Source: Sulfobacillus thermotolerans (GTDB lineage Bacteria; Bacillota; Sulfobacillia; Sulfobacillales; Sulfobacillaceae). Taken from it: a stretch of 64,000 nt of DNA. Positions 1-64,000 of this stretch are shown one piece after another. Below the pieces are notes generated by a model. It saw nothing but the letters and a program-made list of their open reading frames with translations. It was not told the origin of the DNA and searched no databases. A program made the translations under genes and the position numbers. The DNA lies in the NCBI GenBank assembly GCA_002951815.1, contig CP019454.1, positions 1,736,001-1,800,000 on the forward strand, written 5' to 3'. Within the stretch, counting starts at the first letter, position 1; each line of letters starts with the position of its first letter.

Positions 1-37
1 TCAGGCGGGTCAAGTGTTGCAAAATCAAGGGGCATAA
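1..37 (+). CDS. possible 3' end of an upstream gene (paaA expected), partial
   Basis: One forward frame, starting at base 2, reads a short tail ending VLQNQGA and stops at TAA 35-37. Its position just before paaB would suit the catalytic subunit PaaA, but the visible piece is too short to identify, and another frame could be the real one. The 51 bases that follow hold the paaB ribosome binding site. Confidence 0.25.
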   Translation, partial: QAGQVLQNQGA

Positions 38-88
38 CGCGGGTAGACGCGAACGGTTCTTGCTTAATGACAAAAGGAGGGACTTTTG

Positions 89-433
89 ATGAATCCGCAA
101 GAAATACCTGTGTACGAAGTCTTTGTGCAAGCGGATGCTCTAAGCTTTCCAACGCATGTGGGAAGCCTGCGTGCTGCCTCGCCAGCCTTTGCGCTACAAT
201 TAGCTAAAGAAACATTTTGCCGCCGCGAAGATGCACATGATGTGTGGGTGGTGCCGTCACAAGCGATATCGCGGGCCCGCCGTGACGCTACCGCCGCATT
301 ACCTACAACGACTTCCGACAAACGTTACCGGCTGCCGAGTGGCTATGACAACGCGCCTCACTGGAAACGGTTCAAGGCACAGGCCATGACGATTGAAGAA
401 GTGGCTGCCGACATGCGGACGAAGGGGCGGTGA
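89..433 (+). CDS. paaB: 1,2-phenylacetyl-CoA epoxidase subunit PaaB
   Basis: Small subunit (114 residues) of the multicomponent monooxygenase that epoxidises phenylacetyl-CoA in aerobic phenylacetate catabolism. The N-terminal PVYEVFVQ segment, a central HVGSLRAASPAFALQLAKETF stretch and a DVWVVPS block match the PaaB family in order and length. ATG 89 is preferred over the in-frame TTG 86 because AAAGGAGG at 73-80 lies 8 bases before it. The stop overlaps the paaC start (TGATG at 431-435), so the two are translationally coupled. PaaB is thought to bridge the catalytic PaaAC core; it has no catalytic residues of its own. Confidence 0.93.
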   Translation: MNPQEIPVYEVFVQADALSFPTHVGSLRAASPAFALQLAKETFCRREDAHDVWVVPSQAISRARRDATAALPTTTSDKRYRLPSGYDNAPHWKRFKAQAMTIEEVAADMRTKGR

Positions 434-1212
434 TGATTGTGGAGATATTGACGGACGCAGAGCGTGTGGCATTGCAGCGTATTTTGATCCCGGTGGCTGA
501 TGATGAGTGGATTTTGGGGCACCGCGGATCGGAGTGGTTGGGCTTGGCACCGGACTTGGAAGAAGACTTGGCGCTGAGTTCAATAACGCAAGATAATCTT
601 GGTCATGCGCAGTTGCTTTATGATATCGTAGCTGACCTTGGAGGCTATAGTGCAGACCAATGGGTGTACGCCAGGTCGCCTAGCGAATGGAAACATTGTC
701 AATTAGTCGAGATGTCCCGTCAAGATTGGGCGGACCTTGTAGCGGGCCGTTTTGTTTATGAGACGTTTGATGAGATGCGCCTGCAAATGCTAAATCTTAT
801 TGCATATCAACCATTGCAGGCGGCTGTGACGAAAATTCGGCAAGAAAAGATGTATCATCTGCAACACTTTGAGAGTTGGGTAGACACTTTGGTGTTGGGT
901 GGTCAAAGCGCTAGGCAGCGTATATTGGAGGCTTTAACGGATGTGTATGCGCAAATCGGCGATATGTTTGTGTGGGAAGAGACTAACCCGGGTTTAGATT
1001 TGTGGCATTTGAACGAGACCGCCCGTGGGCTACCGCAAAAATGGGTTACGCGTCTTCAAGGGAAGTATGAGTCTTTGGGTTTACCTTGGCACACCAGGGT
1101 TATTCCTCAGGCAGAAAGCAATGGTCGATTAGGCCAACACGCCGAATCCTTTTTCCCCTTATGGAAGGAAATGACGAGTGTGCGGGAGATCGCGCCCTTG
1201 AGCGGCTGGTAA
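433..1212 (+). CDS. paaC: 1,2-phenylacetyl-CoA epoxidase structural subunit PaaC
   Basis: A 259-residue ferritin-like protein, the structural partner of the di-iron subunit PaaA. The segments LGHRGSEWLGLAPDLEEDLA, SSITQDNLGHAQLLYD, EKMYHLQHFESWV and GRLGQHAESFFPLWKEM are typical of the PaaC four-helix bundle. The start is the ATG overlapping the paaB stop; an in-frame GTG at 430 is less likely. A 25-base gap follows, containing the GGAAGGAGAG ribosome binding site of paaD. In studied members PaaC holds PaaA in shape and lacks a functional iron centre. Confidence 0.94.
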   Translation: MIVEILTDAERVALQRILIPVADDEWILGHRGSEWLGLAPDLEEDLALSSITQDNLGHAQLLYDIVADLGGYSADQWVYARSPSEWKHCQLVEMSRQDWADLVAGRFVYETFDEMRLQMLNLIAYQPLQAAVTKIRQEKMYHLQHFESWVDTLVLGGQSARQRILEALTDVYAQIGDMFVWEETNPGLDLWHLNETARGLPQKWVTRLQGKYESLGLPWHTRVIPQAESNGRLGQHAESFFPLWKEMTSVREIAPLSGW

Positions 1213-1237
1213 ATAGTACCGGAAGGAGAGATGGCTT

Positions 1238-1681
1238 ATGTCGACGGACGAGATATGGGACCGTTTGAAGACGGTTGCAGATCCTGAGATTCCCAACTTG
1301 AGCATTGTCGATTTAGGCATGGTTGATCGCGTTGAGATAGACCAGGGCCATGTCAAGGTGGACTTAATGCCCACGTTTGTGGGGTGTCCCGCGTTGCATT
1401 GGATTGAGCAGAAAGTGGAAGAAGCCTTAGCGCCTTATCCTACCACCGTCAAATTTGTCTATCGAACGCCATGGACAACAGAGCGGTTAACCGCACGCGG
1501 CCGTGAACGGCTATTAGAATGGGGGGTGGCACCACCTCTTAACCAGCCTGGACCCGTGACGTGTCCGTTATGTGGATCGCAAAAAACCCATCTCAATAGT
1601 GCCTTTGGGCCGAGTTTGTGTCGAGCGATCTATTATTGCGACGAGTGTCAGCAACCCTTTGAGGCAATGAAAGCGATTTAG
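1238..1681 (+). CDS. paaD: phenylacetate epoxidase assembly protein PaaD (MIP18 family)
   Basis: A 147-residue protein with an N-terminal MIP18/DUF59 domain containing the DPEIP signature at residues 15-19, and a C-terminal zinc-ribbon-like tail with Cys109, Cys112, Cys134 and Cys137 (CPLC and CDEC pairs). This two-part layout is characteristic of PaaD, which is needed for maturation of the epoxidase, probably for iron or Fe-S delivery. It is the last paa gene here: the reductase PaaE does not follow, and a strong terminator lies 20 bases downstream. Confidence 0.92.
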   Translation: MSTDEIWDRLKTVADPEIPNLSIVDLGMVDRVEIDQGHVKVDLMPTFVGCPALHWIEQKVEEALAPYPTTVKFVYRTPWTTERLTARGRERLLEWGVAPPLNQPGPVTCPLCGSQKTHLNSAFGPSLCRAIYYCDECQQPFEAMKAI

Positions 1682-1701
1682 TCGGCCTGTAACCCATAGA
1701 G

Positions 1702-1728
1702 AACCGTCCCAAAATGGGACGGTTTTTT
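1702..1728 (+). terminator. rho-independent terminator after paaD
   Basis: A perfect 10-base stem (1702-1711 with 1715-1724, AACCGTCCCA/TGGGACGGTT) has a 3-base AAA loop and is followed by a run of T to 1728. It closes the paa operon and separates it from the secretion-like locus. Confidence 0.93.
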
Positions 1729-1855
1729 GTGTTTTAAAGGATTGACGGGAAGGCTGTTGCATCGTGGCAAGAATCTATACCGATCGCGTCAACGGGTCCT
1801 TCGCTATGATAAGGACAGGCCCGAGGACGCGGCCAAATAACGGGGAGGGAATACC

Positions 1856-2089
1856 ATGCCAACGGCCCACGTACTGTCCTTGATTACCAAATTAACAAGT
1901 GTCTTGGTCGACATCGCTGGGGGACTGTTTTCATTAGTGATGGTCTATGGCGGAATACGGTTTATGGTGGCACAAAGTCCGCGCTCGGTGCAAGCGGCCA
2001 AAGAATTAATGACGCGGGCAGCTGGCGGTTTGATTTTAATTTTATTGGTTGATGTAATACGGCAGGTTATCCAGTATGCGGCTAGCTGA
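1856..2089 (+). CDS. small two-helix membrane protein, VirB2/TrbC pilin-like
   Basis: A 77-residue hydrophobic protein with two predicted membrane segments (about residues 15-36 and 52-70) separated by a short charged loop, QSPRSVQAAKELMTRAA. This is the layout of VirB2/TrbC-type pilins and related small membrane proteins of type IV secretion systems. No signal peptidase site is obvious. It opens a run of secretion-like genes and overlaps the next one by 14 bases. The start is ATG 1856, preceded by GGGGAGGGA. The function is inferred from topology and neighbours (VirB3- and VirB4-like), since sequence alone is weak in this family. Confidence 0.55.
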   Translation: MPTAHVLSLITKLTSVLVDIAGGLFSLVMVYGGIRFMVAQSPRSVQAAKELMTRAAGGLILILLVDVIRQVIQYAAS

Positions 2090-2879
2090 TCCCTCCGCTT
2101 TGGTGAAAAGCAGTGTGTTAAAAGGCGTATTATCATGGGTGGCCAAAACGCTCGACAGCACACTGATTCAAGTGAGTCACGTAGTCTTTATGCATGTTGT
2201 TTTTCGTCCTTTCCAGCTATCGTCCACGGCCATGCAAGTCTATGGTGTCAGCCGCAGTTTGGCTATCTCCGCGAGTGCGGCATTTTTGATGTGGGCCATT
2301 ATTCAAGTGCAGTGGCCTGAATTGCGAGTGGGGCCATGGATGTCAACTCCAGTTATTACGGTGCACCGGGCGGTGACACAAGCTTTGTGGGCCATCACGG
2401 CTATACCGGTCGTACGCTTGCTTCTAAATCTCAATAACGCGGTGGTGAGAGCTTTAGACACGCCGGCAACCAGCATGGGATCACCATCTTTTGGGTCTTT
2501 GGGTGTGGTAACAGATCCCGTAGCTGCTGTGCTGATATTCTTGGCGGTCTTGGTCTTGATGGTGCTGTTAGGCGTTTATTATGGAGTCCGAAGTGTGGAA
2601 ATTGTTGTCTTAATGGCGCTCATTCCGTGGTTTGCCTTAGTGTGGATGGCCCATCCTGGCAGTCTGGTGTTACAAAAGTTGACGAAGGAGCTCATCGTGG
2701 CCATCTTTATACAGAGTCTTCATGCGTTGATGTTTTATTTCTTTCTCCATGTCACGCAAGGGGCCGGAAGCACTGTGCCCGGACAATTAGCAGAAATCGG
2801 GATCTTGTGGTATATGCTCAAGCTTCCTCAGCAACTGCGGCGTATGGTGGGTGCTGTGGGGCCAGGAGGTGTCGCGTAG
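2076..2879 (+). CDS. polytopic membrane protein, VirB6/TrbL-like
   Basis: A 267-residue integral membrane protein with about six hydrophobic segments. One long pair around residues 145-190 carries VLIFLAVLVLMVLLGVYYG, and a Trp/Pro-rich turn (LIPWFALVWM) follows. VirB6/TrbL proteins are inner-membrane channel components of type IV secretion systems with the same size and topology, and this gene sits between VirB2-like and VirB3-like genes as expected. The start overlaps the previous gene. The call rests on topology and gene order. Confidence 0.55.
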   Translation: MRLADPSALVKSSVLKGVLSWVAKTLDSTLIQVSHVVFMHVVFRPFQLSSTAMQVYGVSRSLAISASAAFLMWAIIQVQWPELRVGPWMSTPVITVHRAVTQALWAITAIPVVRLLLNLNNAVVRALDTPATSMGSPSFGSLGVVTDPVAAVLIFLAVLVLMVLLGVYYGVRSVEIVVLMALIPWFALVWMAHPGSLVLQKLTKELIVAIFIQSLHALMFYFFLHVTQGAGSTVPGQLAEIGILWYMLKLPQQLRRMVGAVGPGGVA

Positions 2880-2883
2880 TTTC

Positions 2884-3171
2884 ATGGCGCCATCCTCATC
2901 ATCTATCGTTTCACGGCCTTTATCCAAAAATCCCCCGCTTATTTGGGGCATGACAGTAAAAGACCTTATGTGGCCCGTATTAAGTCTGGCACTAGACGCC
3001 ATCATCTGGCGTCACGATCCCCGCGGCGGTTTTGTCGAAGTGCTTGTCCTCACCGCGTGTGCCGCATTGGGAATGGCTTTGGGGATCGTGCGCGTGCATG
3101 GTCGTTCTATTCCTTCTTGGCTTCTTGTTATTCTCCTGTTTTATTTGCACCCGCGTCTCTATTTGCCTTGA
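2884..3171 (+). CDS. VirB3/PrgI-like membrane protein
   Basis: A 95-residue protein with a short polar N-terminus (SRPLSKNPPLIWGMTVKDL) and two to three membrane segments. The arrangement resembles VirB3 and the PrgI family, which sit immediately upstream of VirB4 ATPases in Gram-positive conjugation loci. It does so here too. ATG 2884 is 13 bases after AGGAGGT (2864-2870); the frame is open further upstream to GTG 2851, but that would overlap the previous gene by 29 bases. Confidence 0.6.
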   Translation: MAPSSSSIVSRPLSKNPPLIWGMTVKDLMWPVLSLALDAIIWRHDPRGGFVEVLVLTACAALGMALGIVRVHGRSIPSWLLVILLFYLHPRLYLP

Positions 3172-3201
3172 ATCCCTGCCTTGCGGAAAGGAACGATGGC
3201 G

Positions 3202-3783
3202 ATGGATATTTTGATAAACAAGTTATTTCCTATTCAAGCTATTGGTCCGGGGCTTTGTTTACTTCACAAAAATCGCTATGTTGCTGTGTTGGAGGCTATT
3301 CCCGTAAATTTTGCGATGCGTTCTGACGTTGACCAGGAACGTATGGTATCCGGTTATGCCAACTTCTTAAATGGGCTAAGCTTTCCCGTGCAAATTTTTG
3401 TCCGGTCCGAGACGTTGCGCGTGAATGATTATCTGGCAGACCTCGTAGACCAAACCACTCAGATGGAGCCTTCATTGCGCCCAGCTCTAGACGATTACCT
3501 CCAGTTTATAAAGGAATCGGTCACGGTGCATCGCCTTATTAAACGCCATTTCTACTTGGTGTTGTCATGGATATCAAACGATTTCCGAAAACCATTAGGA
3601 ACAGGAGAACCGTTGTGGGACGAAGCGGCGCAAGAATTATTACGACGTCAAGAACTCATTGCTCAAGGGTTAATGGCATTGGGGATTCGCGTCAACACCT
3701 TGGATCAGGCAATGATGCTCAAGTTTTTACACGCGAGTTTTGGGCGGGAACAGCCCAGCACGGAGCTGGCGCCATGGAGCTGA
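3202..3783 (+). CDS. VirB4-like ATPase, N-terminal part (split gene)
   Basis: 193 residues resembling the N-terminal TraC/CagE-type domain of VirB4 ATPases: an opening LFPIQAIGPG, a central DQERMVSGYANFLNGLSFPV, and a helical region ending MLKFLHASFGREQPS. It has no nucleotide-binding motif; that lies in the next gene. The start is taken at ATG 3202, 9 bases after AAAGGA; ATG 3196 is closer to it. The last bases overlap the next start in ATGGAGCTGA, in the -1 frame. This could be a natural two-gene split with coupled translation or a frameshifted single gene. Confidence 0.72.
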   Translation: MDILINKLFPIQAIGPGLCLLHKNRYVAVLEAIPVNFAMRSDVDQERMVSGYANFLNGLSFPVQIFVRSETLRVNDYLADLVDQTTQMEPSLRPALDDYLQFIKESVTVHRLIKRHFYLVLSWISNDFRKPLGTGEPLWDEAAQELLRRQELIAQGLMALGIRVNTLDQAMMLKFLHASFGREQPSTELAPWS

Positions 3784-5459
3784 AACACAAACGGCACCGG
3801 CGTGTATTCGGGCCATTTGAAGGCATTTGGCCTGATTATTTGCAGGTCTTTCCCAAACAATTGGCGGTGGGGGACCGCATGGTCCGCTCTTTTGTGGTCG
3901 TGGATTACCCGCGCCACGTCCAACGGGGATGGTTTGAACCCTTGCTGCGCTTTCCTTACCCTATGACGATGGCCATATACCAGGCGCCATTACCGCCGCA
4001 AGTGGTGATGCGTTCTATGCACCGACATTTGCTCTGGAATCGGGGCATCGACGGGGCAAATCAAGCTAGTGGCCATCTACGCGATCCGGAAATGACGGCA
4101 TCCATTGAAGATGCGGAGCGCATTCGCCTGAAAATTGCCCAAGGCGATGCGCGGGTGCTCGATACGAGCTTGCATCTGACCCTATGGGCTTCGAGTTTGG
4201 AGGAGCTGGATGAAGCGACGGCGCTTCTCATCAGTTTAGCACAGAGTATGCTGTTGGTAATTCGCCCGCTTCACTTTCAACACCTGAATGGGATGAAGTG
4301 GACCCTTCCTATCGGCGAGTATGCGCCCGATGTTCGGGAAATGGAAACGGACGCGTGGGCAACCTTATTTCCTCTGGTATCCGAAGAAATTTTTCATCCG
4401 CGTGGCAATTTGTGGGGAATGAATGGGCAAAACCATTCCCTGATTTTAGTGGATCGCTTCAGTATGCCGTCTCCCCATTCGATTACTATCGCCTGGTCAG
4501 GGGCGGGAAAGAGCTACGCGGCGAAATTGGAAGCGATCCGCGCCAGGTATCGACATTTGCCCGTCTATATCGTGGATCCCGAAGGGGAATACAGTCCATT
4601 GGAACAAGCGGGCGCCTCAATTTGGCGTATTGGAGACCCTAAGACCCCCCAATTTCCGTTTGACCCTTGCGCCATTTCCTATGACGAGCCGGAAGGCCAT
4701 TGGGAACGCGAGGCTGACTTTATCATCCGTTTTTTGTCGCGACTCATGCCAGAAGAGGCATCACAAATCAAGACGGTCATGTGGCCCTTGCTATGGCAAT
4801 GTCGGCCACAGGCCACACGCAACGCGACTTGGCAATTCAATGCGCCACCTTTGGACCTTTTGCACTTGTTGCCGCAGGTTAGGGCCGTGGATGAAGCCTT
4901 TGCGCGACAACTGCAAACGGCTCTAGAACGGTGGAAACTCTTGGTGGGTTCAGGACCGACACAGGCCGGGAACCCGGATTTTCAAGTCTTTGATCTCAGC
5001 CGCCTCACGCCTTTAATGAAAAGTGCGGCATATCTTGCGCTTACGGAGTGGATTGCCAGGCAGACACACCAAAAACAACGACGACTCGTGATTTTTGATG
5101 AAGCTTGGCATTTATTGAATGAGAAAGAGACAGCGGGATATCTCGAAGAATTGTTTCGGCGTGCGCGTAAATGGGGAACCGCTTTGTCGCTGATTACGCA
5201 AGACATTAACGATTTTGTCCAGAGCCGCGCGGCAGAAGTGTGTCTTCGGAACGCGCCCATTGTGCTCCTTCTGAAACAGCATCCCGAAAGCTTGGCGCAA
5301 TTGGCGACACAACTGCGCCTGCATGAGGGCGAAATGATGCGCATTGCGACGGCCGGACGCGGAGAGGGAATTTTAATGGTCGGAGACGATCACGTCCCGA
5401 TCAAGATCAATGCCTCACCGGCCGAGCATGCACTGATAGGCGGACAATACCGGAGATAG
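3774..5459 (+). CDS. VirB4-like ATPase, motor domain (split gene)
   Basis: 561 residues carrying the ATPase part of VirB4. The Walker A motif is AWSGAGKS at residues 240-247, Walker B is RLVIFDEAW with Asp442 and Glu443, and a downstream SLITQDINDF matches the conserved sensor region. VirB4 proteins energise substrate transfer and pilus assembly at the inner membrane in type IV secretion. ATG 3774 has GGAG 8 bases upstream, inside the end of the preceding gene, so translation is probably coupled. Together the two products total about 750 residues, the usual size of one VirB4. No relaxase or VirD4 coupling protein is visible nearby. Confidence 0.85.
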   Translation: MELKHKRHRRVFGPFEGIWPDYLQVFPKQLAVGDRMVRSFVVVDYPRHVQRGWFEPLLRFPYPMTMAIYQAPLPPQVVMRSMHRHLLWNRGIDGANQASGHLRDPEMTASIEDAERIRLKIAQGDARVLDTSLHLTLWASSLEELDEATALLISLAQSMLLVIRPLHFQHLNGMKWTLPIGEYAPDVREMETDAWATLFPLVSEEIFHPRGNLWGMNGQNHSLILVDRFSMPSPHSITIAWSGAGKSYAAKLEAIRARYRHLPVYIVDPEGEYSPLEQAGASIWRIGDPKTPQFPFDPCAISYDEPEGHWEREADFIIRFLSRLMPEEASQIKTVMWPLLWQCRPQATRNATWQFNAPPLDLLHLLPQVRAVDEAFARQLQTALERWKLLVGSGPTQAGNPDFQVFDLSRLTPLMKSAAYLALTEWIARQTHQKQRRLVIFDEAWHLLNEKETAGYLEELFRRARKWGTALSLITQDINDFVQSRAAEVCLRNAPIVLLLKQHPESLAQLATQLRLHEGEMMRIATAGRGEGILMVGDDHVPIKINASPAEHALIGGQYRR

Positions 5460-5476
5460 AAGGGGGAAGAGTAGCC

Positions 5477-6016
5477 ATGGGATTGAAAAACATATCATTG
5501 TCAAGGCCCGCGGCATTAGCAATGGCTGTTGCGGGTGCGGTTTATGCTGGTTTAAGCCTTGTCCCGCTGTTAAAACCCGCTCCCCTTATTCCCGTGGCCA
5601 ATAAAAATTTGGCGGCCGGCACGTATTTGCAGCGCTCAGATATCGTGTGGGTATCGGCCAATAACTCACGGCCGGTTGTGGTGCAAAAATATTTAGCCGT
5701 GGGGGTGCGTAAAGGTCAAGTGCTATCGGCGGCAATGCTGACGGCGAGACCCTCCACTCACCGAGGATTTTTGGTGTCCATTGCAGGCAATGTCCCGCCC
5801 GTTCAAGTAGGACAAGAAGTGGAAATATTTATTATAAGTCAATCCGGGCACCTGTGGCAATTGGGACCGGTTATGGTGTTTAAAGCGGCGTCTGGTGCTA
5901 GCCTTACCGGTACGGCTGGGAGCCCACTCATAGTCGAGATGAATGCCAAGCAGGCCGCGGAGTATGAAGAGGCGAGTCTTCATGGGACCGTCTCTGTGGT
6001 AGGACTGCAACCATGA
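5477..6016 (+). CDS. SAF-domain protein, CpaB/RcpC-like
   Basis: A 179-residue protein with an N-terminal membrane anchor (residues 10-30) and a SAF-like domain: PVANKNLAAGTYLQRSDIVW and then VGVRKGQVLSAAML. This is the hallmark of CpaB/RcpC, which stabilise the Tad/Flp pilus secretin in Gram-negatives and also occur in Gram-positive Tad loci. It is shorter than many CpaB proteins. It lies 17 bases after the VirB4-like gene and overlaps the next gene by ATGA, so it belongs to the same transcription unit. Confidence 0.75.
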   Translation: MGLKNISLSRPAALAMAVAGAVYAGLSLVPLLKPAPLIPVANKNLAAGTYLQRSDIVWVSANNSRPVVVQKYLAVGVRKGQVLSAAMLTARPSTHRGFLVSIAGNVPPVQVGQEVEIFIISQSGHLWQLGPVMVFKAASGASLTGTAGSPLIVEMNAKQAAEYEEASLHGTVSVVGLQP

Positions 6017-6960
6017 TTGTCATCGGCGTGGGTCATGCAGGGGTAGAACGCTTCGTTCAGCAAAAAATGGCGCAAGCGGCCTATACGGATGACGTGGTCA
6101 TTATTCATACATGGGATCAATTGTCTTCGCATTTGAAACAGGCTCACAAGGTGTTAATAGGCGATCGGTTGTTGCGTGACGTGCCGCTCCCAGCGTTGAC
6201 GGAGCTCTTACAATCCTATCCCCATATCGAGTGGCTGCTTTGGACAGCCGAAAACTCGGTGTGGACGGCGCTTAATGGGGGGGTAGAGATCTGGACAGGG
6301 GAGTTGACACCAGAGAAACTCGAGGGGTGGATTCAACACACAACGTCAAAGGGAAGTGCTACACTCCGTACCCACTGGTTATTATGGTCACCTAGTGGTT
6401 GCTATGACCGAGTTCTATCGATTGCGTTATTAACCCACAAGATGCGCCAGATGCATAAAATCGGGACGTGGATTGATCTTGATTGGACGCATAGTTTGCT
6501 CACGTCTTGGTGGAACCCACAAGGCGCAGGACATGAAGCCTTTCCTTATGCACGGTTGACGCGGCAAAAGGCCGATTGGGGATATATTGCGCCTGCACCG
6601 TTGCCGTGGATGCCGGTGCTGTTTCAACCAGATGTCAGAGATATTGAACGCATGTTGCGTACAGTTCACGGATGGCAAGGATGGGATATTGGGGTGGATT
6701 TACGTCCGCTAAGCGTAGGGGTTGTCGCTCAATCGGTCGATCAAGCCGTGATACATATCTCCAGCGGGCTTAGACAACCCTTAGAACAGGGGTTGCAGCT
6801 CTTACGTTCGATGAATCCTCGTCTCGAGTTCATTGCCACAGGACCTGACCCTAACAATCTGTCGAGAAAACTGGGATTACCGTCTCTGGACGCCGATGCT
6901 TCAACCGATACCGGTTTGCGGAGGCTATTTAAGCGTCGGCACCGGAAGAATTCTCATTGA
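6013..6960 (+). CDS. CpaE/TadZ-like protein lacking a P-loop
   Basis: 315 residues. The N-terminal part (1-110) has alternating hydrophobic strands like the receiver-like domain of CpaE/TadZ. The C-terminal part resembles the ParA/MinD fold, but where the ATP-binding loop is expected (residues 123-140, LLWSPSGCYDRVLSIALL) the glycine-rich GKT motif is missing. CpaE/TadZ proteins localise Tad pili, and some members have degenerate ATP sites. The assignment depends on this position match and on the preceding CpaB-like gene, so it is moderate. The 3' end overlaps the convergent padR-like gene by 32 bases. Confidence 0.5.
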   Translation: MIVIGVGHAGVERFVQQKMAQAAYTDDVVIIHTWDQLSSHLKQAHKVLIGDRLLRDVPLPALTELLQSYPHIEWLLWTAENSVWTALNGGVEIWTGELTPEKLEGWIQHTTSKGSATLRTHWLLWSPSGCYDRVLSIALLTHKMRQMHKIGTWIDLDWTHSLLTSWWNPQGAGHEAFPYARLTRQKADWGYIAPAPLPWMPVLFQPDVRDIERMLRTVHGWQGWDIGVDLRPLSVGVVAQSVDQAVIHISSGLRQPLEQGLQLLRSMNPRLEFIATGPDPNNLSRKLGLPSLDADASTDTGLRRLFKRRHRKNSH

Positions 6961-7303
6961 CAATTTGGCGATAGGTGGCGAGAAATGAGGCCAGGGATTG
7001 TTGACGTACTTCCATTTCGCGGACCCATTCTTCAAGGCGCAGACGGCCATGGTCCGTCAATTGGTATTGGCGGATGGGAGCGCCGCTATCTTCTGTCACC
7101 CATGTTGAATGCAAGCAGCCGGTAGCTTCGAGTTCGCGCAACAAGCGGTAAATACGGCCGCTGTCAACCGTCCATTCCTCGGGTAATACAGCGGTTAGAC
7201 GATTCAGCAGATGGCCGCCATGGTCAGGTTTTTGCATTAACAACAACAGAATAAAGGCTTCAAGATGTTTGCCCGTTTGATATCGTCGTAAATTCTCGGA
7301 CAT
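6929..7303 (-). CDS. PadR-family transcriptional regulator
   Basis: A 124-residue winged-helix protein. The segments HLEAFILLLLMQKPDHGGHLLNRL, VDSGRIYRLLRELEATGCL and RQYQLTDHGRLRLEEWV match the PadR N-terminal DNA-binding domain, followed by a short dimerisation helix (subfamily 2 size). ATG 7303 is chosen because AGGAGG lies 8 bases upstream; longer starts to 7321 lack this. Its target cannot be read from the sequence. It could control the aldolase genes upstream on the same strand, or itself. Confidence 0.88.
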   Translation of the reverse strand: MSENLRRYQTGKHLEAFILLLLMQKPDHGGHLLNRLTAVLPEEWTVDSGRIYRLLRELEATGCLHSTWVTEDSGAPIRQYQLTDHGRLRLEEWVREMEVRQQSLASFLATYRQIVNENSSGADA

Positions 7304-7332
7304 AAATAAGGCCTCCTGCAACCAATGAGAAA

Positions 7333-7357
7333 AGAGGCCGACCAGGCCTCTTTTTTT
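7333..7357 (-). terminator. hairpin terminator between the CMD-family gene and padR
   Basis: A 7-base stem AGAGGCC/GGCCTCT (7333-7339 with 7345-7351) and a 5-base loop, with T runs on both sides: seven T on the plus strand, four on the minus strand. On the minus strand it closes the aldolase/CMD unit just before padR. It may also stop plus-strand read-through. Confidence 0.75.
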
Positions 7358-7360
7358 GCT

Positions 7361-7738
7361 TTAGACGTTTTGGGGTTGTAAAATGCTTTCTAGGCCTTCT
7401 AGTGACGCAGAGTAGACGGCCGTCCCGGCAATATACTGGGCATGGGCCATCACTGCGCCAACTTCTTCGTGGGTCAGACCGGCTTTCAAGGCCGCTTGCA
7501 TATTGTTACGAATACACATGGGCACTCGGGTCACTAAAGCCGCTGCCAAATTGATAATCGCAATGGTTTTTTCATCCAGCGGGCTGTCTTCCCGGTAGAG
7601 CTTGGCGGCTGTGGATTGTGCTTCAGAAATGTTGGGGTTGATTTCTGCGAGATAACGACGCAGTTTCATAGGACGCCCCAACTTGACTTCTTCTTGGTGA
7701 ATTTGTTCGAGAATCTTGGCTTTTTTTTCTTGGTTCAC
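7361..7738 (-). CDS. carboxymuconolactone decarboxylase (AhpD-like) family protein
   Basis: 125 residues with the family core LDEKTIAIINLAAALVTRVP, then MCIRNNMQAALKAGLTHEEVGAVMAHAQYIAGTAVY. The usual redox CxxC is replaced by Cys75-x-x-Asn, so a peroxidase-type disulfide relay is unlikely; single-Cys members occur in decarboxylases and in proteins of unknown role. GTG 7738 is the start, with GGAGGAT 7 bases before. It lies downstream of, and probably with, the class II aldolase gene, suggesting a shared catabolic or detoxifying role. Confidence 0.8.
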   Translation of the reverse strand: MNQEKKAKILEQIHQEEVKLGRPMKLRRYLAEINPNISEAQSTAAKLYREDSPLDEKTIAIINLAAALVTRVPMCIRNNMQAALKAGLTHEEVGAVMAHAQYIAGTAVYSASLEGLESILQPQNV

Positions 7739-7765
7739 GGGAATATCCTCCTCAAATTGGACGGC

Positions 7766-8437
7766 TTATCGGCTGCTGCCAAACGCCATCATGCGTTCTT
7801 TGACTTGATCAATGGCCTGGGCCGGTAGCTCCTTGGCGCCCCCGAGGCTTGCTGCCATGATATAAAGTTCTGCAGCTTCATCTAAGGTGCCCAGCAAACT
7901 TGCGGTCCGCATGGGGGTGTCATTAAAGACAAGCACACCGTGGTTCGCCATCATCAAAGCCGGTAGCCCCGGATGGTTTTGGGCGATTTCGATAATGCTG
8001 TCAACAGAGGCACGGGATCCGCGTGGGGCCCACGGCACGACAGGGATGGGTTCACTGACGCCAAAACGCAGCAGCGGCTCATAAATTAACGGAATGGGCT
8101 TTTGCGCGACGCCAAATGCGGTAACATGTGGTGCGTGGGTATGAATAACTGAGCCGACCGAATCCCTGACCCGGTAGATGCCGGTGTGCATCTCGATAAT
8201 TTCTTTCATCGTCGGCTCCATTTCGCCTTCGATCACGGTACCATTGAGGTCAACCAAAGCAAAATCGTCTAACGTCAAATTTTCAATGCTGCCGCCTTTG
8301 GTCATAATAATGTGGTTGTCACCAACCTTGGCGGACAAATTAGCATGGTTGCCGCGGAAAAGCAAGCCATGTTCGGCAAGATAGTGAGCAGCCTCGACTA
8401 ACTGCTGCTTGGCTTGATTCTGAGAAAGCATCGACAT
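7766..8437 (-). CDS. class II aldolase/adducin family protein
   Basis: A 223-residue zinc-dependent aldolase-type protein. Seen are the phosphate-binding-like region RGNHANLSAKVGDNHIIMTKGG, zinc ligands in HTHAPH (His99 and His101) and a third in ANHGV, with acidic residues near position 79-82. Family members cleave sugar phosphates such as fuculose 1-phosphate or act as epimerases or decarboxylases; the exact substrate is not evident. ATG 8437 is chosen over an upstream ATG because AAGGAGGG lies 7 bases before it. It heads a two-gene unit with the CMD-family protein. Confidence 0.85.
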   Translation of the reverse strand: MSMLSQNQAKQQLVEAAHYLAEHGLLFRGNHANLSAKVGDNHIIMTKGGSIENLTLDDFALVDLNGTVIEGEMEPTMKEIIEMHTGIYRVRDSVGSVIHTHAPHVTAFGVAQKPIPLIYEPLLRFGVSEPIPVVPWAPRGSRASVDSIIEIAQNHPGLPALMMANHGVLVFNDTPMRTASLLGTLDEAAELYIMAASLGGAKELPAQAIDQVKERMMAFGSSR

Positions 8438-8470
8438 AAACTTCCCTCCTTGCATCTTCGCTTCATGAGG

Positions 8471-8495
8471 TTAAGATCCCCCAAAAGGGGCTTAA
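8471..8495. repeat. imperfect inverted repeat between divergent aldolase and crcB genes
   Basis: TTAAG and CCCC on the left mirror GGGG and CTTAA on the right, with a two-base bulge. It lies about 35 bases upstream of the aldolase start, so it may be an operator or a leader hairpin. No family is recognised. Confidence 0.35.
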
Positions 8496-8586
8496 TCTAT
8501 GCATCTGATATCTACCTTATAAAACATTATTCATTATGTAACAAAAAATACTATAGTGCAATACTCAGTATATAAATCGAAGGAAA

Positions 8587-8994
8587 TTGCTAAGGTATAC
8601 CTATAATAAAGAACAAAGGGAGTGTTCAGGACTGGCTTTAGTCTGGGTTTTTTTGGGCGGATTTGTCGGGGCGGTGGCGCGATTTGAAGCGGGTCAATGG
8701 ATAGGGCAGCGCACAACAGGACCTTTTCCGTGGGGAACGTTTTCGATTAATACCGTGGGTAGTTTTTTTATTGGTTTGCTCTTTGCACGTCCGCTTGCCC
8801 CTCCCCTTCTCAATTTATTGGATGTGGGTTTTACAGGAGCTTTTACAACTTTTTCTACGTTTAGTTATGAAACCTTGCGTTTAATGGAAGAAAAACGCTA
8901 TCGAACGGCGTTCTTGAATGCGGCGGTAAGTTTGGCTACGGGGCTTGGAGCCGTAGCCCTAGGCATCAGCATTGGAAGAGGGATGGGAATATGA
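8587..8994 (+). CDS. crcB: CrcB/FluC fluoride channel subunit 1
   Basis: Small four-helix membrane protein with the CrcB signatures WGTFSINTVGSFFIG and GFTGAFTTFSTFSYE, which line the fluoride pore. The start is uncertain. TTG 8587 opens the frame, but a TATAAT at 8602-8607 lies inside that extension. AAAGGGAG (8615-8622) precedes CTG 8632 by 9 bases, and the usual CrcB N-terminus (LALVWVFLGGFVGAVARF) begins exactly there. The true protein may therefore be about 120 residues with a CTG start. The gene overlaps the second subunit by ATGA. No fluoride riboswitch was seen upstream. Confidence 0.88.
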   Translation: MLRYTYNKEQRECSGLALVWVFLGGFVGAVARFEAGQWIGQRTTGPFPWGTFSINTVGSFFIGLLFARPLAPPLLNLLDVGFTGAFTTFSTFSYETLRLMEEKRYRTAFLNAAVSLATGLGAVALGISIGRGMGI

Positions 8995-9383
8995 AAAGGC
9001 ATGTTTGGGTAGCGATAGGCATCGGCGGAGGACTTGGGGCTCTTGCTCGGGAGGGTGTGTCTACTTTGGGAAATGCGGGTTGGTTTCCTTTAAATTTCTT
9101 TACGATTAATATTGTGGGAAGCTTTCTCATTGGCATTGTCATGGCATTAAGTGTGGAATATGAACTGTTGCCTGCCGCCTGGAGAATGTTCTTAGGCGTC
9201 GGATTCTTAGGAGGATTTACGACATTTTCAACCTATATGTTAGGGGTTCATGATTTGTTGCGTACATCGCTCTGGCAAGGGGTTGTCTATCTATTGGGGG
9301 CTTGGGGTATTGGTCTTGTTGCCGTCTATGGCGGTCTTGTCGCAGTACGGTCTCTTCTGCATTGGGTTAAAACCGCCGAGTAA
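8991..9383 (+). CDS. crcB: CrcB/FluC fluoride channel subunit 2
   Basis: 130 residues with the same motifs as its neighbour (FTINIVGSFLIG and GFLGGFTTFSTYML) and four hydrophobic helices. Paired crcB genes in Firmicutes commonly encode the two halves of a heterodimeric fluoride channel, and the ATGA overlap supports equal production. Fluoride release from minerals at low pH would make this useful to an acidophile, which is inference. Confidence 0.92.
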   Translation: MKRHVWVAIGIGGGLGALAREGVSTLGNAGWFPLNFFTINIVGSFLIGIVMALSVEYELLPAAWRMFLGVGFLGGFTTFSTYMLGVHDLLRTSLWQGVVYLLGAWGIGLVAVYGGLVAVRSLLHWVKTAE

Positions 9384-9462
9384 TCCCACCAGGTTTTAGT
9401 TTTCCCCCCGCTCTAGCCGGTTTGGCGTGGACATGGTATCATGACCCATAACGACATATCAC

Positions 9463-9572
9463 ACTTTAAAGGTGCCTGCATTCGCAGGAGAATAGGGAAT
9501 CAGGTGCAAAACCTGAGCGGTCCCGCCACTGTAATTCCTCAAAGGAAGAGCCAGGAGACCTGCCTTTAAAGT
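9463..9572 (+). promoter_or_regulatory. adenosylcobalamin (B12) riboswitch aptamer
   Basis: A perfect 10-base closing stem (ACTTTAAAGG 9463-9472 with CCTTTAAAGT 9563-9572) encloses GGTGCCTGCATTCGCAGG, the AGGGAATCAGGTG segment, GCGGTCCCGCCACTGT (the B12 box) and AGCCAGGAGACCTGCC. These are the conserved blocks, in order, of the cobalamin riboswitch. It precedes the corrin-synthesis operon and would switch it off when coenzyme B12 is plentiful. Confidence 0.96.
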
Positions 9573-9632
9573 TTGTTTCACTCGTATTCGCGGAAATAGG
9601 GGTGGCATTTTCTTTATTTGTTGGAAACTGTC

Positions 9633-9661
9633 ATCCTCTCGTCCAATCGGGAGGATTTTTT
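9633..9661 (+). terminator. riboswitch expression platform: terminator that also holds the RBS
   Basis: A 9-pair stem (9633-9641 with 9648-9656, one G-U) has a six-base loop and runs directly into six T (9656-9661). The 3' arm contains GGGAGG (9649-9654), the ribosome binding site of the first operon gene at 9662. When formed, the hairpin would both end transcription and mask the RBS. Confidence 0.88.
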
Positions 9662-10354
9662 ATGGGCTATTTACCAGTTATGATGAACTTACAACGCCTT
9701 CCGGTGCTTATTGTGGGAGGCGGCGCGGTGGCAGCGCGCAAGGCCAAGAAATTCATCGCACAAGGCGCGAGACTCACCATTATCAGTCCTACTCTTCATC
9801 CGACACTTTATCCTACGCTCACGGACGCCTCCTTACCGGGCTCTTTGCATTGGATTCCTCGTTCATATCACGCTGGCGATTTACAAGATATGCGTTTGGT
9901 TATCACGGCCACGAATTGTGCTGAAGTGAATCATGCGGTGATGTCCGACGCGCAGGCGTTGAACATTTTGGTGTCGGATGCCAGTCACGAAGACGAGAGT
10001 GACTTCATGATGATGGCAGACCATTGGCATTCAAATCATCTTGTCACGGCAGTTTCTACGACGGGCATATGGCCGGCTGCTGCCCGCGAGGTTCTACGTC
10101 ATCATTCCCGATACCTAAGCCCTTGGTGGAACGACGTCATAGCGGTTATGGACAGCCTGTTGGCTGAGCTCGAAGCCGTTCCGGACCCTGCAAGACGGGC
10201 TAGCCTGCGTCGGGCACTGCGCTCTTCTTCTCCTTCAAAGTGGTTGGATCAGATCGATAAACAGGGGCCGGAAGGCTTAAGGCCCTCTATGCATCAATGG
10301 CTCAGCCGTCTTGCTGGGGTTGAAGGAGGTCAAGGTGTATGGGGCGAGGAGTAG
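9662..10354 (+). CDS. precorrin-2 dehydrogenase (siroheme synthase N-terminal type)
   Basis: 230 residues with the NAD-binding signature VLIVGGGAVAARKAKKF at residues 15-31, typical of CysG-N/SirC/Met8 proteins that oxidise precorrin-2 to sirohydrochlorin. The product feeds CbiX encoded further down this operon, or siroheme formation. ATG 9662 is chosen because GGGAGG lies 8 bases upstream; the frame stays open to GTG 9602, but that would run through the terminator hairpin. The next gene starts 16 bases before its end. Confidence 0.9.
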   Translation: MGYLPVMMNLQRLPVLIVGGGAVAARKAKKFIAQGARLTIISPTLHPTLYPTLTDASLPGSLHWIPRSYHAGDLQDMRLVITATNCAEVNHAVMSDAQALNILVSDASHEDESDFMMMADHWHSNHLVTAVSTTGIWPAAAREVLRHHSRYLSPWWNDVIAVMDSLLAELEAVPDPARRASLRRALRSSSPSKWLDQIDKQGPEGLRPSMHQWLSRLAGVEGGQGVWGEE

Positions 10355-11673
10355 GGCGCGTTTTTCTCGTAGGCGCGGGACCTGGGGACCCACGGCTCCT
10401 GACCTTGAGAGCTAAGACGGTGTTAGCATCGGCTGACGTCGTGGTGTATGACCGCTTGATCCACCCCAATGTCATGGACCTGGCCCCTGGTCATGCGCGC
10501 CATATCTATGTGGGAAAAGAGCACGGCAAAGCCAGTGCGCGCCAAGACGACATCCATGCCATTCTTTTAGAACACGCCAAGACGGGGGCTCATGTTGTCC
10601 GGTTAAAGGGCGGAGATCCGTTGATTTTTGGTCGCGGGGGCGAAGAAGCCGAATTTCTTCGTGCCCACCAGATTGACTTTGAGATTGTGCCAGGGCTAAG
10701 TGCCTCATCTGCTGCCTTAACCTATGCCGGAATTCCTATGACCCACCGTCACAGAATTCAAGGGGCGACGATTGTGGCGGGCTATTCGGGCCATTTTCCT
10801 TATTCGTGGCAACCGCACCATACATGGATCATTATGATGGGGCTCGAAAAAGTCGATATGCTGGTGCAAGAAGCGCTCGCCCAGGGATTTCCGCCGCAAT
10901 TGCCTGCTTGTGCCATTGAATGGGGCACATGGGGTCACCAACGTTTAGTTGCGAGCGAGTTGGCTCAATTGCCCAACCGGGTGGTGCAAGAAAGGATCTT
11001 TTCCCCAGGGGTATTGGTGTGGGGGGAAAACGCGTCGATGGCGCGAGAAATGGATTGGTTTGCCTCACGGGTTGATTACCAAAAGAGAATTTTGATTCTC
11101 ACCCGCTATCCTTTGCCCTTTGATGAGCTGCTTGCGGCACGTGAAGATGGCGCCGAAGTGCTGAATTGGTCGATGTTCTGGAGCCCTCAAGCTGATCTCG
11201 AAGTCCTTAAAGACTTAACGCCCAGTACACAGGTGTGGCTGCCAGAGGCAGCGTTCGTGGATCCTCTGTTGCAGGGATGGACAGCTGCGGGCCGCGATGT
11301 GCGCGACTTGCCATCCTTACAGGGCCCAGATCCCGTCGTGAAGAGCTTGTTTCGCCATGGCGTGCATCATGTGCTCAGCGTGTCTGAGATAAGGCACGAC
11401 TCCTCATTGGACCGGACATGGACGTTGCCGGACCAAGTGCGAGATGATGACCCTTTGTGGCGCTATCAGCTAGCGTTACCGTTCGAGGCGGTGGTTGTTG
11501 GACCTCGTACGGACGCGCACCCGGCTTGGCGGTCGCCGCTTGTCGCCCAAACGTTTTATGGACCATGTCCTAGGTGGGGAATCGAAGGCCCGTGTCATTC
11601 TTTGCAGGCACTGCCTCATGAACCGTGGGCTTTAAGACTGCGCTCATTATGGATGGAAGGGGACGGGGCATGA
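10339..11673 (+). CDS. cobA: uroporphyrinogen-III C-methyltransferase with C-terminal HemD-like domain
   Basis: 444 residues. The first 250 are a SUMT: VGAGPGDPRLLT at 11-22, VVRLKGGDPLIFGRGGEE, and FEIVPGLSASSAALTYAGIP. They make precorrin-2 from uroporphyrinogen III with two SAM. The last 190 residues begin KRILILTRYPLPFDELL and look like the start of a uroporphyrinogen-III synthase (HemD) domain, but most later conserved features are not recognisable. It could be a degenerate or very divergent HemD. CobA-HemD fusions are common in Firmicutes. The 3' end overlaps cobN by ATGA. Confidence 0.9.
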   Translation: MGRGVGRVFLVGAGPGDPRLLTLRAKTVLASADVVVYDRLIHPNVMDLAPGHARHIYVGKEHGKASARQDDIHAILLEHAKTGAHVVRLKGGDPLIFGRGGEEAEFLRAHQIDFEIVPGLSASSAALTYAGIPMTHRHRIQGATIVAGYSGHFPYSWQPHHTWIIMMGLEKVDMLVQEALAQGFPPQLPACAIEWGTWGHQRLVASELAQLPNRVVQERIFSPGVLVWGENASMAREMDWFASRVDYQKRILILTRYPLPFDELLAAREDGAEVLNWSMFWSPQADLEVLKDLTPSTQVWLPEAAFVDPLLQGWTAAGRDVRDLPSLQGPDPVVKSLFRHGVHHVLSVSEIRHDSSLDRTWTLPDQVRDDDPLWRYQLALPFEAVVVGPRTDAHPAWRSPLVAQTFYGPCPRWGIEGPCHSLQALPHEPWALRLRSLWMEGDGA

Positions 11674-14600
11674 TTATTTATCTGACTACGGCTGAGACGG
11701 ATTTGTTAAGTCTTTCTCAAGCAGTCGAAAAGTGGCGGGAGTTATCGTTGGAACCCGTAAATGCGGTTAACCTTTCGGTTGACTACGACACCCACGAGAT
11801 TATTCAGAAAATCCAAAAACATGGACGTGTTGTGATGATGCGTCTTTTGGGAGGACGTAAAGCGGCTCCAGCCTTATTTGACGCTGTTGTAACCCTATGC
11901 CAAGACACCCAAATTCCTCTCATGGTTTGGCCTGGCGATCTAGAGCCCAGTGACGAATTGCTTCAGGCCAACACGGTAGATCCGGTTGTGTCACATCAAG
12001 CCATGCAATATGCGGCGATGGGTGGCGTGAGCAATTTCTTAGAGCTCCTCCGTTACGTTTCCGACCACTGGCTCGGGACGCATTATGGCTATCAGCCGCC
12101 ATTTGAGGAACCGTGGACGGGGATTTACTGGCCTGGCCATGAAAGGTCTTTAACCCTGGAGGAATGGAGAGCATTACATGGCGGGGGTGATGATCTGCCG
12201 GTGATTGCCATCGTTTTTTATCGGGCCCATTGGCTCAGCGGCAATGTTGGGTTTGTGGATCACATGATTGAGCAGTTTCAGCGTGCGCATAGTGTGCCCT
12301 TACCTATTTTCACCCAGTCATTGAAGACAGGAGACGAGGTCACGCCACTGATTAAAGGCACGGCGGATGCGGTTGTTGTCACCATGAGTTTTTCGGCGGC
12401 CTCTTTGGAAAGCGCACCACAAGGGGTCTCAGGACGCGTGGCGGCCAAGGTTCCGACGCTCCTTGAGGAGTGGGATCTGCCCATATTTCAAGCCATGGTA
12501 TCCCTTGGATCGCAAGAAGCGTGGCAGCGCAGTGCTTTAGGTTTAGCGCCGCTTGAAACGGCGATGAATGTGGCCATTCCGGAATTTGATGGGCGCATCA
12601 TAACGGTCCCCATTAGTTTTCGCGAGGACGTGGAAGATAGGGCAGGGATTGTTCGGCGTTTATATGTTCCGCGGCCTGACCGTGTCGAGCGGCTGGCAGG
12701 GCTCGTCAGCAAGTGGGCGAGACTGCGCAAAACGCCTGTCGCCGAGCGCCGTATCGCGATTGTGCTGACCAATTATCCCTCGAAAAACTCACGGATCGGC
12801 AATGCGGTGGGACTGGACACGCCGATGTCTTTGGTCAAGATTTTGGAGCAATTGGCTGTAGAGGGGTATGATGTTGGCCCGCTCGACGCTTTACCGCGTG
12901 ACGGGGACGATCTCATGCGGAGACTGATTGGGGCCGGAACGCATGATGAGGATTATGTGACGTGGGAGCAATTGCACCACATGCAAGGGCTTGACTCGCT
13001 TGCGTACACCGACCGGTTTGGCCGGCTTGGAGCCGTGGTCCAGTCTCAGGTTGAACGGCACTGGGGCTTGGCGCCTGGGTCTTCATGGGTAGACCAAGGA
13101 CGGATGGTGGTTCCGGGCTTACGCTTGGGCAACATCTTCGTAGGCATTCAGCCACCGCGGGGGAACGGGGACGATGAGGTCGGTATTTATCACAGCCCAG
13201 AGTTGCCTCCATCGCACCATTATATGGCCTATTACCAATGGATTGCGGAAGGATTTAGGGCCGATGCGGTGATCCATTTAGGCAAGCATGGGACGCTGGA
13301 ATGGCTTCCGGGAAAGGGGATTGGATTATCTCAAGATTGCTTTCCCGACATTGTTTTGGGCGACTTGCCCAATTTTTACCCCTTCATCGTGGATGATCCG
13401 GGTGAAGGAACACAAGCCAAGCGCCGTAGCCATGCCGTTATTGTTGATCACATGGTACCACCGGTGACCCAGGCCGGACTTTATGACGATTTGGTAAAAA
13501 TGCAGCAATTGCTTGACCAATATTATCAAGCCGAAACGTTAGATCCGACGAAATTGCCGATGATTCAAAACGCGGTATGGGAATTAGCGGAAGCCATCCA
13601 TCTCAACCATGATTTGAAGCAAATGGACCGTCCTGACGACTTTTCGCAATATCTCTTGGATATTGATGGCTATTTGTGTGAATTGGAAGCACGGCAAATC
13701 CGAGACGGACTGCATATTCTAGGGCAATCGCCAACCACGGCCAACAGTTGGGGAGAATTGCTCTATGCCATGACGCGATTGCCGCTGGCGGAGCAGGTGC
13801 CGTCAGCCCCGGCTGCGTTATGTGCGCAGTGGGATTTGTCGTGGGAGGACCTTCAGGACCGCTTGGGCGAACCCTTTTGGGGTCATTTGCCAGCACCCTT
13901 AGAGCCGTGGATGCGGCCAGGAACGCGGTATACCAAGGGAGACGTGAAAAACGCGTGCGAACAGTTTTTAAAAGAGGTCTTAGGACATTTTGCCATGACC
14001 AGGGAACGTCCGCGGGATTTGCCCCGTTTGGGACCGGTTTTGGATCATCTAAAGATGCATGTCCTACCGCACTTACAAGATCTCTCCACCGAAATCGCGG
14101 CATTGAGCCATGGATTAGAGGGTGGCTACGTGCCGCCAGGACCTAGTGGTGCTCCGACTCGCGGGATGACGGATGTCTTGCCGACGGGGAGAAATTTTTA
14201 TTCCGTGGATCCACGGGGTCTGCCGTCTCTACCCGCATGGCATGTGGGAAAACGGTTAGCGAACGAATTAATTGAGAAATATGTGGCGGAGCACCATGAA
14301 ATGCCGGCTTCGGTGGCCATTGTGGTATGGGGAACGGCTGCCATGCGTACGGGCGGAGATGATATCGCAGAAATCCTGGCCTTGCTTGGCGTGAAACCGC
14401 TTTGGGAAGAAGCCAATGGACGGGTTAAAGGATTGGAACTGATTGGGCTCCAGGAGTTGGGGAGACCGCGGGTCGATGTCACGGTGCGGATTAGTGGATT
14501 TTTCCGGGATGCCTTTCGCAATGTGATCGATATCATTCATGAAGCGGTTGAGATGGTAGCCCAGGCCCCGGAGCCTTTGCCCATGAATCCGGTACGCGCA

Positions 14601-15407
14601 CATTGGTTGGCAGAACGCGCCGCGAGGGAGGCGTGTGGTGACAATGCGGAAGAGGCGGCCAAAACGTCCTTATTTCGGGTGTTCGGCAGTCAGCCTGGCA
14701 GTTACGGCTCCGGCATTCTGCCTTTGCTGCACACGGGCCAATGGCAAAATCCCGACGACCTTGCGCGCGTGTACTTAGCGTGGTCGAGTTATGCCTATAC
14801 AGCAACAGACTATGGCATCCCCGCACCAGAGGCTTTTCGTACACGCATGGCATCCGTGCAAATTGCCACCAAAAATCAAGACAACCGGGAACACGACATT
14901 TTTGATAGTGATGACTATCTTCAAGATCATGGCGGAATGGCCGCGACCATCCGCTCGCTGACAGGGGCGATGCCGGATTTATACTTCGGAGATTCCTCTG
15001 ACCCTGGCCGGGTGGGCATGCGCAGTTTTCAAGATGAAGCCTACCGGGTGTTCCGCAGCCGCGTGGTCAATCCTCGGTGGATTGAAGCTGCGATGCGCCA
15101 TCACTATAAGGGGGCTTTAGAAATGGCCAACACGATGGACTTTCTTTTTGGCTATGACGCGACGGCAGACTTGTTAGACGACTGGATGTATGAGCAAGTT
15201 GCGCAGTCTTATGTCTTAGATCCCACGGTGCAGCAGTTTATGAAGCAATCGAACCCTTGGGCCTTAAAAGACATCACCGAGCGCTTGCTGGAAGCCAATG
15301 ACCGGGGCATGTGGGAGAACCCCAGCCCTACGACCTTAGAGCAATTGCAAGGGGTCATGTTGGATGTTGACAATACCATTGAGGAATGGGGCGATGATAC
15401 GCATTGA
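11670..15407 (+). CDS. cobN: CobN/BchH-family cobaltochelatase large subunit
   Basis: 1,245 residues, the expected size of the large chelatase subunit. Diagnostic segments include VIHLGKHGTLEWLPGKG, DLPNFYPFIVDDPGEGTQAK, RRSHAVIVDHMVPP and DNREHDIFDSDDYLQDHGG. CobN inserts cobalt into hydrogenobyrinate a,c-diamide using ATP hydrolysis by partner AAA proteins; the adjacent ChlI/D-like protein is the obvious partner. ATG 11670 overlaps the cobA stop (ATGA), with GGAAGGG shortly upstream. A late cobaltochelatase beside the early one (CbiX) is notable. Magnesium chelatase H is an unlikely alternative, given the context. Confidence 0.93.
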   Translation: MIIYLTTAETDLLSLSQAVEKWRELSLEPVNAVNLSVDYDTHEIIQKIQKHGRVVMMRLLGGRKAAPALFDAVVTLCQDTQIPLMVWPGDLEPSDELLQANTVDPVVSHQAMQYAAMGGVSNFLELLRYVSDHWLGTHYGYQPPFEEPWTGIYWPGHERSLTLEEWRALHGGGDDLPVIAIVFYRAHWLSGNVGFVDHMIEQFQRAHSVPLPIFTQSLKTGDEVTPLIKGTADAVVVTMSFSAASLESAPQGVSGRVAAKVPTLLEEWDLPIFQAMVSLGSQEAWQRSALGLAPLETAMNVAIPEFDGRIITVPISFREDVEDRAGIVRRLYVPRPDRVERLAGLVSKWARLRKTPVAERRIAIVLTNYPSKNSRIGNAVGLDTPMSLVKILEQLAVEGYDVGPLDALPRDGDDLMRRLIGAGTHDEDYVTWEQLHHMQGLDSLAYTDRFGRLGAVVQSQVERHWGLAPGSSWVDQGRMVVPGLRLGNIFVGIQPPRGNGDDEVGIYHSPELPPSHHYMAYYQWIAEGFRADAVIHLGKHGTLEWLPGKGIGLSQDCFPDIVLGDLPNFYPFIVDDPGEGTQAKRRSHAVIVDHMVPPVTQAGLYDDLVKMQQLLDQYYQAETLDPTKLPMIQNAVWELAEAIHLNHDLKQMDRPDDFSQYLLDIDGYLCELEARQIRDGLHILGQSPTTANSWGELLYAMTRLPLAEQVPSAPAALCAQWDLSWEDLQDRLGEPFWGHLPAPLEPWMRPGTRYTKGDVKNACEQFLKEVLGHFAMTRERPRDLPRLGPVLDHLKMHVLPHLQDLSTEIAALSHGLEGGYVPPGPSGAPTRGMTDVLPTGRNFYSVDPRGLPSLPAWHVGKRLANELIEKYVAEHHEMPASVAIVVWGTAAMRTGGDDIAEILALLGVKPLWEEANGRVKGLELIGLQELGRPRVDVTVRISGFFRDAFRNVIDIIHEAVEMVAQAPEPLPMNPVRAHWLAERAAREACGDNAEEAAKTSLFRVFGSQPGSYGSGILPLLHTGQWQNPDDLARVYLAWSSYAYTATDYGIPAPEAFRTRMASVQIATKNQDNREHDIFDSDDYLQDHGGMAATIRSLTGAMPDLYFGDSSDPGRVGMRSFQDEAYRVFRSRVVNPRWIEAAMRHHYKGALEMANTMDFLFGYDATADLLDDWMYEQVAQSYVLDPTVQQFMKQSNPWALKDITERLLEANDRGMWENPSPTTLEQLQGVMLDVDNTIEEWGDDTH

Positions 15408-17305
15408 ATACGGTGCCAAATTTTCCCCTCGCTGCAATTGTGGGCCAAGACACCCTCAAATTAGCCCTGAGCTTAAATGCCATAGCGCCGGCAATAGGGG
15501 GAGTATTGATTCAAGGAGAGCGCGGCAATGCCAAATCGACCACGGTTCGGGCTTTTTCTGATATATTGCCGCGGATTGCTGTTCGTGCTCATTGTCCGTA
15601 TCACTGCGACCCTGCCAGTCCGTTCTCGTTTTGTTCGGTATGCCAGGAGGTACCCACGGGCGACGATCTGACAGGTGTGCGGGCCCCCATAATTGATCTG
15701 CCCATAGGCGCGACGGAAGATCGCGTGTTGGGTCATTTAGACTTGGAGCATGTCTTGCAAAATGCGCACCAAAAGTTTGTACCAGGACTTCTCGCCCGAG
15801 CACACCGCGGCATCTTATATGTAGATGAAGTCAACTTGCTTGATGACCAATTAATCGATCTCTTATTAGACGCAGCGGCTTCAGGGATGGTGCATATTGA
15901 ACGAGACGGATTTTCACTGACGTATCCTGCACGGTTTATCTTGGTCGGTACGATGAATCCCGAAGAAGGGGAGTTAAGGCCGCAGCTGTTAGATCGTTTT
16001 GGCTTATCGGTCGACATTACCACGCCACAGCAGGTTGAGGAACGCATGGAGATTGCGGAGAGACGGCTGGATTTTCATCGAAATCCCCAGGCGTTTCTGG
16101 AAAAATGGACGGAGCAAACGCATTGGTGGGAAACTCGTATTGCCGAAGCATCCCAGCGGCTTACGGACATCAATCTCGGCCGCGATATCCTTCGCTATAT
16201 CGCCCAAAAAGCTTTGGATGCGCATGTGGAAGGCGTGCGTGCTGATTTGGTAATGGCCCAAGCGGCACAGGCTTATACCGCGTGGAGAGGAGGGACGACT
16301 GTCACGGAAGAGGATGTGGAAGCCATCAGTGAACTTGTGTTGGCACACCGCAGGCGACCTGCACCGCCCGGGGCCCCGCGCCCTCATCCGCCTCAAGATA
16401 CGCCGCCACGAGGAGGCGCTACGCCTACTGGGCCTACGGGATTCCAGTCGCTAGGGGCCGGACCTAGTCAAAATCCTCCTCCAGAGCGTGTTGTTCGCTC
16501 CCAAAACTTTACCGGTGAGATGTCGATTTTACAGGGCGCATGGCCCAAGACAGGGCGCCGTAGCGTAACCGATAGGCTTCAGGACAAACCACGCCGTTTG
16601 GGACAGCCCTATGGGCGTCTGGGATTAGGCGCCAGGCGCCAATGGCCCCAGACGACAAAAGCCGCCTTGTGGATCCACTGGCCGCTGACGATTACCCAGG
16701 CACTGCGGCGTGGAGTCCAGCCATTTAAGGTCTTAGGCCCCGATTTATCTTTTCGGGCCGCGAAAAGACGCAGTACCGTCGTGTTTGTTTTTGTTTTGGA
16801 TACGAGTGCGTCTATGGCCAGTATCAAACGTTTGGGACGGGTCAAAGGGGCAGTGGCACAAGCAGCACAACCCATCTATCTAACGCGGTCGCGTTTTGCT
16901 GTGCTGGCTTTTGGGCGGGGGCAGGCGACGGTGTTGCTCACTCCCACGCATAAAAAAACGCGGCTCCAGCGCGTGTTAGACGAGCTTCCGGCAGGAGGCA
17001 ACACGCCTTTGTGGGATGGCCTGAGCGAAACCGCTGAACACTTGCGGCGTTGGCGGGAAAAGCATGCGTGGGTTTATCACGTGGTACTTATTACTGATGG
17101 CAAAGTGGCAGGGTTGTCAGATACTCCAAGGACATTAGCCTCTGCGGCGCGTTGCCGACACGCGCTTAGGCAATCTCCGGTAGTGCTGCATGTCATTGAT
17201 GCGGAAATTGGGCGAACGACGACGCCCTGGGCTAAAGTGGTGGCCCAAGCTTTGCAAGCGTCTTACCGAACCTTAGAAGATTGGGCCGTGAGGAGACCAT
17301 CATGA
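15404..17305 (+). CDS. chelatase AAA+/VWA subunit, fused ChlI-ChlD type
   Basis: 633 residues in three parts. An AAA+ domain has Walker A GERGNAKST (38-46), Walker B ILYVDEVNLL and arginine-finger region MNPEEGELRPQLLDRFGL. A Pro/Gly-rich linker spans about 310-380. A C-terminal VWA domain has MIDAS residues DTSAS starting at Asp466. It is the ATPase partner of CobN or BchH chelatases, with I and D functions in one chain. The start is TTG 15404, overlapping the cobN stop as TTGA; GTG 15413 is an alternative. No good RBS is seen, so it probably relies on coupling. Confidence 0.92.
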   Translation: MNTVPNFPLAAIVGQDTLKLALSLNAIAPAIGGVLIQGERGNAKSTTVRAFSDILPRIAVRAHCPYHCDPASPFSFCSVCQEVPTGDDLTGVRAPIIDLPIGATEDRVLGHLDLEHVLQNAHQKFVPGLLARAHRGILYVDEVNLLDDQLIDLLLDAAASGMVHIERDGFSLTYPARFILVGTMNPEEGELRPQLLDRFGLSVDITTPQQVEERMEIAERRLDFHRNPQAFLEKWTEQTHWWETRIAEASQRLTDINLGRDILRYIAQKALDAHVEGVRADLVMAQAAQAYTAWRGGTTVTEEDVEAISELVLAHRRRPAPPGAPRPHPPQDTPPRGGATPTGPTGFQSLGAGPSQNPPPERVVRSQNFTGEMSILQGAWPKTGRRSVTDRLQDKPRRLGQPYGRLGLGARRQWPQTTKAALWIHWPLTITQALRRGVQPFKVLGPDLSFRAAKRRSTVVFVFVLDTSASMASIKRLGRVKGAVAQAAQPIYLTRSRFAVLAFGRGQATVLLTPTHKKTRLQRVLDELPAGGNTPLWDGLSETAEHLRRWREKHAWVYHVVLITDGKVAGLSDTPRTLASAARCRHALRQSPVVLHVIDAEIGRTTTPWAKVVAQALQASYRTLEDWAVRRPS

Positions 17306-17931
17306 GAGCCACAGACATCTATCGTGCGAGCTTTGCCTTGATTCGGCAGCAGTTGTCTGAGTTTCCAGGTACGCGTAGAGAACGCGACGTCGTGGAACGA
17401 ATTATTCATGCGACGGCTGATTGGGATTTTGCCCACGTCATGCGGTTTCATCCTGAGGCGGTTGACCAGGCCCTGAAGACACTTTTAGGACAGGGGCGCG
17501 TTATTGTCGATGTGCGGATGGCGTTAGCCGGAATGGATCACATGCGGATGGCGAAGTTAGGCGTGCAGACGGCTTGTTATATTGATGACGTGGAGGTCAC
17601 CAAGGAGGCTGCCCGCTCGTCGGTAACCCGAGCAGCACTCGGTATTCGTAAGGCGGTGCATGATAACCGGGGGGATGCTCCCATTGTCGTGGTAGCCAAT
17701 GCCCCTACCGCGCTATTTGAAGCCTTGGAATGGGTGAATCAGGGGTGGCGCCCCGCTGTCATTATTGGTGTTCCCGTGGGATTTATTATGGCACAAGAGT
17801 CTAAAGAGGCATTGATTGACAACGGACGGGTTCCTTATATAGCAAATCCGACACCCAAGGGGGGAAGTCCAGTGGCTGCAGCGATTATGAATGCGTTGTT
17901 GCGCATGGCCACCGGGGAGAACCCATGGTAG
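17302..17931 (+). CDS. cbiC: precorrin-8X methylmutase CbiC/CobH
   Basis: 209 residues matching the methylmutase family: RRERDVVERIIHATADWDFA, VDVRMALAGM, CYIDDVEV, RAALGIRKAV and PVGFIMAQESKEAL. It moves the C11 methyl group to C12, giving (cobyrinic or hydrogenobyrinic) acid. ATG 17302 overlaps the upstream stop (ATGA) and has GAGGAGA 6 bases before. It shares 7 bases with the next gene. Confidence 0.95.
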   Translation: MRATDIYRASFALIRQQLSEFPGTRRERDVVERIIHATADWDFAHVMRFHPEAVDQALKTLLGQGRVIVDVRMALAGMDHMRMAKLGVQTACYIDDVEVTKEAARSSVTRAALGIRKAVHDNRGDAPIVVVANAPTALFEALEWVNQGWRPAVIIGVPVGFIMAQESKEALIDNGRVPYIANPTPKGGSPVAAAIMNALLRMATGENPW

Positions 17932-19142
17932 CGGCAGGAATTTATGTTATTGGGGTGCCCCCTGAAGGATTGAAAGCCGTTGAGGAATCATGGCGTCGAG
18001 TCATTCAAAGCGCCGACTGGGTCTACGGGGGTCGACGTCTTTTGAATATGTTGCCGTCTGGTTCCCAGACGCTAGAAATCAGCTCTCCTTTGACCCCTGT
18101 TCTTGACCATCTCAGGGTGCATGAAGGAACCTTGCGAGTGGTGTTAGCCACGGGCGATCCAAATTTCTTTGGGGTGGCTGAGGCCATTTATCGGAACATA
18201 CCGGCATCTTTGGTGACCGTGGTTCCTGCTTTGTCTTCTATGCAAGCTGCATTTGCGCGATTAAAAATGTCATGGCATGATGCCTATTTTGGCAGCGTCC
18301 ATGGACGGCCGCTCGAACAGGCCATTTCCTGGGTTGCCCGTTATAACAAGGTGGTCATTCTGACAGATCCTCACCACAATACGGCGGCCTTAGCCAAGGA
18401 TTTGACGGCGCGGGGATTCGGAGAGGTGACGCTTTATGTGTGTGCGAATTTAGGGATGGATTCGGAGAAGGTCTTTTCGGGAACGGCGATGGCGCTGCAA
18501 GGTGCGGATGATGACGGGTTTTCCGTCGTTGTGGTTTGCAATCCTCATGGCGGTCAAGCCGTTTACGGCATGGATGATGACAGGTTATTGCGGCCCGAAG
18601 AACAGCCAGGCATGATGACGAAAAAGGCCGTGCGCGCTGTTAGTATTGCGCAGTTAGGGCTTAGCCCGCGCAGCATCTTATGGGATATTGGAGCGGGCAC
18701 CGGGGCTGTCTCGATTGATGCATCGCGCGTTATCGGACCACAAGGTGCGGTTTATGCGGTGGAAGCGAATCCTCAAGACTACGAGATCTTATGCCAGAAT
18801 ATCCAAACGCATCAAGCGCCAGTTTATCCCATTTTGGGGAGAGCCCCACAGGGACTTGAAAGGTTGCCCGATCCCGATGCCGTATTTATTGGGGGATCTG
18901 GTGGGCAATTAGCGGAGATTATTGATAGAGCGGGGGAGCGGCTACATGTGGGCGGTCGAATGGTTTTGACCCTTGTACGGTTCGACCACTTAACCCAGCT
19001 GTCCCATCTTTTTCCGCGTCATTTTCATTGGACAGTTCAGTGGTTGAGTTCGGCGTTAATGAATCCCGAGCGACAAGTTCCACGATTTGTCCCAGAGAAT
19101 CCGGTATTTGTGGTCACGGCGGAAAAAGGGGTGAAACAATGA
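17925..19142 (+). CDS. cobL: precorrin-6Y C5,15-methyltransferase/decarboxylase, CbiE-CbiT fusion
   Basis: 405 residues. Residues 1-205 are a CbiE-type tetrapyrrole methylase (GIYVIGVPPEGL, VLATGDPNFFGVAE, VPALSSMQAAFARL). Residues 220-400 are a CbiT-type class I methyltransferase with the SAM loop ILWDIGAGTGAVSID near 250-264. The fused form (CobL) methylates C5 and C15 and decarboxylates the C12 acetate. It starts 7 bases inside cbiC and ends ATGA on the next gene. Confidence 0.95.
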   Translation: MVAAGIYVIGVPPEGLKAVEESWRRVIQSADWVYGGRRLLNMLPSGSQTLEISSPLTPVLDHLRVHEGTLRVVLATGDPNFFGVAEAIYRNIPASLVTVVPALSSMQAAFARLKMSWHDAYFGSVHGRPLEQAISWVARYNKVVILTDPHHNTAALAKDLTARGFGEVTLYVCANLGMDSEKVFSGTAMALQGADDDGFSVVVVCNPHGGQAVYGMDDDRLLRPEEQPGMMTKKAVRAVSIAQLGLSPRSILWDIGAGTGAVSIDASRVIGPQGAVYAVEANPQDYEILCQNIQTHQAPVYPILGRAPQGLERLPDPDAVFIGGSGGQLAEIIDRAGERLHVGGRMVLTLVRFDHLTQLSHLFPRHFHWTVQWLSSALMNPERQVPRFVPENPVFVVTAEKGVKQ

Positions 19143-19885
19143 GCGTTAAAGGCCGTCTCTATGCTATTGGAGCAGGGCCTGGTCACGTTGAATGGTTGAC
19201 GTTGCATGCTGATCGTATTTTAAAGCAGGTGGAAGTGATTGCTGTACCCCAAGGTCAAGGGGGAAAAGGACGGGCTGAACAGATTATTGCGAGCTATATT
19301 ACCCCGGCTAAAGTTTTGCTTCAACTGCACTTTCCTATGATTACCAGCACCGAGCTGTTAACGAAAGCGTGGGACGAAGCGGCTTTGCAAGTGGCATCTT
19401 TCTTGACCCAAGGACAAGACGTTGCCTTTGTCACGGAGGGCGATCCATCGTTGTTCTCTACGTTTTATTATTTACTGCAAGCGCTACGCGTGATGATCCC
19501 AGATGTGGCATTAGAAATTATTCCCGGCATTTCATCAATATTTGGTGCCTCAGCCATCCTTGCCACCCCCTTAGTCATGGGCGCTGAATCGTTGGCGGTC
19601 GTGCCGGCATCATCCAATTTGGCAGCCGTGGCGCAGGCTCTTCAGCATTTTGATACCGTGGTCATTCTCAAGATTGCGCGGGTTTTTGAGCAGGTGCTGG
19701 CGATGCTTGACCAAAAGGGGTTGGTGGAGCGCACTGTTTATGTGGAAAATGTCGGATATTCTCATGCACAAGTCGTGATGGATGTGCACCAACTAGATCC
19801 TCACACGGTGCCTTATATGTCGTTGTTCATTGTGCGCTCTGGGCGTCAGGATGCAAGGGAAAGCACGCGAGAGTCGGTGCTGTGA
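19139..19885 (+). CDS. cbiL: precorrin-2 C20-methyltransferase CbiL/CobI
   Basis: 248 residues with the tetrapyrrole methylase blocks RLYAIGAGPGHVEWLT, VAFVTEGDPSLFSTFYYLL and LEIIPGISSIFGASA, plus the CbiL-specific VIAVPQGQGGKGRAEQI. It adds the C20 methyl group to precorrin-2 or its cobalt form. ATG 19139 overlaps the upstream stop. The next gene begins GTG across its TGA. Confidence 0.95.
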   Translation: MSVKGRLYAIGAGPGHVEWLTLHADRILKQVEVIAVPQGQGGKGRAEQIIASYITPAKVLLQLHFPMITSTELLTKAWDEAALQVASFLTQGQDVAFVTEGDPSLFSTFYYLLQALRVMIPDVALEIIPGISSIFGASAILATPLVMGAESLAVVPASSNLAAVAQALQHFDTVVILKIARVFEQVLAMLDQKGLVERTVYVENVGYSHAQVVMDVHQLDPHTVPYMSLFIVRSGRQDARESTRESVL

Positions 19886-20769
19886 CAGCGGTTTTATCGA
19901 GTTGGGGATTTTCATTAGGAAGGCCGAAGGAGGCAGGCGGAATTGGCGACGTTACCAACAAAATTCCGAGCACGGATATGAAAGACATTCGTCCTGGAAC
20001 GGTTTACATTATCGGAGCCGGGCCGGGGGATCCGGAGTTGCTCACCATCCGCGGGCAACACATTCTCGAACACGCGGATCTGGTGGTCTATGCGGATTCG
20101 TTGGTCAATCCAGAGCTGTTGGCCTATTGCCAGTCCGGCGCTGAAGTCGTGACGAGCAGTGATAGGGATTTGCAAGACATTGTGGGGGTGATGACAAAAG
20201 GGGCGCAGAGCGGAAAAGTGGTGGCCCGGCTGCATTCGGGGGATCCAGCCATATATGGGGCTATGGCAGAACAAATCCAGGCATTGCGCGCTCAGGAAGT
20301 GCCTTTTGAAATTGTTCCAGGGGTCAGTGCGGTCTTTGCGGCAGCAGCGGTCATAGAACGGGAACTGACGGTTCCTGGAGAAAGTCAGACAGTGATTTTG
20401 ACCCGGGTGCAAGGGCGCGCTTCACAGGTTCCTGCGTCAGCGTCTTTAGAAAGCTTGGCGCGTCATCAAGCGACCGTGGCGATTTTTCTCAGTGCGGCAT
20501 TAGGCCACAAAGTCTCCCGCGAACTGCAAGCGGCAGGCCATAGCCCAGACGCTCTGGTCTGTATTGTGTACCGTGCGACATGGGAAGACCAGCAGATAGT
20601 TTGGAGTACGGTCGCCAGATTGGCGGAGGATTTGCGCACGGCCGGCATTCATCGCCAGGCGTTGATTTTAGTAGGTCCGGCGATCACCCATGACGGCTTA
20701 CAACGTTCACGGCTGTATGATGAGGCCTTTGGCCATTTATTTCGACGGCCCAAAGGGCCTAAGCCATGA
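19882..20769 (+). CDS. cbiF: precorrin-4 C11-methyltransferase CbiF/CobM
   Basis: The methylase core begins near residue 38 (GTVYIIGAGPGDPELLTIRG, ARLHSGDPAIYGAMAEQ, FEIVPGVSAVFAAAA, then ELTVPGESQTVILTR, which marks CbiF/CobM). With GTG 19882 the protein has 295 residues and an unusual 35-residue N-terminal extension of low similarity; ATG 19978 would give a normal-length protein but lacks a clear RBS. GTG is kept because of the GTGA coupling to cbiL. Confidence 0.93.
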   Translation: MTAVLSSWGFSLGRPKEAGGIGDVTNKIPSTDMKDIRPGTVYIIGAGPGDPELLTIRGQHILEHADLVVYADSLVNPELLAYCQSGAEVVTSSDRDLQDIVGVMTKGAQSGKVVARLHSGDPAIYGAMAEQIQALRAQEVPFEIVPGVSAVFAAAAVIERELTVPGESQTVILTRVQGRASQVPASASLESLARHQATVAIFLSAALGHKVSRELQAAGHSPDALVCIVYRATWEDQQIVWSTVARLAEDLRTAGIHRQALILVGPAITHDGLQRSRLYDEAFGHLFRRPKGPKP

Positions 20770-21836
20770 GCTCTGCTCCTTGGGCGGCGGTAGCGGTGAC
20801 CCGGCGGGGCCGTAGCACATTGGATGCACTGCGTGAGCAAGGTGTGGCGTTTGATGCATGGGTTCCGACCCGCCTGGCCGACGGGACTCGCTATCACGGG
20901 TACGGGGGATCTTTGTCCGCGCTCGTGAGCGAGAAATTCTTTGATTACCGGGCTTGGATTTTCCTTTTGCCCGTCAGTGCTGTGGTCCGCATTATCGCGC
21001 CACTGTTGGTGAGCAAATACACGGATCCGTGCGTTGTCGCGATCGACGAGCGTCCACAATATGCGGTCTGTTTGTTATCTTGCCACGAGGGTGCAGGCAA
21101 TGATGTCACAAGGCGCGTTGCGGCTCTATTAGGCGTGCATGCTGTGGTGACGACTGGGTCTGAGGTGTTAAATCGCTTCTCTTTAGACCTATGGGAACGG
21201 GAGCTAAGATGGGTTCGGGGGCCCTCGCGCGATATGACGACGCTATCTCGTCTTATTGTCGAAGGAGAGGCCGTTGGTGTTGTGCAAGAAAGCGGCCCCG
21301 TGTTATGGCCGCATCGCATGGATTTCATGCCGTGGATTTATCCCAATTGGGATCGTGTTCCCGCCCAAAACCTTAAGACCCTGCGGGGGTGGCTCTGGAT
21401 TACCCACCGTTCAGGGCCGTTACCTCATCATCCCGGCGTGATTTTCTACCCTCCCGTGTTGGCTGTTGGAATTGGGGTGAGCCGCGGTACAAAGGCCACG
21501 CACATTGCCGATGTGGTGGACCGCGTGTTCAGTGAGAATCAGTTAGCTCTGCAGAGTGTGGCGAAGGTGGCGACCATTGATATCAAAAAGGATGAAGAAG
21601 GTTTGACGGAGTTTGCGGCTCAAAGAGGATGGCCTATTGAATATTTTAGCGCTCCCACCTTAAATGACACGCCTGGTGTGTTTTCTCCTTCGCATGTGGC
21701 GGTTCGTCGCGTGACGGGCGCGGTGGCGGTAGCGGAGCCCGCCGCCCTTCGGGCGGCAAAGCTTGGCACATTGTTGGTGCCTAAAGTGAAGACGGACCGG
21801 GTTACTGTAGCGGTGGCGTTACAAACCACGTGGTAA
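20766..21836 (+). CDS. cbiG: cobalt-precorrin-5A hydrolase CbiG
   Basis: 356 residues. The N-terminal half contains IFLLPVSAVVRIIAPLL, DPCVVAIDERPQYAVCLLSCHEGAGN and VTTGSEVLN. The C-terminal domain starts VLAVGIGVSRGTKATHI and includes KVATIDIKKDEEGL. CbiG opens the ring lactone and releases C20 as acetaldehyde, a step of the early-cobalt (anaerobic) route. ATGA overlap with cbiF. A 25-base gap before cbiX is the largest in the operon and contains AGGAGGGG. Confidence 0.93.
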   Translation: MSSAPWAAVAVTRRGRSTLDALREQGVAFDAWVPTRLADGTRYHGYGGSLSALVSEKFFDYRAWIFLLPVSAVVRIIAPLLVSKYTDPCVVAIDERPQYAVCLLSCHEGAGNDVTRRVAALLGVHAVVTTGSEVLNRFSLDLWERELRWVRGPSRDMTTLSRLIVEGEAVGVVQESGPVLWPHRMDFMPWIYPNWDRVPAQNLKTLRGWLWITHRSGPLPHHPGVIFYPPVLAVGIGVSRGTKATHIADVVDRVFSENQLALQSVAKVATIDIKKDEEGLTEFAAQRGWPIEYFSAPTLNDTPGVFSPSHVAVRRVTGAVAVAEPAALRAAKLGTLLVPKVKTDRVTVAVALQTTW

Positions 21837-21861
21837 GCCAGACATTTAGGAGGGGTTTCCA

Positions 21862-22722
21862 ACGGAAAAATCAGCGGTGTTATTAATTGGACATGGGAGT
21901 CAAGATGCAGAAGGTTCTCAGCAATTTGATGAAATGGCCCGCCAAGTGGCCCAACGTTTGCAACAATCTCATTCGATTCCGGTGCACCGGGCGTTTTTAG
22001 AATTTGCCGAGCCAGCTATCGGCCCCTATATCGACGTTTTAGTTGCTGAGGGGACAATGCAAATTACCGCGGTACCGGTCATGTTGTTGGATGCGGGACA
22101 CTGTATGGAGGATATTCCGCATGTCTTGCATGCATCGTTACACCGTCATAACGGACTTCAGATTCACTATGGCAATCACTTGGGCTTTCATCCCGCGTTG
22201 CAAGACGTGTTGCTAAGGCGCCTAGCTCCATATCCGCCTACCCCACAGACCGGCATTTTATTCGTGGGCCGCGGTAGCTCTGATCCCGTGGCGAATGCCC
22301 ATTTTTATCAGCTTTCACGTATGTTGTGGGAGCGGACACAGTATGAGTGGATTGAAAATGCTTTTATTGGCATTACCTTTCCAAGAATGGCCGAGGGGTT
22401 AGAGCGTTTATACCGTTTGGGAATGCGCCGTGTGGTGGTGGTTCCGTATTTTTTGTTTACGGGAACGCTCTTCAAGAAAATCAAGGCGATTGCCCAGCAA
22501 TTTGCAGCGGACCACCATGGGGTGGAAGTGGCCGTGACAGACTACTTTGGTCTGGAGAACGATGTCATTGAGGTGGTGGTTCAGAGGGTGACGGAAGCAT
22601 TAGACCATATCTCCACCGCTTCTGATACGGACTGGATGAGACCTTTGGCCCAACACCGGTATCCATTGTCTCACCATCATGGACCAGGCCATTCTCATGA
22701 TCATGGGCATCACCATGGGTAA
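21862..22722 (+). CDS. cbiX: sirohydrochlorin cobaltochelatase CbiX, possible ACG start
   Basis: Two-domain CbiX (VLLIGHGSQDAEGSQQFDEM and ILFVGRGSSDPVANAHF repeats) that inserts cobalt into sirohydrochlorin, ending in a His-rich tail (SHHHGPGHSHDHGHHHG) likely to store or deliver metal. The start is odd. The first standard in-frame codon, GTG 21877, is 21 bases from AGGAGGGG (21848-21855), and the protein would begin inside the first beta strand. ACG 21862 lies 6 bases after the RBS and gives the usual lead TEKSAVLLIGHG. A non-standard ACG start, or a base error, is inferred. The length would be 286 rather than 281 residues. Confidence 0.9.
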   Translation, partial: TEKSAVLLIGHGSQDAEGSQQFDEMARQVAQRLQQSHSIPVHRAFLEFAEPAIGPYIDVLVAEGTMQITAVPVMLLDAGHCMEDIPHVLHASLHRHNGLQIHYGNHLGFHPALQDVLLRRLAPYPPTPQTGILFVGRGSSDPVANAHFYQLSRMLWERTQYEWIENAFIGITFPRMAEGLERLYRLGMRRVVVVPYFLFTGTLFKKIKAIAQQFAADHHGVEVAVTDYFGLENDVIEVVVQRVTEALDHISTASDTDWMRPLAQHRYPLSHHHGPGHSHDHGHHHG

Positions 22723-24253
22723 CAAGCAGTGCTCAAAAGGGCGCATCGACATTGTGGGCATTGGGCCTGGTGATGTGAATTTGTTGTCAATGCAAGCGCG
22801 GCAGGCATTAGAACAGGCCCAGGTGATTATTGGCTATCAAGGCTATATGCGCTTGATTGCGGCCATTTTGCATCCCCAACGGCAAATGATTGTAACAAAA
22901 AATTTGTCCGAGGAAATTGAACGGGCCCAGCTAGCCATGGAGTATGCGTGCCAGGGGCAACATGTGGCGGTCATTTCGAGTGGGGATGCGGGCATTTATG
23001 GCATGGCGAGTGTGGTATTTGAATGGGCGGCCCGTCAGCATGAGAGTCCAGAAATTGTTGTCCTCCCGGGCATCTCAGCCTTACAAGCCGCTGCCGCACG
23101 CTGTGGTGCCCCGCTGTCCCATGATTTTGCGGCGATTAGTTTAAGTGACTTGTTGACTCCGTGGCCACTGATTGAGAAACGTCTTCAAGCGGCCATCCGG
23201 GCAGACTTTGTCTTAGCCCTTTATAATCCCCGCAGTCAGAGGCGACAAAAGCAGTGGGAACGAGCTGAGGCCATCATCCGTACGCATTGCTCTCCTAGAA
23301 CACCGGTAGGCATTGTTCGCAATGCCTTTCGTGACGGCGAATCGGTGGTCATCACCGATGTGGCACATTTGGAAGCGGATACGGTCGATATGTTCACGAT
23401 TGTCTTGGTCGGGAATTCCCAAAGTTTTGTTTGGAATTCCCGCATGATTACCCCGCGCGGGTATTACCCGCCGTCTGATCGTGGACCACGCGTGTTAGTC
23501 CTGGGGGGCACCCGTGAGGCTAAGATCATGGCGGAACGTCTGGGACGACGGGGCGCGCGCGTCACGTTATCTTACCGGTTACCGCCTCCTCCGGGTCCAT
23601 ACGGGGAGGGCGTTATGGTCCGCTGGGGAGCATGGGACGACGTGGGCTTAGCACAGTTTTTACGCGATGAAGGCATTGCATGGATTGTTGATATGACCCA
23701 CCCCGATGCCCAGATTATCCAGAAGGTGGCTCGCTGGGCAGCTCGTGAGCAGCAGGTGCCCTATCTGCGCTGGGAAAGACCGCGAGGTCTTGAACAGGAG
23801 GCTTTGGTCAGGCGCGTAGATAGCCATCAGCAAGCGGCAGCGGCCTTGCGGCAATATCAGGGGAATGTCTTGCTGCTGACAGGCATTAAATCTTTAGCCA
23901 TATATACGGAAGCTTTAGCGGATGATCCCGAGATCACGGTTATGATCCGGCTTTTACCGCGATCTGAAACGCTTTTGCAAGCCGAACAGTTGGGGCTAGG
24001 ACCCCATCAAATGGTGGCGATGGTGGGCCCATATTCGGCAGCGTTAAATGGGGCCATATATGACCGCTACAACATTCGCGCTGTCGTTGTGAAAGATTCG
24101 AGTGATGATTTAGCGAGCAAAGTCGAACCTGCGTTAGAACGAGGGATTGCCGTGATTATGGTTCAATCTACCTCAGACGGGGCTGATGAGGGCCTAAGCT
24201 TTGACGCCATTGAATGCCAGATTTTTGAAACGTCAGGCGCGGTGATATGCTAG
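22715..24253 (+). CDS. precorrin-3B C17-methyltransferase/precorrin-6A reductase fusion (CbiH-CbiJ)
   Basis: 512 residues. Residues 1-245 are CbiH/CobJ (IDIVGIGPGDVNLLSMQA, VIGYQGYMRLI, VISSGDAGIYGMA, LYNPRSQRR). Residues 257-512 are CbiJ/CobK (RVLVLGGTREAKIMAERL, VDMTHPDAQIIQ, LLLTGIKSLAIY, MVGPYSAALN). The fusion joins ring contraction with the later NAD(P)H reduction. ATG 22715 overlaps the cbiX stop by 8 bases; in-frame ATGs at 22697 and 22703 lie inside the His-rich codons of cbiX. No separate RBS is clear. Confidence 0.94.
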   Translation: MGNKQCSKGRIDIVGIGPGDVNLLSMQARQALEQAQVIIGYQGYMRLIAAILHPQRQMIVTKNLSEEIERAQLAMEYACQGQHVAVISSGDAGIYGMASVVFEWAARQHESPEIVVLPGISALQAAAARCGAPLSHDFAAISLSDLLTPWPLIEKRLQAAIRADFVLALYNPRSQRRQKQWERAEAIIRTHCSPRTPVGIVRNAFRDGESVVITDVAHLEADTVDMFTIVLVGNSQSFVWNSRMITPRGYYPPSDRGPRVLVLGGTREAKIMAERLGRRGARVTLSYRLPPPPGPYGEGVMVRWGAWDDVGLAQFLRDEGIAWIVDMTHPDAQIIQKVARWAAREQQVPYLRWERPRGLEQEALVRRVDSHQQAAAALRQYQGNVLLLTGIKSLAIYTEALADDPEITVMIRLLPRSETLLQAEQLGLGPHQMVAMVGPYSAALNGAIYDRYNIRAVVVKDSSDDLASKVEPALERGIAVIMVQSTSDGADEGLSFDAIECQIFETSGAVIC

Positions 24254-24257
24254 AGGT

Positions 24258-25367
24258 ATGGACGGACTGCGCTTAGAAAATATGTTTGAAGACGTGGAAG
24301 TGGACGGCCAGTTGCGCCGTCTTCGGCAGGGCTTCACTACAGGGACTTGCGCTCAAGCGGCAACAAAGGCCGCGCTTATGGCTTTGATGGGCCATGATCC
24401 TGGAGCGGAAGTGTCAGTGATATTGCCGACAAAACAGCTTGCGTGTCTGACAATCCATGGGGTTCATAAAATGGGCGATGGGGTTGTATGCCGCATTATC
24501 AAAAATGGCGGAGATGATCCCGACGCAACGCACGGGGCAGAAATTTGGGCCCACGTCAGTTGGCGCGATGACCGTGACATTATCGTGGATGGCGGTCATG
24601 GCGTCGGACGTGTGACCAAACCAGGATTGGGATTGCCCCTTGGTGCGGCCGCTATTAACCGGATTCCACGCAAGATGATTTTGCAAGAAGTGCTGGCTGG
24701 GCTAAGTGCCAGACCACGGGGCGTAAATATTGTCATAAGCGTCCCTCAAGGACAAGACATTGCTCTAAGGACATGCAATCCACGGCTAGGCATTGTTGGA
24801 GGCATTTCAATTTTGGGGACGACAGGAATTGTTCGTCCGTATTCTTTGTCATCATGGAAGGCGTCCGTCGTTCTGGCAGTGAAAGTGGCGGCTGAGAGTA
24901 GCGACCATGTCGTGTTGGTCACCGGAAGCCGGAGTCGAGATTTTGCCGAACAACAATTTTCTTATGCGCCGATTGTCGAAATTGGGAGATTCTTAGGACC
25001 GGCTTTGCATGCTGCAGCCATTCGTCCCCAAATTCGGCGTGTTTCGCTGGTGGGCATGATGGGCAAGCTGGCCAAAGTGGCGCAAGGAGCGCTGGATCTT
25101 CACGCCTATGAGTCTCCCCTTATTTTAGAGAGCTTACGGGATATAGCCGCGCGCGCAGGCGCGCGTTTGGATCTGCTCAACGCACTTGGGGACGATGCGA
25201 CAGCTCAACGCGTGGCTGAGGTCGTGGGCACGCGGTATCCAGATTTTTATCGTTTGGTTGCGCAGCGTGTTAAAGCCACTGTGCAGGCAAAATTGCCTTC
25301 AACGGTGGCCGTGGATGTGTGGCTTGTCAGTGCAACCGGCCAAGTGTTGGCAATGGTTCGCCAATAA
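24258..25367 (+). CDS. cbiD: cobalt-precorrin-5B C1-methyltransferase CbiD
   Basis: 369 residues with the family opening LRQGFTTGTCAQAATKAA, then IIKNGGDDPDATHGAEI, GGHGVGRVTKPGL, INRIPRKMI and GKLAKVAQGALDLHA. CbiD is the non-canonical methylase of the anaerobic route and, with CbiG, marks that pathway. It is the last gene of the operon; no terminator is obvious after it. ATG 24258 has only a weak GAGG before it; ATG 24282 is possible. Confidence 0.95.
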   Translation: MDGLRLENMFEDVEVDGQLRRLRQGFTTGTCAQAATKAALMALMGHDPGAEVSVILPTKQLACLTIHGVHKMGDGVVCRIIKNGGDDPDATHGAEIWAHVSWRDDRDIIVDGGHGVGRVTKPGLGLPLGAAAINRIPRKMILQEVLAGLSARPRGVNIVISVPQGQDIALRTCNPRLGIVGGISILGTTGIVRPYSLSSWKASVVLAVKVAAESSDHVVLVTGSRSRDFAEQQFSYAPIVEIGRFLGPALHAAAIRPQIRRVSLVGMMGKLAKVAQGALDLHAYESPLILESLRDIAARAGARLDLLNALGDDATAQRVAEVVGTRYPDFYRLVAQRVKATVQAKLPSTVAVDVWLVSATGQVLAMVRQ

Positions 25368-25396
25368 ATCTCAAGATCGTGACCGCAAAACATTTG

Positions 25397-25415
25397 CTTC
25401 CTTCCTTCCTTCCTT
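25397..25415. repeat. tetranucleotide tract (CTTC)n
   Basis: Four CTTC units and a partial fifth lie in the short gap between cbiD and the IS607-type element, outside any gene. Such tracts change length by slippage; no effect on a neighbour is evident. Confidence 0.7.
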
Positions 25416-25439
25416 TAACCGTTCTGATGGACTTATCCA

Positions 25440-25580
25440 AGTCTGATCATCGTTAATCAATTGATCAAACGGAGCCACCTTCCTGTGTCATCATGCCACC
25501 GCTTCTTAGGGCCATTGGCCGGTCGTCCACGGGCGGGCACTCCACAGGCTGTCACCGAGCAGGTCTGCCGTCAGGCAGAC
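25440..25580 (-). ncRNA. putative omega RNA / right end of IS607-type element 1
   Basis: Downstream of tnpB on the minus strand the DNA is GC-rich and structured. One perfect hairpin (GTCTGCC 25563-25569 with GGCAGAC 25574-25580) overlaps the tnpB stop. In IS605/IS607 elements the tnpB 3' end and the flank to the element end encode the guide (omega/reRNA). Boundaries are not visible because IS607 elements lack terminal inverted repeats. Confidence 0.4.
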
Positions 25581-26758
25581 ACGGGTGAGGAGCTCCTCAC
25601 CGAACTCTCGGCCACGTTTCGCAAATTGATCGCCGCATTGATGTCGCGGTCGTGGTGTGTGTGACATTCTGGGCACGTCCACTCCCGCATAGCGAGCGGC
25701 ATTTTCGGCATTTTGTATCCACACGCGGAACACGTTTTGCTGCTCGGATACCAACGGCTCACGATGACCACCGTTTTCCCGCATTGGGCCGCTTTGTATG
25801 CGAGTTGCCGACGGAATTCCCCAAAGCTCATATCAGCAATCGCCCGGGCGAGAGGATGATTTTTGAGCATCCCGGCGACGTTCAGGTCCTCGATGGCAAT
25901 GACATCGAAGCGCTGCACGAGATCGGTGGTCAGTTGGTGTAACGCATCCGCCCGGATATTCGCAATCCGCGCATGGCGTCGGGCCATGCGCCGCTGCGTC
26001 TTTCGCATATTCTGGGACAAGGGCATGGGCATCCCTTTCGGGGTGGGCTGGCCGGGCTGAAGCCCGGCGCGGACTTTGGCGACTTCCATCTGGCGACTGA
26101 ATTGTTTCGATAACCGCCGAAGCTGTGCCAAGGCGTCCGCATAGGCTTTCGGTCCCACGATCTTCTCTCCGGTCGAGAGCGTCGCCAACGCCGACACGCC
26201 CAAATCCACGCCGACTACCGCTTGGCTTTCGCGGCGGACACTGGGGGGATCGGGAAGTTCGACGGTGACGCTCAAAAACCAGCGATCAGCGGTCCGCGAC
26301 ACGGTGCCTGCTACCACTGTGCCGATAAATCGCAACGGTTCGTGCATGCGCACCCAGCCTAATTTGGGCATATGCACTTTTTGCCCTTTGACCGTGAATG
26401 GGTCGTTGGTGAGCGTAAAGCTGTCGTGTCGGCCCTTTTTCTTAAACGTGGGATACTCGGCGATCCCCGCAAAGAAATTCTTGAACGCTTGACCCAAGTG
26501 CATAATCGCCATCTGGGGGGCGTTCTTGGTAACCTCCAGCATCCAGGGGAAGGCGTCGCGCTTGAGTGCATTGAGTTGACGCCGCAGAGCTGCTTCGGTC
26601 GGCTTGGGCAACGTAGGATCGGCTTTCCATGCGTCGAACTGTTGTTGCCACTGATCCAAGGCCCCATTGTACGCGAAACGGGCCGTCCCGGCGGCCTTGC
26701 GGAAATACGTCTCTTGAACGTTATTCGGGTCGAGCGCAATCTTATGGGCCAGAATCAT
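25571..26758 (-). CDS. tnpB: TnpB RNA-guided nuclease of IS607-type element
   Basis: 395 residues with all RuvC catalytic residues in place: Asp185 (GVDLGV), Glu290 (IAIEDLNV) and Asp372 (HDRDINAA). The zinc finger has Cys343, Cys346, Cys362 and Cys365. TnpB is an omega-RNA-guided DNA endonuclease that keeps the transposon at its donor site. ATG 26758 has GAGGAGG 7 bases upstream and overlaps the tnpA stop by ATGA. The gene looks intact. Confidence 0.95.
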   Translation of the reverse strand: MILAHKIALDPNNVQETYFRKAAGTARFAYNGALDQWQQQFDAWKADPTLPKPTEAALRRQLNALKRDAFPWMLEVTKNAPQMAIMHLGQAFKNFFAGIAEYPTFKKKGRHDSFTLTNDPFTVKGQKVHMPKLGWVRMHEPLRFIGTVVAGTVSRTADRWFLSVTVELPDPPSVRRESQAVVGVDLGVSALATLSTGEKIVGPKAYADALAQLRRLSKQFSRQMEVAKVRAGLQPGQPTPKGMPMPLSQNMRKTQRRMARRHARIANIRADALHQLTTDLVQRFDVIAIEDLNVAGMLKNHPLARAIADMSFGEFRRQLAYKAAQCGKTVVIVSRWYPSSKTCSACGYKMPKMPLAMREWTCPECHTHHDRDINAAINLRNVAESSVRSSSPVSA

Positions 26759-27384
26759 GATGACGCCTCCTCCACGGCGTGTCTCACGCCGTCGAGCAAT
26801 TTTTGGTTCTTGCGGGAGCGGCTGCCGTAGAGCCGAGCCGAAAACACGGTGATTATTTCGAGGACGTCTTGAGCCAGCTCTTCCTCAAAGGTCGTGTCCT
26901 CGCCTTGATTGAGAATCACCACCTCCACCTGCTTGGCTTCGCAGATCGCAAAGACGAGCTCCGCCCCAAAGCGCAAGAGACGGTCCTTATGGGTCACAAC
27001 CAGCCGACCGACCCGGTTGGCGAGGATGTCATTTAAGAGGCGCTTGAGACCCTTTTTGTGATAATTCATCCCGGATCCGAGATCCGCCACGACCTCAAAG
27101 GTCCACCCTTGACGGGCACAATAGATCTCCAGCACGTGCTTTTGCCGCTCCAGATCGTCTTTCTGGTCGTGGCTCGATACGCGGGCATAGGCGACGGTTT
27201 TGCGGCGCGGGCTGCGTCGGTGAAACTGGTCAGGTCGCAACCGGGCCAAGTCGTAACGCCGATACCCACCCGCTGTGCGTTCATCGGGCAACAACGTTCC
27301 TTCGTGTTCCCATCGACGTAACGTCGATGGGGTCACACCTAAAAATTCCGCCGCTTCACGAATGCCGACAAGTTTTCTATGCAT
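26755..27384 (-). CDS. tnpA: IS607-family serine transposase TnpA
   Basis: 209 residues. The N-terminal MerR-like helix-turn-helix (GIREAAEFLGVTPSTLRRWEHEG) is followed by a serine recombinase domain with catalytic Ser70 in AYARVSSHDQKDDL and the segments SGMNYHKKGLKRLL and VVTHKDRLLRFG. IS607 TnpA excises and inserts the element with little target specificity. ATG 27384 is used; the frame is open to 27399. A minus-strand TATAAT at 27392-27397 is so close that the mRNA may have almost no leader. Confidence 0.93.
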   Translation of the reverse strand: MHRKLVGIREAAEFLGVTPSTLRRWEHEGTLLPDERTAGGYRRYDLARLRPDQFHRRSPRRKTVAYARVSSHDQKDDLERQKHVLEIYCARQGWTFEVVADLGSGMNYHKKGLKRLLNDILANRVGRLVVTHKDRLLRFGAELVFAICEAKQVEVVILNQGEDTTFEEELAQDVLEIITVFSARLYGSRSRKNQKLLDGVRHAVEEASS

Positions 27385-27664
27385 ACCTAAATTATACAAT
27401 AATGGGTAACCATAGGTAAAATTTTAGCAAACTGTTAAAACCCTTTAGTTTGGTTACTCTCTTCGTTGGAATGACTCCATGGCGCTCTCGAGTATCCTTT
27501 TTTATCCAATCCCATAAAATGGTTTTAACATGAGATCTTCATCATGGGCTTCTTGACCTGTGAAATTACGACATAATTTGTCGAATCATAAAAGAGGACT
27601 CTTGTGATATGCGGCGAAGATTGTAGTAATGGATTGGGTTGCGGTTCCAAGGAGGGGACACGTC

Positions 27665-28390
27665 ATGATCTCAAAAGATGCTGCCCAGCAGGCGCTGGTC
27701 GCGGCTCTTCGGCGTGGTGATATTCGCGCCGTCTTTCAACCCATATGGACAATACAAGGGCAGTGTGTGGGTTTTGAGGCGTTATCGCGCTTCGCTAATG
27801 GTTGTCCTCCGGACAGAGTGTGGGATTATGCTGAACGTGTTCATCAGGTGATGCGTCTTGATCGGATAGCGATTCAACAAGCCGTACGTTCTGCATACGG
27901 ATTGATGGGGAAATTGTTTCTGAACATTCGCGCAGTCCATCTGACAGCCGCTTCAACCCTTCCTTTTTTAGGCTCCTCCAATCGCATTATCTGGGAAATC
28001 ACGGAAAGCCAAGTCGCAGATCAAGATGGAGCATCAGGCAGCCTCTGGCTCCGGCAACAGGGTTATGCTTTGGCCTTGGATGATGCGGGCTCTGGGTGTT
28101 CAACGCCTCATCGCTTAGACTGGTTGCGGCCCCAAATCGTAAAAATTGATTCGAACGTGGTGCAAGAATGGGCTCAAGGATCGCCCGAAGGGCTGCGTCG
28201 CTGGATTGCAGCTGCGCGGGCTATTCACGCGGTGGTTGTGGCTGAAGGTGTGGAAGAACGCGCGTGGCTTGAAGGCTTGGCGCGTGAAGGAATTCAGGCC
28301 GTGCAAGGATATGCTTTGGGTCGCCCTGCATCGGCCCCTTATTGGCGTGCGCATACGTCGTACGACCAGGGCCAGGTGGGCCTTTCATGA
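27665..28390 (+). CDS. EAL-domain protein (c-di-GMP phosphodiesterase type)
   Basis: 241 residues, a stand-alone EAL domain: [20 protein letters not shown] with Glu38-Ala-Leu, [36 protein letters not shown] and QGYALGRP. Most metal- and substrate-binding residues appear present, with DDAGSG in place of the usual DDFGTG, so activity against c-di-GMP is likely but unproven. ATG 27665 follows AAGGAGGGG by 7 bases. It overlaps the chemoreceptor gene (ATGA), linking c-di-GMP turnover to the chemosensory genes that follow. Confidence 0.9.
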
Positions 28391-30702
28391 TGAATCACAA
28401 GAAGCGAGATTCCCCAATCACTGTGGGGACCGGCCGACACGATGGAGGTTCTCAAACGAAGCCGACCGGCGTTTTAGAGATTTCATCTCATATTGACAAA
28501 GGCGGTGGAGCGAAGATGCCCAGGGAGGGTCGAGATACAACGTCACAGGATAACGCCGTACGAACGGATCGCAACAGCTGGTGGGGTTGGCTATGGGAGC
28601 GCTACTTACAATGGCCATTATCCAAAAAATTTGCGTGGCAACTTGGCGGAGCTATGGTCATGATTGCCATCATTGAGGTAACCAGCGTCACGCTTTTGCT
28701 GCTTGCCCACGTAAGAACACTCAATGGGATCGTCGGGCTGATTTTGGCTTTAGGTTTGATAGCGGAACTCAGCGGCATCGTAGCGTTATGGGCTAATGCG
28801 CGTTATGTCAGCGCATCGATTGCGATACAAATTGCCAGTATTCAGCGGGTCGTGTCTGGCGATTTGGAAACGACTCGGGAGGCGCCTTTGGGATATGATG
28901 AAGTGCGTAGTCTCTATGAAGCCGGTGAGACATTGGTTGAACGGCTGCGCGCGGTATTATATCGGGTCCTATATACGGGTGCTGCTTTGATGAGGCAAAC
29001 CGCTGCATCATCGGAGAGTGTTCGGCGCGTCAAAACGACCACGGGGCGCATTAGGCAACTCGTGACTGAGATGCGCCAAACGTCGTTAGACGACGGAGAA
29101 TCCTTGCGGATGGTCTCGAGCTCATTAGAAGAGTTAACGGTGGTCGCGGATCAGGTGGCGCAGGCGGCTGAGAGTCAGGCGCGCGAAGCCCATACAGCGA
29201 ATTTGGAGATGGCGGAATTGGCTTTGGCCGTGCAAGGTGCGGCACAAGCCCAAGTTAAAGGACAAGCTTTGGTAGCCGAATCGCAAGCGCGAATTGAGGG
29301 TGCGGTGCACTCTGTCAACCAAGCGTTAGATCAAATCGAGGCATTGCCGGATGCGATTGCGCGCAGCAATAAGGAAAACCAGGCGCTGGCGCAGCGTGTG
29401 CGGGAACTATCGCCGGTCGTGACGACAATTCAAGAAATCGCGCAACAGACGCAGATGTTGGCATTAAATGCGGCGATTGAGGCAGCGCGGGCAGGGGAAG
29501 CCGGCCGAGGATTTGCGGTCGTAGCAGAGTCGGTGAGGTCTTTGGCTGAGCAAAGTCTAGAGGCTGCTCATCAGACATCACACACCTTGACCGCCGTGAG
29601 TGAGGCGATTGAACAAGGGGCTCGACAAAGTGCAGGAATCGCTGATCGGGCTCTACAAGGGCAAAAAGTCCTTACAAGTGTGCGCCAAGAAATCATGGCT
29701 ATCCCCGAAGCTCTACACGACTTAACGGCGGCGTTGGCTGCGGTGGGTCAAGAAGTCCAGCAAGCCACATCGCTCGCGGACCGTGTGGCTCAAAAAGTGA
29801 CAAGTGAGGCAGCCGCTGCAGAACAATATGCCGCCGCTGTTGAAGAAATGACCGCGACGATTCAAGGTTTGCGAGGGACAGCACAAGACTTAACCAAGAC
29901 AGCACAAAGTAATTTGCAACGCACGGAATCTGTTCCCCATGAATTGGCCACGATTGCGCAAGAAATGGATATCAGTGTGGGGACTGTCGTGGCAATGAAT
30001 GATACTGTGCAGGATCTGCAAAATGTTCTGTCCGAGTGGCGTCTGGTCGGCACGCGAAAGCCTGTCAAATCCTACGTGTCAGCAATGCGCGCATGGCTTG
30101 GGGACGAGGCGGGGCGTATGTGCGACTCGTTGCAAAAGCAGGTGAATCTGGAGGATTTGACGTTTGATTATCGGCCGGTTTCACCAGGCGAGTTGCGCCA
30201 TTTATTTGATCCAGGGCCGGTGACGCAGTTTTCACCACCTAAATATAGCTGTGGATGGGACCATGCGGTGGATGTCATGTTGGCGCAATGGATGGAAACC
30301 CTGACACAACGGGTGCAGCAGCAATATCCTGGGGTCTTGCGTGTCACGTTTGTAGATGTAAACGGGTTTGTCATCGCAGAGCCCCGTGCGTTTGCCGCAG
30401 CGTTGACGGGCGATCCTCAAAAGGATCAGAAAAACTTAGTCAAACAGTGGTTGTATGATTCACCAGGATTAATGAGTTTAGTCCGTCATGCGGGCTTAAT
30501 CGATGACCTGTTGGATCAACGCCGACTAACGGCTCAAGACATTCGGTCTCACATGTTGCCGCCCGATTCGCATCCGTTTGATGTGTTGACGTATCGCCGC
30601 GTTACGGGCGATTTAATGTTAGACATTGCTGTACCTGTTTACCTTCATAACCTGTATGTGGGTGCGCTTGTTGGAGGAGGACCCACCGCGTCATTGTTTT
30701 AA
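28387..30702 (+). CDS. methyl-accepting chemotaxis protein with C-terminal sensor-like domain
   Basis: 771 residues. There are two adjacent membrane helices (about residues 75-135) without a large extracellular loop, then a long coiled-coil signalling domain with the hairpin tip [20 protein letters not shown] and [16 protein letters not shown]. About 190 extra residues follow. That tail (from about 580) has [15 protein letters not shown] and [22 protein letters not shown], resembling Cache/PAS ligand domains, but cytoplasmic. ATG 28387 overlaps the EAL stop; ATG 28516 with GGTGGAG upstream is a serious alternative, giving 728 residues. Confidence 0.9.
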
Positions 30703-30772
30703 GCGGGCACATAGGGTCGACAGCTAATCGCCGTCAATGAGAATGAGAAGAGATAGAGGAGGTTATTTGAAG

Positions 30773-31873
30773 ATGGAATCACCTATAAATTCCGAACGTC
30801 TGATGTCATTAAATGCACCGCTTGAGGTCATTTGCCAACTTCTTCCGGGTTTGCACATGTCGTATATGGATGACACGCAGTTAATCGTGGTTGATCATGC
30901 GATGCGCATCTTAGCGGTTGTTCCCGGCAAGCAAATCGATTTGGGTTTAAAAATTGGGGAGATAGCGCCTAGCGGAACGGTGAGTGAACGAGCCTTAAAG
31001 GCGGGACGGGTTCTCAAAGACGAGCGTGATGCGAGCGCGTTTGGGGTGCCCTATCAGTCGGTGGCGATCCCCATTATGCAAGACAATGAGGCGGTTGGGG
31101 TCCTGGCGGTCGTCACCTCCACGCAAGCGCGCCAAGCTATGCAATCCGCTGAACAAGATTTATGGCAGCACGCCGAACATTTAGCTGCGACGGCGGAAGA
31201 AACGCATGCGGCGGTTACACATTTAAAGGAAACATTTGACATGTTGGCGCGCCAAGCCTCTGTGATCCAAGACGGGATGGCCTCTACGGAACAATTTACG
31301 GATGCGGGAAGGCAAACCATTCAGTCGTTAACCGTCCACACGGAAACCTTGGGGAGCACGATGAAGGGGGTGGGCAGTGCGCGCGAAGCTTTGGAAGGAC
31401 AAGTGACGACAATTTCGCAATCGACCTCTTTGATTCAGGATATTGCGCGTCAAACCAATTTATTGGCGTTGAACGCAGCCATTGAAGCGGCTAGGGCGGG
31501 CGATGCGGGCCGAGGATTTGCGGTTGTGGCCGAGGAAGTGAAAAAGTTGTCAGAAGGGTCGCGTGATGCCACGCGTCACATTGAAGAGACGATTGCAGGC
31601 ATTGGATCCCGCCTTGTTGAACTAAGCCAAGCTGTCGCTGCGGCGCAGACGGCCCAAGCCGCCGAACACGAGATGAGCCAAAAGGTTTCCGCAAATTTCT
31701 TAGATATTGGTGCGGCAGTACGTGAGACAGCGCAGGCATTGCATGCGATCCATGACCAGATTCAGGCCGCAACGAGTGCCATTGAACAACTCACGGCGGC
31801 TGCGGCATTGACAGCTGAGCAAGCAACGCAAGTATCAGGATTGGCCACGCGACTTCGTACGCAAGGGCAATAA
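30773..31873 (+). CDS. soluble methyl-accepting chemotaxis protein
   Basis: 366 residues with no membrane helix. The N-terminal 125 residues form a PAS-like sensor ([32 protein letters not shown]), followed by a signalling domain with [20 protein letters not shown] and [16 protein letters not shown]. It would detect a cytoplasmic cue. ATG 30773 is 10 bases after AGAGGAGG; TTG 30767 is an in-frame alternative. It shares the signalling hairpin with the preceding receptor, so both could join one array. Confidence 0.92.
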
Positions 31874-31909
31874 ATTTATGACGAAAAATTCCAGAGGAGG
31901 CGTTAGAGA

Positions 31910-32362
31910 GTGGAGGAGCAATTGTTGACCGTACGGGTGGGATCGTATTTGTTTGGGGCACCCGTCACAGCTGTGACAGAAATTCTTTCGAACCTTTCTG
32001 TAACCCACATCCCCCAGACTCCGGAGCTTATTGCAGGAGTCGCGGTGGTCAGAGGACAACCCTTAGAGGTGTGGACCTTAGGAGCGCCTTTGGGCTTGCC
32101 GCCAAAAGACGTGGGTTTGGCTTTACGTTGGGAATCCTCTCGGGGGGTATCGTTGGTAGCGGTTGATATGGTCGAGAGTTTATGGACCCCTGGGCCCCCT
32201 TTGTCCCGCGATTTGTGGGAAAACTTGATTCCTCAAGCAGCCGCTCCGTGGGTGGTTGGGGCATACCGGATGGAGTCGGAGTGGCTCTGGGCGTTTGCTC
32301 CGGATTTGCCTGATCGCTTGCAAGCATCGGTTTTGGGGTCGGGCCGAGTCGCCACGGGCTAA
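31910..32362 (+). CDS. cheW: CheW-like coupling protein
   Basis: 150 residues matching CheW: LLTVRVGSYLFGAPVTAVTEIL, HIPQTPELIAGVAVVRGQPL, VDMVESLW. It links chemoreceptors to CheA. GTG 31910 has AGGAGG 10 bases upstream. The C-terminus is somewhat divergent, and the usual Arg/Glu receptor-contact residues cannot be judged by eye. It lies between the soluble receptor and CheA. Confidence 0.87.
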   Translation: MEEQLLTVRVGSYLFGAPVTAVTEILSNLSVTHIPQTPELIAGVAVVRGQPLEVWTLGAPLGLPPKDVGLALRWESSRGVSLVAVDMVESLWTPGPPLSRDLWENLIPQAAAPWVVGAYRMESEWLWAFAPDLPDRLQASVLGSGRVATG

Positions 32363-32408
32363 GGGATTGACCAAAGAGGGAACTATTTGAAAGAGGAGGC
32401 GGGCAATC

Positions 32409-35138
32409 ATGCGGTTTTCAGAGATTCAGTGGGATTCTCCTGAAGAACGGGACTTATTTATGCAAGAAGCAACAGAATTGTTGGCATCGTTGGAAGAGGG
32501 GGCTTTGATGGCTTCACCGCCTCTTGATGCATTGTTTCGCGCGGCGCATACCCTGAAAGGGTCTGGAGGCATGGTCGGGCTTACCGATTGGGTAACCGCA
32601 GCGCATGACCTTGAGGACGCGTTAGACAAGGTTCGTCAAGGCGCCCGGCAGTTTGATGAAGATCTGCAGAAAGAAACCTTGCATACTGTGGATGTGTTGC
32701 GGGCGGAATTGGCGGGCGCTGCACCGATGTCCTCCGGTGACGAGACGGTGGTTTGGGAACTGACATGGGACAAGAATGCGCCCATGCTGGGAGTCAGGGC
32801 GTACCAGGCTTGGCAATCCGTGTCAGCCGCTTTTCCTGGCACCCAAAGTGATCCGCCAGAAGCGGAGCTCTCTGGGTGGACCGGCACCACAAGTCGGCTG
32901 CGGGTGCCAAAATCTGCTGAGGCGAGCAAAGTCAGGGCATTGCTTGCCGAGATCGACAATTTAGTCAGTGTGGACGTCGTGCGGGGACCTGAGGGGGCAA
33001 GCGAGGATGCCAAAGCGGTTCCGGCTGTCAGCACGTCTGCCCCAGTGACCGGGTCGGCGCCTCGTGAAGGGACGATACGCATTGGTGCCGCGTCGTTGGA
33101 ACGGATTTTAGAAGGTTTGGGCGAGCTGTTATTAGATCAAGGCCAGCTCGAGCACCATTTTGGCGGCAGCGCTGATCAAGCGACGCGCAGTGTTTTAGAC
33201 CATATGCGCCGCCGTGCCTTGGATTTACAAGACCTCACCTTGCGTGCGCGCATGTTGCCTTTGGATACATTGTTTCGGCAGTATCCCCGAGCCATTCACG
33301 ATATGGCAAAACAATTAGACAAGAAAATTCGTCTGGAGACCCAAGGGGGCGAGACCGAGCTAGATCGATTGGTCATGGACCGTTTGCATGAACCCCTCTT
33401 GCATTTATTGCGTAATGCGTGTGACCACGGTATTGAATCCGGAGAGGTTCGCGTGGCCCATGGCAAGCCGGAAATGGGAACGGTGCGACTCGCTGCATAC
33501 GCGGCCCAGGGTCATGTGCATGTAAGGGTCGAGGACGACGGGGGAGGGATTGAGTGGGACCGGTTGCGGGAAAAAGCAGTGCGCCAAGGGTGGATGAGTG
33601 CGGAAGAAGCGTTGCATGCATCAACAGACCGGCTATCAGAGCTCTTATTCCGGCCAGGGGTGTCAACGGCCGAAAAAGTAACGGATCTCTCCGGCCGGGG
33701 AGTGGGCTTGGATGTCGTTAAAGCCTTTTTGGACGAAATTCACGGCACGATTACGGTGGAGAGTGACCTCCATAAGGGTACAGCGTTTCATCTAGAATTG
33801 CCCATGACGATGGCAATTATGACGGCCTTGATTGTTGATGCGGGCCCGTGGACGATAGGATTGCCGATCTTGACGGTTGAACGCATTGATGTGGCGCAAC
33901 AAGCGGGGATTAGCACCGTATTAGGGCAGACCGCCGTTCCCGACGATGATGCGCCAATTCCTGTTTACTCCCTTGCGCAGTTGCTAGACCCGACAGCTGC
34001 CCATGAGGACACCTATCTCATCCGCGTTAAAGATGGCCGCACACAAGCCGCTTTAGCGGTGGATGAGGTGCGGGGGCAGCAGGAAGTGGTCGTCAAGCCG
34101 GTGGCGACACTTGCCTCGGTTACACCGTGGCTGAGTGGGGTCGCTTTATTGGGCGATGGGCGCTTAGCGCTCATGATAGACGTACGGCGTTTGGTTCCGA
34201 GTACGCGGACAGACCGGGAACGGGTTCATGATGACGGCATTTTACGGGCTGGCTCTAATCAAATGGAGCTCTTAGTATTTCAATTGAGTGATGGTCAGCG
34301 GTACGGCATCAATGTGTATAAAACGCGCGAAGTGTTGAGGGCGGCGGAGGTTACGCGGGTACCAGAACAACATGGCTGGCTGTATGGCTTCTTGCGATTG
34401 CGTGGACAAACGGTGCCCGTGGTGAGTCTGCACCGAGCCTTGGGACTCCCTGAGCCAGGGCCCGATGCAGTGATGCTGATGACCGAGTTTAATCAAAGTG
34501 TGCAGGCGTTTCCTGTCGATATGGTGGACCGCATGGTGCGCGTCAGCTGGGACCGGGTAGAACCATTGCCACCTGTTCTCGATACCGCTGTTAGTGGGCG
34601 GCGGCGCTTTACTGGACTTATCGATCATCCGGAACTAGGTCCCATTCAATTGATAGACTTTGAGCAGATTTTAGAGCAAGTGGCCCCGCCAGAATATCCA
34701 CCGGTGAAGGCCGACATCCATAGTCCTATCACGGGAAAAACAGTCTGGTTAGCCGATGATTCGCGGGTTGCCTTAAATCAAGTGGAGAAGGCATTACATC
34801 CGCTAGGACTCCAAGTACGGACCTTTGCGGATGGAGAAGCGTTGTGGGAAGCAGTGGAAAAAGCCGAATCCTTGCCGGCCCTGTTTGTGCTTGACGTGGA
34901 GATGCCGCGTCTTGATGGATATACGTTGACACAGCGGTTGAAACATGAAGCGCGCACGCATGAGATTCCGATTTTATTGCATACCTCGTTGTCTGGGCAC
35001 TGGCATGCTGACCGGGCTCAACAAGTCGAGGCCGATGCCATTGTGACGAAATTTGATCCGGCGATGCTTGCGCGTACGGTAGCAGGTTTGTTGTTGCCCG
35101 TTTCTGCGCACCATGAGAGCGTGCCTGCGTTATCGTAA
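32409..35138 (+). CDS. cheA: CheA histidine kinase fused to CheV-like CheW-REC module
   Basis: 909 residues. HPt domain has phospho-acceptor His47 in AAHTLKGSGG. A variable region runs to about 215, followed by a dimerisation helix pair. The HATPase has its N box HLLRNACDHGIESG near 330-345, DDGGGIEW and DLSGRGVGLDVVKAF. A first CheW domain spans about 465-600, and a second CheW domain about 620-755 starts NQMELLVFQLSDGQRYGI. The receiver domain has ADDSR, Asp829 (LFVLDVEMPRLDG) and Lys near 881 (VTKFDP). The last two equal CheV in order, so this looks like CheA plus CheV in one chain. No CheY, CheR or CheB is nearby. Confidence 0.94.
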   Translation: MRFSEIQWDSPEERDLFMQEATELLASLEEGALMASPPLDALFRAAHTLKGSGGMVGLTDWVTAAHDLEDALDKVRQGARQFDEDLQKETLHTVDVLRAELAGAAPMSSGDETVVWELTWDKNAPMLGVRAYQAWQSVSAAFPGTQSDPPEAELSGWTGTTSRLRVPKSAEASKVRALLAEIDNLVSVDVVRGPEGASEDAKAVPAVSTSAPVTGSAPREGTIRIGAASLERILEGLGELLLDQGQLEHHFGGSADQATRSVLDHMRRRALDLQDLTLRARMLPLDTLFRQYPRAIHDMAKQLDKKIRLETQGGETELDRLVMDRLHEPLLHLLRNACDHGIESGEVRVAHGKPEMGTVRLAAYAAQGHVHVRVEDDGGGIEWDRLREKAVRQGWMSAEEALHASTDRLSELLFRPGVSTAEKVTDLSGRGVGLDVVKAFLDEIHGTITVESDLHKGTAFHLELPMTMAIMTALIVDAGPWTIGLPILTVERIDVAQQAGISTVLGQTAVPDDDAPIPVYSLAQLLDPTAAHEDTYLIRVKDGRTQAALAVDEVRGQQEVVVKPVATLASVTPWLSGVALLGDGRLALMIDVRRLVPSTRTDRERVHDDGILRAGSNQMELLVFQLSDGQRYGINVYKTREVLRAAEVTRVPEQHGWLYGFLRLRGQTVPVVSLHRALGLPEPGPDAVMLMTEFNQSVQAFPVDMVDRMVRVSWDRVEPLPPVLDTAVSGRRRFTGLIDHPELGPIQLIDFEQILEQVAPPEYPPVKADIHSPITGKTVWLADDSRVALNQVEKALHPLGLQVRTFADGEALWEAVEKAESLPALFVLDVEMPRLDGYTLTQRLKHEARTHEIPILLHTSLSGHWHADRAQQVEADAIVTKFDPAMLARTVAGLLLPVSAHHESVPALS

Positions 35139-35162
35139 CAGACGAGTGGCCTGGTGTAATCC

Positions 35163-35203
35163 GCGCGTTCCGCACATTGCGGAACGCGCCTCTTCTTGTT
35201 TTT
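35163..35203 (+). terminator. terminator after the chemosensory operon
   Basis: A perfect 12-base stem GCGCGTTCCGCA (35163-35174) with TGCGGAACGCGC (35178-35189), loop CAT, followed by the T-rich TCTTCTTGTTTTT. Confidence 0.88.
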
Positions 35204-35272
35204 GCGGATGGTCCTTAAAAGAGGCTGCCCCAGGAAGTTGAAAAGGGCATTGGGACAGTTCCAAACTTAAAA

Positions 35273-35302
35273 GTAAAGGGCCGCTTAAAAGCGGCCCTTT
35301 AC
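35273..35302. repeat. long inverted repeat (14-base arms)
   Basis: GTAAAGGGCCGCTT at 35273-35286 is the exact reverse complement of 35289-35302. No T run follows on the plus strand; the minus strand has TTTTAAG next to it. It may be a minus-strand terminator relic or a mobile-element piece. Confidence 0.7.
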
Positions 35303-35527
35303 GGAATCCGATCCCTCAACCAATTCCTCGGCACGGCCTCAATCCGTTTCCGTGCGTCCCTACGGTTTACATAATATATCGTTCTGTCCATTGTGTCAAG
35401 AATTTTTCTGCGCCGGATGGGGTTGGATCAGCGGATGGCGAGTTCTTCGCATCTGAGCCTATATTGAACAGTATTTCTGTCATAAGTCTCCTTTATGCTA
35501 AGGATATTGCGAAAGGAGGCAAAAATC
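35303..35527. other. intergenic stretch before the tad genes
   Basis: With the hairpins at 35163-35302, this completes a 389-base gap between cheA and cpaF-like genes. It ends in GAAAGGAGG (35511-35519), the RBS of the next gene. No other feature is recognised. The two terminator-like hairpins suggest the tad genes are transcribed separately. Confidence 0.6.
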
Positions 35528-36730
35528 GTGGGAACGTATTCATGGAAACCTGAAGAATCGTTTGCATCGCTCTGGCCGCATGGGGCCGCCGAAGAACATA
35601 CGCAAATGGGGCAACGTGTCGACCAATGGCAACAAGTGATACAAAATCGCTTTCCTGAGCTGTTGCGTCATTTAGTGTGGGACCGCGATCGTCTTAATCA
35701 GCTTGAGGAAGCTGTGGATCAAGTGATTGCGGATGACGGGTTAAATGTCGCGGCGGTGGCATTATATCGACGGTCCTTGTTAAATCGCTTGACGGGTTTG
35801 GGACCTCTTGACCAGTTGTTGACGGATGACCATGTCACCGAGATTATGGTGAATGGTCCACAGCAAATTTATTGTGAGCGGGATGGCCGCATTATGCTCG
35901 TCAATCAACAATTTGCCGACCCCGATGAGGTAACGTTGTTGGCGCAGCGTTTAGCCAGTCGGGCAGGACGCGTTCTCAATACGGAATCTCCTCTTTGTGA
36001 TGCGCAGCTCGCGGATGGTTCACGCATTCATTGCGTGCTGCCGCCCGTGGCAGAAAAACCTACTATCACCATTCGCCGGGCTCGTGCTGAACCTCTGGTG
36101 CTAACGGACCTTATTGAGGCGGGCAGTTTGTCTCACGCATTATGGCAGGACTTGTCTCAATATATTGAGGAACGCCGCAATATTATTATTGCAGGCGGGG
36201 CTGGTTCTGGTAAGACGTCACTGTTAAGGTTGTTGGCCTCCCACATTGATCCAGCACAGCGCGTTGTCACCATCGAAGACGTGCGTGAGTTGAATTTAAC
36301 GCATTCTCATACGGTCAGCCTTGAAGCCACTCGTGCGCATGATGTGCATACCTTACTGGTCAATGCGCTGCGTATGCGGCCGGATCGCATTATTGTTGGT
36401 GAGGTCCGGGGCGCGGAAGCCTTAGAACTTATCGAGGCGATGTCGACGGGACATTATGGAAGTATTTCGACCGTGCATGCCCAATCGGGAGGCATGGCCA
36501 CCGTCTTACGATTAGCGCGGATGTGCGCCAGAAATCAGCTAGGGATTCCTTTTGAGGAATTGCTTGGCCAAATTCAGGACACGCTTGACGTCATTGTGTA
36601 TGTACGCAGAGGTCCCGATGGGGTTCGGCGCATTGAATCGGTGCAGCAACCAACACGTGAGGGGATGCGTGTGCTGTGGGTCTATCGTCCCGACGCCGGG
36701 TTTGTCAAAGTAGGTGAACAAGATGGATAG
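35528..36730 (+). CDS. CpaF/TadA-type secretion ATPase
   Basis: 400 residues of the type II/IV secretion ATPase family, CpaF branch. The segments are GLGPLDQLLTDDHVTEIMVNGP, LADGSRIHCVLPPVA, Walker A GGAGSGKTS near 222-230, VTIEDVRELNL, RMRPDRIIVGEVRGAEAL (Walker B region) and TGHYGSISTVHAQS. It powers assembly of Tad/Flp pili at the inner membrane. GTG 35528 is chosen because AAAGGAGG lies 8 bases before it; the frame is open from 35495. It overlaps the TadB-like gene. Confidence 0.94.
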   Translation: MGTYSWKPEESFASLWPHGAAEEHTQMGQRVDQWQQVIQNRFPELLRHLVWDRDRLNQLEEAVDQVIADDGLNVAAVALYRRSLLNRLTGLGPLDQLLTDDHVTEIMVNGPQQIYCERDGRIMLVNQQFADPDEVTLLAQRLASRAGRVLNTESPLCDAQLADGSRIHCVLPPVAEKPTITIRRARAEPLVLTDLIEAGSLSHALWQDLSQYIEERRNIIIAGGAGSGKTSLLRLLASHIDPAQRVVTIEDVRELNLTHSHTVSLEATRAHDVHTLLVNALRMRPDRIIVGEVRGAEALELIEAMSTGHYGSISTVHAQSGGMATVLRLARMCARNQLGIPFEELLGQIQDTLDVIVYVRRGPDGVRRIESVQQPTREGMRVLWVYRPDAGFVKVGEQDG

Positions 36731-37430
36731 TCTGGCGCTGCTCAGTGCCGGGATGCTGGGACTCGCCGTGTATGCCTGGCATGCCCGAAGAGTCTTTCGC
36801 GTAATTTTTCCACTCAGCCTTGCGTTATTATGGGTGCGCCCTCATGTGTTGACCTTGTCCGTATTGTTGGCTGCGGCAGGTTTCGAAGTGTTTTTAACAA
36901 GCCGACGTATGCGCGCGGGACGTGATCTTGCAGAACAGGAGACCGAAGTTTTTCTGCAACGGCTAAGCCGGACCTTAAGAAACCGGGGGAGTTTATCACA
37001 GGCATTGGATGATGTGGCGCGTAGTGACAGCCGCATCGTGCCGCATCCCGATCCCCACCGGGTGCTAATGGAATTACGTGAGCGGTGGCACACGGAAGCA
37101 ATGTTGATTGTGAGCCTAGCTGCCGGTTTGTCGAATCGTTACGGAGGCTCCTTGGCACCGATTATCGATAATGTGATTCAACATATGGGCCGCGCGCGTC
37201 GTCAACGTTTTGGGCGGCGGCTCGAAGAAACGGCGTTGGAGTCAACGGTTATGGTTCTCGCTGTTGTGCCCTATGGTCTTTTGCTGATTTTTCGCATGGC
37301 GTTGCCTAGCTTCTATAATATTTTGACCCAGACTACGGCAGGGCATATGGTGATTGGCATGTTGGGTATGAGTACGGCGGGGGTCTTGATGGGGTTATCT
37401 TGGTACATCCGCAAGGAGGAATCCTCATGA
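36723..37430 (+). CDS. TadB-like pilus platform protein
   Basis: A 235-residue membrane protein with N-terminal helices, a cytoplasmic GspF-like domain (QRLSRTLRNRGSLSQALDDVA, LAAGLSNRYGGSLAPIIDNV) and C-terminal membrane helices. The GspF-type repeat and its position after CpaF identify it as TadB. ATG 36723 has AGGTG 8 bases upstream. It ends ATGA on the TadC-like gene. Confidence 0.85.
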   Translation: MDSLALLSAGMLGLAVYAWHARRVFRVIFPLSLALLWVRPHVLTLSVLLAAAGFEVFLTSRRMRAGRDLAEQETEVFLQRLSRTLRNRGSLSQALDDVARSDSRIVPHPDPHRVLMELRERWHTEAMLIVSLAAGLSNRYGGSLAPIIDNVIQHMGRARRQRFGRRLEETALESTVMVLAVVPYGLLLIFRMALPSFYNILTQTTAGHMVIGMLGMSTAGVLMGLSWYIRKEESS

Positions 37431-38089
37431 TCCTCGTGGCGGCCTTATGTAGTGGTTTGGCGATATATCTATGGACGGCCCACCAGGTGTCATGGAACGA
37501 GGCCGGCTGGATGAGTGTAGGGTTATGGCCCGCTTGGCTCATTCACCCTCAGATGAACACCGGACTGGCGCTAGGAGCTATGACGTTGGGGTTTGTCCTC
37601 TCTCGTCGCCCTTCACGTCCCCAGGGAACGGCCATACGCCGCAAACGCCGTCTATTAGTGCGGTTTTGGCGTATTGTTTCGTTTTTTCTTACCGCAGGCA
37701 TGACGTTTTGGCAGGCCATCGATCAAGCGTTAGCGGTGGTGCCGGAGTTAGATGGCGCAATTCGGGAGTTGGTGCAAACCATGCTGCGGTCACGGTTTGA
37801 CCTGTCGGCTATGGAGGTATTTCGCAGGGAATATCCGGGTCCCGAGTCCGATGTGATAGCCACCATGCTACTGCATGGTTATCACCACGGAATCGCCCCA
37901 GATGATGCCATGAAGCAAGCGAGCGAGATGGAAGAACAATTGTCCCTCGAAGAAGCCTTGCGCAGACAATCTCACCCCATGTTACTTACTATTCTTCCGG
38001 CATTGCTGTTGCTAAACGTTTTAGCCTTGTTTGGGGCTCCTATGGGCTTGTTAGCTCTGCATAGTTGGACTGTTGTAAGAGGAGGATAG
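37427..38089 (+). CDS. TadC-like pilus platform protein
   Basis: A 220-residue membrane protein with three hydrophobic regions around a cytoplasmic domain of GspF type (LTAGMTFWQAIDQALAVVPE, LLHGYHHGIAPDDAMKQASE, LSLEEALRRQ). It would pair with TadB as the inner-membrane platform. ATG 37427 has AAGGAGG upstream. No prepilin, prepilin peptidase or TadE/F-like gene follows, so the locus is incomplete within this window. Confidence 0.8.
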   Translation: MILVAALCSGLAIYLWTAHQVSWNEAGWMSVGLWPAWLIHPQMNTGLALGAMTLGFVLSRRPSRPQGTAIRRKRRLLVRFWRIVSFFLTAGMTFWQAIDQALAVVPELDGAIRELVQTMLRSRFDLSAMEVFRREYPGPESDVIATMLLHGYHHGIAPDDAMKQASEMEEQLSLEEALRRQSHPMLLTILPALLLLNVLALFGAPMGLLALHSWTVVRGG

Positions 38090-38746
38090 CCAAAGCCCAA
38101 TTTTAGTGCTCGCAAAGCCTTATCCGGTTTCCGGGGCCAATGCACCCGCTGCAATAATTCACGCCGTCTGTACTGGGACATGATCATAAGATCATGGGGG
38201 GCTAGATCTACAACCGGCGCTAATAATCATGATGATCTGTTTGGGTGATTATTGGGAGCGTGTCAACATTTCTGCAACCATGGCCTGCTGTAGGGCCAGC
38301 TTTCGTGATCCCAATGACCAACTGATTTGGGCTACCGCCAAAATGCCTCCCGAGAACGCAAAGGGCCGGCATCAATGGGAAGGCAACGAGTATTTTCCTG
38401 CGGACACTTTTCTCACGAATGTGATCGTCACTCCCAAGATTTTAGCAACGTGGGCCGCGGTTCATAGGGTCTTCATGTCTACTTTATACACTAGACGACT
38501 CATTAAAAAGCTATGATGCATCTTCCCTGCCTTGCGCAGGAAATCGGTGTTGTGAACATCGACCTGGCGTCATAGATTACGGCATGGGACAGTAAGGCTA
38601 CCGCATCTCATTCGGACCTCTGTGATCTCGACCATCTCTAGGAACCCGAATGGGATGCGGTGTTATTCAGACAAAATGTGCATGACATCCATCCTATGTA
38701 CACCACACAATGGGCCATTAACTTACCTAAAAGAAGGAGGCGGGTT
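38090..38746. other. 657-base intergenic stretch, no clear gene
   Basis: Open frames exist on both strands (for example plus 38229-38516 and minus 38187-37972) but lack convincing starts, RBS or recognisable domains. The minus-strand peptide with YRRRELLQRV is basic and could be a gene relic. The stretch ends in AAGAAGGAGG, the RBS of the prenyltransferase. Confidence 0.5.
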
Positions 38747-39640
38747 ATGAATTGGCGCGGTGCCTGGCAACTTTCTAGGCCATTGCCATTAGCAATATGG
38801 AGCATCCCCACCGTGCTTATGGGGTTTTTCTTGCAGCAAGGGGCCCATGTTCCCCATGAGGGCATATCTTTAGCCCTAGCCATGATAGGGGCTATGTTGT
38901 TGCAAGGTTTTGTCACGCATGGTCTAAACGATTTATATGACTGGGATTCGGGAACTGACCAGGCGACCACAGGGATTATTTCCGGGGGATCTCGCGTCTT
39001 GGTACACGGGCTGTTGACCGCACGTCAAATCTGGTGGTTGGTAGGCGCCGGTACTCTTGGATACATCGTAACGGCCATAGGTCTTATAGCACTGCGTGGC
39101 GATGGGGTGGGAATATGGGCGATCTTGGCGTTATTTGGGGCAGTGGCCTACAGTGTTCCGCCCGCACGGTGGTCGTATCGCCCTTTTGCGGGCGAGTGGG
39201 GAGCGCTTTTTCCAACCATGGTTTCGGGCGTTGTGTTAGGGGCCATGGCGAAAAATCCACAGCTGTCAAGCACGGTCTACATCGGCGCGGGTGTTTATGG
39301 CCTTTACTGTGTTGCGTCGGTGATGCAACATCATTTAACCGATATGGATGCCGATTGGCAGGCGCATCCTCCTAAACGCACGACACCGGCCTATTGGTGG
39401 CGTCAGAAGCACCGTTCTCCATTGGAGATTATCCTCGCTTATCAAGGATTGGGGATTATAGTCTGCTTGCTCGGCCTATATAGCGACCCTCGAATCTTCG
39501 GGGCTTGGGCAGGCATTTTCGCTGTCGCTATGCTGATTACGGCTCTCACGCCGTGGCACGATGATCCGTGGAGTTTGACACGGCGTGATGTAGCCTTGAA
39601 ACTCTTGGCGATTATTGGCGTGATGAGTATCGCGCATTAA
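38747..39640 (+). CDS. UbiA-family prenyltransferase
   Basis: A 297-residue polytopic protein (about 8-9 helices) with both Asp-rich motifs of the family: NDLYDWDSGTD at residues 61-71 and DMDADWQ in the second half. Family members join an isoprenoid chain to an aromatic or sugar acceptor, as in menaquinone, heme O or archaeal-type lipid synthesis. The acceptor cannot be read. ATG 38747 follows AAGGAGG by 7 bases. The gene after it encodes a methyltransferase, a pairing seen in quinone-like pathways. Confidence 0.85.
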   Translation: MNWRGAWQLSRPLPLAIWSIPTVLMGFFLQQGAHVPHEGISLALAMIGAMLLQGFVTHGLNDLYDWDSGTDQATTGIISGGSRVLVHGLLTARQIWWLVGAGTLGYIVTAIGLIALRGDGVGIWAILALFGAVAYSVPPARWSYRPFAGEWGALFPTMVSGVVLGAMAKNPQLSSTVYIGAGVYGLYCVASVMQHHLTDMDADWQAHPPKRTTPAYWWRQKHRSPLEIILAYQGLGIIVCLLGLYSDPRIFGAWAGIFAVAMLITALTPWHDDPWSLTRRDVALKLLAIIGVMSIAH

Positions 39641-39723
39641 AAAGTTTAGGGCTAAGCACTTTATGATATCTTCCGCATAAGGTGGGAAACGCAACCCAAT
39701 TAATCCTTGTGAGGTGTGTTTCC

Positions 39724-40650
39724 ATGGATGCGGACTGGGCTTTATTGGACCGGGATTTTTATGTGGATGCCGTGATGTATGCAGTGACCTTGTCAGGGCT
39801 ATATCTTATGTTGGTTGAGGGCGCTGATAATGAAATGATAAGGGAGTTGGGGAGAAACAAAGGATTTCCAGCTTGTGAAATAGTGCATACATTGGCACAA
39901 CTCGGGGTGGTGCGCTACAGTGGGCAACGGTGGCTGTGGTGCGGCGCACCCCCGGATCCCCGTCGTATCACGCGCATTGATGCGGTGAGGCGCTGGGTTC
40001 ACTTGGTGCCTTTTTGTGAGGAAGCGCTGGCACCATGGAAGCATGTGGCGGATGATATGCGCCTTACCGACTCCGGTCAAGAGATGAATACCTTCCTTAT
40101 CGCCAATATCAACCCCTCAACAGGAATGCGCTGGCTTGATATTGGCGGGGGCACGGGTGATTTGGCACGGCAGCTAAGCCAAATGGGGGTTGATGTGACG
40201 ATGTTGGATACCCCTTCAGTTATTGCTCGGTGTCGCACAAGCTCCTCCTCATCAGTACGTTTAGTCGCTGGCGACGTTTTAGCGGGTTTGCCAACAGGGC
40301 CGTTTGATGTGGTGAGTGCAGTACGGTTTTTAGAAGAATTTTCAGCGACGCAGGTGCGGCAAATCTTTCATCATATGCGCAAGCAGTTGGCACCCAATGG
40401 AATCGTTTGTGTGATTTCTTCGGTGGATGATAATACCTTGTGGTCAAAACTGTTTGCTATAGAAGTGGCGAGTACGAGCCCAAAAGGACGGACATATAGT
40501 GTGCGTACGCTCGGGATTCTTGCAGCGCGGGAACATTTGGCCTTGATGCGCATGAAAACCCATGGCCCGTATACTCTCATAGTATTGAGGCGAATGACGC
40601 TGGCTGGGCGGCGTAAGGACCGTGGCACCATGCAGTTAGTCGAATACTGA
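39724..40650 (+). CDS. SAM-dependent methyltransferase with winged-helix N-terminus
   Basis: 308 residues. The N-terminal 90 residues are helical and resemble the dimerisation/winged-helix part of O-methyltransferases (GFPACEIVHTLAQLGVVRYSG). The SAM loop WLDIGGGTGDLARQL lies near 138-152, followed by VTMLDTPSV and LVAGDVL. It fits the plant/bacterial O-methyltransferase fold; the substrate is unknown. ATG 39724 has GTGAGGTG upstream. It lies 83 bases after the UbiA-type gene in the same direction. Confidence 0.8.
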   Translation: MDADWALLDRDFYVDAVMYAVTLSGLYLMLVEGADNEMIRELGRNKGFPACEIVHTLAQLGVVRYSGQRWLWCGAPPDPRRITRIDAVRRWVHLVPFCEEALAPWKHVADDMRLTDSGQEMNTFLIANINPSTGMRWLDIGGGTGDLARQLSQMGVDVTMLDTPSVIARCRTSSSSSVRLVAGDVLAGLPTGPFDVVSAVRFLEEFSATQVRQIFHHMRKQLAPNGIVCVISSVDDNTLWSKLFAIEVASTSPKGRTYSVRTLGILAAREHLALMRMKTHGPYTLIVLRRMTLAGRRKDRGTMQLVEY

Positions 40651-40659
40651 CCCAAAAGG

Positions 40660-40692
40660 GGCCAGTGTAGGCGTTTTAGGTTCACACTGGCC
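40660..40692 (-). terminator. hairpin between convergent methyltransferase and metY
   Basis: GGCCAGTGT (40660-40668) pairs with ACACTGGCC (40684-40692). On the minus strand CCTTTTGGG follows, so it probably ends metY; on the plus strand only ACAATAATT follows. Confidence 0.6.
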
Positions 40693-40699
40693 ACAATAA

Positions 40700-41989
40700 T
40701 TAGACGTGAGTGGACGCGTTTAATGCTTGCTCCAAATCGGCCCATAGGTCGTGAGCATTCTCCAGCCCTACGGATAACCGAATGAGGTCACCCCCGGCGC
40801 CCGCTAGTTCTTGTTCTTGCGGACTTAACTGTTGATGGGTTGTCGATGCCGGGTGAATGGCCATAGACCGGGCATCGCCGACGTTGGCCACAATAATCCA
40901 GAGCTGCAAATGATTCATGACTTGCTCGGCTTGTGCGCGTCCACCTTTGACACCGAAATTGAGCATGGTACCAAAGAGGTTTTCCCGTAAATACTTGCGC
41001 GCGTTCAAATGGGCGGGGTCGGCTGGCAGACCGGGATAATTGACCCAACTGACGAGGGGATGATGGGCTAGGCGGTCGGCAATGAATGCGGCAGACTGGC
41101 TTGCTTCTTTCATGCGCAATGCCAATGTTTCAAGCCCTAATAGAATCAAAAACGCATTGAAAGGGGCTAATGCGGCGCCTGTATCTCGCACGGTTTTCAC
41201 GCGCAAGCGTAGGGCATAGGAGCTGGGTTGTTCGCCGAACACAATGCCGTGGTAGCTTGCATCAGGCTCCGAATAGAGAGGGAATTTTGGTACATTGTAA
41301 TTAAATCGGCCCGAGTCAATGACGATGCCGCCGAGTGAGGTGCCATGTCCGCCAATCCATTTCGTCAGTGAATGGATGACAATATCTGCCCCGTACGCGA
41401 TGGGCTGCTCTAAATATGGAGTCGCAAAGGTATTGTCCACGATAAGCGGCACGTGGTGCCGATGCGCAAAATCTGCCCACGCGGCGATATCGGTCACATT
41501 GAGCCGAGGATTGCCAATTGACTCCACGAAGACACCGCGCGTGTGCTCGGTGATGAGGGCATCGGCCTCAGCAAGGTCGTTGTCGGCCACAAACCGGACG
41601 GTGATGCCGAAATCCTTAAGCGTGGAGGTAAAGAGTGTCCAGGTACCTCCATATAAAGACGTCGAGGCAATAATGTCATCACCCGCTCGACAGAGATTCA
41701 AAATGGCCGCCGTAATAGCTGCCATGCCTGATGAAAAGGCGACAGCCGCTTGGCCGCCTTCGAGCGCGGCTAGACGTTGTTCCAGAATATCGGTGGTGGG
41801 ATTCATGATACGCGTATAAATATTGCCAGGTTCTTCAAGATTAAAGAGCCGGGCTGCGTGTTCGGAATCTTTAAAGGCATAACCTACCGTTTGATAAATC
41901 GGGGTCGCGACGGCCGATGTTGCCGCATCCGGTGTGTATCCACCCCGGACAGCCGTTGTTTCGAATTGCCAATGGTTTGGCTTTTCCAT
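40700..41989 (-). CDS. metY: O-acetylhomoserine sulfhydrylase (MetY-type PLP enzyme)
   Basis: 429 residues of the Cys/Met-metabolism PLP family. The segments are ETTAVRGGYTPDAATSAVATP, YTRIMNPTTDILEQRLAALEGG, VDNTFATPYLEQPI and IHSLTKWIGGHGTSLGG with the PLP lysine. The length and the motif ATPIYQTVGYAF favour the O-acetylhomoserine thiol-lyase branch over cystathionine gamma-synthase. It makes homocysteine from O-acetylhomoserine and sulfide. ATG 41989 has AAGGAGG upstream, and a SAM-I riboswitch with terminator precedes it. Confidence 0.92.
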   Translation of the reverse strand: MEKPNHWQFETTAVRGGYTPDAATSAVATPIYQTVGYAFKDSEHAARLFNLEEPGNIYTRIMNPTTDILEQRLAALEGGQAAVAFSSGMAAITAAILNLCRAGDDIIASTSLYGGTWTLFTSTLKDFGITVRFVADNDLAEADALITEHTRGVFVESIGNPRLNVTDIAAWADFAHRHHVPLIVDNTFATPYLEQPIAYGADIVIHSLTKWIGGHGTSLGGIVIDSGRFNYNVPKFPLYSEPDASYHGIVFGEQPSSYALRLRVKTVRDTGAALAPFNAFLILLGLETLALRMKEASQSAAFIADRLAHHPLVSWVNYPGLPADPAHLNARKYLRENLFGTMLNFGVKGGRAQAEQVMNHLQLWIIVANVGDARSMAIHPASTTHQQLSPQEQELAGAGGDLIRLSVGLENAHDLWADLEQALNASTHV

Positions 41990-42021
41990 TAATTTAAAGC
42001 CTCCTTATCAAGGTGACGCAT

Positions 42022-42056
42022 AAAAAAACACCAGTAAGAGCCGGCTCTTCTGGTGT
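42022..42056 (-). terminator. SAM riboswitch-controlled terminator
   Basis: On the minus strand ACACCAG-AAGAG pairs with CTCTT-CTGGTGT (one bulge) around a CCGG loop, followed by seven T (42028-42022). It lies between the aptamer and metY. Confidence 0.92.
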
Positions 42057-42059
42057 CGG

Positions 42060-42162
42060 CCTCTCATTTCTCAGCAATATGCTGCAGGAATTGGCACCAT
42101 AACCATCAAGGCCGGTTGCCGGGCATCATCGGGCCAGTCCCTCCGCCACTCTCCATAAGAGG
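42060..42162 (-). promoter_or_regulatory. SAM-I (S-box) riboswitch
   Basis: On the minus strand CTCTTATGGAGAGTGGCGGAGGG, ACTGGCCC-GATGA, GCCCGGCAACC, GGTGCCAATTCCTGCAGC and TGAGAAATGAGAGG are the S-box blocks in order. The closing stem pairs 42155-42162 with 42060-42067. High SAM would favour the downstream terminator and lower metY. Confidence 0.96.
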
Positions 42163-42217
42163 TTTTCAATTGAATAACAGGATAAAGAATGTCAGGTATT
42201 TCGTCAATATGGATTAG

Positions 42218-42880
42218 TTAGTTTTCCTCATTGGTTTCGGGTGCATTATAGCGGGCAAAATGGGCAGCCGCTTCTGAACGTCTGGTATATCCTAATTTAC
42301 TGAGAATGTTGCTGACATAATGCTTGACCGTTTTATCACTCAAGAAAATTAGTTGGCCAATCTCTTTGTTGGTTCGGCCTTGGGCAATGAGTTCGAGGAC
42401 TTTCTTTTCCTGCGCGGTGAGCGTTTCCACGGCATCGGTACTGACTTTAGGATTGCGAAGGCGCTCGAGCAACTGTGAGGTGACTTCAGGGCCAAATAAT
42501 GCGCCACCTTGAGCGACCGTGCGGATGCCGTCAATAACAGCGCGTCCGCGGGATTCCTTGAGGAGGTAGCCTGAAGCCCCGGCATTCACCGCGTCAACCA
42601 CCAAATCTTGGCTCCCAAATGAGGTGAGCATAATAATGCGAAGATTGGGATCTTGATCTTTAAGCTTGCGGCAGACTTCCATGCCATTGATATCCGGCAA
42701 ACGAACGTCTAGGACCACAACATCAACATTACCTGGAATATGGTCGATGGCCTCTTGGCCGCTTTCCCATTCTTGGGCCATAACCATATCGGGTTGGCGT
42801 TCAATCATATTGCGCAGACCAATGCGTACGACTTCATGATCATCGACAATAGCAACGCGTATCGGATTATCCTCGGGCAT
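42218..42880 (-). CDS. NarL/LuxR-family response regulator
   Basis: 220 residues. The receiver domain has Asp-Asp-His (VAIVDDHEVVRIGL), phospho-Asp in VVVLDVRLPDINGMEV and Lys in YLLKESRG. The C-terminal LuxR helix-turn-helix reads LTAQEKKVLELIAQGRTNKEI and LSDKTVKHYVSNILSKLG. It resembles DevR/LiaR regulators. ATG 42880 has AGGAGGG upstream. The kinase gene ends 39 bases before it, so they form one unit. Confidence 0.93.
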   Translation of the reverse strand: MPEDNPIRVAIVDDHEVVRIGLRNMIERQPDMVMAQEWESGQEAIDHIPGNVDVVVLDVRLPDINGMEVCRKLKDQDPNLRIIMLTSFGSQDLVVDAVNAGASGYLLKESRGRAVIDGIRTVAQGGALFGPEVTSQLLERLRNPKVSTDAVETLTAQEKKVLELIAQGRTNKEIGQLIFLSDKTVKHYVSNILSKLGYTRRSEAAAHFARYNAPETNEEN

Positions 42881-42919
42881 TGTTTGTGCCCTCCTTAAAT
42901 AAAGAGTTCTTACCCCTCA

Positions 42920-44287
42920 TTATAGCCAGGGGGCGGTAAGGGTGACAGTTGTACCTTCATGCAATCGACTTTGGATATCCACGTGCCCATGCCATCGCTC
43001 CATGCGCTTAGACATGTTCCGTACCCCGAAGTGCGTATGGGAGGCATCTGGCTGCGGAACAAAGCCCTCGCCGTCATCGATGATTTGCACTTGGTATGAT
43101 TCCGCAGTGGAATGCCAATGCACCAATATGTGATGAGCATGGCCATGGCTACGCGCATTGGAGACGGCTTCTTGTATGCTTAACAGCAAATCGTGAATAC
43201 GTTCGGGGTGTAAGTCCAAATACCGGGAATCATCAAATTCCATGGAAATGTCATCCATTGGCCCTTGGCGCCTAAGCATGTCCGTCAGGGCAATTTTAAA
43301 GTCAATGGTTGTCGACTCGAGACTTTGGATAAAGAACCGAATGTCGGTCATGAGAAGGCTTAACGTTTCGCTGATGCGCATGAGCTCTTTAATCGCAAAC
43401 GGATCTAGTGTCTCGACGGAGTCTACAAGGTTATCAATGGACAGAGTCGTTCCGTAAAGCGTCTGCAATACGCCATCATGAAGATCTCGGCCAATGCGTT
43501 CACGTTCTTTTAACGTCGCAAATGATTCACGGTCTTGATAAAAGCGGGCATTGGCAATGACCGCTGCGGCTTGTCGGGCAAATAGTTCGACCATGGATTG
43601 ATCGTCTGCTGTAAAGCCTCCGGCTTTTTCCGTAAGGTATAAATGGCCCATGACTTGATTTTGATAGAGTAAAGGGAGACCTAAAAAGCTTTCCATTTTG
43701 GGGTGATGTGGCGGAAATCCAACGGATGCTGGATGGTCTTGCAGGCGCTGCAGGCGAATCGGACGACGCGTGCGAATCACTTCGCCCAGTAGTCCACGCC
43801 CCGTCGGATAAGGGCCCATTGCTGCCACTTCTTCGGCACTTAAACCAGATGTGAAGAATTGGCTGATTGTATAGGCGTCGTCGTCTTCCAGTACTGCGAG
43901 CGCGGCGTATCGGGCCCCTGTGAGCTTGCGCGCAACATCTACCACATTTTGGACAATATCATGCCAGTCTCCCACCGTGGTCATGGCGTACGAGGCTTCA
44001 CGCAACGCGGTGAGTCCGTCACGTTGTCGTTCTAAGCGCTGATTGGCTAGTGTGACCGCCTTTTGTTGTTGCGATAGGATGCCAAAAACAAAATAGGAGA
44101 AGAAACCTGTACCAATCACTAAGATAATAGCTAGAGAAAAATCGTGCGATCCACGCGGCAGATAAGGGGCGACCAGATAATGAAATAAGACAATGGTCAC
44201 GCTGACTCCTGCCATGGCCATCAGTGTTGCAATCCATCGCCATGGTTTTGCGGACGTCCGTTGTGCGGGGTCGGCTGTTGGGGGCAT
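42920..44287 (-). CDS. GAF-domain sensor histidine kinase (DevS/NarX type)
   Basis: 455 residues. There are two N-terminal membrane helices (about 20-45 and 52-72), a GAF domain (about 105-255), a HisKA_3 domain with phospho-His near 270 in ERERIGRDLHDGVLQTLYG, and a HATPase with QEAVSNARSHG, DDGEGF and FGVRNMSKRM. The signal is unknown; no heme ligand can be assigned. ATG 44287 follows AGAGG by 6 bases and is preferred over TTG 44293. It is divergent from the kdp genes, sharing a 171-base control region. Confidence 0.92.
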   Translation of the reverse strand: MPPTADPAQRTSAKPWRWIATLMAMAGVSVTIVLFHYLVAPYLPRGSHDFSLAIILVIGTGFFSYFVFGILSQQQKAVTLANQRLERQRDGLTALREASYAMTTVGDWHDIVQNVVDVARKLTGARYAALAVLEDDDAYTISQFFTSGLSAEEVAAMGPYPTGRGLLGEVIRTRRPIRLQRLQDHPASVGFPPHHPKMESFLGLPLLYQNQVMGHLYLTEKAGGFTADDQSMVELFARQAAAVIANARFYQDRESFATLKERERIGRDLHDGVLQTLYGTTLSIDNLVDSVETLDPFAIKELMRISETLSLLMTDIRFFIQSLESTTIDFKIALTDMLRRQGPMDDISMEFDDSRYLDLHPERIHDLLLSIQEAVSNARSHGHAHHILVHWHSTAESYQVQIIDDGEGFVPQPDASHTHFGVRNMSKRMERWHGHVDIQSRLHEGTTVTLTAPWL

Positions 44288-44409
44288 TTTCAACCTCTTT
44301 AGCTTAATTATGAATGTATATTGACTATAGCACGAAATGGGCGCACTGTCTTTTTATGCGGTTTTTATCGGGGCAAGGAAAATTTTTACGGATTTATTCG
44401 CAGCAGGCT

Positions 44410-44418
44410 TGATATACT
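44410..44418 (+). promoter_or_regulatory. extended -10 promoter candidate for kdp
   Basis: TGATATACT carries the TGn extension directly before TATACT (44413-44418), about 40 bases upstream of the first micro-gene. The -35 region is poor, as usual for extended -10 promoters. Confidence 0.45.
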
Positions 44419-44458
44419 AGTGTCGTTTGTTACACCCATGTATGGAAGGAGTCACCAT

Positions 44459-44545
44459 ATGGCAGACGTGGAAATGGTGGTTTTGACTTTGCTGCTATAT
44501 GCCGCCATGGTGGCATTGCTTCATTTTCTCGAGCAGTTGTCATAA
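44459..44545 (+). CDS. 28-residue membrane micro-protein upstream of kdpF
   Basis: ATG 44459 follows AAGGAG by 7 bases and encodes MADVEMVVLTLLLYAAMVAL then LHFLEQLS, a single hydrophobic helix with acidic ends. It is unlike KdpF, which comes next. The clear RBS and the 10-base gap to kdpF suggest a translated micro-protein, possibly a helper of the Kdp complex or of its regulation. I do not recognise a family. Confidence 0.6.
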   Translation: MADVEMVVLTLLLYAAMVALLHFLEQLS

Positions 44546-44555
44546 GGGGGATTTT

Positions 44556-44636
44556 ATGGACTGGTTCTTATTGGCGCTATCCGTTCTTGTGATGATCTAT
44601 CTCGTGTATGTTATTGTACATCCAGAAAAATTTTAA
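44556..44636 (+). CDS. kdpF: KdpF, small subunit of the K+ pump
   Basis: 26 residues, MDWFLLALSVLVMIYLVYVI then VHPEKF. One membrane helix ending in the LVYxIxxPEKF pattern is typical of KdpF, a lipid-like stabiliser of KdpFABC. AAGGGGG precedes the ATG. kdpA follows after 46 bases. Confidence 0.87.
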   Translation: MDWFLLALSVLVMIYLVYVIVHPEKF

Positions 44637-44682
44637 TACGGGAGTTTGACGTATCCGGGACATTTTTAAGGGGGGACAATGT

Positions 44683-46377
44683 GTGTCGACACAAACGGTG
44701 ATAACGTGGATAGTGGTTATCGCGGTTTTTGCCTTTACCGTGAAGCCACTGGGCACGTATATTGCCAAAGTCTTCACGTTTCAGCCTACGCTACTTGATA
44801 AACCCCTGACTCCCATTGAAAACACGATATTTCGCGCGATGGGCGTGACGCGTCAGAGTGCCATGACGGTCAAACAATATGGGCTGGCGTTGATTTTCAC
44901 GAATGTTGTGTGGATGTTAGGAGCCTATTTTCTATTGCGCGTGCAAGGAATAATGCCCTTTAATCCCCAGCATTTGAAAGGAATTAACCCCGAGTTGGCT
45001 TTTAATACGGCGGCCAGTTTCGTTACGAATACGAATTGGCAGGCGTATTCTGGGGAATTAACGATGTCCTATTTTTCACAGTTTGCCGTTTTATCCTATT
45101 TACAATTTGTAACGCCGGCTACCGCCGTGGCGGCCGCTATCGCATTTTTGCGCATGCTGTCCGGAAAGAAGATGGGCAATTTCTTTGTGGACGTGACCTT
45201 GGTCGTAACTCGCTTATTGCTGCCAATGGCCATCGTTGTTGCTCTTGTTCTGGTCGGGCAGGGGGTGCCCCAATCGTTGGGGCCGTATCTTCATCTACAT
45301 ACCATTACGGGACAGACGCAGACCGTGCCTCAAGGGCCAATAGCCACGTGGGAAGCCATAGAGCACCTAGGGCAAAATGGGGGCGGGTTTACGAACGCCA
45401 ATAGCGCCAACCCGTTAGAAAACCCCACGGCGTTTTCTAACCTGATCGAAACGATTTCGATGGGACTCTTGCCCGTTGCCCTCTTTTATACGTTCGGGGT
45501 GATGACCGGGAGAAAACGATTGGCATGGACGCTCATTGGTGTGGCCGGGGTGTTTTATCTGGTTATGCTCGCATTGCTGTATTTTCCGGAAATGGCTGGA
45601 AACCCGATTATCAATGCGCTAGGCCTGCATGGCCACGCGAACATGGTGGGTAAGGAAATGCGGTTTGGCATGGGCGGCACATCGATTTTTGAAACATCGA
45701 CGATGGCGTTTTCGACCGGTTCCGTGGCGAGTGCGCACGATAGTTATTTACCGTTATCGTCGTTATCGTTTTTCCTCGGCATGTTTTTGAACATGGTCTT
45801 TGGTGCCTCTGGTTCTGGACTTTTGAATATGGTGATGTTCGTCATTATTACGATCTTTTTAATGGGACTCATGGTCGGGCGGACCCCGGAGTTTTTGGGC
45901 AAGAAAATTGAAGCGCGGGAGGTGTCTTTGGCCTCCATCGCCTTTTTAATGCACCCGCTTTTAATATTAGTGGGGACGGCCATCGCTGTGGCTAGTCCTA
46001 TAGGACTGGCGGGAATTTTGAATCCGGGGCCGCATGGTTTGTCCGAAATTCTCTACGCTTTTAGTTCAGCGGCGGCGAATAACGGGTCAGCGTTTGCAGG
46101 TCTTAATGCTGGGCTGCCATTTTATGAAGTGGCCATCGGTGTTGTGATGATTCTCGGCCGTTACGCATCCATTTTAGTCATGCTGTTGGTGGGAGCATCT
46201 TTGGCAAGAAAACGCGCTGTGCCTGAGACATCTGGCACAATGCATACCGACACCGTGCTGTTTGGCGGCATTTTACTGGGGGCCATTGTGGTCTTAAATG
46301 CGTTGACCTTTTTCCCGGTGATGGCCTTGGGGCCTTTGGCCGAACAGTACTTAATGATGGCACACCACCTTTTTTAA
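44683..46377 (+). CDS. kdpA: KdpA, K+-binding subunit
   Basis: 564-residue polytopic channel-like subunit of the high-affinity K+ ATPase. Typical stretches are AFNTAASFVTNTNWQAYSGE, GQNGGGFTNANSANPLENPT, ISMGLLPVALFYTFG and SSAAANNGSAFAGL, which include the four pore-loop filters. The start is GTG 44683 with AGGGGGG upstream. It is expressed with kdpB and kdpC. Confidence 0.97.
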   Translation: MSTQTVITWIVVIAVFAFTVKPLGTYIAKVFTFQPTLLDKPLTPIENTIFRAMGVTRQSAMTVKQYGLALIFTNVVWMLGAYFLLRVQGIMPFNPQHLKGINPELAFNTAASFVTNTNWQAYSGELTMSYFSQFAVLSYLQFVTPATAVAAAIAFLRMLSGKKMGNFFVDVTLVVTRLLLPMAIVVALVLVGQGVPQSLGPYLHLHTITGQTQTVPQGPIATWEAIEHLGQNGGGFTNANSANPLENPTAFSNLIETISMGLLPVALFYTFGVMTGRKRLAWTLIGVAGVFYLVMLALLYFPEMAGNPIINALGLHGHANMVGKEMRFGMGGTSIFETSTMAFSTGSVASAHDSYLPLSSLSFFLGMFLNMVFGASGSGLLNMVMFVIITIFLMGLMVGRTPEFLGKKIEAREVSLASIAFLMHPLLILVGTAIAVASPIGLAGILNPGPHGLSEILYAFSSAAANNGSAFAGLNAGLPFYEVAIGVVMILGRYASILVMLLVGASLARKRAVPETSGTMHTDTVLFGGILLGAIVVLNALTFFPVMALGPLAEQYLMMAHHLF

Positions 46378-46412
46378 CGGATGATTTGGATGAGAAAGGA
46401 GTCTGAAGCCCG

Positions 46413-48425
46413 TTGGCAGCACAAGAAATTGCAGGACAGCGAAGCTATACAGCGAGCATTCTCAAGGCGACCATCCGCAAACTGGATCCTCGGGAAATGA
46501 TTCACAATCCGGTGATGTTTGTCGTGGAATTGGGAACGGCTGTCGTGGTTTGGCTAACATTGATTCAAAAAGGTGCGGCCGACCGTAATTACGATCTTCT
46601 GGTGGCAATTATTTTGTTTCTAACCATTCTTTTTGCCAACTTTGCGGAAGCCTTTGCTGAGGCCAGAGGGCGTGCCCAAGCCGATTTTCTTCGGCGTACT
46701 AAGTCCTCGACACGTGCGAAGCTCTTATTGCCAGATGGAACGACGTCATGGGTTGATGCACCCCAACTTACTAAGGGCGCTAAGGTGCTTGTAGAAGCAG
46801 GGGACGTCATTCCGGGCGATGGCGTAGTCATTGAAGGCGTGGGTTCTGTTGATGAATCCGCTATCACCGGCGAATCGGCTCCTGTGGTTAAGGCGGCGGA
46901 TGATGGCGTGACAGGCGGGACGGTGTTGTTGTCTGATCACTTGGTGATAGAAATTACCGTTAATGCTGGAGAGACGTTCTTAGACCGGATGATCGCGTTG
47001 GTGGAGGGCGCAGAACGGCAGAAAACACCCAATGAGATAGCGCTCTCGGCTCTTTTAGGGGTGCTTACGCTGATTTTTGTTCTCGTCGTGGTGACTCTCG
47101 TGCCCATTGCGCGTTATTTTGGACCGCATGCCGCCAATATTACCACGATGGTAGCCCTTTTAGTGTGTTTGATTCCCACCACGATTGGCGCTTTATTATC
47201 AGCCATTGGGATTGCAGGTATGAACCGTGTCTCATTGGTCAACGTCGTTGCGAAAAGTGGTCGGGCGGTGGAAGCAGCCGGAGATATTGACACTATTATT
47301 TTAGATAAAACGGGAACCATTACGATCGGCAACCGCATGGCCACAGAATTTTTACCCGTACCCGGAGTTACGCAAGAAGAACTGGCGGAAGCCTCTCTCA
47401 TATCCTCCTTAGCGGACACCACCCCCGAAGGACGATCGGTGGTGGAATTAGCCCAAGACATCCTGCACATCAAAGAGCTTCCACAGTATGAAGGGGAAGC
47501 CGTGCCATTTTCGGCACATACGCGTATGAGTGGCATTGATTTGGCGGATGGGAGGAAAATTCGTAAAGGCGCGGTGAGTGCCATTCGCGATATTGTAGAG
47601 GATCCTCCTGCGGAGTTAGAGCAAAACGCTGAACGTGTGGCGAAAGATGGGGGCACGCCGTTGGCTGTGGAGATGGATGGCAGGGCGCTTGGGATCATTC
47701 GTCTGAAAGACATTGTCAAATCGGGGCTCAAGGAGCGGTTTAATGATTTTCGGGCCATGGGCATTCGGACCGTTATGGCTACGGGCGACAATAAGATTAC
47801 AGCAGCGGTCATTGCGCAAGAGGCGGGTGTTGATGATTTCATCGCAGAGGCCAAACCCGAAGATAAAATTGCGTTGATTAAAAAGGAACAGAGTCAGGGA
47901 AAATTAGTGGCGATGACGGGAGACGGCACCAATGACGCTCCAGCCTTGGCGCAAGCGGATGTCGGGCTGGCAATGAATAGCGGAACGATGGCGGCCAAAG
48001 AAGCCGGGAATATGATTGACTTAGACTCCAACCCTACCAAGCTGTTAGATGTGGTGATGGTGGGGAAACAACTTCTCATTACGCGCGGAGCGCTTACGAC
48101 CTTTTCGATTTCTAATGATATCGCCAAATACTTTGCGATCATTCCCGCGATGTTTGCGGCCGTGCCGGAATTATCGGGACTTAAGGCGCTCAACATTATG
48201 GGGCTCAAAACACCCCATGGCGCTATTTTGTCTGCGCTCATTTTTAATGCACTCATTATCCCTGCGCTTATTCCTTTTGCGATTCGCGGCGTGAAATACC
48301 GGGCGGAAAGTGCGGATGCGATGCTGGCGCGAAATATTTTTAATTGGGGTGTTTTGGGGGTAATTATTCCGTTTATTGCGATCTGGGGCATTGACCACAT
48401 CTTAGGTCTTTTTGGTTTGGCATAG
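46413..48425 (+). CDS. kdpB: KdpB, P-type ATPase subunit
   Basis: 670 residues. The phosphorylation motif DKTGTIT starts near Asp297, with TGES ([10 protein letters not shown]), MATGDN and [12 protein letters not shown] as hinge motifs. It hydrolyses ATP to drive K+ uptake through KdpA. The start is TTG 46413; AAAGGAG lies about 12 bases before, slightly far. kdpC follows 13 bases later. Confidence 0.97.
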
Positions 48426-48438
48426 AGGGAGGAAGCCT

Positions 48439-49017
48439 ATGAAGTTTTTACGGCCCATCATTGTCTTGACAGTATCAACTTGGTTATTGGTCGGTGTCGC
48501 CTATCCACTGGTCATGACTGGGATTAGTCAAGTGGTGTTTCCGTGGCAAGCCAACGGTAGCCCCGTGCGTATAGGAACGACCGTTGTGGCGTCCCGTCAT
48601 GTCGGACAATATTTTGACGAGAATCAATATTTTTGGGGGCGACCGTCTGCGACTATTCCTCCGTATAATCCAGCCGCTTCAACAGCGAGCAATTTGGGCC
48701 CCACCAATCGGCTGTTGATAAGCCATATTGTGCAACGCATTCATACGCTGAAGGCCACGATTCCTGGCCTTCGTACCAATCAGATTCCGGCAAGTTTGGT
48801 CGAAAGCTCAGGATCTGGGCTTGATCCGGACATCTCGGTGCAGGCAGCTCTGATTCAAATTCCTCGAGTGGCCAAGGCTACCGGTTTAAGCCCTGCCGTG
48901 TTGAAACATCTTGTCGATAGCCAGATTCTAGGTCCGCAATTTGGTATTTTTGGCGTTCAGCGCATCAATGTCGTCCAACTTAACCTCGCGCTGTATAAAC
49001 TGGTGCACCGGGGTTAA
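48439..49017 (+). CDS. kdpC: KdpC, accessory subunit
   Basis: 192 residues with one N-terminal membrane helix and the periplasmic-type domain: GTTVVASRHVGQYFDENQYF, GRPSATIPPYNPAASTASNLG, SGSGLDPDISVQAA and LNLALYKL. ATG 48439 follows GGGAGG by 8 bases. No kdpD or kdpE follows. Confidence 0.96.
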   Translation: MKFLRPIIVLTVSTWLLVGVAYPLVMTGISQVVFPWQANGSPVRIGTTVVASRHVGQYFDENQYFWGRPSATIPPYNPAASTASNLGPTNRLLISHIVQRIHTLKATIPGLRTNQIPASLVESSGSGLDPDISVQAALIQIPRVAKATGLSPAVLKHLVDSQILGPQFGIFGVQRINVVQLNLALYKLVHRG

Positions 49018-49063
49018 GGGTGACAAAATGGGAAGGCTTCTGACGACTAGAACATTGATCCGA

Positions 49064-49106
49064 ATAACACACCAGCCATCCTTATTATGGATGGCTGGTG
49101 TGTTAT
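49064..49106. terminator. strong hairpin between convergent kdpC and rhodanese genes
   Basis: A perfect 18-base stem (49064-49081 with 49089-49106, core CACACCAGCCATCC) and a 7-base loop. No T run on either side, but the position between converging genes suggests a bidirectional terminator. Confidence 0.7.
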
Positions 49107-49132
49107 CGATGGCAAGATTACTGACAGCGTTT

Positions 49133-49753
49133 TTAGCCACGTTCCATAGGGTGGCGTTTGCCAGCCCATAACGACATGCCGCCCACGACATTGGATACAT
49201 CATAACCAAGTTGCGACATCCACGCCGCTACGGAAGAACTGCGTCCACCCGATGCACATACAATGGCGTACGCTTTGTCTTTTTCCAATTCATTAATCCG
49301 GCTTTGCAATTGGCCCATGGGAATGTGCAGAGCCCCAGGGATCTTTCCACTACGCAATTCGTAGGCTTCACGTACATCAATGACGACATAATCCCCAAGG
49401 CTCTTGGCGAGCTCATCAGGTGTGAGATCTTTGACACGCTCAACCGGAAGTTTTTCCTTTTCCCACGCGATTAAACCATGGCCGAATTTGAAGACGACGG
49501 ACAATCCTTCATCCTCTAGACTTTGCGCGGCTGCATCGACAGTCGCGGTGTCATTGCCAAAAAGACCAATCGGGGGCGTTTGACCGTTTAACGCGCGCTT
49601 GACGTCACGTCCCCAGTTGCGACGATGATAGGGGAAATTGTAGGTCCCTGCAGGGTGACCTTTGGAATAGATGTCCGGAGGATTAATGTCTAGAAATAGT
49701 GCTACCCCCCGTCCCACTTCCGACACAAATTCCTCCGCCGTGATTTCTGCCAT
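49133..49753 (-). CDS. tandem rhodanese-domain protein
   Basis: 206 residues with two rhodanese folds. The second (112-200) has the active-site loop VCASGGRSSS with Cys166 and VIDVREAYE. The first (1-100) has FLDINPPDIY and a loop IGLFGND where Cys is missing, so it is probably structural. Such proteins transfer sulfane sulfur. ATG 49753 follows GGAG by 9 bases and is preferred over 49774. Confidence 0.88.
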   Translation of the reverse strand: MAEITAEEFVSEVGRGVALFLDINPPDIYSKGHPAGTYNFPYHRRNWGRDVKRALNGQTPPIGLFGNDTATVDAAAQSLEDEGLSVVFKFGHGLIAWEKEKLPVERVKDLTPDELAKSLGDYVVIDVREAYELRSGKIPGALHIPMGQLQSRINELEKDKAYAIVCASGGRSSSVAAWMSQLGYDVSNVVGGMSLWAGKRHPMERG

Positions 49754-50194
49754 GTTATGCATCTCCTTCTCCATGGTGCGGAATTGGGTTTTGGGTTGTT
49801 ACGGATCAAACCGGTCGCACAGCCCGATTGAACCCTTATACCATATAGGGTATATTGTGGCGATTTTCTATCAGTTGTCAACTACACTTGAGTATAAAAC
49901 AGCTTCACTTAATAGCTAAGAACGAAGGTGTCCCCTTAAGTAATGACTTCACACGTGTTCACATAAGACCTCAGTTGATAACGAGATTAATAGCCCTTGT
50001 CATAAGGATTAGGTTGTTAAGGCCAGAATATGCAGTCGATCTTACACAGACATGAGTCACACACCTTTTATCGGACACGGCGTTATACGATCCGAAGTGG
50101 TATGGTGCGAAAGGAGGCACGCGGTTGACCTAGTCGTTCAGCGACCGCAGAATTTTACGAGAATCCGAGTGGTATAGTCTGGTTTATCACCTTC

Positions 50195-50239
50195 TGTTGG
50201 GCGACTCTGGGGAGGCGTCCCCAGTCTCTTGCGCCAACA
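50195..50239. other. nested stem-loop of unknown role
   Basis: TGTTGG (50195-50200) pairs with CCAACA (50234-50239). Inside, GAC/GTC and TGGGGA/TCCCCA (50208-50213 with 50218-50223) form a second stem with a GGCG loop. No riboswitch family is recognised. Confidence 0.5.
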
Positions 50240-50339
50240 TTCCGCGCGGTTATTATCTTCTTCACGACTACACATGGATTATCACGTTTTAGGTGCCAGG
50301 AAAGGCGATTGCCGTGCACTAACAAAAATTGTGCTTTCA

Positions 50340-50381
50340 GCTCTAAAAATGTTAATCGTTATCTTGGATAGTTTTTAGAGC
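50340..50381. repeat. inverted repeat GCTCTAAAAA / TTTTTAGAGC
   Basis: Exact 10-base arms at 50340-50349 and 50372-50381, with a 22-base AT-rich centre, about 165 bases upstream of the binding-protein gene. It could be an operator or a weak hairpin. Confidence 0.5.
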
Positions 50382-50546
50382 ATGGTCTCAACACGAGTCG
50401 TGTTGCCCATTGATTCGCGATGCACTGGGATTTGCGCCGGAGGTAGAGTACTTCACAATAGTGGGAGTTAGGGAGCGAATGACTGAGGGGTGTGTAATCC
50501 TCTGGGTGCTTGCCTTTCACCAGCCATACAGGCAGGAGGCAGATTT

Positions 50547-52286
50547 ATGACAAAAACTCGGTGGGTCTTGGGGATTTCAACATGTATGGTCTTGCTCTCT
50601 GGATGTGGCAATACGGCGGCGGCGACGGGGTCCTCAGCCGAAACCCGTAACGCTACAGTGGTCGTGGCGTTGGCGCCTGACAGCCCGCCCAACTGGTTTG
50701 TGCCCGTCTTCAGTGCTTCTGCCTATATTGAGATCAATGCGCAGATTCAATTTTTGATGTATCGCCCACTCATCTATCTTAACAAGAATAGTCAAGTCGA
50801 TTATTCGCGTTCGTTGGTCAGCCATATCGCTGTTAACACTTCAGGAACCACCTACACATTAACACTCAACCACAAGTATGCATGGTCCAATGGGGCACCT
50901 GTAACTGCGCAAGATGTTGTATTTACTTGGGATTTGATCAAGGACGCGTCCGCACCCGACTCGCCATGGCCCTATGGCGCTGAAGGAAGCGGAGGTGTTC
51001 CCAACGATTGGAAGAGCGTTACAGCTCAGGGGTCTAACACGGTGGTCGTCCAGTTGAGAAGCCCTGCGAATCCCCAGTGGTTCATACATAATGGGCTCAG
51101 TCAAATCTCTCCGATTCCCAAAGCGATATGGGACAAGTACCCGAACAATGAGATTAAAGAATTGCGCTACATTCAGTCTGTTGCCAACTCGCCCACCAAT
51201 TCAGTCTACCACGTTGTAGACGGTCCCTTTCAGTTCAAAAGCTGGCAGCCCAACAATTATTGGGAGCTTGTCCCCAATCCTAAATTTGGAGGACACCAAG
51301 CTTCCATCGGAAAGTTGATTTTCCAAGATGAGAGCTCTTCGGCCAACGAGTTTGCAGGATTGCACACCGGTGCCATCAGCGTGGGATACCTACCGCCTTC
51401 GATGTGGAAATCTCGGGGGGAACTGTCTGACGATGTGATGACGTCCAGTTATCTCTTTGGAACTAATTACATTATCCCTAATCTCAATGCGAAAGCCCCG
51501 GGGGGGCTGGGAACACTGTTTTCCAAGCTTTATATCCGCCAGGCTTTGGAAATGGGAATCAATCAGAAGGGGATTGTTGGTTCTCTCTATCACGGGGCGG
51601 GAGTGATGACGGATGGTCCCGTGCCGTCAAAGCCCAAAACGATTTATATCGATACAGCGTTGGCGAAATTTCCCTACCCCTATAATCCCGCTAAAGGCAA
51701 GGCGTTGTTAGAGCGTCATGGCTGGCATGACGTTAATGGTGTCATGACTCGCCAGGGGCGAGCGCTGCGATTCAATCTCATCTATGGTGCAGGTAGTCCG
51801 ACCGAAACCGATATGGTCTCGTTGATCAAGGCAGGTTGGGCTCAGGAAGGAATAGATGTGAGTTTGCAGCAGATGCCGCAAAATCAAGTCTTTGCAATGA
51901 CTGCTCAATCTGATCCTAGTAAATGGCAAATGGGCTATTGGGGCGCGGGTTGGACGTATCAGCTCGATTATTATCCCACTGGAGGCAATCTTTTTGCCAC
52001 ATCAGGAGGAGAGAACGCCAGCGGCTACAACAATGCCACCCTTGACCAGCTTATTCAGGACACCTATGAGCTAGGAACACCGGCCCAGATTAGGGCACGG
52101 ATGGATGCCTATCAGCAGTTCGCTGCAATTCATCTCCCCGTACTTTGGGTGCCATGGCTACCTATGGGTTATGCCCGCGTAGCGGGCTATAACGAGCATG
52201 CACGGAATGTTCACGGGACTGTTAAAACCTTCAATCCTGTAACTGACTACCTTTACGCCAATTATTGGACCGTGAGCAATAATTAA
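50547..52286 (+). CDS. family 5 (peptide-type) ABC solute-binding lipoprotein
   Basis: 579 residues. A lipoprotein signal ends in the lipobox LLSGC with Cys20. The mature part has FLMYRPLIYLNKN, LNHKYAWSNGAPVTAQDVVF, NPKFGGHQASI and LNAKAPGGLGTLFSKLYIRQ, typical of DppA/OppA-type proteins. It would be anchored outside the membrane and bind peptides or similar small molecules. No permease or ATPase genes are adjacent; a formamidase/acetamidase gene follows, which may hint at an amide ligand. ATG 50547 follows AGGAGG. Confidence 0.92.
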   Translation: MTKTRWVLGISTCMVLLSGCGNTAAATGSSAETRNATVVVALAPDSPPNWFVPVFSASAYIEINAQIQFLMYRPLIYLNKNSQVDYSRSLVSHIAVNTSGTTYTLTLNHKYAWSNGAPVTAQDVVFTWDLIKDASAPDSPWPYGAEGSGGVPNDWKSVTAQGSNTVVVQLRSPANPQWFIHNGLSQISPIPKAIWDKYPNNEIKELRYIQSVANSPTNSVYHVVDGPFQFKSWQPNNYWELVPNPKFGGHQASIGKLIFQDESSSANEFAGLHTGAISVGYLPPSMWKSRGELSDDVMTSSYLFGTNYIIPNLNAKAPGGLGTLFSKLYIRQALEMGINQKGIVGSLYHGAGVMTDGPVPSKPKTIYIDTALAKFPYPYNPAKGKALLERHGWHDVNGVMTRQGRALRFNLIYGAGSPTETDMVSLIKAGWAQEGIDVSLQQMPQNQVFAMTAQSDPSKWQMGYWGAGWTYQLDYYPTGGNLFATSGGENASGYNNATLDQLIQDTYELGTPAQIRARMDAYQQFAAIHLPVLWVPWLPMGYARVAGYNEHARNVHGTVKTFNPVTDYLYANYWTVSNN

Positions 52287-52387
52287 TTGAGTGTTGGTCT
52301 GGCAACTTTCGTGGCTTCATTATTTAGGACTTTTTGGGCAGGGAAACGAAATATTGTTGATCAAGGTTTGAAAGGAGCTGTGGTTTG

Positions 52388-53314
52388 ATGCCATCATTTC
52401 ATTTATCTAGGGAGCAATCGCACTCGGTGTGGAACAATTCCATTGAACCTGCCCTGCATGTTCGGTCGCAAGATACGGTTCGAATGCAGATTGCAGAAGC
52501 TTCGGGCGGACAGCTTAGTCAAAACTCCACTCCGGCTGATGTTCGTCAACTGGACTTTTCCCATATCAATCCGGTGACGGGACCTGTATATGTGGAGGGG
52601 GCTGAGCCTGGCGATGCTTTAGTGGTGGATATTCTTTCTATGGAGATGGAGACCTGGGGCTGGACCGCGATCATTCCCGGTTTTGGTCTCCTGGCGGATG
52701 AATTTCAAGAACCGCACCTACGCATATCGCGGATTACCTCGAAATACGCCGAGCTTTTGCCAGGCTTACGCGTACCGCTTTCTCCGTTTATTGGAACTAT
52801 CGGGGTGGCCATAGCTGAAGCCGGTGAACATTCCATTGTGCCTCCACGTGCTCAGGGCGGTAATATGGATATTCGCCATATGACTCCGGGATCTCGATTA
52901 TGGCTTCCGGTGGCCGTAGAAGGTGCGCTCTTGTCTGTCGGAGACACGCACTCGGCTCAAGGTGATGGCGAGGTTTGCGGAACTGCTGTGGAGACTGCTT
53001 CAGAGGTCACTCTTCGGGTCAATTTGGTCAAAAATCGCCCACTTACTTCGCCCATGGTGGAGACCCACCCCAGATCGCTACGTTCAGGCCACGCTTGGGC
53101 TGTCACGGGCATTGCATCCGATTTGTGGGAGGCAGCACGGATAGCCACACGCCATATGATTGCCTTGATAAGCGAAAAGACGGGTCTATCTGACGAAGAT
53201 GCTTATATGGTGGCGAGCATTGCGGGCGATTTAAAGATTTCAGAGATTGTGGATGCGCCGAATTGGGTTGTCTCCATGCACCTTGATAAGGAGATTTTCG
53301 AGGGCGGATTATAA
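52388..53314 (+). CDS. acetamidase/formamidase family protein
   Basis: 308 residues of the FmdA/AmdA family: DFSHINPVTGPVYVEGAEPGD, IIPGFGLLADEF, PFIGTIGVAIAEAG, RAQGGNMDIRHMTPGSRLWLPV, GDTHSAQGDGEVCGTAVE. These enzymes hydrolyse short amides to acid and ammonia. ATG 52388 follows AAGGAG; a TTG lies one codon upstream. It is 101 bases after the binding protein and probably co-transcribed. Confidence 0.92.
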   Translation: MPSFHLSREQSHSVWNNSIEPALHVRSQDTVRMQIAEASGGQLSQNSTPADVRQLDFSHINPVTGPVYVEGAEPGDALVVDILSMEMETWGWTAIIPGFGLLADEFQEPHLRISRITSKYAELLPGLRVPLSPFIGTIGVAIAEAGEHSIVPPRAQGGNMDIRHMTPGSRLWLPVAVEGALLSVGDTHSAQGDGEVCGTAVETASEVTLRVNLVKNRPLTSPMVETHPRSLRSGHAWAVTGIASDLWEAARIATRHMIALISEKTGLSDEDAYMVASIAGDLKISEIVDAPNWVVSMHLDKEIFEGGL

Positions 53315-53558
53315 AGACGGATAAAGGTGCCTTTTGTATACAATGAAATGCCTATGAGGTTGGATGGGATCGGCATGTTGATTTTCTGTCGCATCCCGGT
53401 CCTTTTTTCATCCAGCCCAGAGCAATGTATCTAGCTTGCCTGAGGCGTAGGATAGGACAAGGCCCGGGGTCTAGCGGTACACACCCAGTTGCTCCTTGAG
53501 AGACCACAAAGCTATGCTAGGGCCGTGCCGTCCAATGTCGCTGGCATGGCCCGTCGAT
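53315..53558. other. 244-base gap, nothing recognised
   Basis: Between convergent formamidase and phosphoesterase genes. No hairpin with a T run and no small gene with a good RBS were found. Confidence 0.4.
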
Positions 53559-54437
53559 TTAGAAGTGTGCTGAGAGCGTGAGCAGAGACGGTTCATGGGC
53601 TAAGCGAATCAGTCCACTTTTCGTCTTCCCCCAGTTATAATCGTAGACATTGCCGTGTTCTGCATCGACCTCATTCCAAAAAGTTGCGGGGCCCGGTCCG
53701 GCAACGGAATAGAATGTTACGTCTTGTGCATTGATTTTATAAAGCCAGTATTGGCTGGGACCAGGGCCTAAGCCACCTGCAGAAATTTGAACTAAGGCAG
53801 GGGTGATTGGCTGGACCGAGGCGGCGTGAACGTGACCGCAACCATAAAGGCGTACGCGCGGTGAAGACTTTAAGATACGTCGAAATTCGGGCATGGTATT
53901 CGGAATGTATTGACTCCAACCAAATTCCGCTAACACTCCTTGAGTGCGAACAGGGCGTAAAGGATAATGACCAAAGACTAAGACGGGTCCTGGAGCCTGT
54001 GACAAGGCGGTTTTTAGCTGTAACAGCGATTGATCTGGATCGCCGTCTCGTAACGCAATGCCGATGACGCTCACCGGCCCTATGTGTTGGGTTACAGTAG
54101 ATGGTTGTGAAAAAACTTGGGAAAAATGTGTCTTAGGCCATTTGACATCTTCGTAACATTCATCCTTACGCATCACAGAGGATGGGGACAAGTCATGGTT
54201 ACCAGGCACTACCAAATAGGGACGCCCTGTGCTTGCTAAAAATTCCCGGGCTTGATAGAGCGCTTGGATATCACACCCTCCATGTGTCGTAAGATCGCCT
54301 GTCACGACGATTAAATCAGGATTAAGGCGATTTAGCGTTACTGCCATAGTGGACCAATATGAAGCGGGCAGTTTTCGGTCACTATCAAGCCCATCGACAT
54401 GCAAGTCCGAGATATGAAGAAGGGTAATGTCCTCCAT
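53559..54437 (-). CDS. calcineurin-like metallophosphoesterase
   Basis: 292 residues with the full set of metal-binding motifs: LLHISDLHVDG, IVVTGDLTTHG, VVPGNHDLSP, VFGHYPL and GCGHVHAA. It hydrolyses a phosphomonoester or diester; cyclic nucleotide or lipid substrates are possible. No signal peptide. ATG 54437 is 9 bases after AAAGGA; GTG 54443 is an alternative. Confidence 0.9.
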   Translation of the reverse strand: MEDITLLHISDLHVDGLDSDRKLPASYWSTMAVTLNRLNPDLIVVTGDLTTHGGCDIQALYQAREFLASTGRPYLVVPGNHDLSPSSVMRKDECYEDVKWPKTHFSQVFSQPSTVTQHIGPVSVIGIALRDGDPDQSLLQLKTALSQAPGPVLVFGHYPLRPVRTQGVLAEFGWSQYIPNTMPEFRRILKSSPRVRLYGCGHVHAASVQPITPALVQISAGGLGPGPSQYWLYKINAQDVTFYSVAGPGPATFWNEVDAEHGNVYDYNWGKTKSGLIRLAHEPSLLTLSAHF

Positions 54438-54671
54438 GAACACCAGTCCTTTATCGAAAAGTCATTGTCACGACAGGGACGGTCCCAGTCGTATAACGCG
54501 CTCATCTTCGCATTAGCGGATGATGAGGGCATGATCGTGGTATTAGGGATTAATTAATGTTTCGTAGAGCCTGCTTCGCCGGTGAGACTCTTCATGACAA
54601 GCCGTGGTGTTCCCCGGCGTCCTCATCTGCGGGAAGTTTATTGCGTTCGTTCAGAAGCCGGTCCTCGACTA

Positions 54672-54680
54672 TGCTATAAT
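54672..54680 (+). promoter_or_regulatory. extended -10 promoter for hisS
   Basis: TGCTATAAT (TGn followed by a perfect TATAAT at 54675-54680) lies 56 bases before the hisS start. The -35 region (about 54652-54657) is weak. The leader is too short for a T-box riboswitch. Confidence 0.65.
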
Positions 54681-54735
54681 GTTGCAAGCTTGGCAGGATC
54701 CATCTGCCGTCGTCATAGTAGGGAGGACCAATAGC

Positions 54736-55980
54736 ATGCGTCAAGAGTTGCAACGCCCCAGAGGCACTCAGGATATTCTTGCGCCGATCTCGAGCCGAAT
54801 GGAGCAGTTACGACGAATTGCCATCGATACGGCTACGCGGTACGGATATGATTTATTGGAAACACCAATTTTTGAGCAAAGTGCAGTATTCTTGCGTGTA
54901 GGGGAATCAACGGATATTGTTCAGCATGAACGTTACACCTTTACCGATGTGGGTGGCGTGGATTTAACCTTGCGTCCTGAAGGTACTGCGGCTGTAGCGC
55001 GGGCGTATGTGGAAAATGGTATGGCTAATAAACCACAACCGGTTCGTCTTTGTTATTATGGCCCCATGTTTCGTCGTGAAAAACCTGAGGCATTACGTTA
55101 TCGCCAACATACCCAATTCGGCGCCGAACTCTATGGCTCAACACAGCCAGAAGCCGATGCAGAAGTTATTTTGCTAGCGTGCGCAACGGTTGAGGCGATG
55201 GGGTTACCAGCACCCTTAGTGCGGCTGAATTCCATTGGGTGTTCGGTGTGTCGGCCTCAATACCGAGCGAGTCTTCTAGAGTACTATCACTCCCATGAGG
55301 AAGAACTCTGTGCGGATTGCCAAAGTCGGTTAGAGACTAATCCTCTTAGGCTATTAGACTGCAAAGTTGACATAGACATTCGCGACCGGGCACCTGACAT
55401 TAAAGATTATTGGTGTGCAGATTGTGCGGCGCACTATGCCGAGCTCGTGGCGTTATTAGAAGCTTCTGGGCGGACAGTGGTGCGAGATCCGTTCTTAGTC
55501 CGAGGGCTTGACTATTATACGAGGACTGTTTTTGAAATCGCTCACCCCAGTTTGGGGAATCGTGCGGCGCTATTTGGCGGAGGGCGTTATGACGGCTTGG
55601 CTACCACGTTGGATGGTCCGGAAACGACACCGGCGGTGGGCTTTGGCATGGGAATGGAACGGATATTGTCCGTCTTAGAGGATAAAAACCTGACGCCTGA
55701 ACGCCGCATCTATGTCGCACACATTCCTGGGTCCGAAGCCGATGCTTTTGTATTAGCGGAACATCTGCGCCAGGAGGGCTTTCCCATTGACACAGATTTG
55801 CTGCGGCGCAGTCTTAAAGCCCAATTGCGCGACGCCAGCAAGCGAAGCAACATTGTCATTATCGTGGGTGGAGACGAATGGGCACAGTTTAAGCAGGTAA
55901 CGGTGAAAGACTTGGCACAAAACGAGCAGAGGACAATGCCCGTGGAGGATCTGGTTCCGTACCTTCAGCAACTGTCCTAG
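54736..55980 (+). CDS. hisS: histidyl-tRNA synthetase
   Basis: 414 residues, class II synthetase. It begins with QRPRGTQDILAP, motif 2 is YYGPMFRREKPEALRYRQ, the histidine loops are LVRGLDYYTRTVFE and ALFGGGRYDGL, motif 3 is GFGMGMERIL, and an anticodon-binding domain starts IYVAHIPGSEADAF. ATG 54736 follows GGAGG by 9 bases. aspS, often next to hisS in Firmicutes, is not here. Confidence 0.97.
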   Translation: MRQELQRPRGTQDILAPISSRMEQLRRIAIDTATRYGYDLLETPIFEQSAVFLRVGESTDIVQHERYTFTDVGGVDLTLRPEGTAAVARAYVENGMANKPQPVRLCYYGPMFRREKPEALRYRQHTQFGAELYGSTQPEADAEVILLACATVEAMGLPAPLVRLNSIGCSVCRPQYRASLLEYYHSHEEELCADCQSRLETNPLRLLDCKVDIDIRDRAPDIKDYWCADCAAHYAELVALLEASGRTVVRDPFLVRGLDYYTRTVFEIAHPSLGNRAALFGGGRYDGLATTLDGPETTPAVGFGMGMERILSVLEDKNLTPERRIYVAHIPGSEADAFVLAEHLRQEGFPIDTDLLRRSLKAQLRDASKRSNIVIIVGGDEWAQFKQVTVKDLAQNEQRTMPVEDLVPYLQQLS

Positions 55981-56119
55981 ATATTTGAGCGATGCATCAT
56001 TTCACGGCGTGGTTTTTGGACTAGACCTGGCATATGACGGCCAGAAGCATCTGACGGGCTGACCCAAAAAAGGATATAACGGGACGGTTTAGAAATGAGA
56101 AAGGGTGGTGCATGGGGGC

Positions 56120-56479
56120 ATGGGGAATGCCAATGATGTCACCTACGATGCAATTTATCAAAAGCTTTGGTTGGCCCATGCGATTTATGACGCGAGTTGG
56201 GATGGCAAGAAACACCGTTTAGGCGCAGAGGAACCTGTTTACGCCGTGCTAACGGCAGCAGATCAGCAACATCCCGCGTGGTGGCAATATAGCACACTGA
56301 TGGGCCGTTCTGAGGAATTTTTTCACTTTATTGAAGCCCGTTTGGGTGTCACACCGGCTAACTATGGAGAGAAATTACAAGATGCGTGGGAGACGGTTGT
56401 GACCCCTCGTGTGGCTAATTACGTGCGTACGAACATCACGAACAACAAAATTGTGCGCTGGCCCTTGCCGGTGGTTTGA
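56120..56479 (+). CDS. uncharacterised 119-residue protein
   Basis: A soluble, Trp- and Tyr-rich protein (AIYQKLWLAHAIYDASWDGK, PAWWQYSTLMGRSEEFFHFI) with no signal or membrane segment. I recognise no family. The start is uncertain: ATG 56120 follows AAGGGTGG by 11 bases, while GTG 56105 and 56108 are in frame. The next gene is in the same direction, 16 bases on, and similarly small and Trp-rich, so the two probably act together. Confidence 0.65.
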   Translation: MGNANDVTYDAIYQKLWLAHAIYDASWDGKKHRLGAEEPVYAVLTAADQQHPAWWQYSTLMGRSEEFFHFIEARLGVTPANYGEKLQDAWETVVTPRVANYVRTNITNNKIVRWPLPVV

Positions 56480-56495
56480 AAGGAGTCAAATTGAG

Positions 56496-56816
56496 ATGCC
56501 GATGGACCAAGCCATTGCGGAAAAAATGTTATGGATAGATCAACAGGCTAATACATCCAGTCGCGAAAAACTTGCCATTTTGTGCGCATCGTTTAGCGAT
56601 GACGAACGACAGCATCCCCTTGGGCAGTGGATCATTGCACAACAGCATCGACTGGATTGGGAGGATAACATTGGCCAGTTCTTGACGGCTTTTTGGGGAC
56701 TGCCGCGGCGACCTTGGGTACCAGGGGAACAGACCGAAGAGGCCGTCATTTATCAAGCAGCTTTGGAAAAGGTGTTGGCACGTTTAGACAGGTCTGAGGC
56801 CACACATGGTGTCTGA
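56496..56816 (+). CDS. uncharacterised 106-residue protein
   Basis: A helical, acidic soluble protein (MLWIDQQANTSSREKLAILC, QHRLDWEDNIGQFLTAFWGL). No domain recognised. AAAGGAG lies 10 bases before ATG 56496. Forms a pair with the preceding gene; a terminator-like hairpin follows. Confidence 0.7.
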   Translation: MPMDQAIAEKMLWIDQQANTSSREKLAILCASFSDDERQHPLGQWIIAQQHRLDWEDNIGQFLTAFWGLPRRPWVPGEQTEEAVIYQAALEKVLARLDRSEATHGV

Positions 56817-56844
56817 TTATCGTTAAGGCCATGACTTCTCGGTA

Positions 56845-56899
56845 TCCCATTGCGGTGGCCTAGTTCATTAAAACTCTAGGAATCCGATGGGACTTTTTT
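56845..56899 (+). terminator. probable terminator after the small-gene pair
   Basis: An interrupted stem: TCCCAT, CGG and CCTAG on the left pair with CTAGG, CCG and ATGGGA on the right, then C and six T. Internal loops make it weaker than a classic terminator. Confidence 0.5.
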
Positions 56900-57165
56900 G
56901 TATGCGAAGAACGTATTGCGGTTGTGTACCCCACGCTTCCTATATTTCTATTTCGCTAGCGTATGTTCAGTGCAGCCCCTAATGACTTGCCAAATGATCA
57001 AATTGTTGTGGGATCCGGTAATGGGAGGGAATCCATGACAATTTTTCCTGTACAATGGGCTTATGAGTCATTGCCACATGCTACCAGTTGCTCTCACCTA
57101 TTGTATGGTCGTCAGAACAGGCACGCGATAGTGATTTTGTAGATTGAGGTTATGGGGGGATAAAC
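56900..57165. other. rest of the 349-base gap before the DUF302-like gene
   Basis: No gene or clear promoter seen. GGGGGGA at 57153-57159 is the RBS of the next gene. Confidence 0.4.
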
Positions 57166-57558
57166 GTGTCACCGATCGAAAAGATAGAGATTTCTCGACC
57201 CGCAGCCGAGTTGGTTAACGATTTCACTCATTGGTTAGAGGGAAAAGGCATTATTGTTTATGCTGTGGTTCATCATACGGAAGACATGAAGGCCCGTGGA
57301 ATTGATCCGCAAATTGATGCATGGACTGTGATTTTTGGGAATCCCACTCTTGGCGCGGCATTTCTCGAGGACTCTTCGGATGTTGTGGTGGACATTCCCT
57401 TGCGTCTTGGGCTGTATCAAAAAGAAGAAGGAGAAACAGTCGTGGTTAGACGGTATATGGAAGAGTTATTTGCTGATTATCAAGTGCCGTCTTTAGTTGT
57501 TAAAAGCCGAAAAGCCGACGGATTAATAGATCAATGGATAGCGTTAATGAAGGGATAG
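57166..57558 (+). CDS. DUF302-family protein
   Basis: 130 residues with the family features: an N-terminal helix, GIIVYAVVHHTEDMKARGI, VIFGNPTLGAAFLEDS and VVDIPLRLGLYQKEEGETVVV. The fold resembles a small beta-sandwich of unknown function, sometimes linked to sulfur or metal handling. GTG 57166 follows GGGGGGA by 6 bases. Confidence 0.85.
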   Translation: MSPIEKIEISRPAAELVNDFTHWLEGKGIIVYAVVHHTEDMKARGIDPQIDAWTVIFGNPTLGAAFLEDSSDVVVDIPLRLGLYQKEEGETVVVRRYMEELFADYQVPSLVVKSRKADGLIDQWIALMKG

Positions 57559-57755
57559 TCTCTTAGCCACCAATACATGGGGCCTTTTTTATTGCGCCTA
57601 ACCGGGTTCTGCCTTTTATGTTTATGGTTGTCCTCCGGCGGGTATGGGCTCAGACACTCCCATATAACTAGAAAGGCATTTGAGGGTAATGCACAACTCT
57701 GGAGTGTTTGGGGGCCTATTGGATAGGACAGGAATGGAGAGCGGGAAGATCGATA

Positions 57756-58265
57756 ATGTGGACAGTTCGATTGATTGACAAGACGGATGTAGCCAAGTTT
57801 ATAGATTTGCAAAACGCGTTGGATAAAGAGACACAGTACATGTTAATGGAGCCTGGTGAACTTTCGGATAGTGTGGCCGAATGGGAGAAACGGATTGTTC
57901 CCTTCATCGATCAGCCTCAGAATGGATTTTGGGTGGTTGAGGCTGATGATGGAACGTTGGTTGGATTTTTACGAGCGCGAGGCCAGACCCCACGGCGCTT
58001 GGCGCATTCGGCGTTGATTGTTGTCGGTATTCGTCAGGCGTATTGGGGACAAGGGATAGGCACTCAGCTTTTTCAAATATTGGAGAGTTGGGCTAAAGAC
58101 CACCGGATTCATCGAATGGAATTAGACGTTATGGTGACAAATCGCCGTGCCCTTGGGCTATACCACAAAATGGGATTTCAAGTCGAGGGATTGCGGCGAC
58201 ACAGTATTCGCTATACGGATGGCCAATTTGTGGATGAGTACATGATGGCGAAATGGTTGGATTGA
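57756..58265 (+). CDS. GNAT-family N-acetyltransferase
   Basis: 169 residues with the acetyl-CoA loop VVGIRQAYWGQGIGTQLFQ and the C-terminal NRRALGLYHKMGFQVEGLRR, typical of RimJ/RimL- and SpeG-like acetyltransferases. The substrate is unknown. ATG 57756 gives a typical N-terminus (MWTVRLIDKTD), with a weak GGGAAG upstream; the frame is open to 57708. Confidence 0.88.
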   Translation: MWTVRLIDKTDVAKFIDLQNALDKETQYMLMEPGELSDSVAEWEKRIVPFIDQPQNGFWVVEADDGTLVGFLRARGQTPRRLAHSALIVVGIRQAYWGQGIGTQLFQILESWAKDHRIHRMELDVMVTNRRALGLYHKMGFQVEGLRRHSIRYTDGQFVDEYMMAKWLD

Positions 58266-58724
58266 CATCCTCCCCACGGCTTGAGTTATCTAAAGTCAAA
58301 TGTTAAAAACCTTACAGAGTGAGGCCGTTGACATCGTAGACGTATCTATGATGGTAAACACGAAAAGCGAAGGACTTCATCAAAGGGTAAGACATTCGGG
58401 GCTTTGAGCCGTCGGTGTGCGGGCTTTCTACTTCAGAAAATCCCTAAAGATAATCATTCTCCGGTGAAGAATTTCTTTCCATTAGGCGACATATTTGTCA
58501 TAGAAGGCATGTTGACCCCTTAAGATAACTGAAGGCAGGGGCTTTTCAGCGCACGTTGGTAAAAGAGTCGTTGTCCAGAGAATTTTAGATGTCAAGGGAT
58601 TGGGCGCTTTGTGATTGTGAGAACGATTTTTGTTTTATGGCCCTATTAAAAACCAGTGGCCTTTGTTATGGTTGAGGCAAATACCACGTTCAGCGTGCCG
58701 GCCTGCAAACTTAAAGTGGGGAAA
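58266..58724. other. 459-base gap; possible IS relic at its left edge
   Basis: TTGACATCCTCCCCACGGC at 58262-58280, starting at the GNAT stop, resembles sequence often found at ends of IS605-type TnpB elements, but the matching hairpin arm is absent. Nothing else recognised. Confidence 0.35.
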
Positions 58725-59666
58725 ATGCCAATGTGGATTGGAGCTCAAGACTTAGAAACAGCGCTTGATGATGTGATGTTGCGGGCACACTTGAGCCGAC
58801 GACTCACGGCCCCCTTGTCTCACGAACCCGTGCGCGTTGTCCAGCCAGACGACAAAGGCCATCTTATTTTAATGGCGGCCAGCTGGGCAGACCTTAGTCT
58901 ATCGTTGGTGAAGGTCTTATACGAGCGTCCAGCTAACAAAAGTCTTGCAAAGACCAAACCGGTATTAAACGGTACGGTCAGTATTTACGGTGCTGACGGT
59001 GAGGTGATCGCTATTGCCGATGGGGCAGCTTTCACTGGGCTGCGCACCGCAGCCATTGCCGCTCTTTCAACGCAGTGGCTTAGTGTAGCGAATGCGTGTC
59101 AATGCATCCTCGGGGCTGGCTTTGAGGCCTATTATCACGCCAAAGCCTTCGTGCGTTTGGCGGGAGTTCGCTCCATTCGCTTATGGAACCGCACACCAGA
59201 CGCGGCATATGCCCTGCGAGACAGACTGTGTTCCCTTCCTCAATTTGCTCATGTGTCCATTAGTGTCCATACCGCCATTGACGAAGCAGTAGCTGATGCC
59301 GATGTTATCACCACGGTTACATCTTCACCGACCCCCTTATTTGATTCCCGTATTATCAAAACGCCAGTGCTCATTAATGCGATGGGAGCCTATTTACCCA
59401 CCACGCGAGAACTTGCTAGCGACATTGTGGCCAAAGCTACGTTGTATGCTGATTTTCTGCCAGCTTGCCTCAGAGAGGCTGGTGACTTTCTCATTCCTGC
59501 TGCAGAAGGTCTTGTCGATTTAACAAAAATTCGTCCTTTGGCTAGTGCCCCGCATTATGGACCCCAAGAGGGGATTACGGTCATGAAAAGTGTCGGGTCG
59601 GCCGTTTTTGATCTCGCTTGTGCCGAATATTTGGTCGGAGTTCAAGATCAACGCCCAACAGGGTAG
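58725..59666 (+). CDS. ornithine cyclodeaminase/mu-crystallin family protein
   Basis: 313 residues. The segments TGLRTAAIAALSTQWL, ILGAGFEAYYHAKAFVRLAG (NAD-binding loop), IRLWNRTPDAA, ADVITTVTSSPTPLF, LINAMGAYLPTTRELASDI identify the family. Members include ornithine cyclodeaminase, alanine dehydrogenase and ketimine/pyrroline-2-carboxylate reductases. ATG 58725 gives the usual N-terminus and has GTGGGG close by; the frame is open to 58656. The next gene, 15 bases on, is an amino-acid oxidase, suggesting a joint role in cyclic amino acids. Confidence 0.88.
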   Translation: MPMWIGAQDLETALDDVMLRAHLSRRLTAPLSHEPVRVVQPDDKGHLILMAASWADLSLSLVKVLYERPANKSLAKTKPVLNGTVSIYGADGEVIAIADGAAFTGLRTAAIAALSTQWLSVANACQCILGAGFEAYYHAKAFVRLAGVRSIRLWNRTPDAAYALRDRLCSLPQFAHVSISVHTAIDEAVADADVITTVTSSPTPLFDSRIIKTPVLINAMGAYLPTTRELASDIVAKATLYADFLPACLREAGDFLIPAAEGLVDLTKIRPLASAPHYGPQEGITVMKSVGSAVFDLACAEYLVGVQDQRPTG

Positions 59667-59681
59667 AAAAGAGGAGAATCG

Positions 59682-60830
59682 GTGACGGATAATGCGGACG
59701 TCATTATTGTGGGAGCAGGCCTCATTGGCTTATCCATTGCCTATCATTTAGCGAGCAAAGGAATTTCCAACGTCATTGTCATCGACAAAGAAGGGGTGTG
59801 GGGCCACGGCTCGTCTGGACGTAGTGCAGGGGGAGTCCGCCTTGAATTTTCTCATCCGAGCGCCGTTAAATTTTCCCAATACGGTCTTGAAATGTTTCGC
59901 CATTTTGAAGACATTTTCGGAATTTCGTCGTCATTTAATGCGTGCGGATATCTCTTTTTAACGCGCGATGCGAGCAAGTGGACGGTTATGCAGAACTTAT
60001 CGTTAATGCAACAAGCCCTAGGCGTTCCCGTTAAATGTCTTTCGCCCCAAGAGGTCGCGAGCCAGTTTTCGTATGTCCAAATGGAAGGACTCGTGGGAGG
60101 AACGTTTTGTGCAGATGATGGCATTGCCGACCCGGGCGCGGTCCTTTATGGTTTTGCCAGACGGGCCATAGACCTTGGGGTCACGATTCGCTTGGATGAA
60201 CAAGTCACTGGTATTCTCATGAACCATAATCACATTGCTGGCGTGAAAACCACCAAGGGGATCGTTCTGGGAGGCGTCGTGGTGAATGCCGCGGGTCCGT
60301 ATGCCGCCACCGTAGGGCAGATGGCAGGGGTAGAAATCCCTGTGCGTCCGTACCGCCGTAGTATTTATGTTACGACGCCCTTTAGCAAACTTCCTCAAAC
60401 GATCCCAATGACCTTGGAATTAGAAACGACATCCTATCTTCGCCGCGAAGGTGACAGTATTTTGCTTGGGATGTCCGACCCTCATGAACCGAGCAGTTAT
60501 CATACGGACGTCGACCACCAGACCTTGGAGAAGCTCATTGACACTATACTGCGATGGGTTCCCAATTTAGCGGAGGCTTCCATTATGCGTGGATGGGCGG
60601 GCTTATATGAGGTGTCGCCGGATGACACGGCGATTATCGGTGAAGTGCCGGAAATCCCAGGATTTTATATGGCAAACGGGTTTAGTGGCCACGGCTTTAT
60701 GCACTCTCCTGCTACGGGGCGAGTCATTGCCGAGCTCATTATGGGGGAAGAGCCCTTTGTTGATTTGACCCCATTTGCGCTCGCTCGCTTTAATGCGGAT
60801 CGTCCGACCCCAGAAACGTTTGTGATTTAG
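59682..60830 (+). CDS. FAD-dependent amine/amino-acid oxidoreductase (DAO family)
   Basis: 382 residues with the FAD motif VIIVGAGLIGLSIAYHL (GxGxxG), GHGSSGRSAGGVRLEFSHP, VVNAAGPYAATVGQMAGVEIP, RPYRRSIYVT, and the C-terminal GFYMANGFSGHGFMHSPATG. It resembles sarcosine, glycine and proline-type oxidases and dehydrogenases. GTG 59682 follows AGAGGAG. It probably works with the upstream OCD-family enzyme. Confidence 0.9.
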   Translation: MTDNADVIIVGAGLIGLSIAYHLASKGISNVIVIDKEGVWGHGSSGRSAGGVRLEFSHPSAVKFSQYGLEMFRHFEDIFGISSSFNACGYLFLTRDASKWTVMQNLSLMQQALGVPVKCLSPQEVASQFSYVQMEGLVGGTFCADDGIADPGAVLYGFARRAIDLGVTIRLDEQVTGILMNHNHIAGVKTTKGIVLGGVVVNAAGPYAATVGQMAGVEIPVRPYRRSIYVTTPFSKLPQTIPMTLELETTSYLRREGDSILLGMSDPHEPSSYHTDVDHQTLEKLIDTILRWVPNLAEASIMRGWAGLYEVSPDDTAIIGEVPEIPGFYMANGFSGHGFMHSPATGRVIAELIMGEEPFVDLTPFALARFNADRPTPETFVI

Positions 60831-61141
60831 TAGGCTAGGCGGTTTCCCCTTCCGCCTCCGTAGATTTTGTCACCTAATTGGAGGGTGTCCTGTGCGTAGT
60901 GGAATTTTGCTTTTTCGGTGATTCAGCCGATGTCTTGTTGATATACGAGCGCTTAAACGGGCGTAGATAAGGCAGAGGTCAAACAGCAAGCGACACAAGT
61001 CATATATAACCATTCAATGAGTCTGAGGCTGCAACTGAAATCTCTTCAATGCCTCAAGGCCGGAGGTGTGGTAGTGGGCATCGCAAACAAGTCCGTTCTG
61101 TCCGATTCCAGTGAGGTTTATGGTGCGAGTTGTAACGGGCT
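60831..61141. other. 311-base gap, nothing recognised
   Basis: Between convergent oxidase and Uma2 genes. A forward frame at 61017-61199 has no RBS and runs into the Uma2 gene, so it is not called. No terminator with a T run seen. Confidence 0.4.
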
Positions 61142-61690
61142 TCACGGCAGAAACACATCGGATACGTTCAGGGGAGTGTCTGGAAAGAGAGTGCTGTGAA
61201 TTGTCTCATCAGCCCGAAACGGTCCAGTGACTTCGTAGCCCTCTGACGTTAAATGATAGAGAGTCAACGTTTCGGTCTCAGGATCGACAATCCAATATTC
61301 TGGCACACCAAAGCGGGCATAGAGGTGGGCCTTCACGCCGCGATCTCGCTCACGGGTGCTAGGGGATAAGACCTCGACAACCAGATCTGGTTCACCTTGC
61401 ACGTTGGCTTCCTTGATGATATTCAGATGTTCAGTCAGAACAAAGAGCAGGTCCGGTTCGGTCACGTTGTTGTCATCAAATACGACATCAAATGGGGCAG
61501 GATACCACCGTCCATAACCATGAGATTCAACATGGATAAAAAATGCTGATAAGTGTCGAATGACATTTTGATGTTTCTGATTAGGCGAAGGCCTCACGGC
61601 CAAATCTCCTTCTAAAATCTCATAGCGTTTGCCGTCGTCTGGGAGCTGGGCTAAGTCTTTTGCCGTAAACACGGGACGGATAATGTCCAT
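61142..61690 (-). CDS. Uma2-family (DUF820) putative endonuclease
   Basis: 182 residues of the Uma2/DUF820 family, a PD-(D/E)XK nuclease fold: RYEILEGDLAVRPSPNQKHQ, VTEPDLLFVL, PDLVVEVLSPSTRERDRGVK, YARFGVPEYWIVDPE. The catalytic Asp, Glu and Lys pattern is present. The role is unknown, often linked to mobile DNA. It lies next to the decayed IS607-type element. ATG 61690 has only a weak GGCGAG before it. Confidence 0.88.
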   Translation of the reverse strand: MDIIRPVFTAKDLAQLPDDGKRYEILEGDLAVRPSPNQKHQNVIRHLSAFFIHVESHGYGRWYPAPFDVVFDDNNVTEPDLLFVLTEHLNIIKEANVQGEPDLVVEVLSPSTRERDRGVKAHLYARFGVPEYWIVDPETETLTLYHLTSEGYEVTGPFRADETIHSTLFPDTPLNVSDVFLP

Positions 61691-61734
61691 GCATTCTCGC
61701 CTGGTAAAAAAAACCTACGATAATCTCTTTCGGC

Positions 61735-61981
61735 TTTTCTCGGCCCCTCACGGGACCCGCAGTCCTCACAGGATTCGTCTGCTCGGAGGTGGCTTCCGCC
61801 CCATCGCGTGGGGATGTTTTCCCCCCACGCACCGCTCAAGATCCCGGCAGGAGAAGGATGGCAGGAAACTCCCCTCGGTGTCCCGTCGGTGGTGCCCTGA
61901 GCCCCAGTGTTACTGGGCCCTCATCAAGATGCCCCGTCGCTCCTTTCGCCACGTGGTGGCGACGGGGGAATGCGATGGGGG
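61735..61981 (-). ncRNA. putative omega RNA region of element 2
   Basis: GC-rich DNA downstream of the broken tnpB-like gene contains three good hairpins: 61806-61813 with 61823-61830 (GCGTGGGG), 61903-61908 with 61912-61917 (CCCAGT), and 61932-61940 with 61959-61967 (CCCCGTCGC). Structured 3' flanks of this kind encode guide RNAs in TnpB elements. The end of the element cannot be fixed. Confidence 0.5.
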
Positions 61982-63498
61982 TCATTCGGAGAATAACGTC
62001 TTGCGATACCCTAACCAGGCACTCAAATACTGATGGTGCGAGGCCAACGTCTTCGTCATGATCCGTTTAATCCGAGCCCAGGCACTCCAATCATTTTTCC
62101 GATAAGTGGGGTCGTTCCATTGATCGCGGTCTTGCATCCAGAGCCGCAAGGCTTTAGGGACGTTTTCCCGGCGGACTTTCAGTCCGCCTCGTCGCCCGAT
62201 CACGAGGGCCGCGGCGTGATGCACGCTCATCCCGTATTGCGGCTGATACTGGAACCGCCCGATAATCGAGGTATAAGCCGGTTTGACTTTCCGCAAGGCG
62301 ACGCCTTCCCGCGCGGCCGGTCGTTCGACCGCTGTCAGCAAGGCCCGGTCATTAAACTGGTGCGTCACGCGGTTAAACTTGGCGCTCACATCCCGATCAT
62401 GAGGAACTGCACGTCTTCCACGACCAGTCCCGCTCCACGCGCCTTAGCCCACTGAACGGTCTCGACCGCGAGACCTCCCACCAACGCGGCGCGTTGGGGC
62501 GATCGGACATCGAAGAGACGGGGGGCCCCGATCGTCGCGAAGGCGTGGGGATTGCCGTTCGGCAACACGTGACAGAGCGCCAAAAAGGTGCTGGTATCCA
62601 CTCCCACCCAGCCATGACGCGGATCGGTCTGGATGGGCGCGGGGACTTCTTCGACGGTCACGCGGACCTGATACCGTCCTTGACGTCGGAGCATGTCGAC
62701 TTGATAGGGGTCGCCGGAGGCGAGCACCCGACGCAGCAGCCCCTCATAATCACGGCCATTGACTGGGCCCGTTGTCTTGGACACCGTCCGCGCAATATAG
62801 AGCGGGATCTCCAGTTTCTCATACCGAGGGACTTGGGCGTCGGGGTTGCCCGGTTTGAGGCAATCGAGAGAGATTTCTAAGATCCAATGGTCGGTTCCTG
62901 CGCGGACGCGCAGGAGGGGATTGCCCCTTTGGGTTCGATCCCCACGCGCTGACAGCCGACCATTCCGGCTCTCGTCCCATTCTTTCCGCCACGCCTGCTG
63001 GCGTTCCTGTTCGGCGAGGGGGTCATCGAGAGCCTTGAACTGATCCAACCACCGTTTTTTTGTGCCAAACACCACAGGAGGAAAGGTGCCTGCCTCGACA
63101 TGCTGTGGATAAAACGCTTGCTGGGCTTCTTGATGCGTGAGCTTACGTTCTTGTCCCGCAATGCGGCGGGCATTCGGATGCGGGGAGGCCCGGAGTGCGG
63201 TCAACCGTTCGCGGGTTGTTTTCACGCGTTGCGTCCATAAAGTCGCCCCGTCTTTCATGGCTTGATGGCGGGCCCGCATGAGGTCTTGCGCTTCTTGCAC
63301 CGCATCTTTGGCGTAACGCAGCGGCAACTCCGTTTCACTTGCACAGTGACGTTCCAACCCGCCTATGTTTTGTAGTCCTCCAACCACGCGTTGAAAGGCA
63401 AACCGTAGCATGAACCCCTATTTGCGCCGCAAACGACGGAACACCGTGTCCTGATCGGGCGTGACATCGAGCAAGACACCCAAAATGGTTGTCGTCAT
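61982..63498 (-). pseudogene. TnpB-like nuclease gene, broken by an amber codon and a frameshift
   Basis: Read from ATG 63498, which overlaps the tnpA stop (ATGA), the frame gives MTTTILGVLLDVTPDQDTVF, reaches TAG at 63420-63418 (codon 27), then continues from GFMLRF for 341 further residues to EDVQFLMIGM and a stop at 62386. One base of shift at about 62399 restores HDRDVSAKFNRVTHQ and 135 more residues to 61982. RuvC-like pieces remain: GWVGVDTSTF and GLVVEDVQF; the last segment has SVHHAAALVIGRRG rather than the usual DxNAA. The full length would be about 505 residues. It is either a decayed gene or one relying on recoding. Confidence 0.85.
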
Positions 63499-64000
63499 TC
63501 GGGGACTCCGTCCTGAGCTAAGGTCGCCATCGCTTGACGCACGGTCGACCCCATCTTTTCCCCTCCGCGTTTGCCATAAATGCGGGCCGCGAACGACGTG
63601 GTAATGGCAATCACGTCCTCCACGAGTTCCTGCGGATCGTCTTTCCCCGTGTGTTCCATGACAACAACACGCACGCCAAAGGCGTGCAGGTACCTTTCCC
63701 GATAAGTAAACCCGAAGCGTGCCAATCGATCCTGGGACTCCACAGCCACGATGCCCGCTTGGTGTTGCTGAGCAAGATCCAGCAACCGATGGAGACCCCG
63801 CCGTTTGTCATTCAAGCCGCTCGCGACATCGGTAAGAGCCGCCACCACAGTCCATCGCTGCTCCGCAGCGAACGCGGTTAACCGCCCGAGTTGACGATCC
63901 AAGTTCCCCGCGTCTTGTTGTTTTTTGGTCGAGACGCGGGCATAGAGGAGACAACGAGTATCCCTAGCAACATCAGGCGCATCCGCATGCATCAGGGCGC
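63495..64000 (-). CDS. tnpA: IS607-type serine recombinase TnpA, 5' end beyond window
   Basis: 165 visible residues from ATG 63992, with the frame open to the window edge, so the N-terminal helix-turn-helix probably lies outside. The recombinase domain has catalytic Ser21 (counted from ATG 63992) in LLYARVSTKKQQDAGNLDRQ, then SGLNDKRRGLHRLL, VESQDRLARFGF and TTSFAARIYGKRG. It overlaps the broken tnpB-like gene by ATGA, the same arrangement as the first element. The protein itself looks intact as far as seen. Confidence 0.88.
   Translation of the reverse strand, partial: ALMHADAPDVARDTRCLLYARVSTKKQQDAGNLDRQLGRLTAFAAEQRWTVVAALTDVASGLNDKRRGLHRLLDLAQQHQAGIVAVESQDRLARFGFTYRERYLHAFGVRVVVMEHTGKDDPQELVEDVIAITTSFAARIYGKRGGEKMGSTVRQAMATLAQDGVPE

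Follow-up and report, generated by a model that had tools for sequence, protein, structure and literature searches.

An order of acid-loving bacteria very probably carries a chromosomally fixed hybrid of VirB-type secretion genes and Tad pilus genes, which together would form a machine of at least ten genes that includes a full Tad motor. We describe it from a window of 64,000 nucleotides (G000:C1:1736001-1800000) of the 3,317,203-base chromosome of Sulfobacillus thermotolerans Kr1, where an earlier note had recognized a locus built from these two families, a description that our analysis upholds. The reading that we favor, at about even chances and from sequence comparison, is a conjugation-derived machine that would have been domesticated for DNA transfer between cells.

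Between window positions 1856 and 6960, one strand (+) encodes VirB2-, VirB6-, VirB3-, VirB4- (as two genes), CpaB- and CpaE-like proteins, tightly packed and with the order and identities that the earlier note had given. The VirB2-like pilin (1856..2089) has 77 amino acids with two hydrophobic segments, matches PF18895 T4SS_pilin over cut-off (E 1.1e-7), and keeps its length of 77 amino acids in 29/29 loci at a mean column identity of 75% (22 loci). It is followed by a VirB6/TrbL-like polytopic membrane protein (2076..2879; PF19597 TrbL_4, E 1.8e-6, over cut-off) that is kept in 29 genomes and by a VirB3/PrgI-like protein (2851..3171) with matches under cut-off to PrgI (E 0.12) and to the SCO6880 family (E 0.018), the putative VirB3 identity being supported by position and conservation. 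The N-part of VirB4 (about 3196..3783; NF045971 positions 13-171, E 1.9e-6), with a ribosome-binding site (GGAAAGGA) ahead of an ATG at 3196/3202, and the C-terminal ATPase (3774..5459; NF045971 positions 191-735, E 1e-61, below the equivalog cut-off) correspond to consecutive stretches of a single VirB4 model. The C-part also matches a solved VirB4 structure (4ag5, E 7e-36), and its Walker A (WSGxGKS) and Walker B motifs are conserved. A sequencing error or frameshift behind the split can be ruled out since relatives share it—indeed, every relative locus that holds both parts shows it. The unit closes with a CpaB/RcpC-like SAF protein with one N-terminal transmembrane helix (5477..6016) and a CpaE/TadZ-like protein (6013..6960).

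Neighboring genes overlap at virB2/virB6, at virB6/virB3, at the two virB4 genes (10 nt, the C-part gene beginning ahead of the stop of the N-part gene), and at cpaB/cpaE (4 nt). An inverted repeat that resembles a terminator, its right arm being rich in T (about 1702..1724, +), separates the unit from upstream paa genes, and a consensus promoter scan gave no match on the + strand. Characteristic components of monoderm conjugative type IV secretion systems (T4SSs)—a VirB4 ATPase, a VirB6/TrbL channel protein, and a VirB2-type pilin—are all present; neither a VirB8-like protein nor a hydrolase of the cell wall could be recognized in the gene set.

Sequence-only searches of the PDB with alignments of CpaE, the SAF protein, the VirB4 N-part and VirB2 returned weak matches only, so that the assignment of the CpaE-like and SAF proteins was decided by structure prediction (AlphaFold2 models, compared using Foldseek and VIA). 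Among the structures in the PDB, RcpC of the Tad system matches the SAF model (mean pLDDT 85) best (9gzr; Foldseek E 2.4e-6, VIA Z 9.3); the rmsd is high, at 8.8 over 136 residues, so that the two domains are probably oriented differently. The CpaE-like model (mean pLDDT 85) combines an alpha/beta N domain with a ParA/MinD fold that matches ParA/MinD chains with Z up to 13.7; its P-loop is degenerate in Sulfobacillus, and the motifs GGVGTTT and VDADW are retained in distant relatives. A relationship of both proteins to Tad is thus supported by their predicted folds, and the concern that they might prove unrelated to it has not materialized. Another, distantly related genome of the phylum (G044, L198:6143-16596) also has a chromosomal VirB/Tad hybrid, with an M23 peptidase, TadE and TadG, and there the proteins in the same positions exceed curated cut-offs (RcpC 2.7e-11, AAA_31 1.3e-10, TadE 2.4e-9).

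The earlier note was right about the seven genes and missed the rest of the locus, as genes for CpaF, TadB and TadC follow 28.5 kb downstream in the same window. The CpaF/TadA ATPase (35528..36730, +; PF00437, E 5e-45) is encoded in an open reading frame that opens at 35495 and probably starts at a GTG following AAAGGAGG. The next two genes encode a TadB-like platform protein (36714..37430, +; PF00482 T2SSF, E 1.8e-4, under cut-off, with family and position conserved) and a TadC-like platform protein (37400..38089, +; E 1e-66 to a tadC family compiled from relatives). The orthologues of these three genes directly follow cpaE in most other genera of the order, whereas the halves lie some 20-29 kb apart in Sulfobacillus, where a block of cobalamin genes separates them in those members that were inspected. 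An IS607-like element with a TnpB-like protein and a serine recombinase (named by reading the sequences) sits at the edge of this block (25571-27399). Directly upstream of cpaF, positions 27629-35138 encode an EAL protein, a methyl-accepting chemotaxis protein (MCP), a soluble MCP, CheW and a CheA-CheW-REC hybrid; these chemosensory genes were considered as parts of the machine and dropped, given that they are not found beside cpaF in the relatives inspected. No Flp pilin and no TadE/TadG were recognized in the hybrid locus. Kr1 also has a separate, standard-looking Tad locus (L178:1967-11071) with CpaB-, CpaE-, CpaF-, TadB/C- and TadE/G-like open reading frames, one protein of which has a Flp-type GQALVEYAL motif.

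The seven genes stay together in relatives: Neighborhood comparison found their order unchanged at 29 of 30 loci, and the remaining one is cut by the end of a contig. An amino-acid permease and a thioesterase (both named by reading the sequences, with no family search) lie upstream in all five genomes compared. VirB4 identity to the window protein decreases with taxonomic distance: It is 59-71% within the genus, 41-53% within the family and 38-47% within the order. In phylogenetic trees, VirB4 forms one clade (100/100) that excludes the plasmid copies carried by the same genomes, and CpaF likewise forms one clade (100/100) that excludes both the plasmid copies and the genome's own standard Tad locus. 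The constant order, the common upstream neighbors, identities that fall with kinship, and the single clade apart from plasmid copies all argue for vertical inheritance. Mobility of the kind that defines integrative conjugative elements, with an integrase and a variable location, is not apparent: No integrase was noticed beside the locus, the five genomes compared share its neighbors, and divergence follows kinship. Judged by these genomic comparisons, this is a vertically inherited chromosomal locus and not a fragment of an ordinary integrative conjugative element, an outcome that the earlier note had named as one that would refute its reading. One complete genome of the order (G026; L063, L035) carries the VirB4/CpaF region a second time, about 11 kb off. 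A genome from another order (G038, L091:6332-13267) encodes VirB6, a fused VirB4, a SAF protein, a protein in the CpaE position, CpaF, TadB and TadC, with long branches that make its placement in the trees unsure.

The reported lack of a relaxase, a coupling ATPase and a lytic transglycosylase holds for the cluster but not, in the case of the coupling ATPase, for the genome. Outside the locus, Kr1 encodes a conserved VirD4-type coupling ATPase (G000:C1:2667049-2668533; PF02534, E 3.9e-11, over cut-off), which has one close orthologue in 29 of the 33 genomes of the order, is also present in G038, and is absent from 7 genomes of the class without the hybrid. Five genomes of the order were checked for its neighbor, which is Replic_Relax-like in each of them (over the Pfam cut-off in 2). 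VirB4 identity correlates with that of the unlinked VirD4 (Spearman 0.93, n=26 genomes), as expected if both are passed on vertically, and this correlation alone does not demonstrate joint working; in our reading the unlinked VirD4 would serve the VirB/Tad machine. No relaxase was seen in the locus, and PF03432 was not found in the Kr1 genome by a search that also missed the relaxase that the authors of this genome reported from its plasmid region.

The distribution of the competence protein ComEC touches on what such a machine might do. None of the 33 genomes of the order yielded a ComEC, nor did G038 and G342, but the protein occurs in each of the 14 class genomes in which a test for the VirB4 was negative and in 282 of 299 genomes from the phylum as a whole. 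This absence rests on two clades and so would represent one or two events. A strict rule by which the hybrid replaces ComEC can be rejected: G044 has both, and neither was found in G136 and G317. In G405, where the hybrid was sought by the VirB4 N-part, this part and ComEC were both not found. A DprA above cut-off was found in 6 of the 33 genomes of the order, compared to 7 of 7 class genomes without the hybrid, and with DprA mostly gone from the order any DNA taken in would have to be recombined by other means. Kr1 itself encodes a DprA near a recombinase gene (L201:9947-10870).

We propose that VirB6 and VirB3 would form the base of a membrane channel powered by the split VirB4 with its N-part and ATPase part, while VirB2-like subunits may build a pilus or a tip. 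The CpaF ATPase on its TadB/TadC platform could assemble or work this extracellular part, with the ParA-like CpaE placing the Tad motor and CpaB spanning to the cell wall. The unlinked VirD4-type ATPase with its Replic_Relax neighbor would then feed DNA into the machine, and the cell would exchange chromosomal DNA with its neighbors similar to archaeal Ced plus Ups. That all parts belong to one machine, that its substrate is DNA, and in which direction transfer would run are points that we infer. On the second of these, the homologies, the coupling ATPase and the ComEC pattern leave us evenly divided as to whether the machine would move DNA.

Instead of DNA, the same parts might deliver proteins to neighboring cells or into the surroundings, as suggested for the T4SSs of Patescibacteria. 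These systems are chromosomal, mostly lack known relaxases and are thought to be non-conjugative (PMC12102498), and in a pattern scan of genome contigs, which is biased towards VirB4s carrying the motif used, the VirB4s from beyond the order that matched best belong to Patescibacteria loci where the protein is split in the same way. However, an unsystematic look noticed no effector-like genes beside the locus, and the co-conserved VirD4 adjoins Replic_Relax, a family linked to DNA, so that we consider such a secretion or contact machine, the main rival reading, less likely than DNA transfer. Still less probable seems a pilus for adhesion or twitching, built by the Tad motor from VirB2-like or Flp subunits for contact with minerals or cells and with no role in DNA transfer. 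Tad pili are known adhesins, the set of Tad motor genes is complete, and chemosensory genes adjoin cpaF in Kr1, yet the latter arrangement does not extend to the relatives inspected, the genome also holds its standard-looking Tad locus with a Flp-type pilin, and a pilus of this sort should have no need of VirB6, VirB3 and a conserved VirB4 ATPase.

That the locus is a piece or a decaying remnant of an integrative conjugative element is barely conceivable to us. Related modules do occur on plasmids and ICE-like loci, but retention across the order, conserved catalytic motifs, common chromosomal neighbors and the lack of any integrase noticed beside the locus all speak against it. A machine domesticated from conjugation for DNA transfer remains our preferred reading. 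With an order-wide hybrid, a co-conserved coupling ATPase, and comEC not found, the question of whether organisms other than the archaea with Ced have domesticated a conjugation apparatus for DNA transfer becomes testable in cultivable bioleaching bacteria, and the locus suggests that a VirB channel can operate jointly with a Tad motor.

The combination of VirB and Tad parts is not in itself unique, as plasmid-borne forms are already known. The Kr1 genome paper described a conjugation system on a plasmid-like region with homologues of T4SS and T2SS-like (CpaF, TadB/TadC) proteins as in the Sulfobacillus plasmids pL15 and pY0017 (PMC6803676). Like the chromosomal locus, these plasmids and the integrated plasmid region of Kr1 join T4SS parts with CpaF and TadB/TadC, but they are mobile and carry a relaxase, a coupling protein and a transglycosylase, and their VirB4 proteins form a separate clade with only about 25% identity to the chromosomal VirB4. 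A plasmid of the actinobacterium Embleya sp. NBC_00896 similarly encodes PrgI/VirB3, VirB4, VirD4 and Replic_Relax in a row and, 8 kb on, a SAF protein, CpaF, TadB, TadC and TadE, and of the VirD4 proteins compared, that of this plasmid matches the chromosomal VirD4 best. This module differs in lying on a linear plasmid, in its linked VirD4 and in the presence of TadE/TadG. A plasmid of C. acnes has been described to combine tad genes with VirB4 and FtsK-like proteins. In the open-licence literature searched, we found no published chromosomal VirB/Tad hybrid and no paper describing a VirB4/CpaE/SAF or VirB4/CpaF/TadB combination; Tad, TadA and CpaF likewise do not occur in a review of T4SSs from 2025.

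For the Gram-positive Micrococcus luteus, the abstract of a previous study reports that Tad genes, which serve DNA uptake there, are required for transformation, and it describes no VirB channel. The chromosomal T4SSs of Patescibacteria share the split VirB4, pilin-like proteins and a usually unlinked VirD4 with the Kr1 locus, and among their loci (L132-L176) the same split VirB4 is accompanied by pilin-like genes in many. They differ in that no Tad genes except one CpaF-like match were found near VirB4 (45 loci). Non-conjugative roles have been argued for these systems, and the cultured example keeps ComEC (PMC12102498).

The closest functional parallel might be found in archaea, where the Ced and Ted systems are domesticated T4SSs for the exchange of chromosomal DNA of which the authors knew no example outside these archaea (PMC9905601). 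The Kr1 locus likewise has a chromosomally fixed set of VirB2-, VirB4- and VirB6-like genes as a T4SS derivative; the archaeal systems belong to extreme thermophiles and are partnered with a type IV pilus (Ups), and CedB/CedD divide the VirB4 N-domain between two proteins in a way that resembles the split VirB4. One weak partial match to CedB was seen (E 8e-6). Ups and Ced are separate operons, whereas the VirB and Tad genes of the Kr1 type are joined in a single unit, and VirB3 and a coupling ATPase are present in addition. It is a tentative and still rather doubtful possibility that the order fixed this VirB/Tad hybrid as its own DNA-exchange machine, lost ComEC-dependent transformation, and thereby holds a separately arisen bacterial counterpart of archaeal Ced and Ups.
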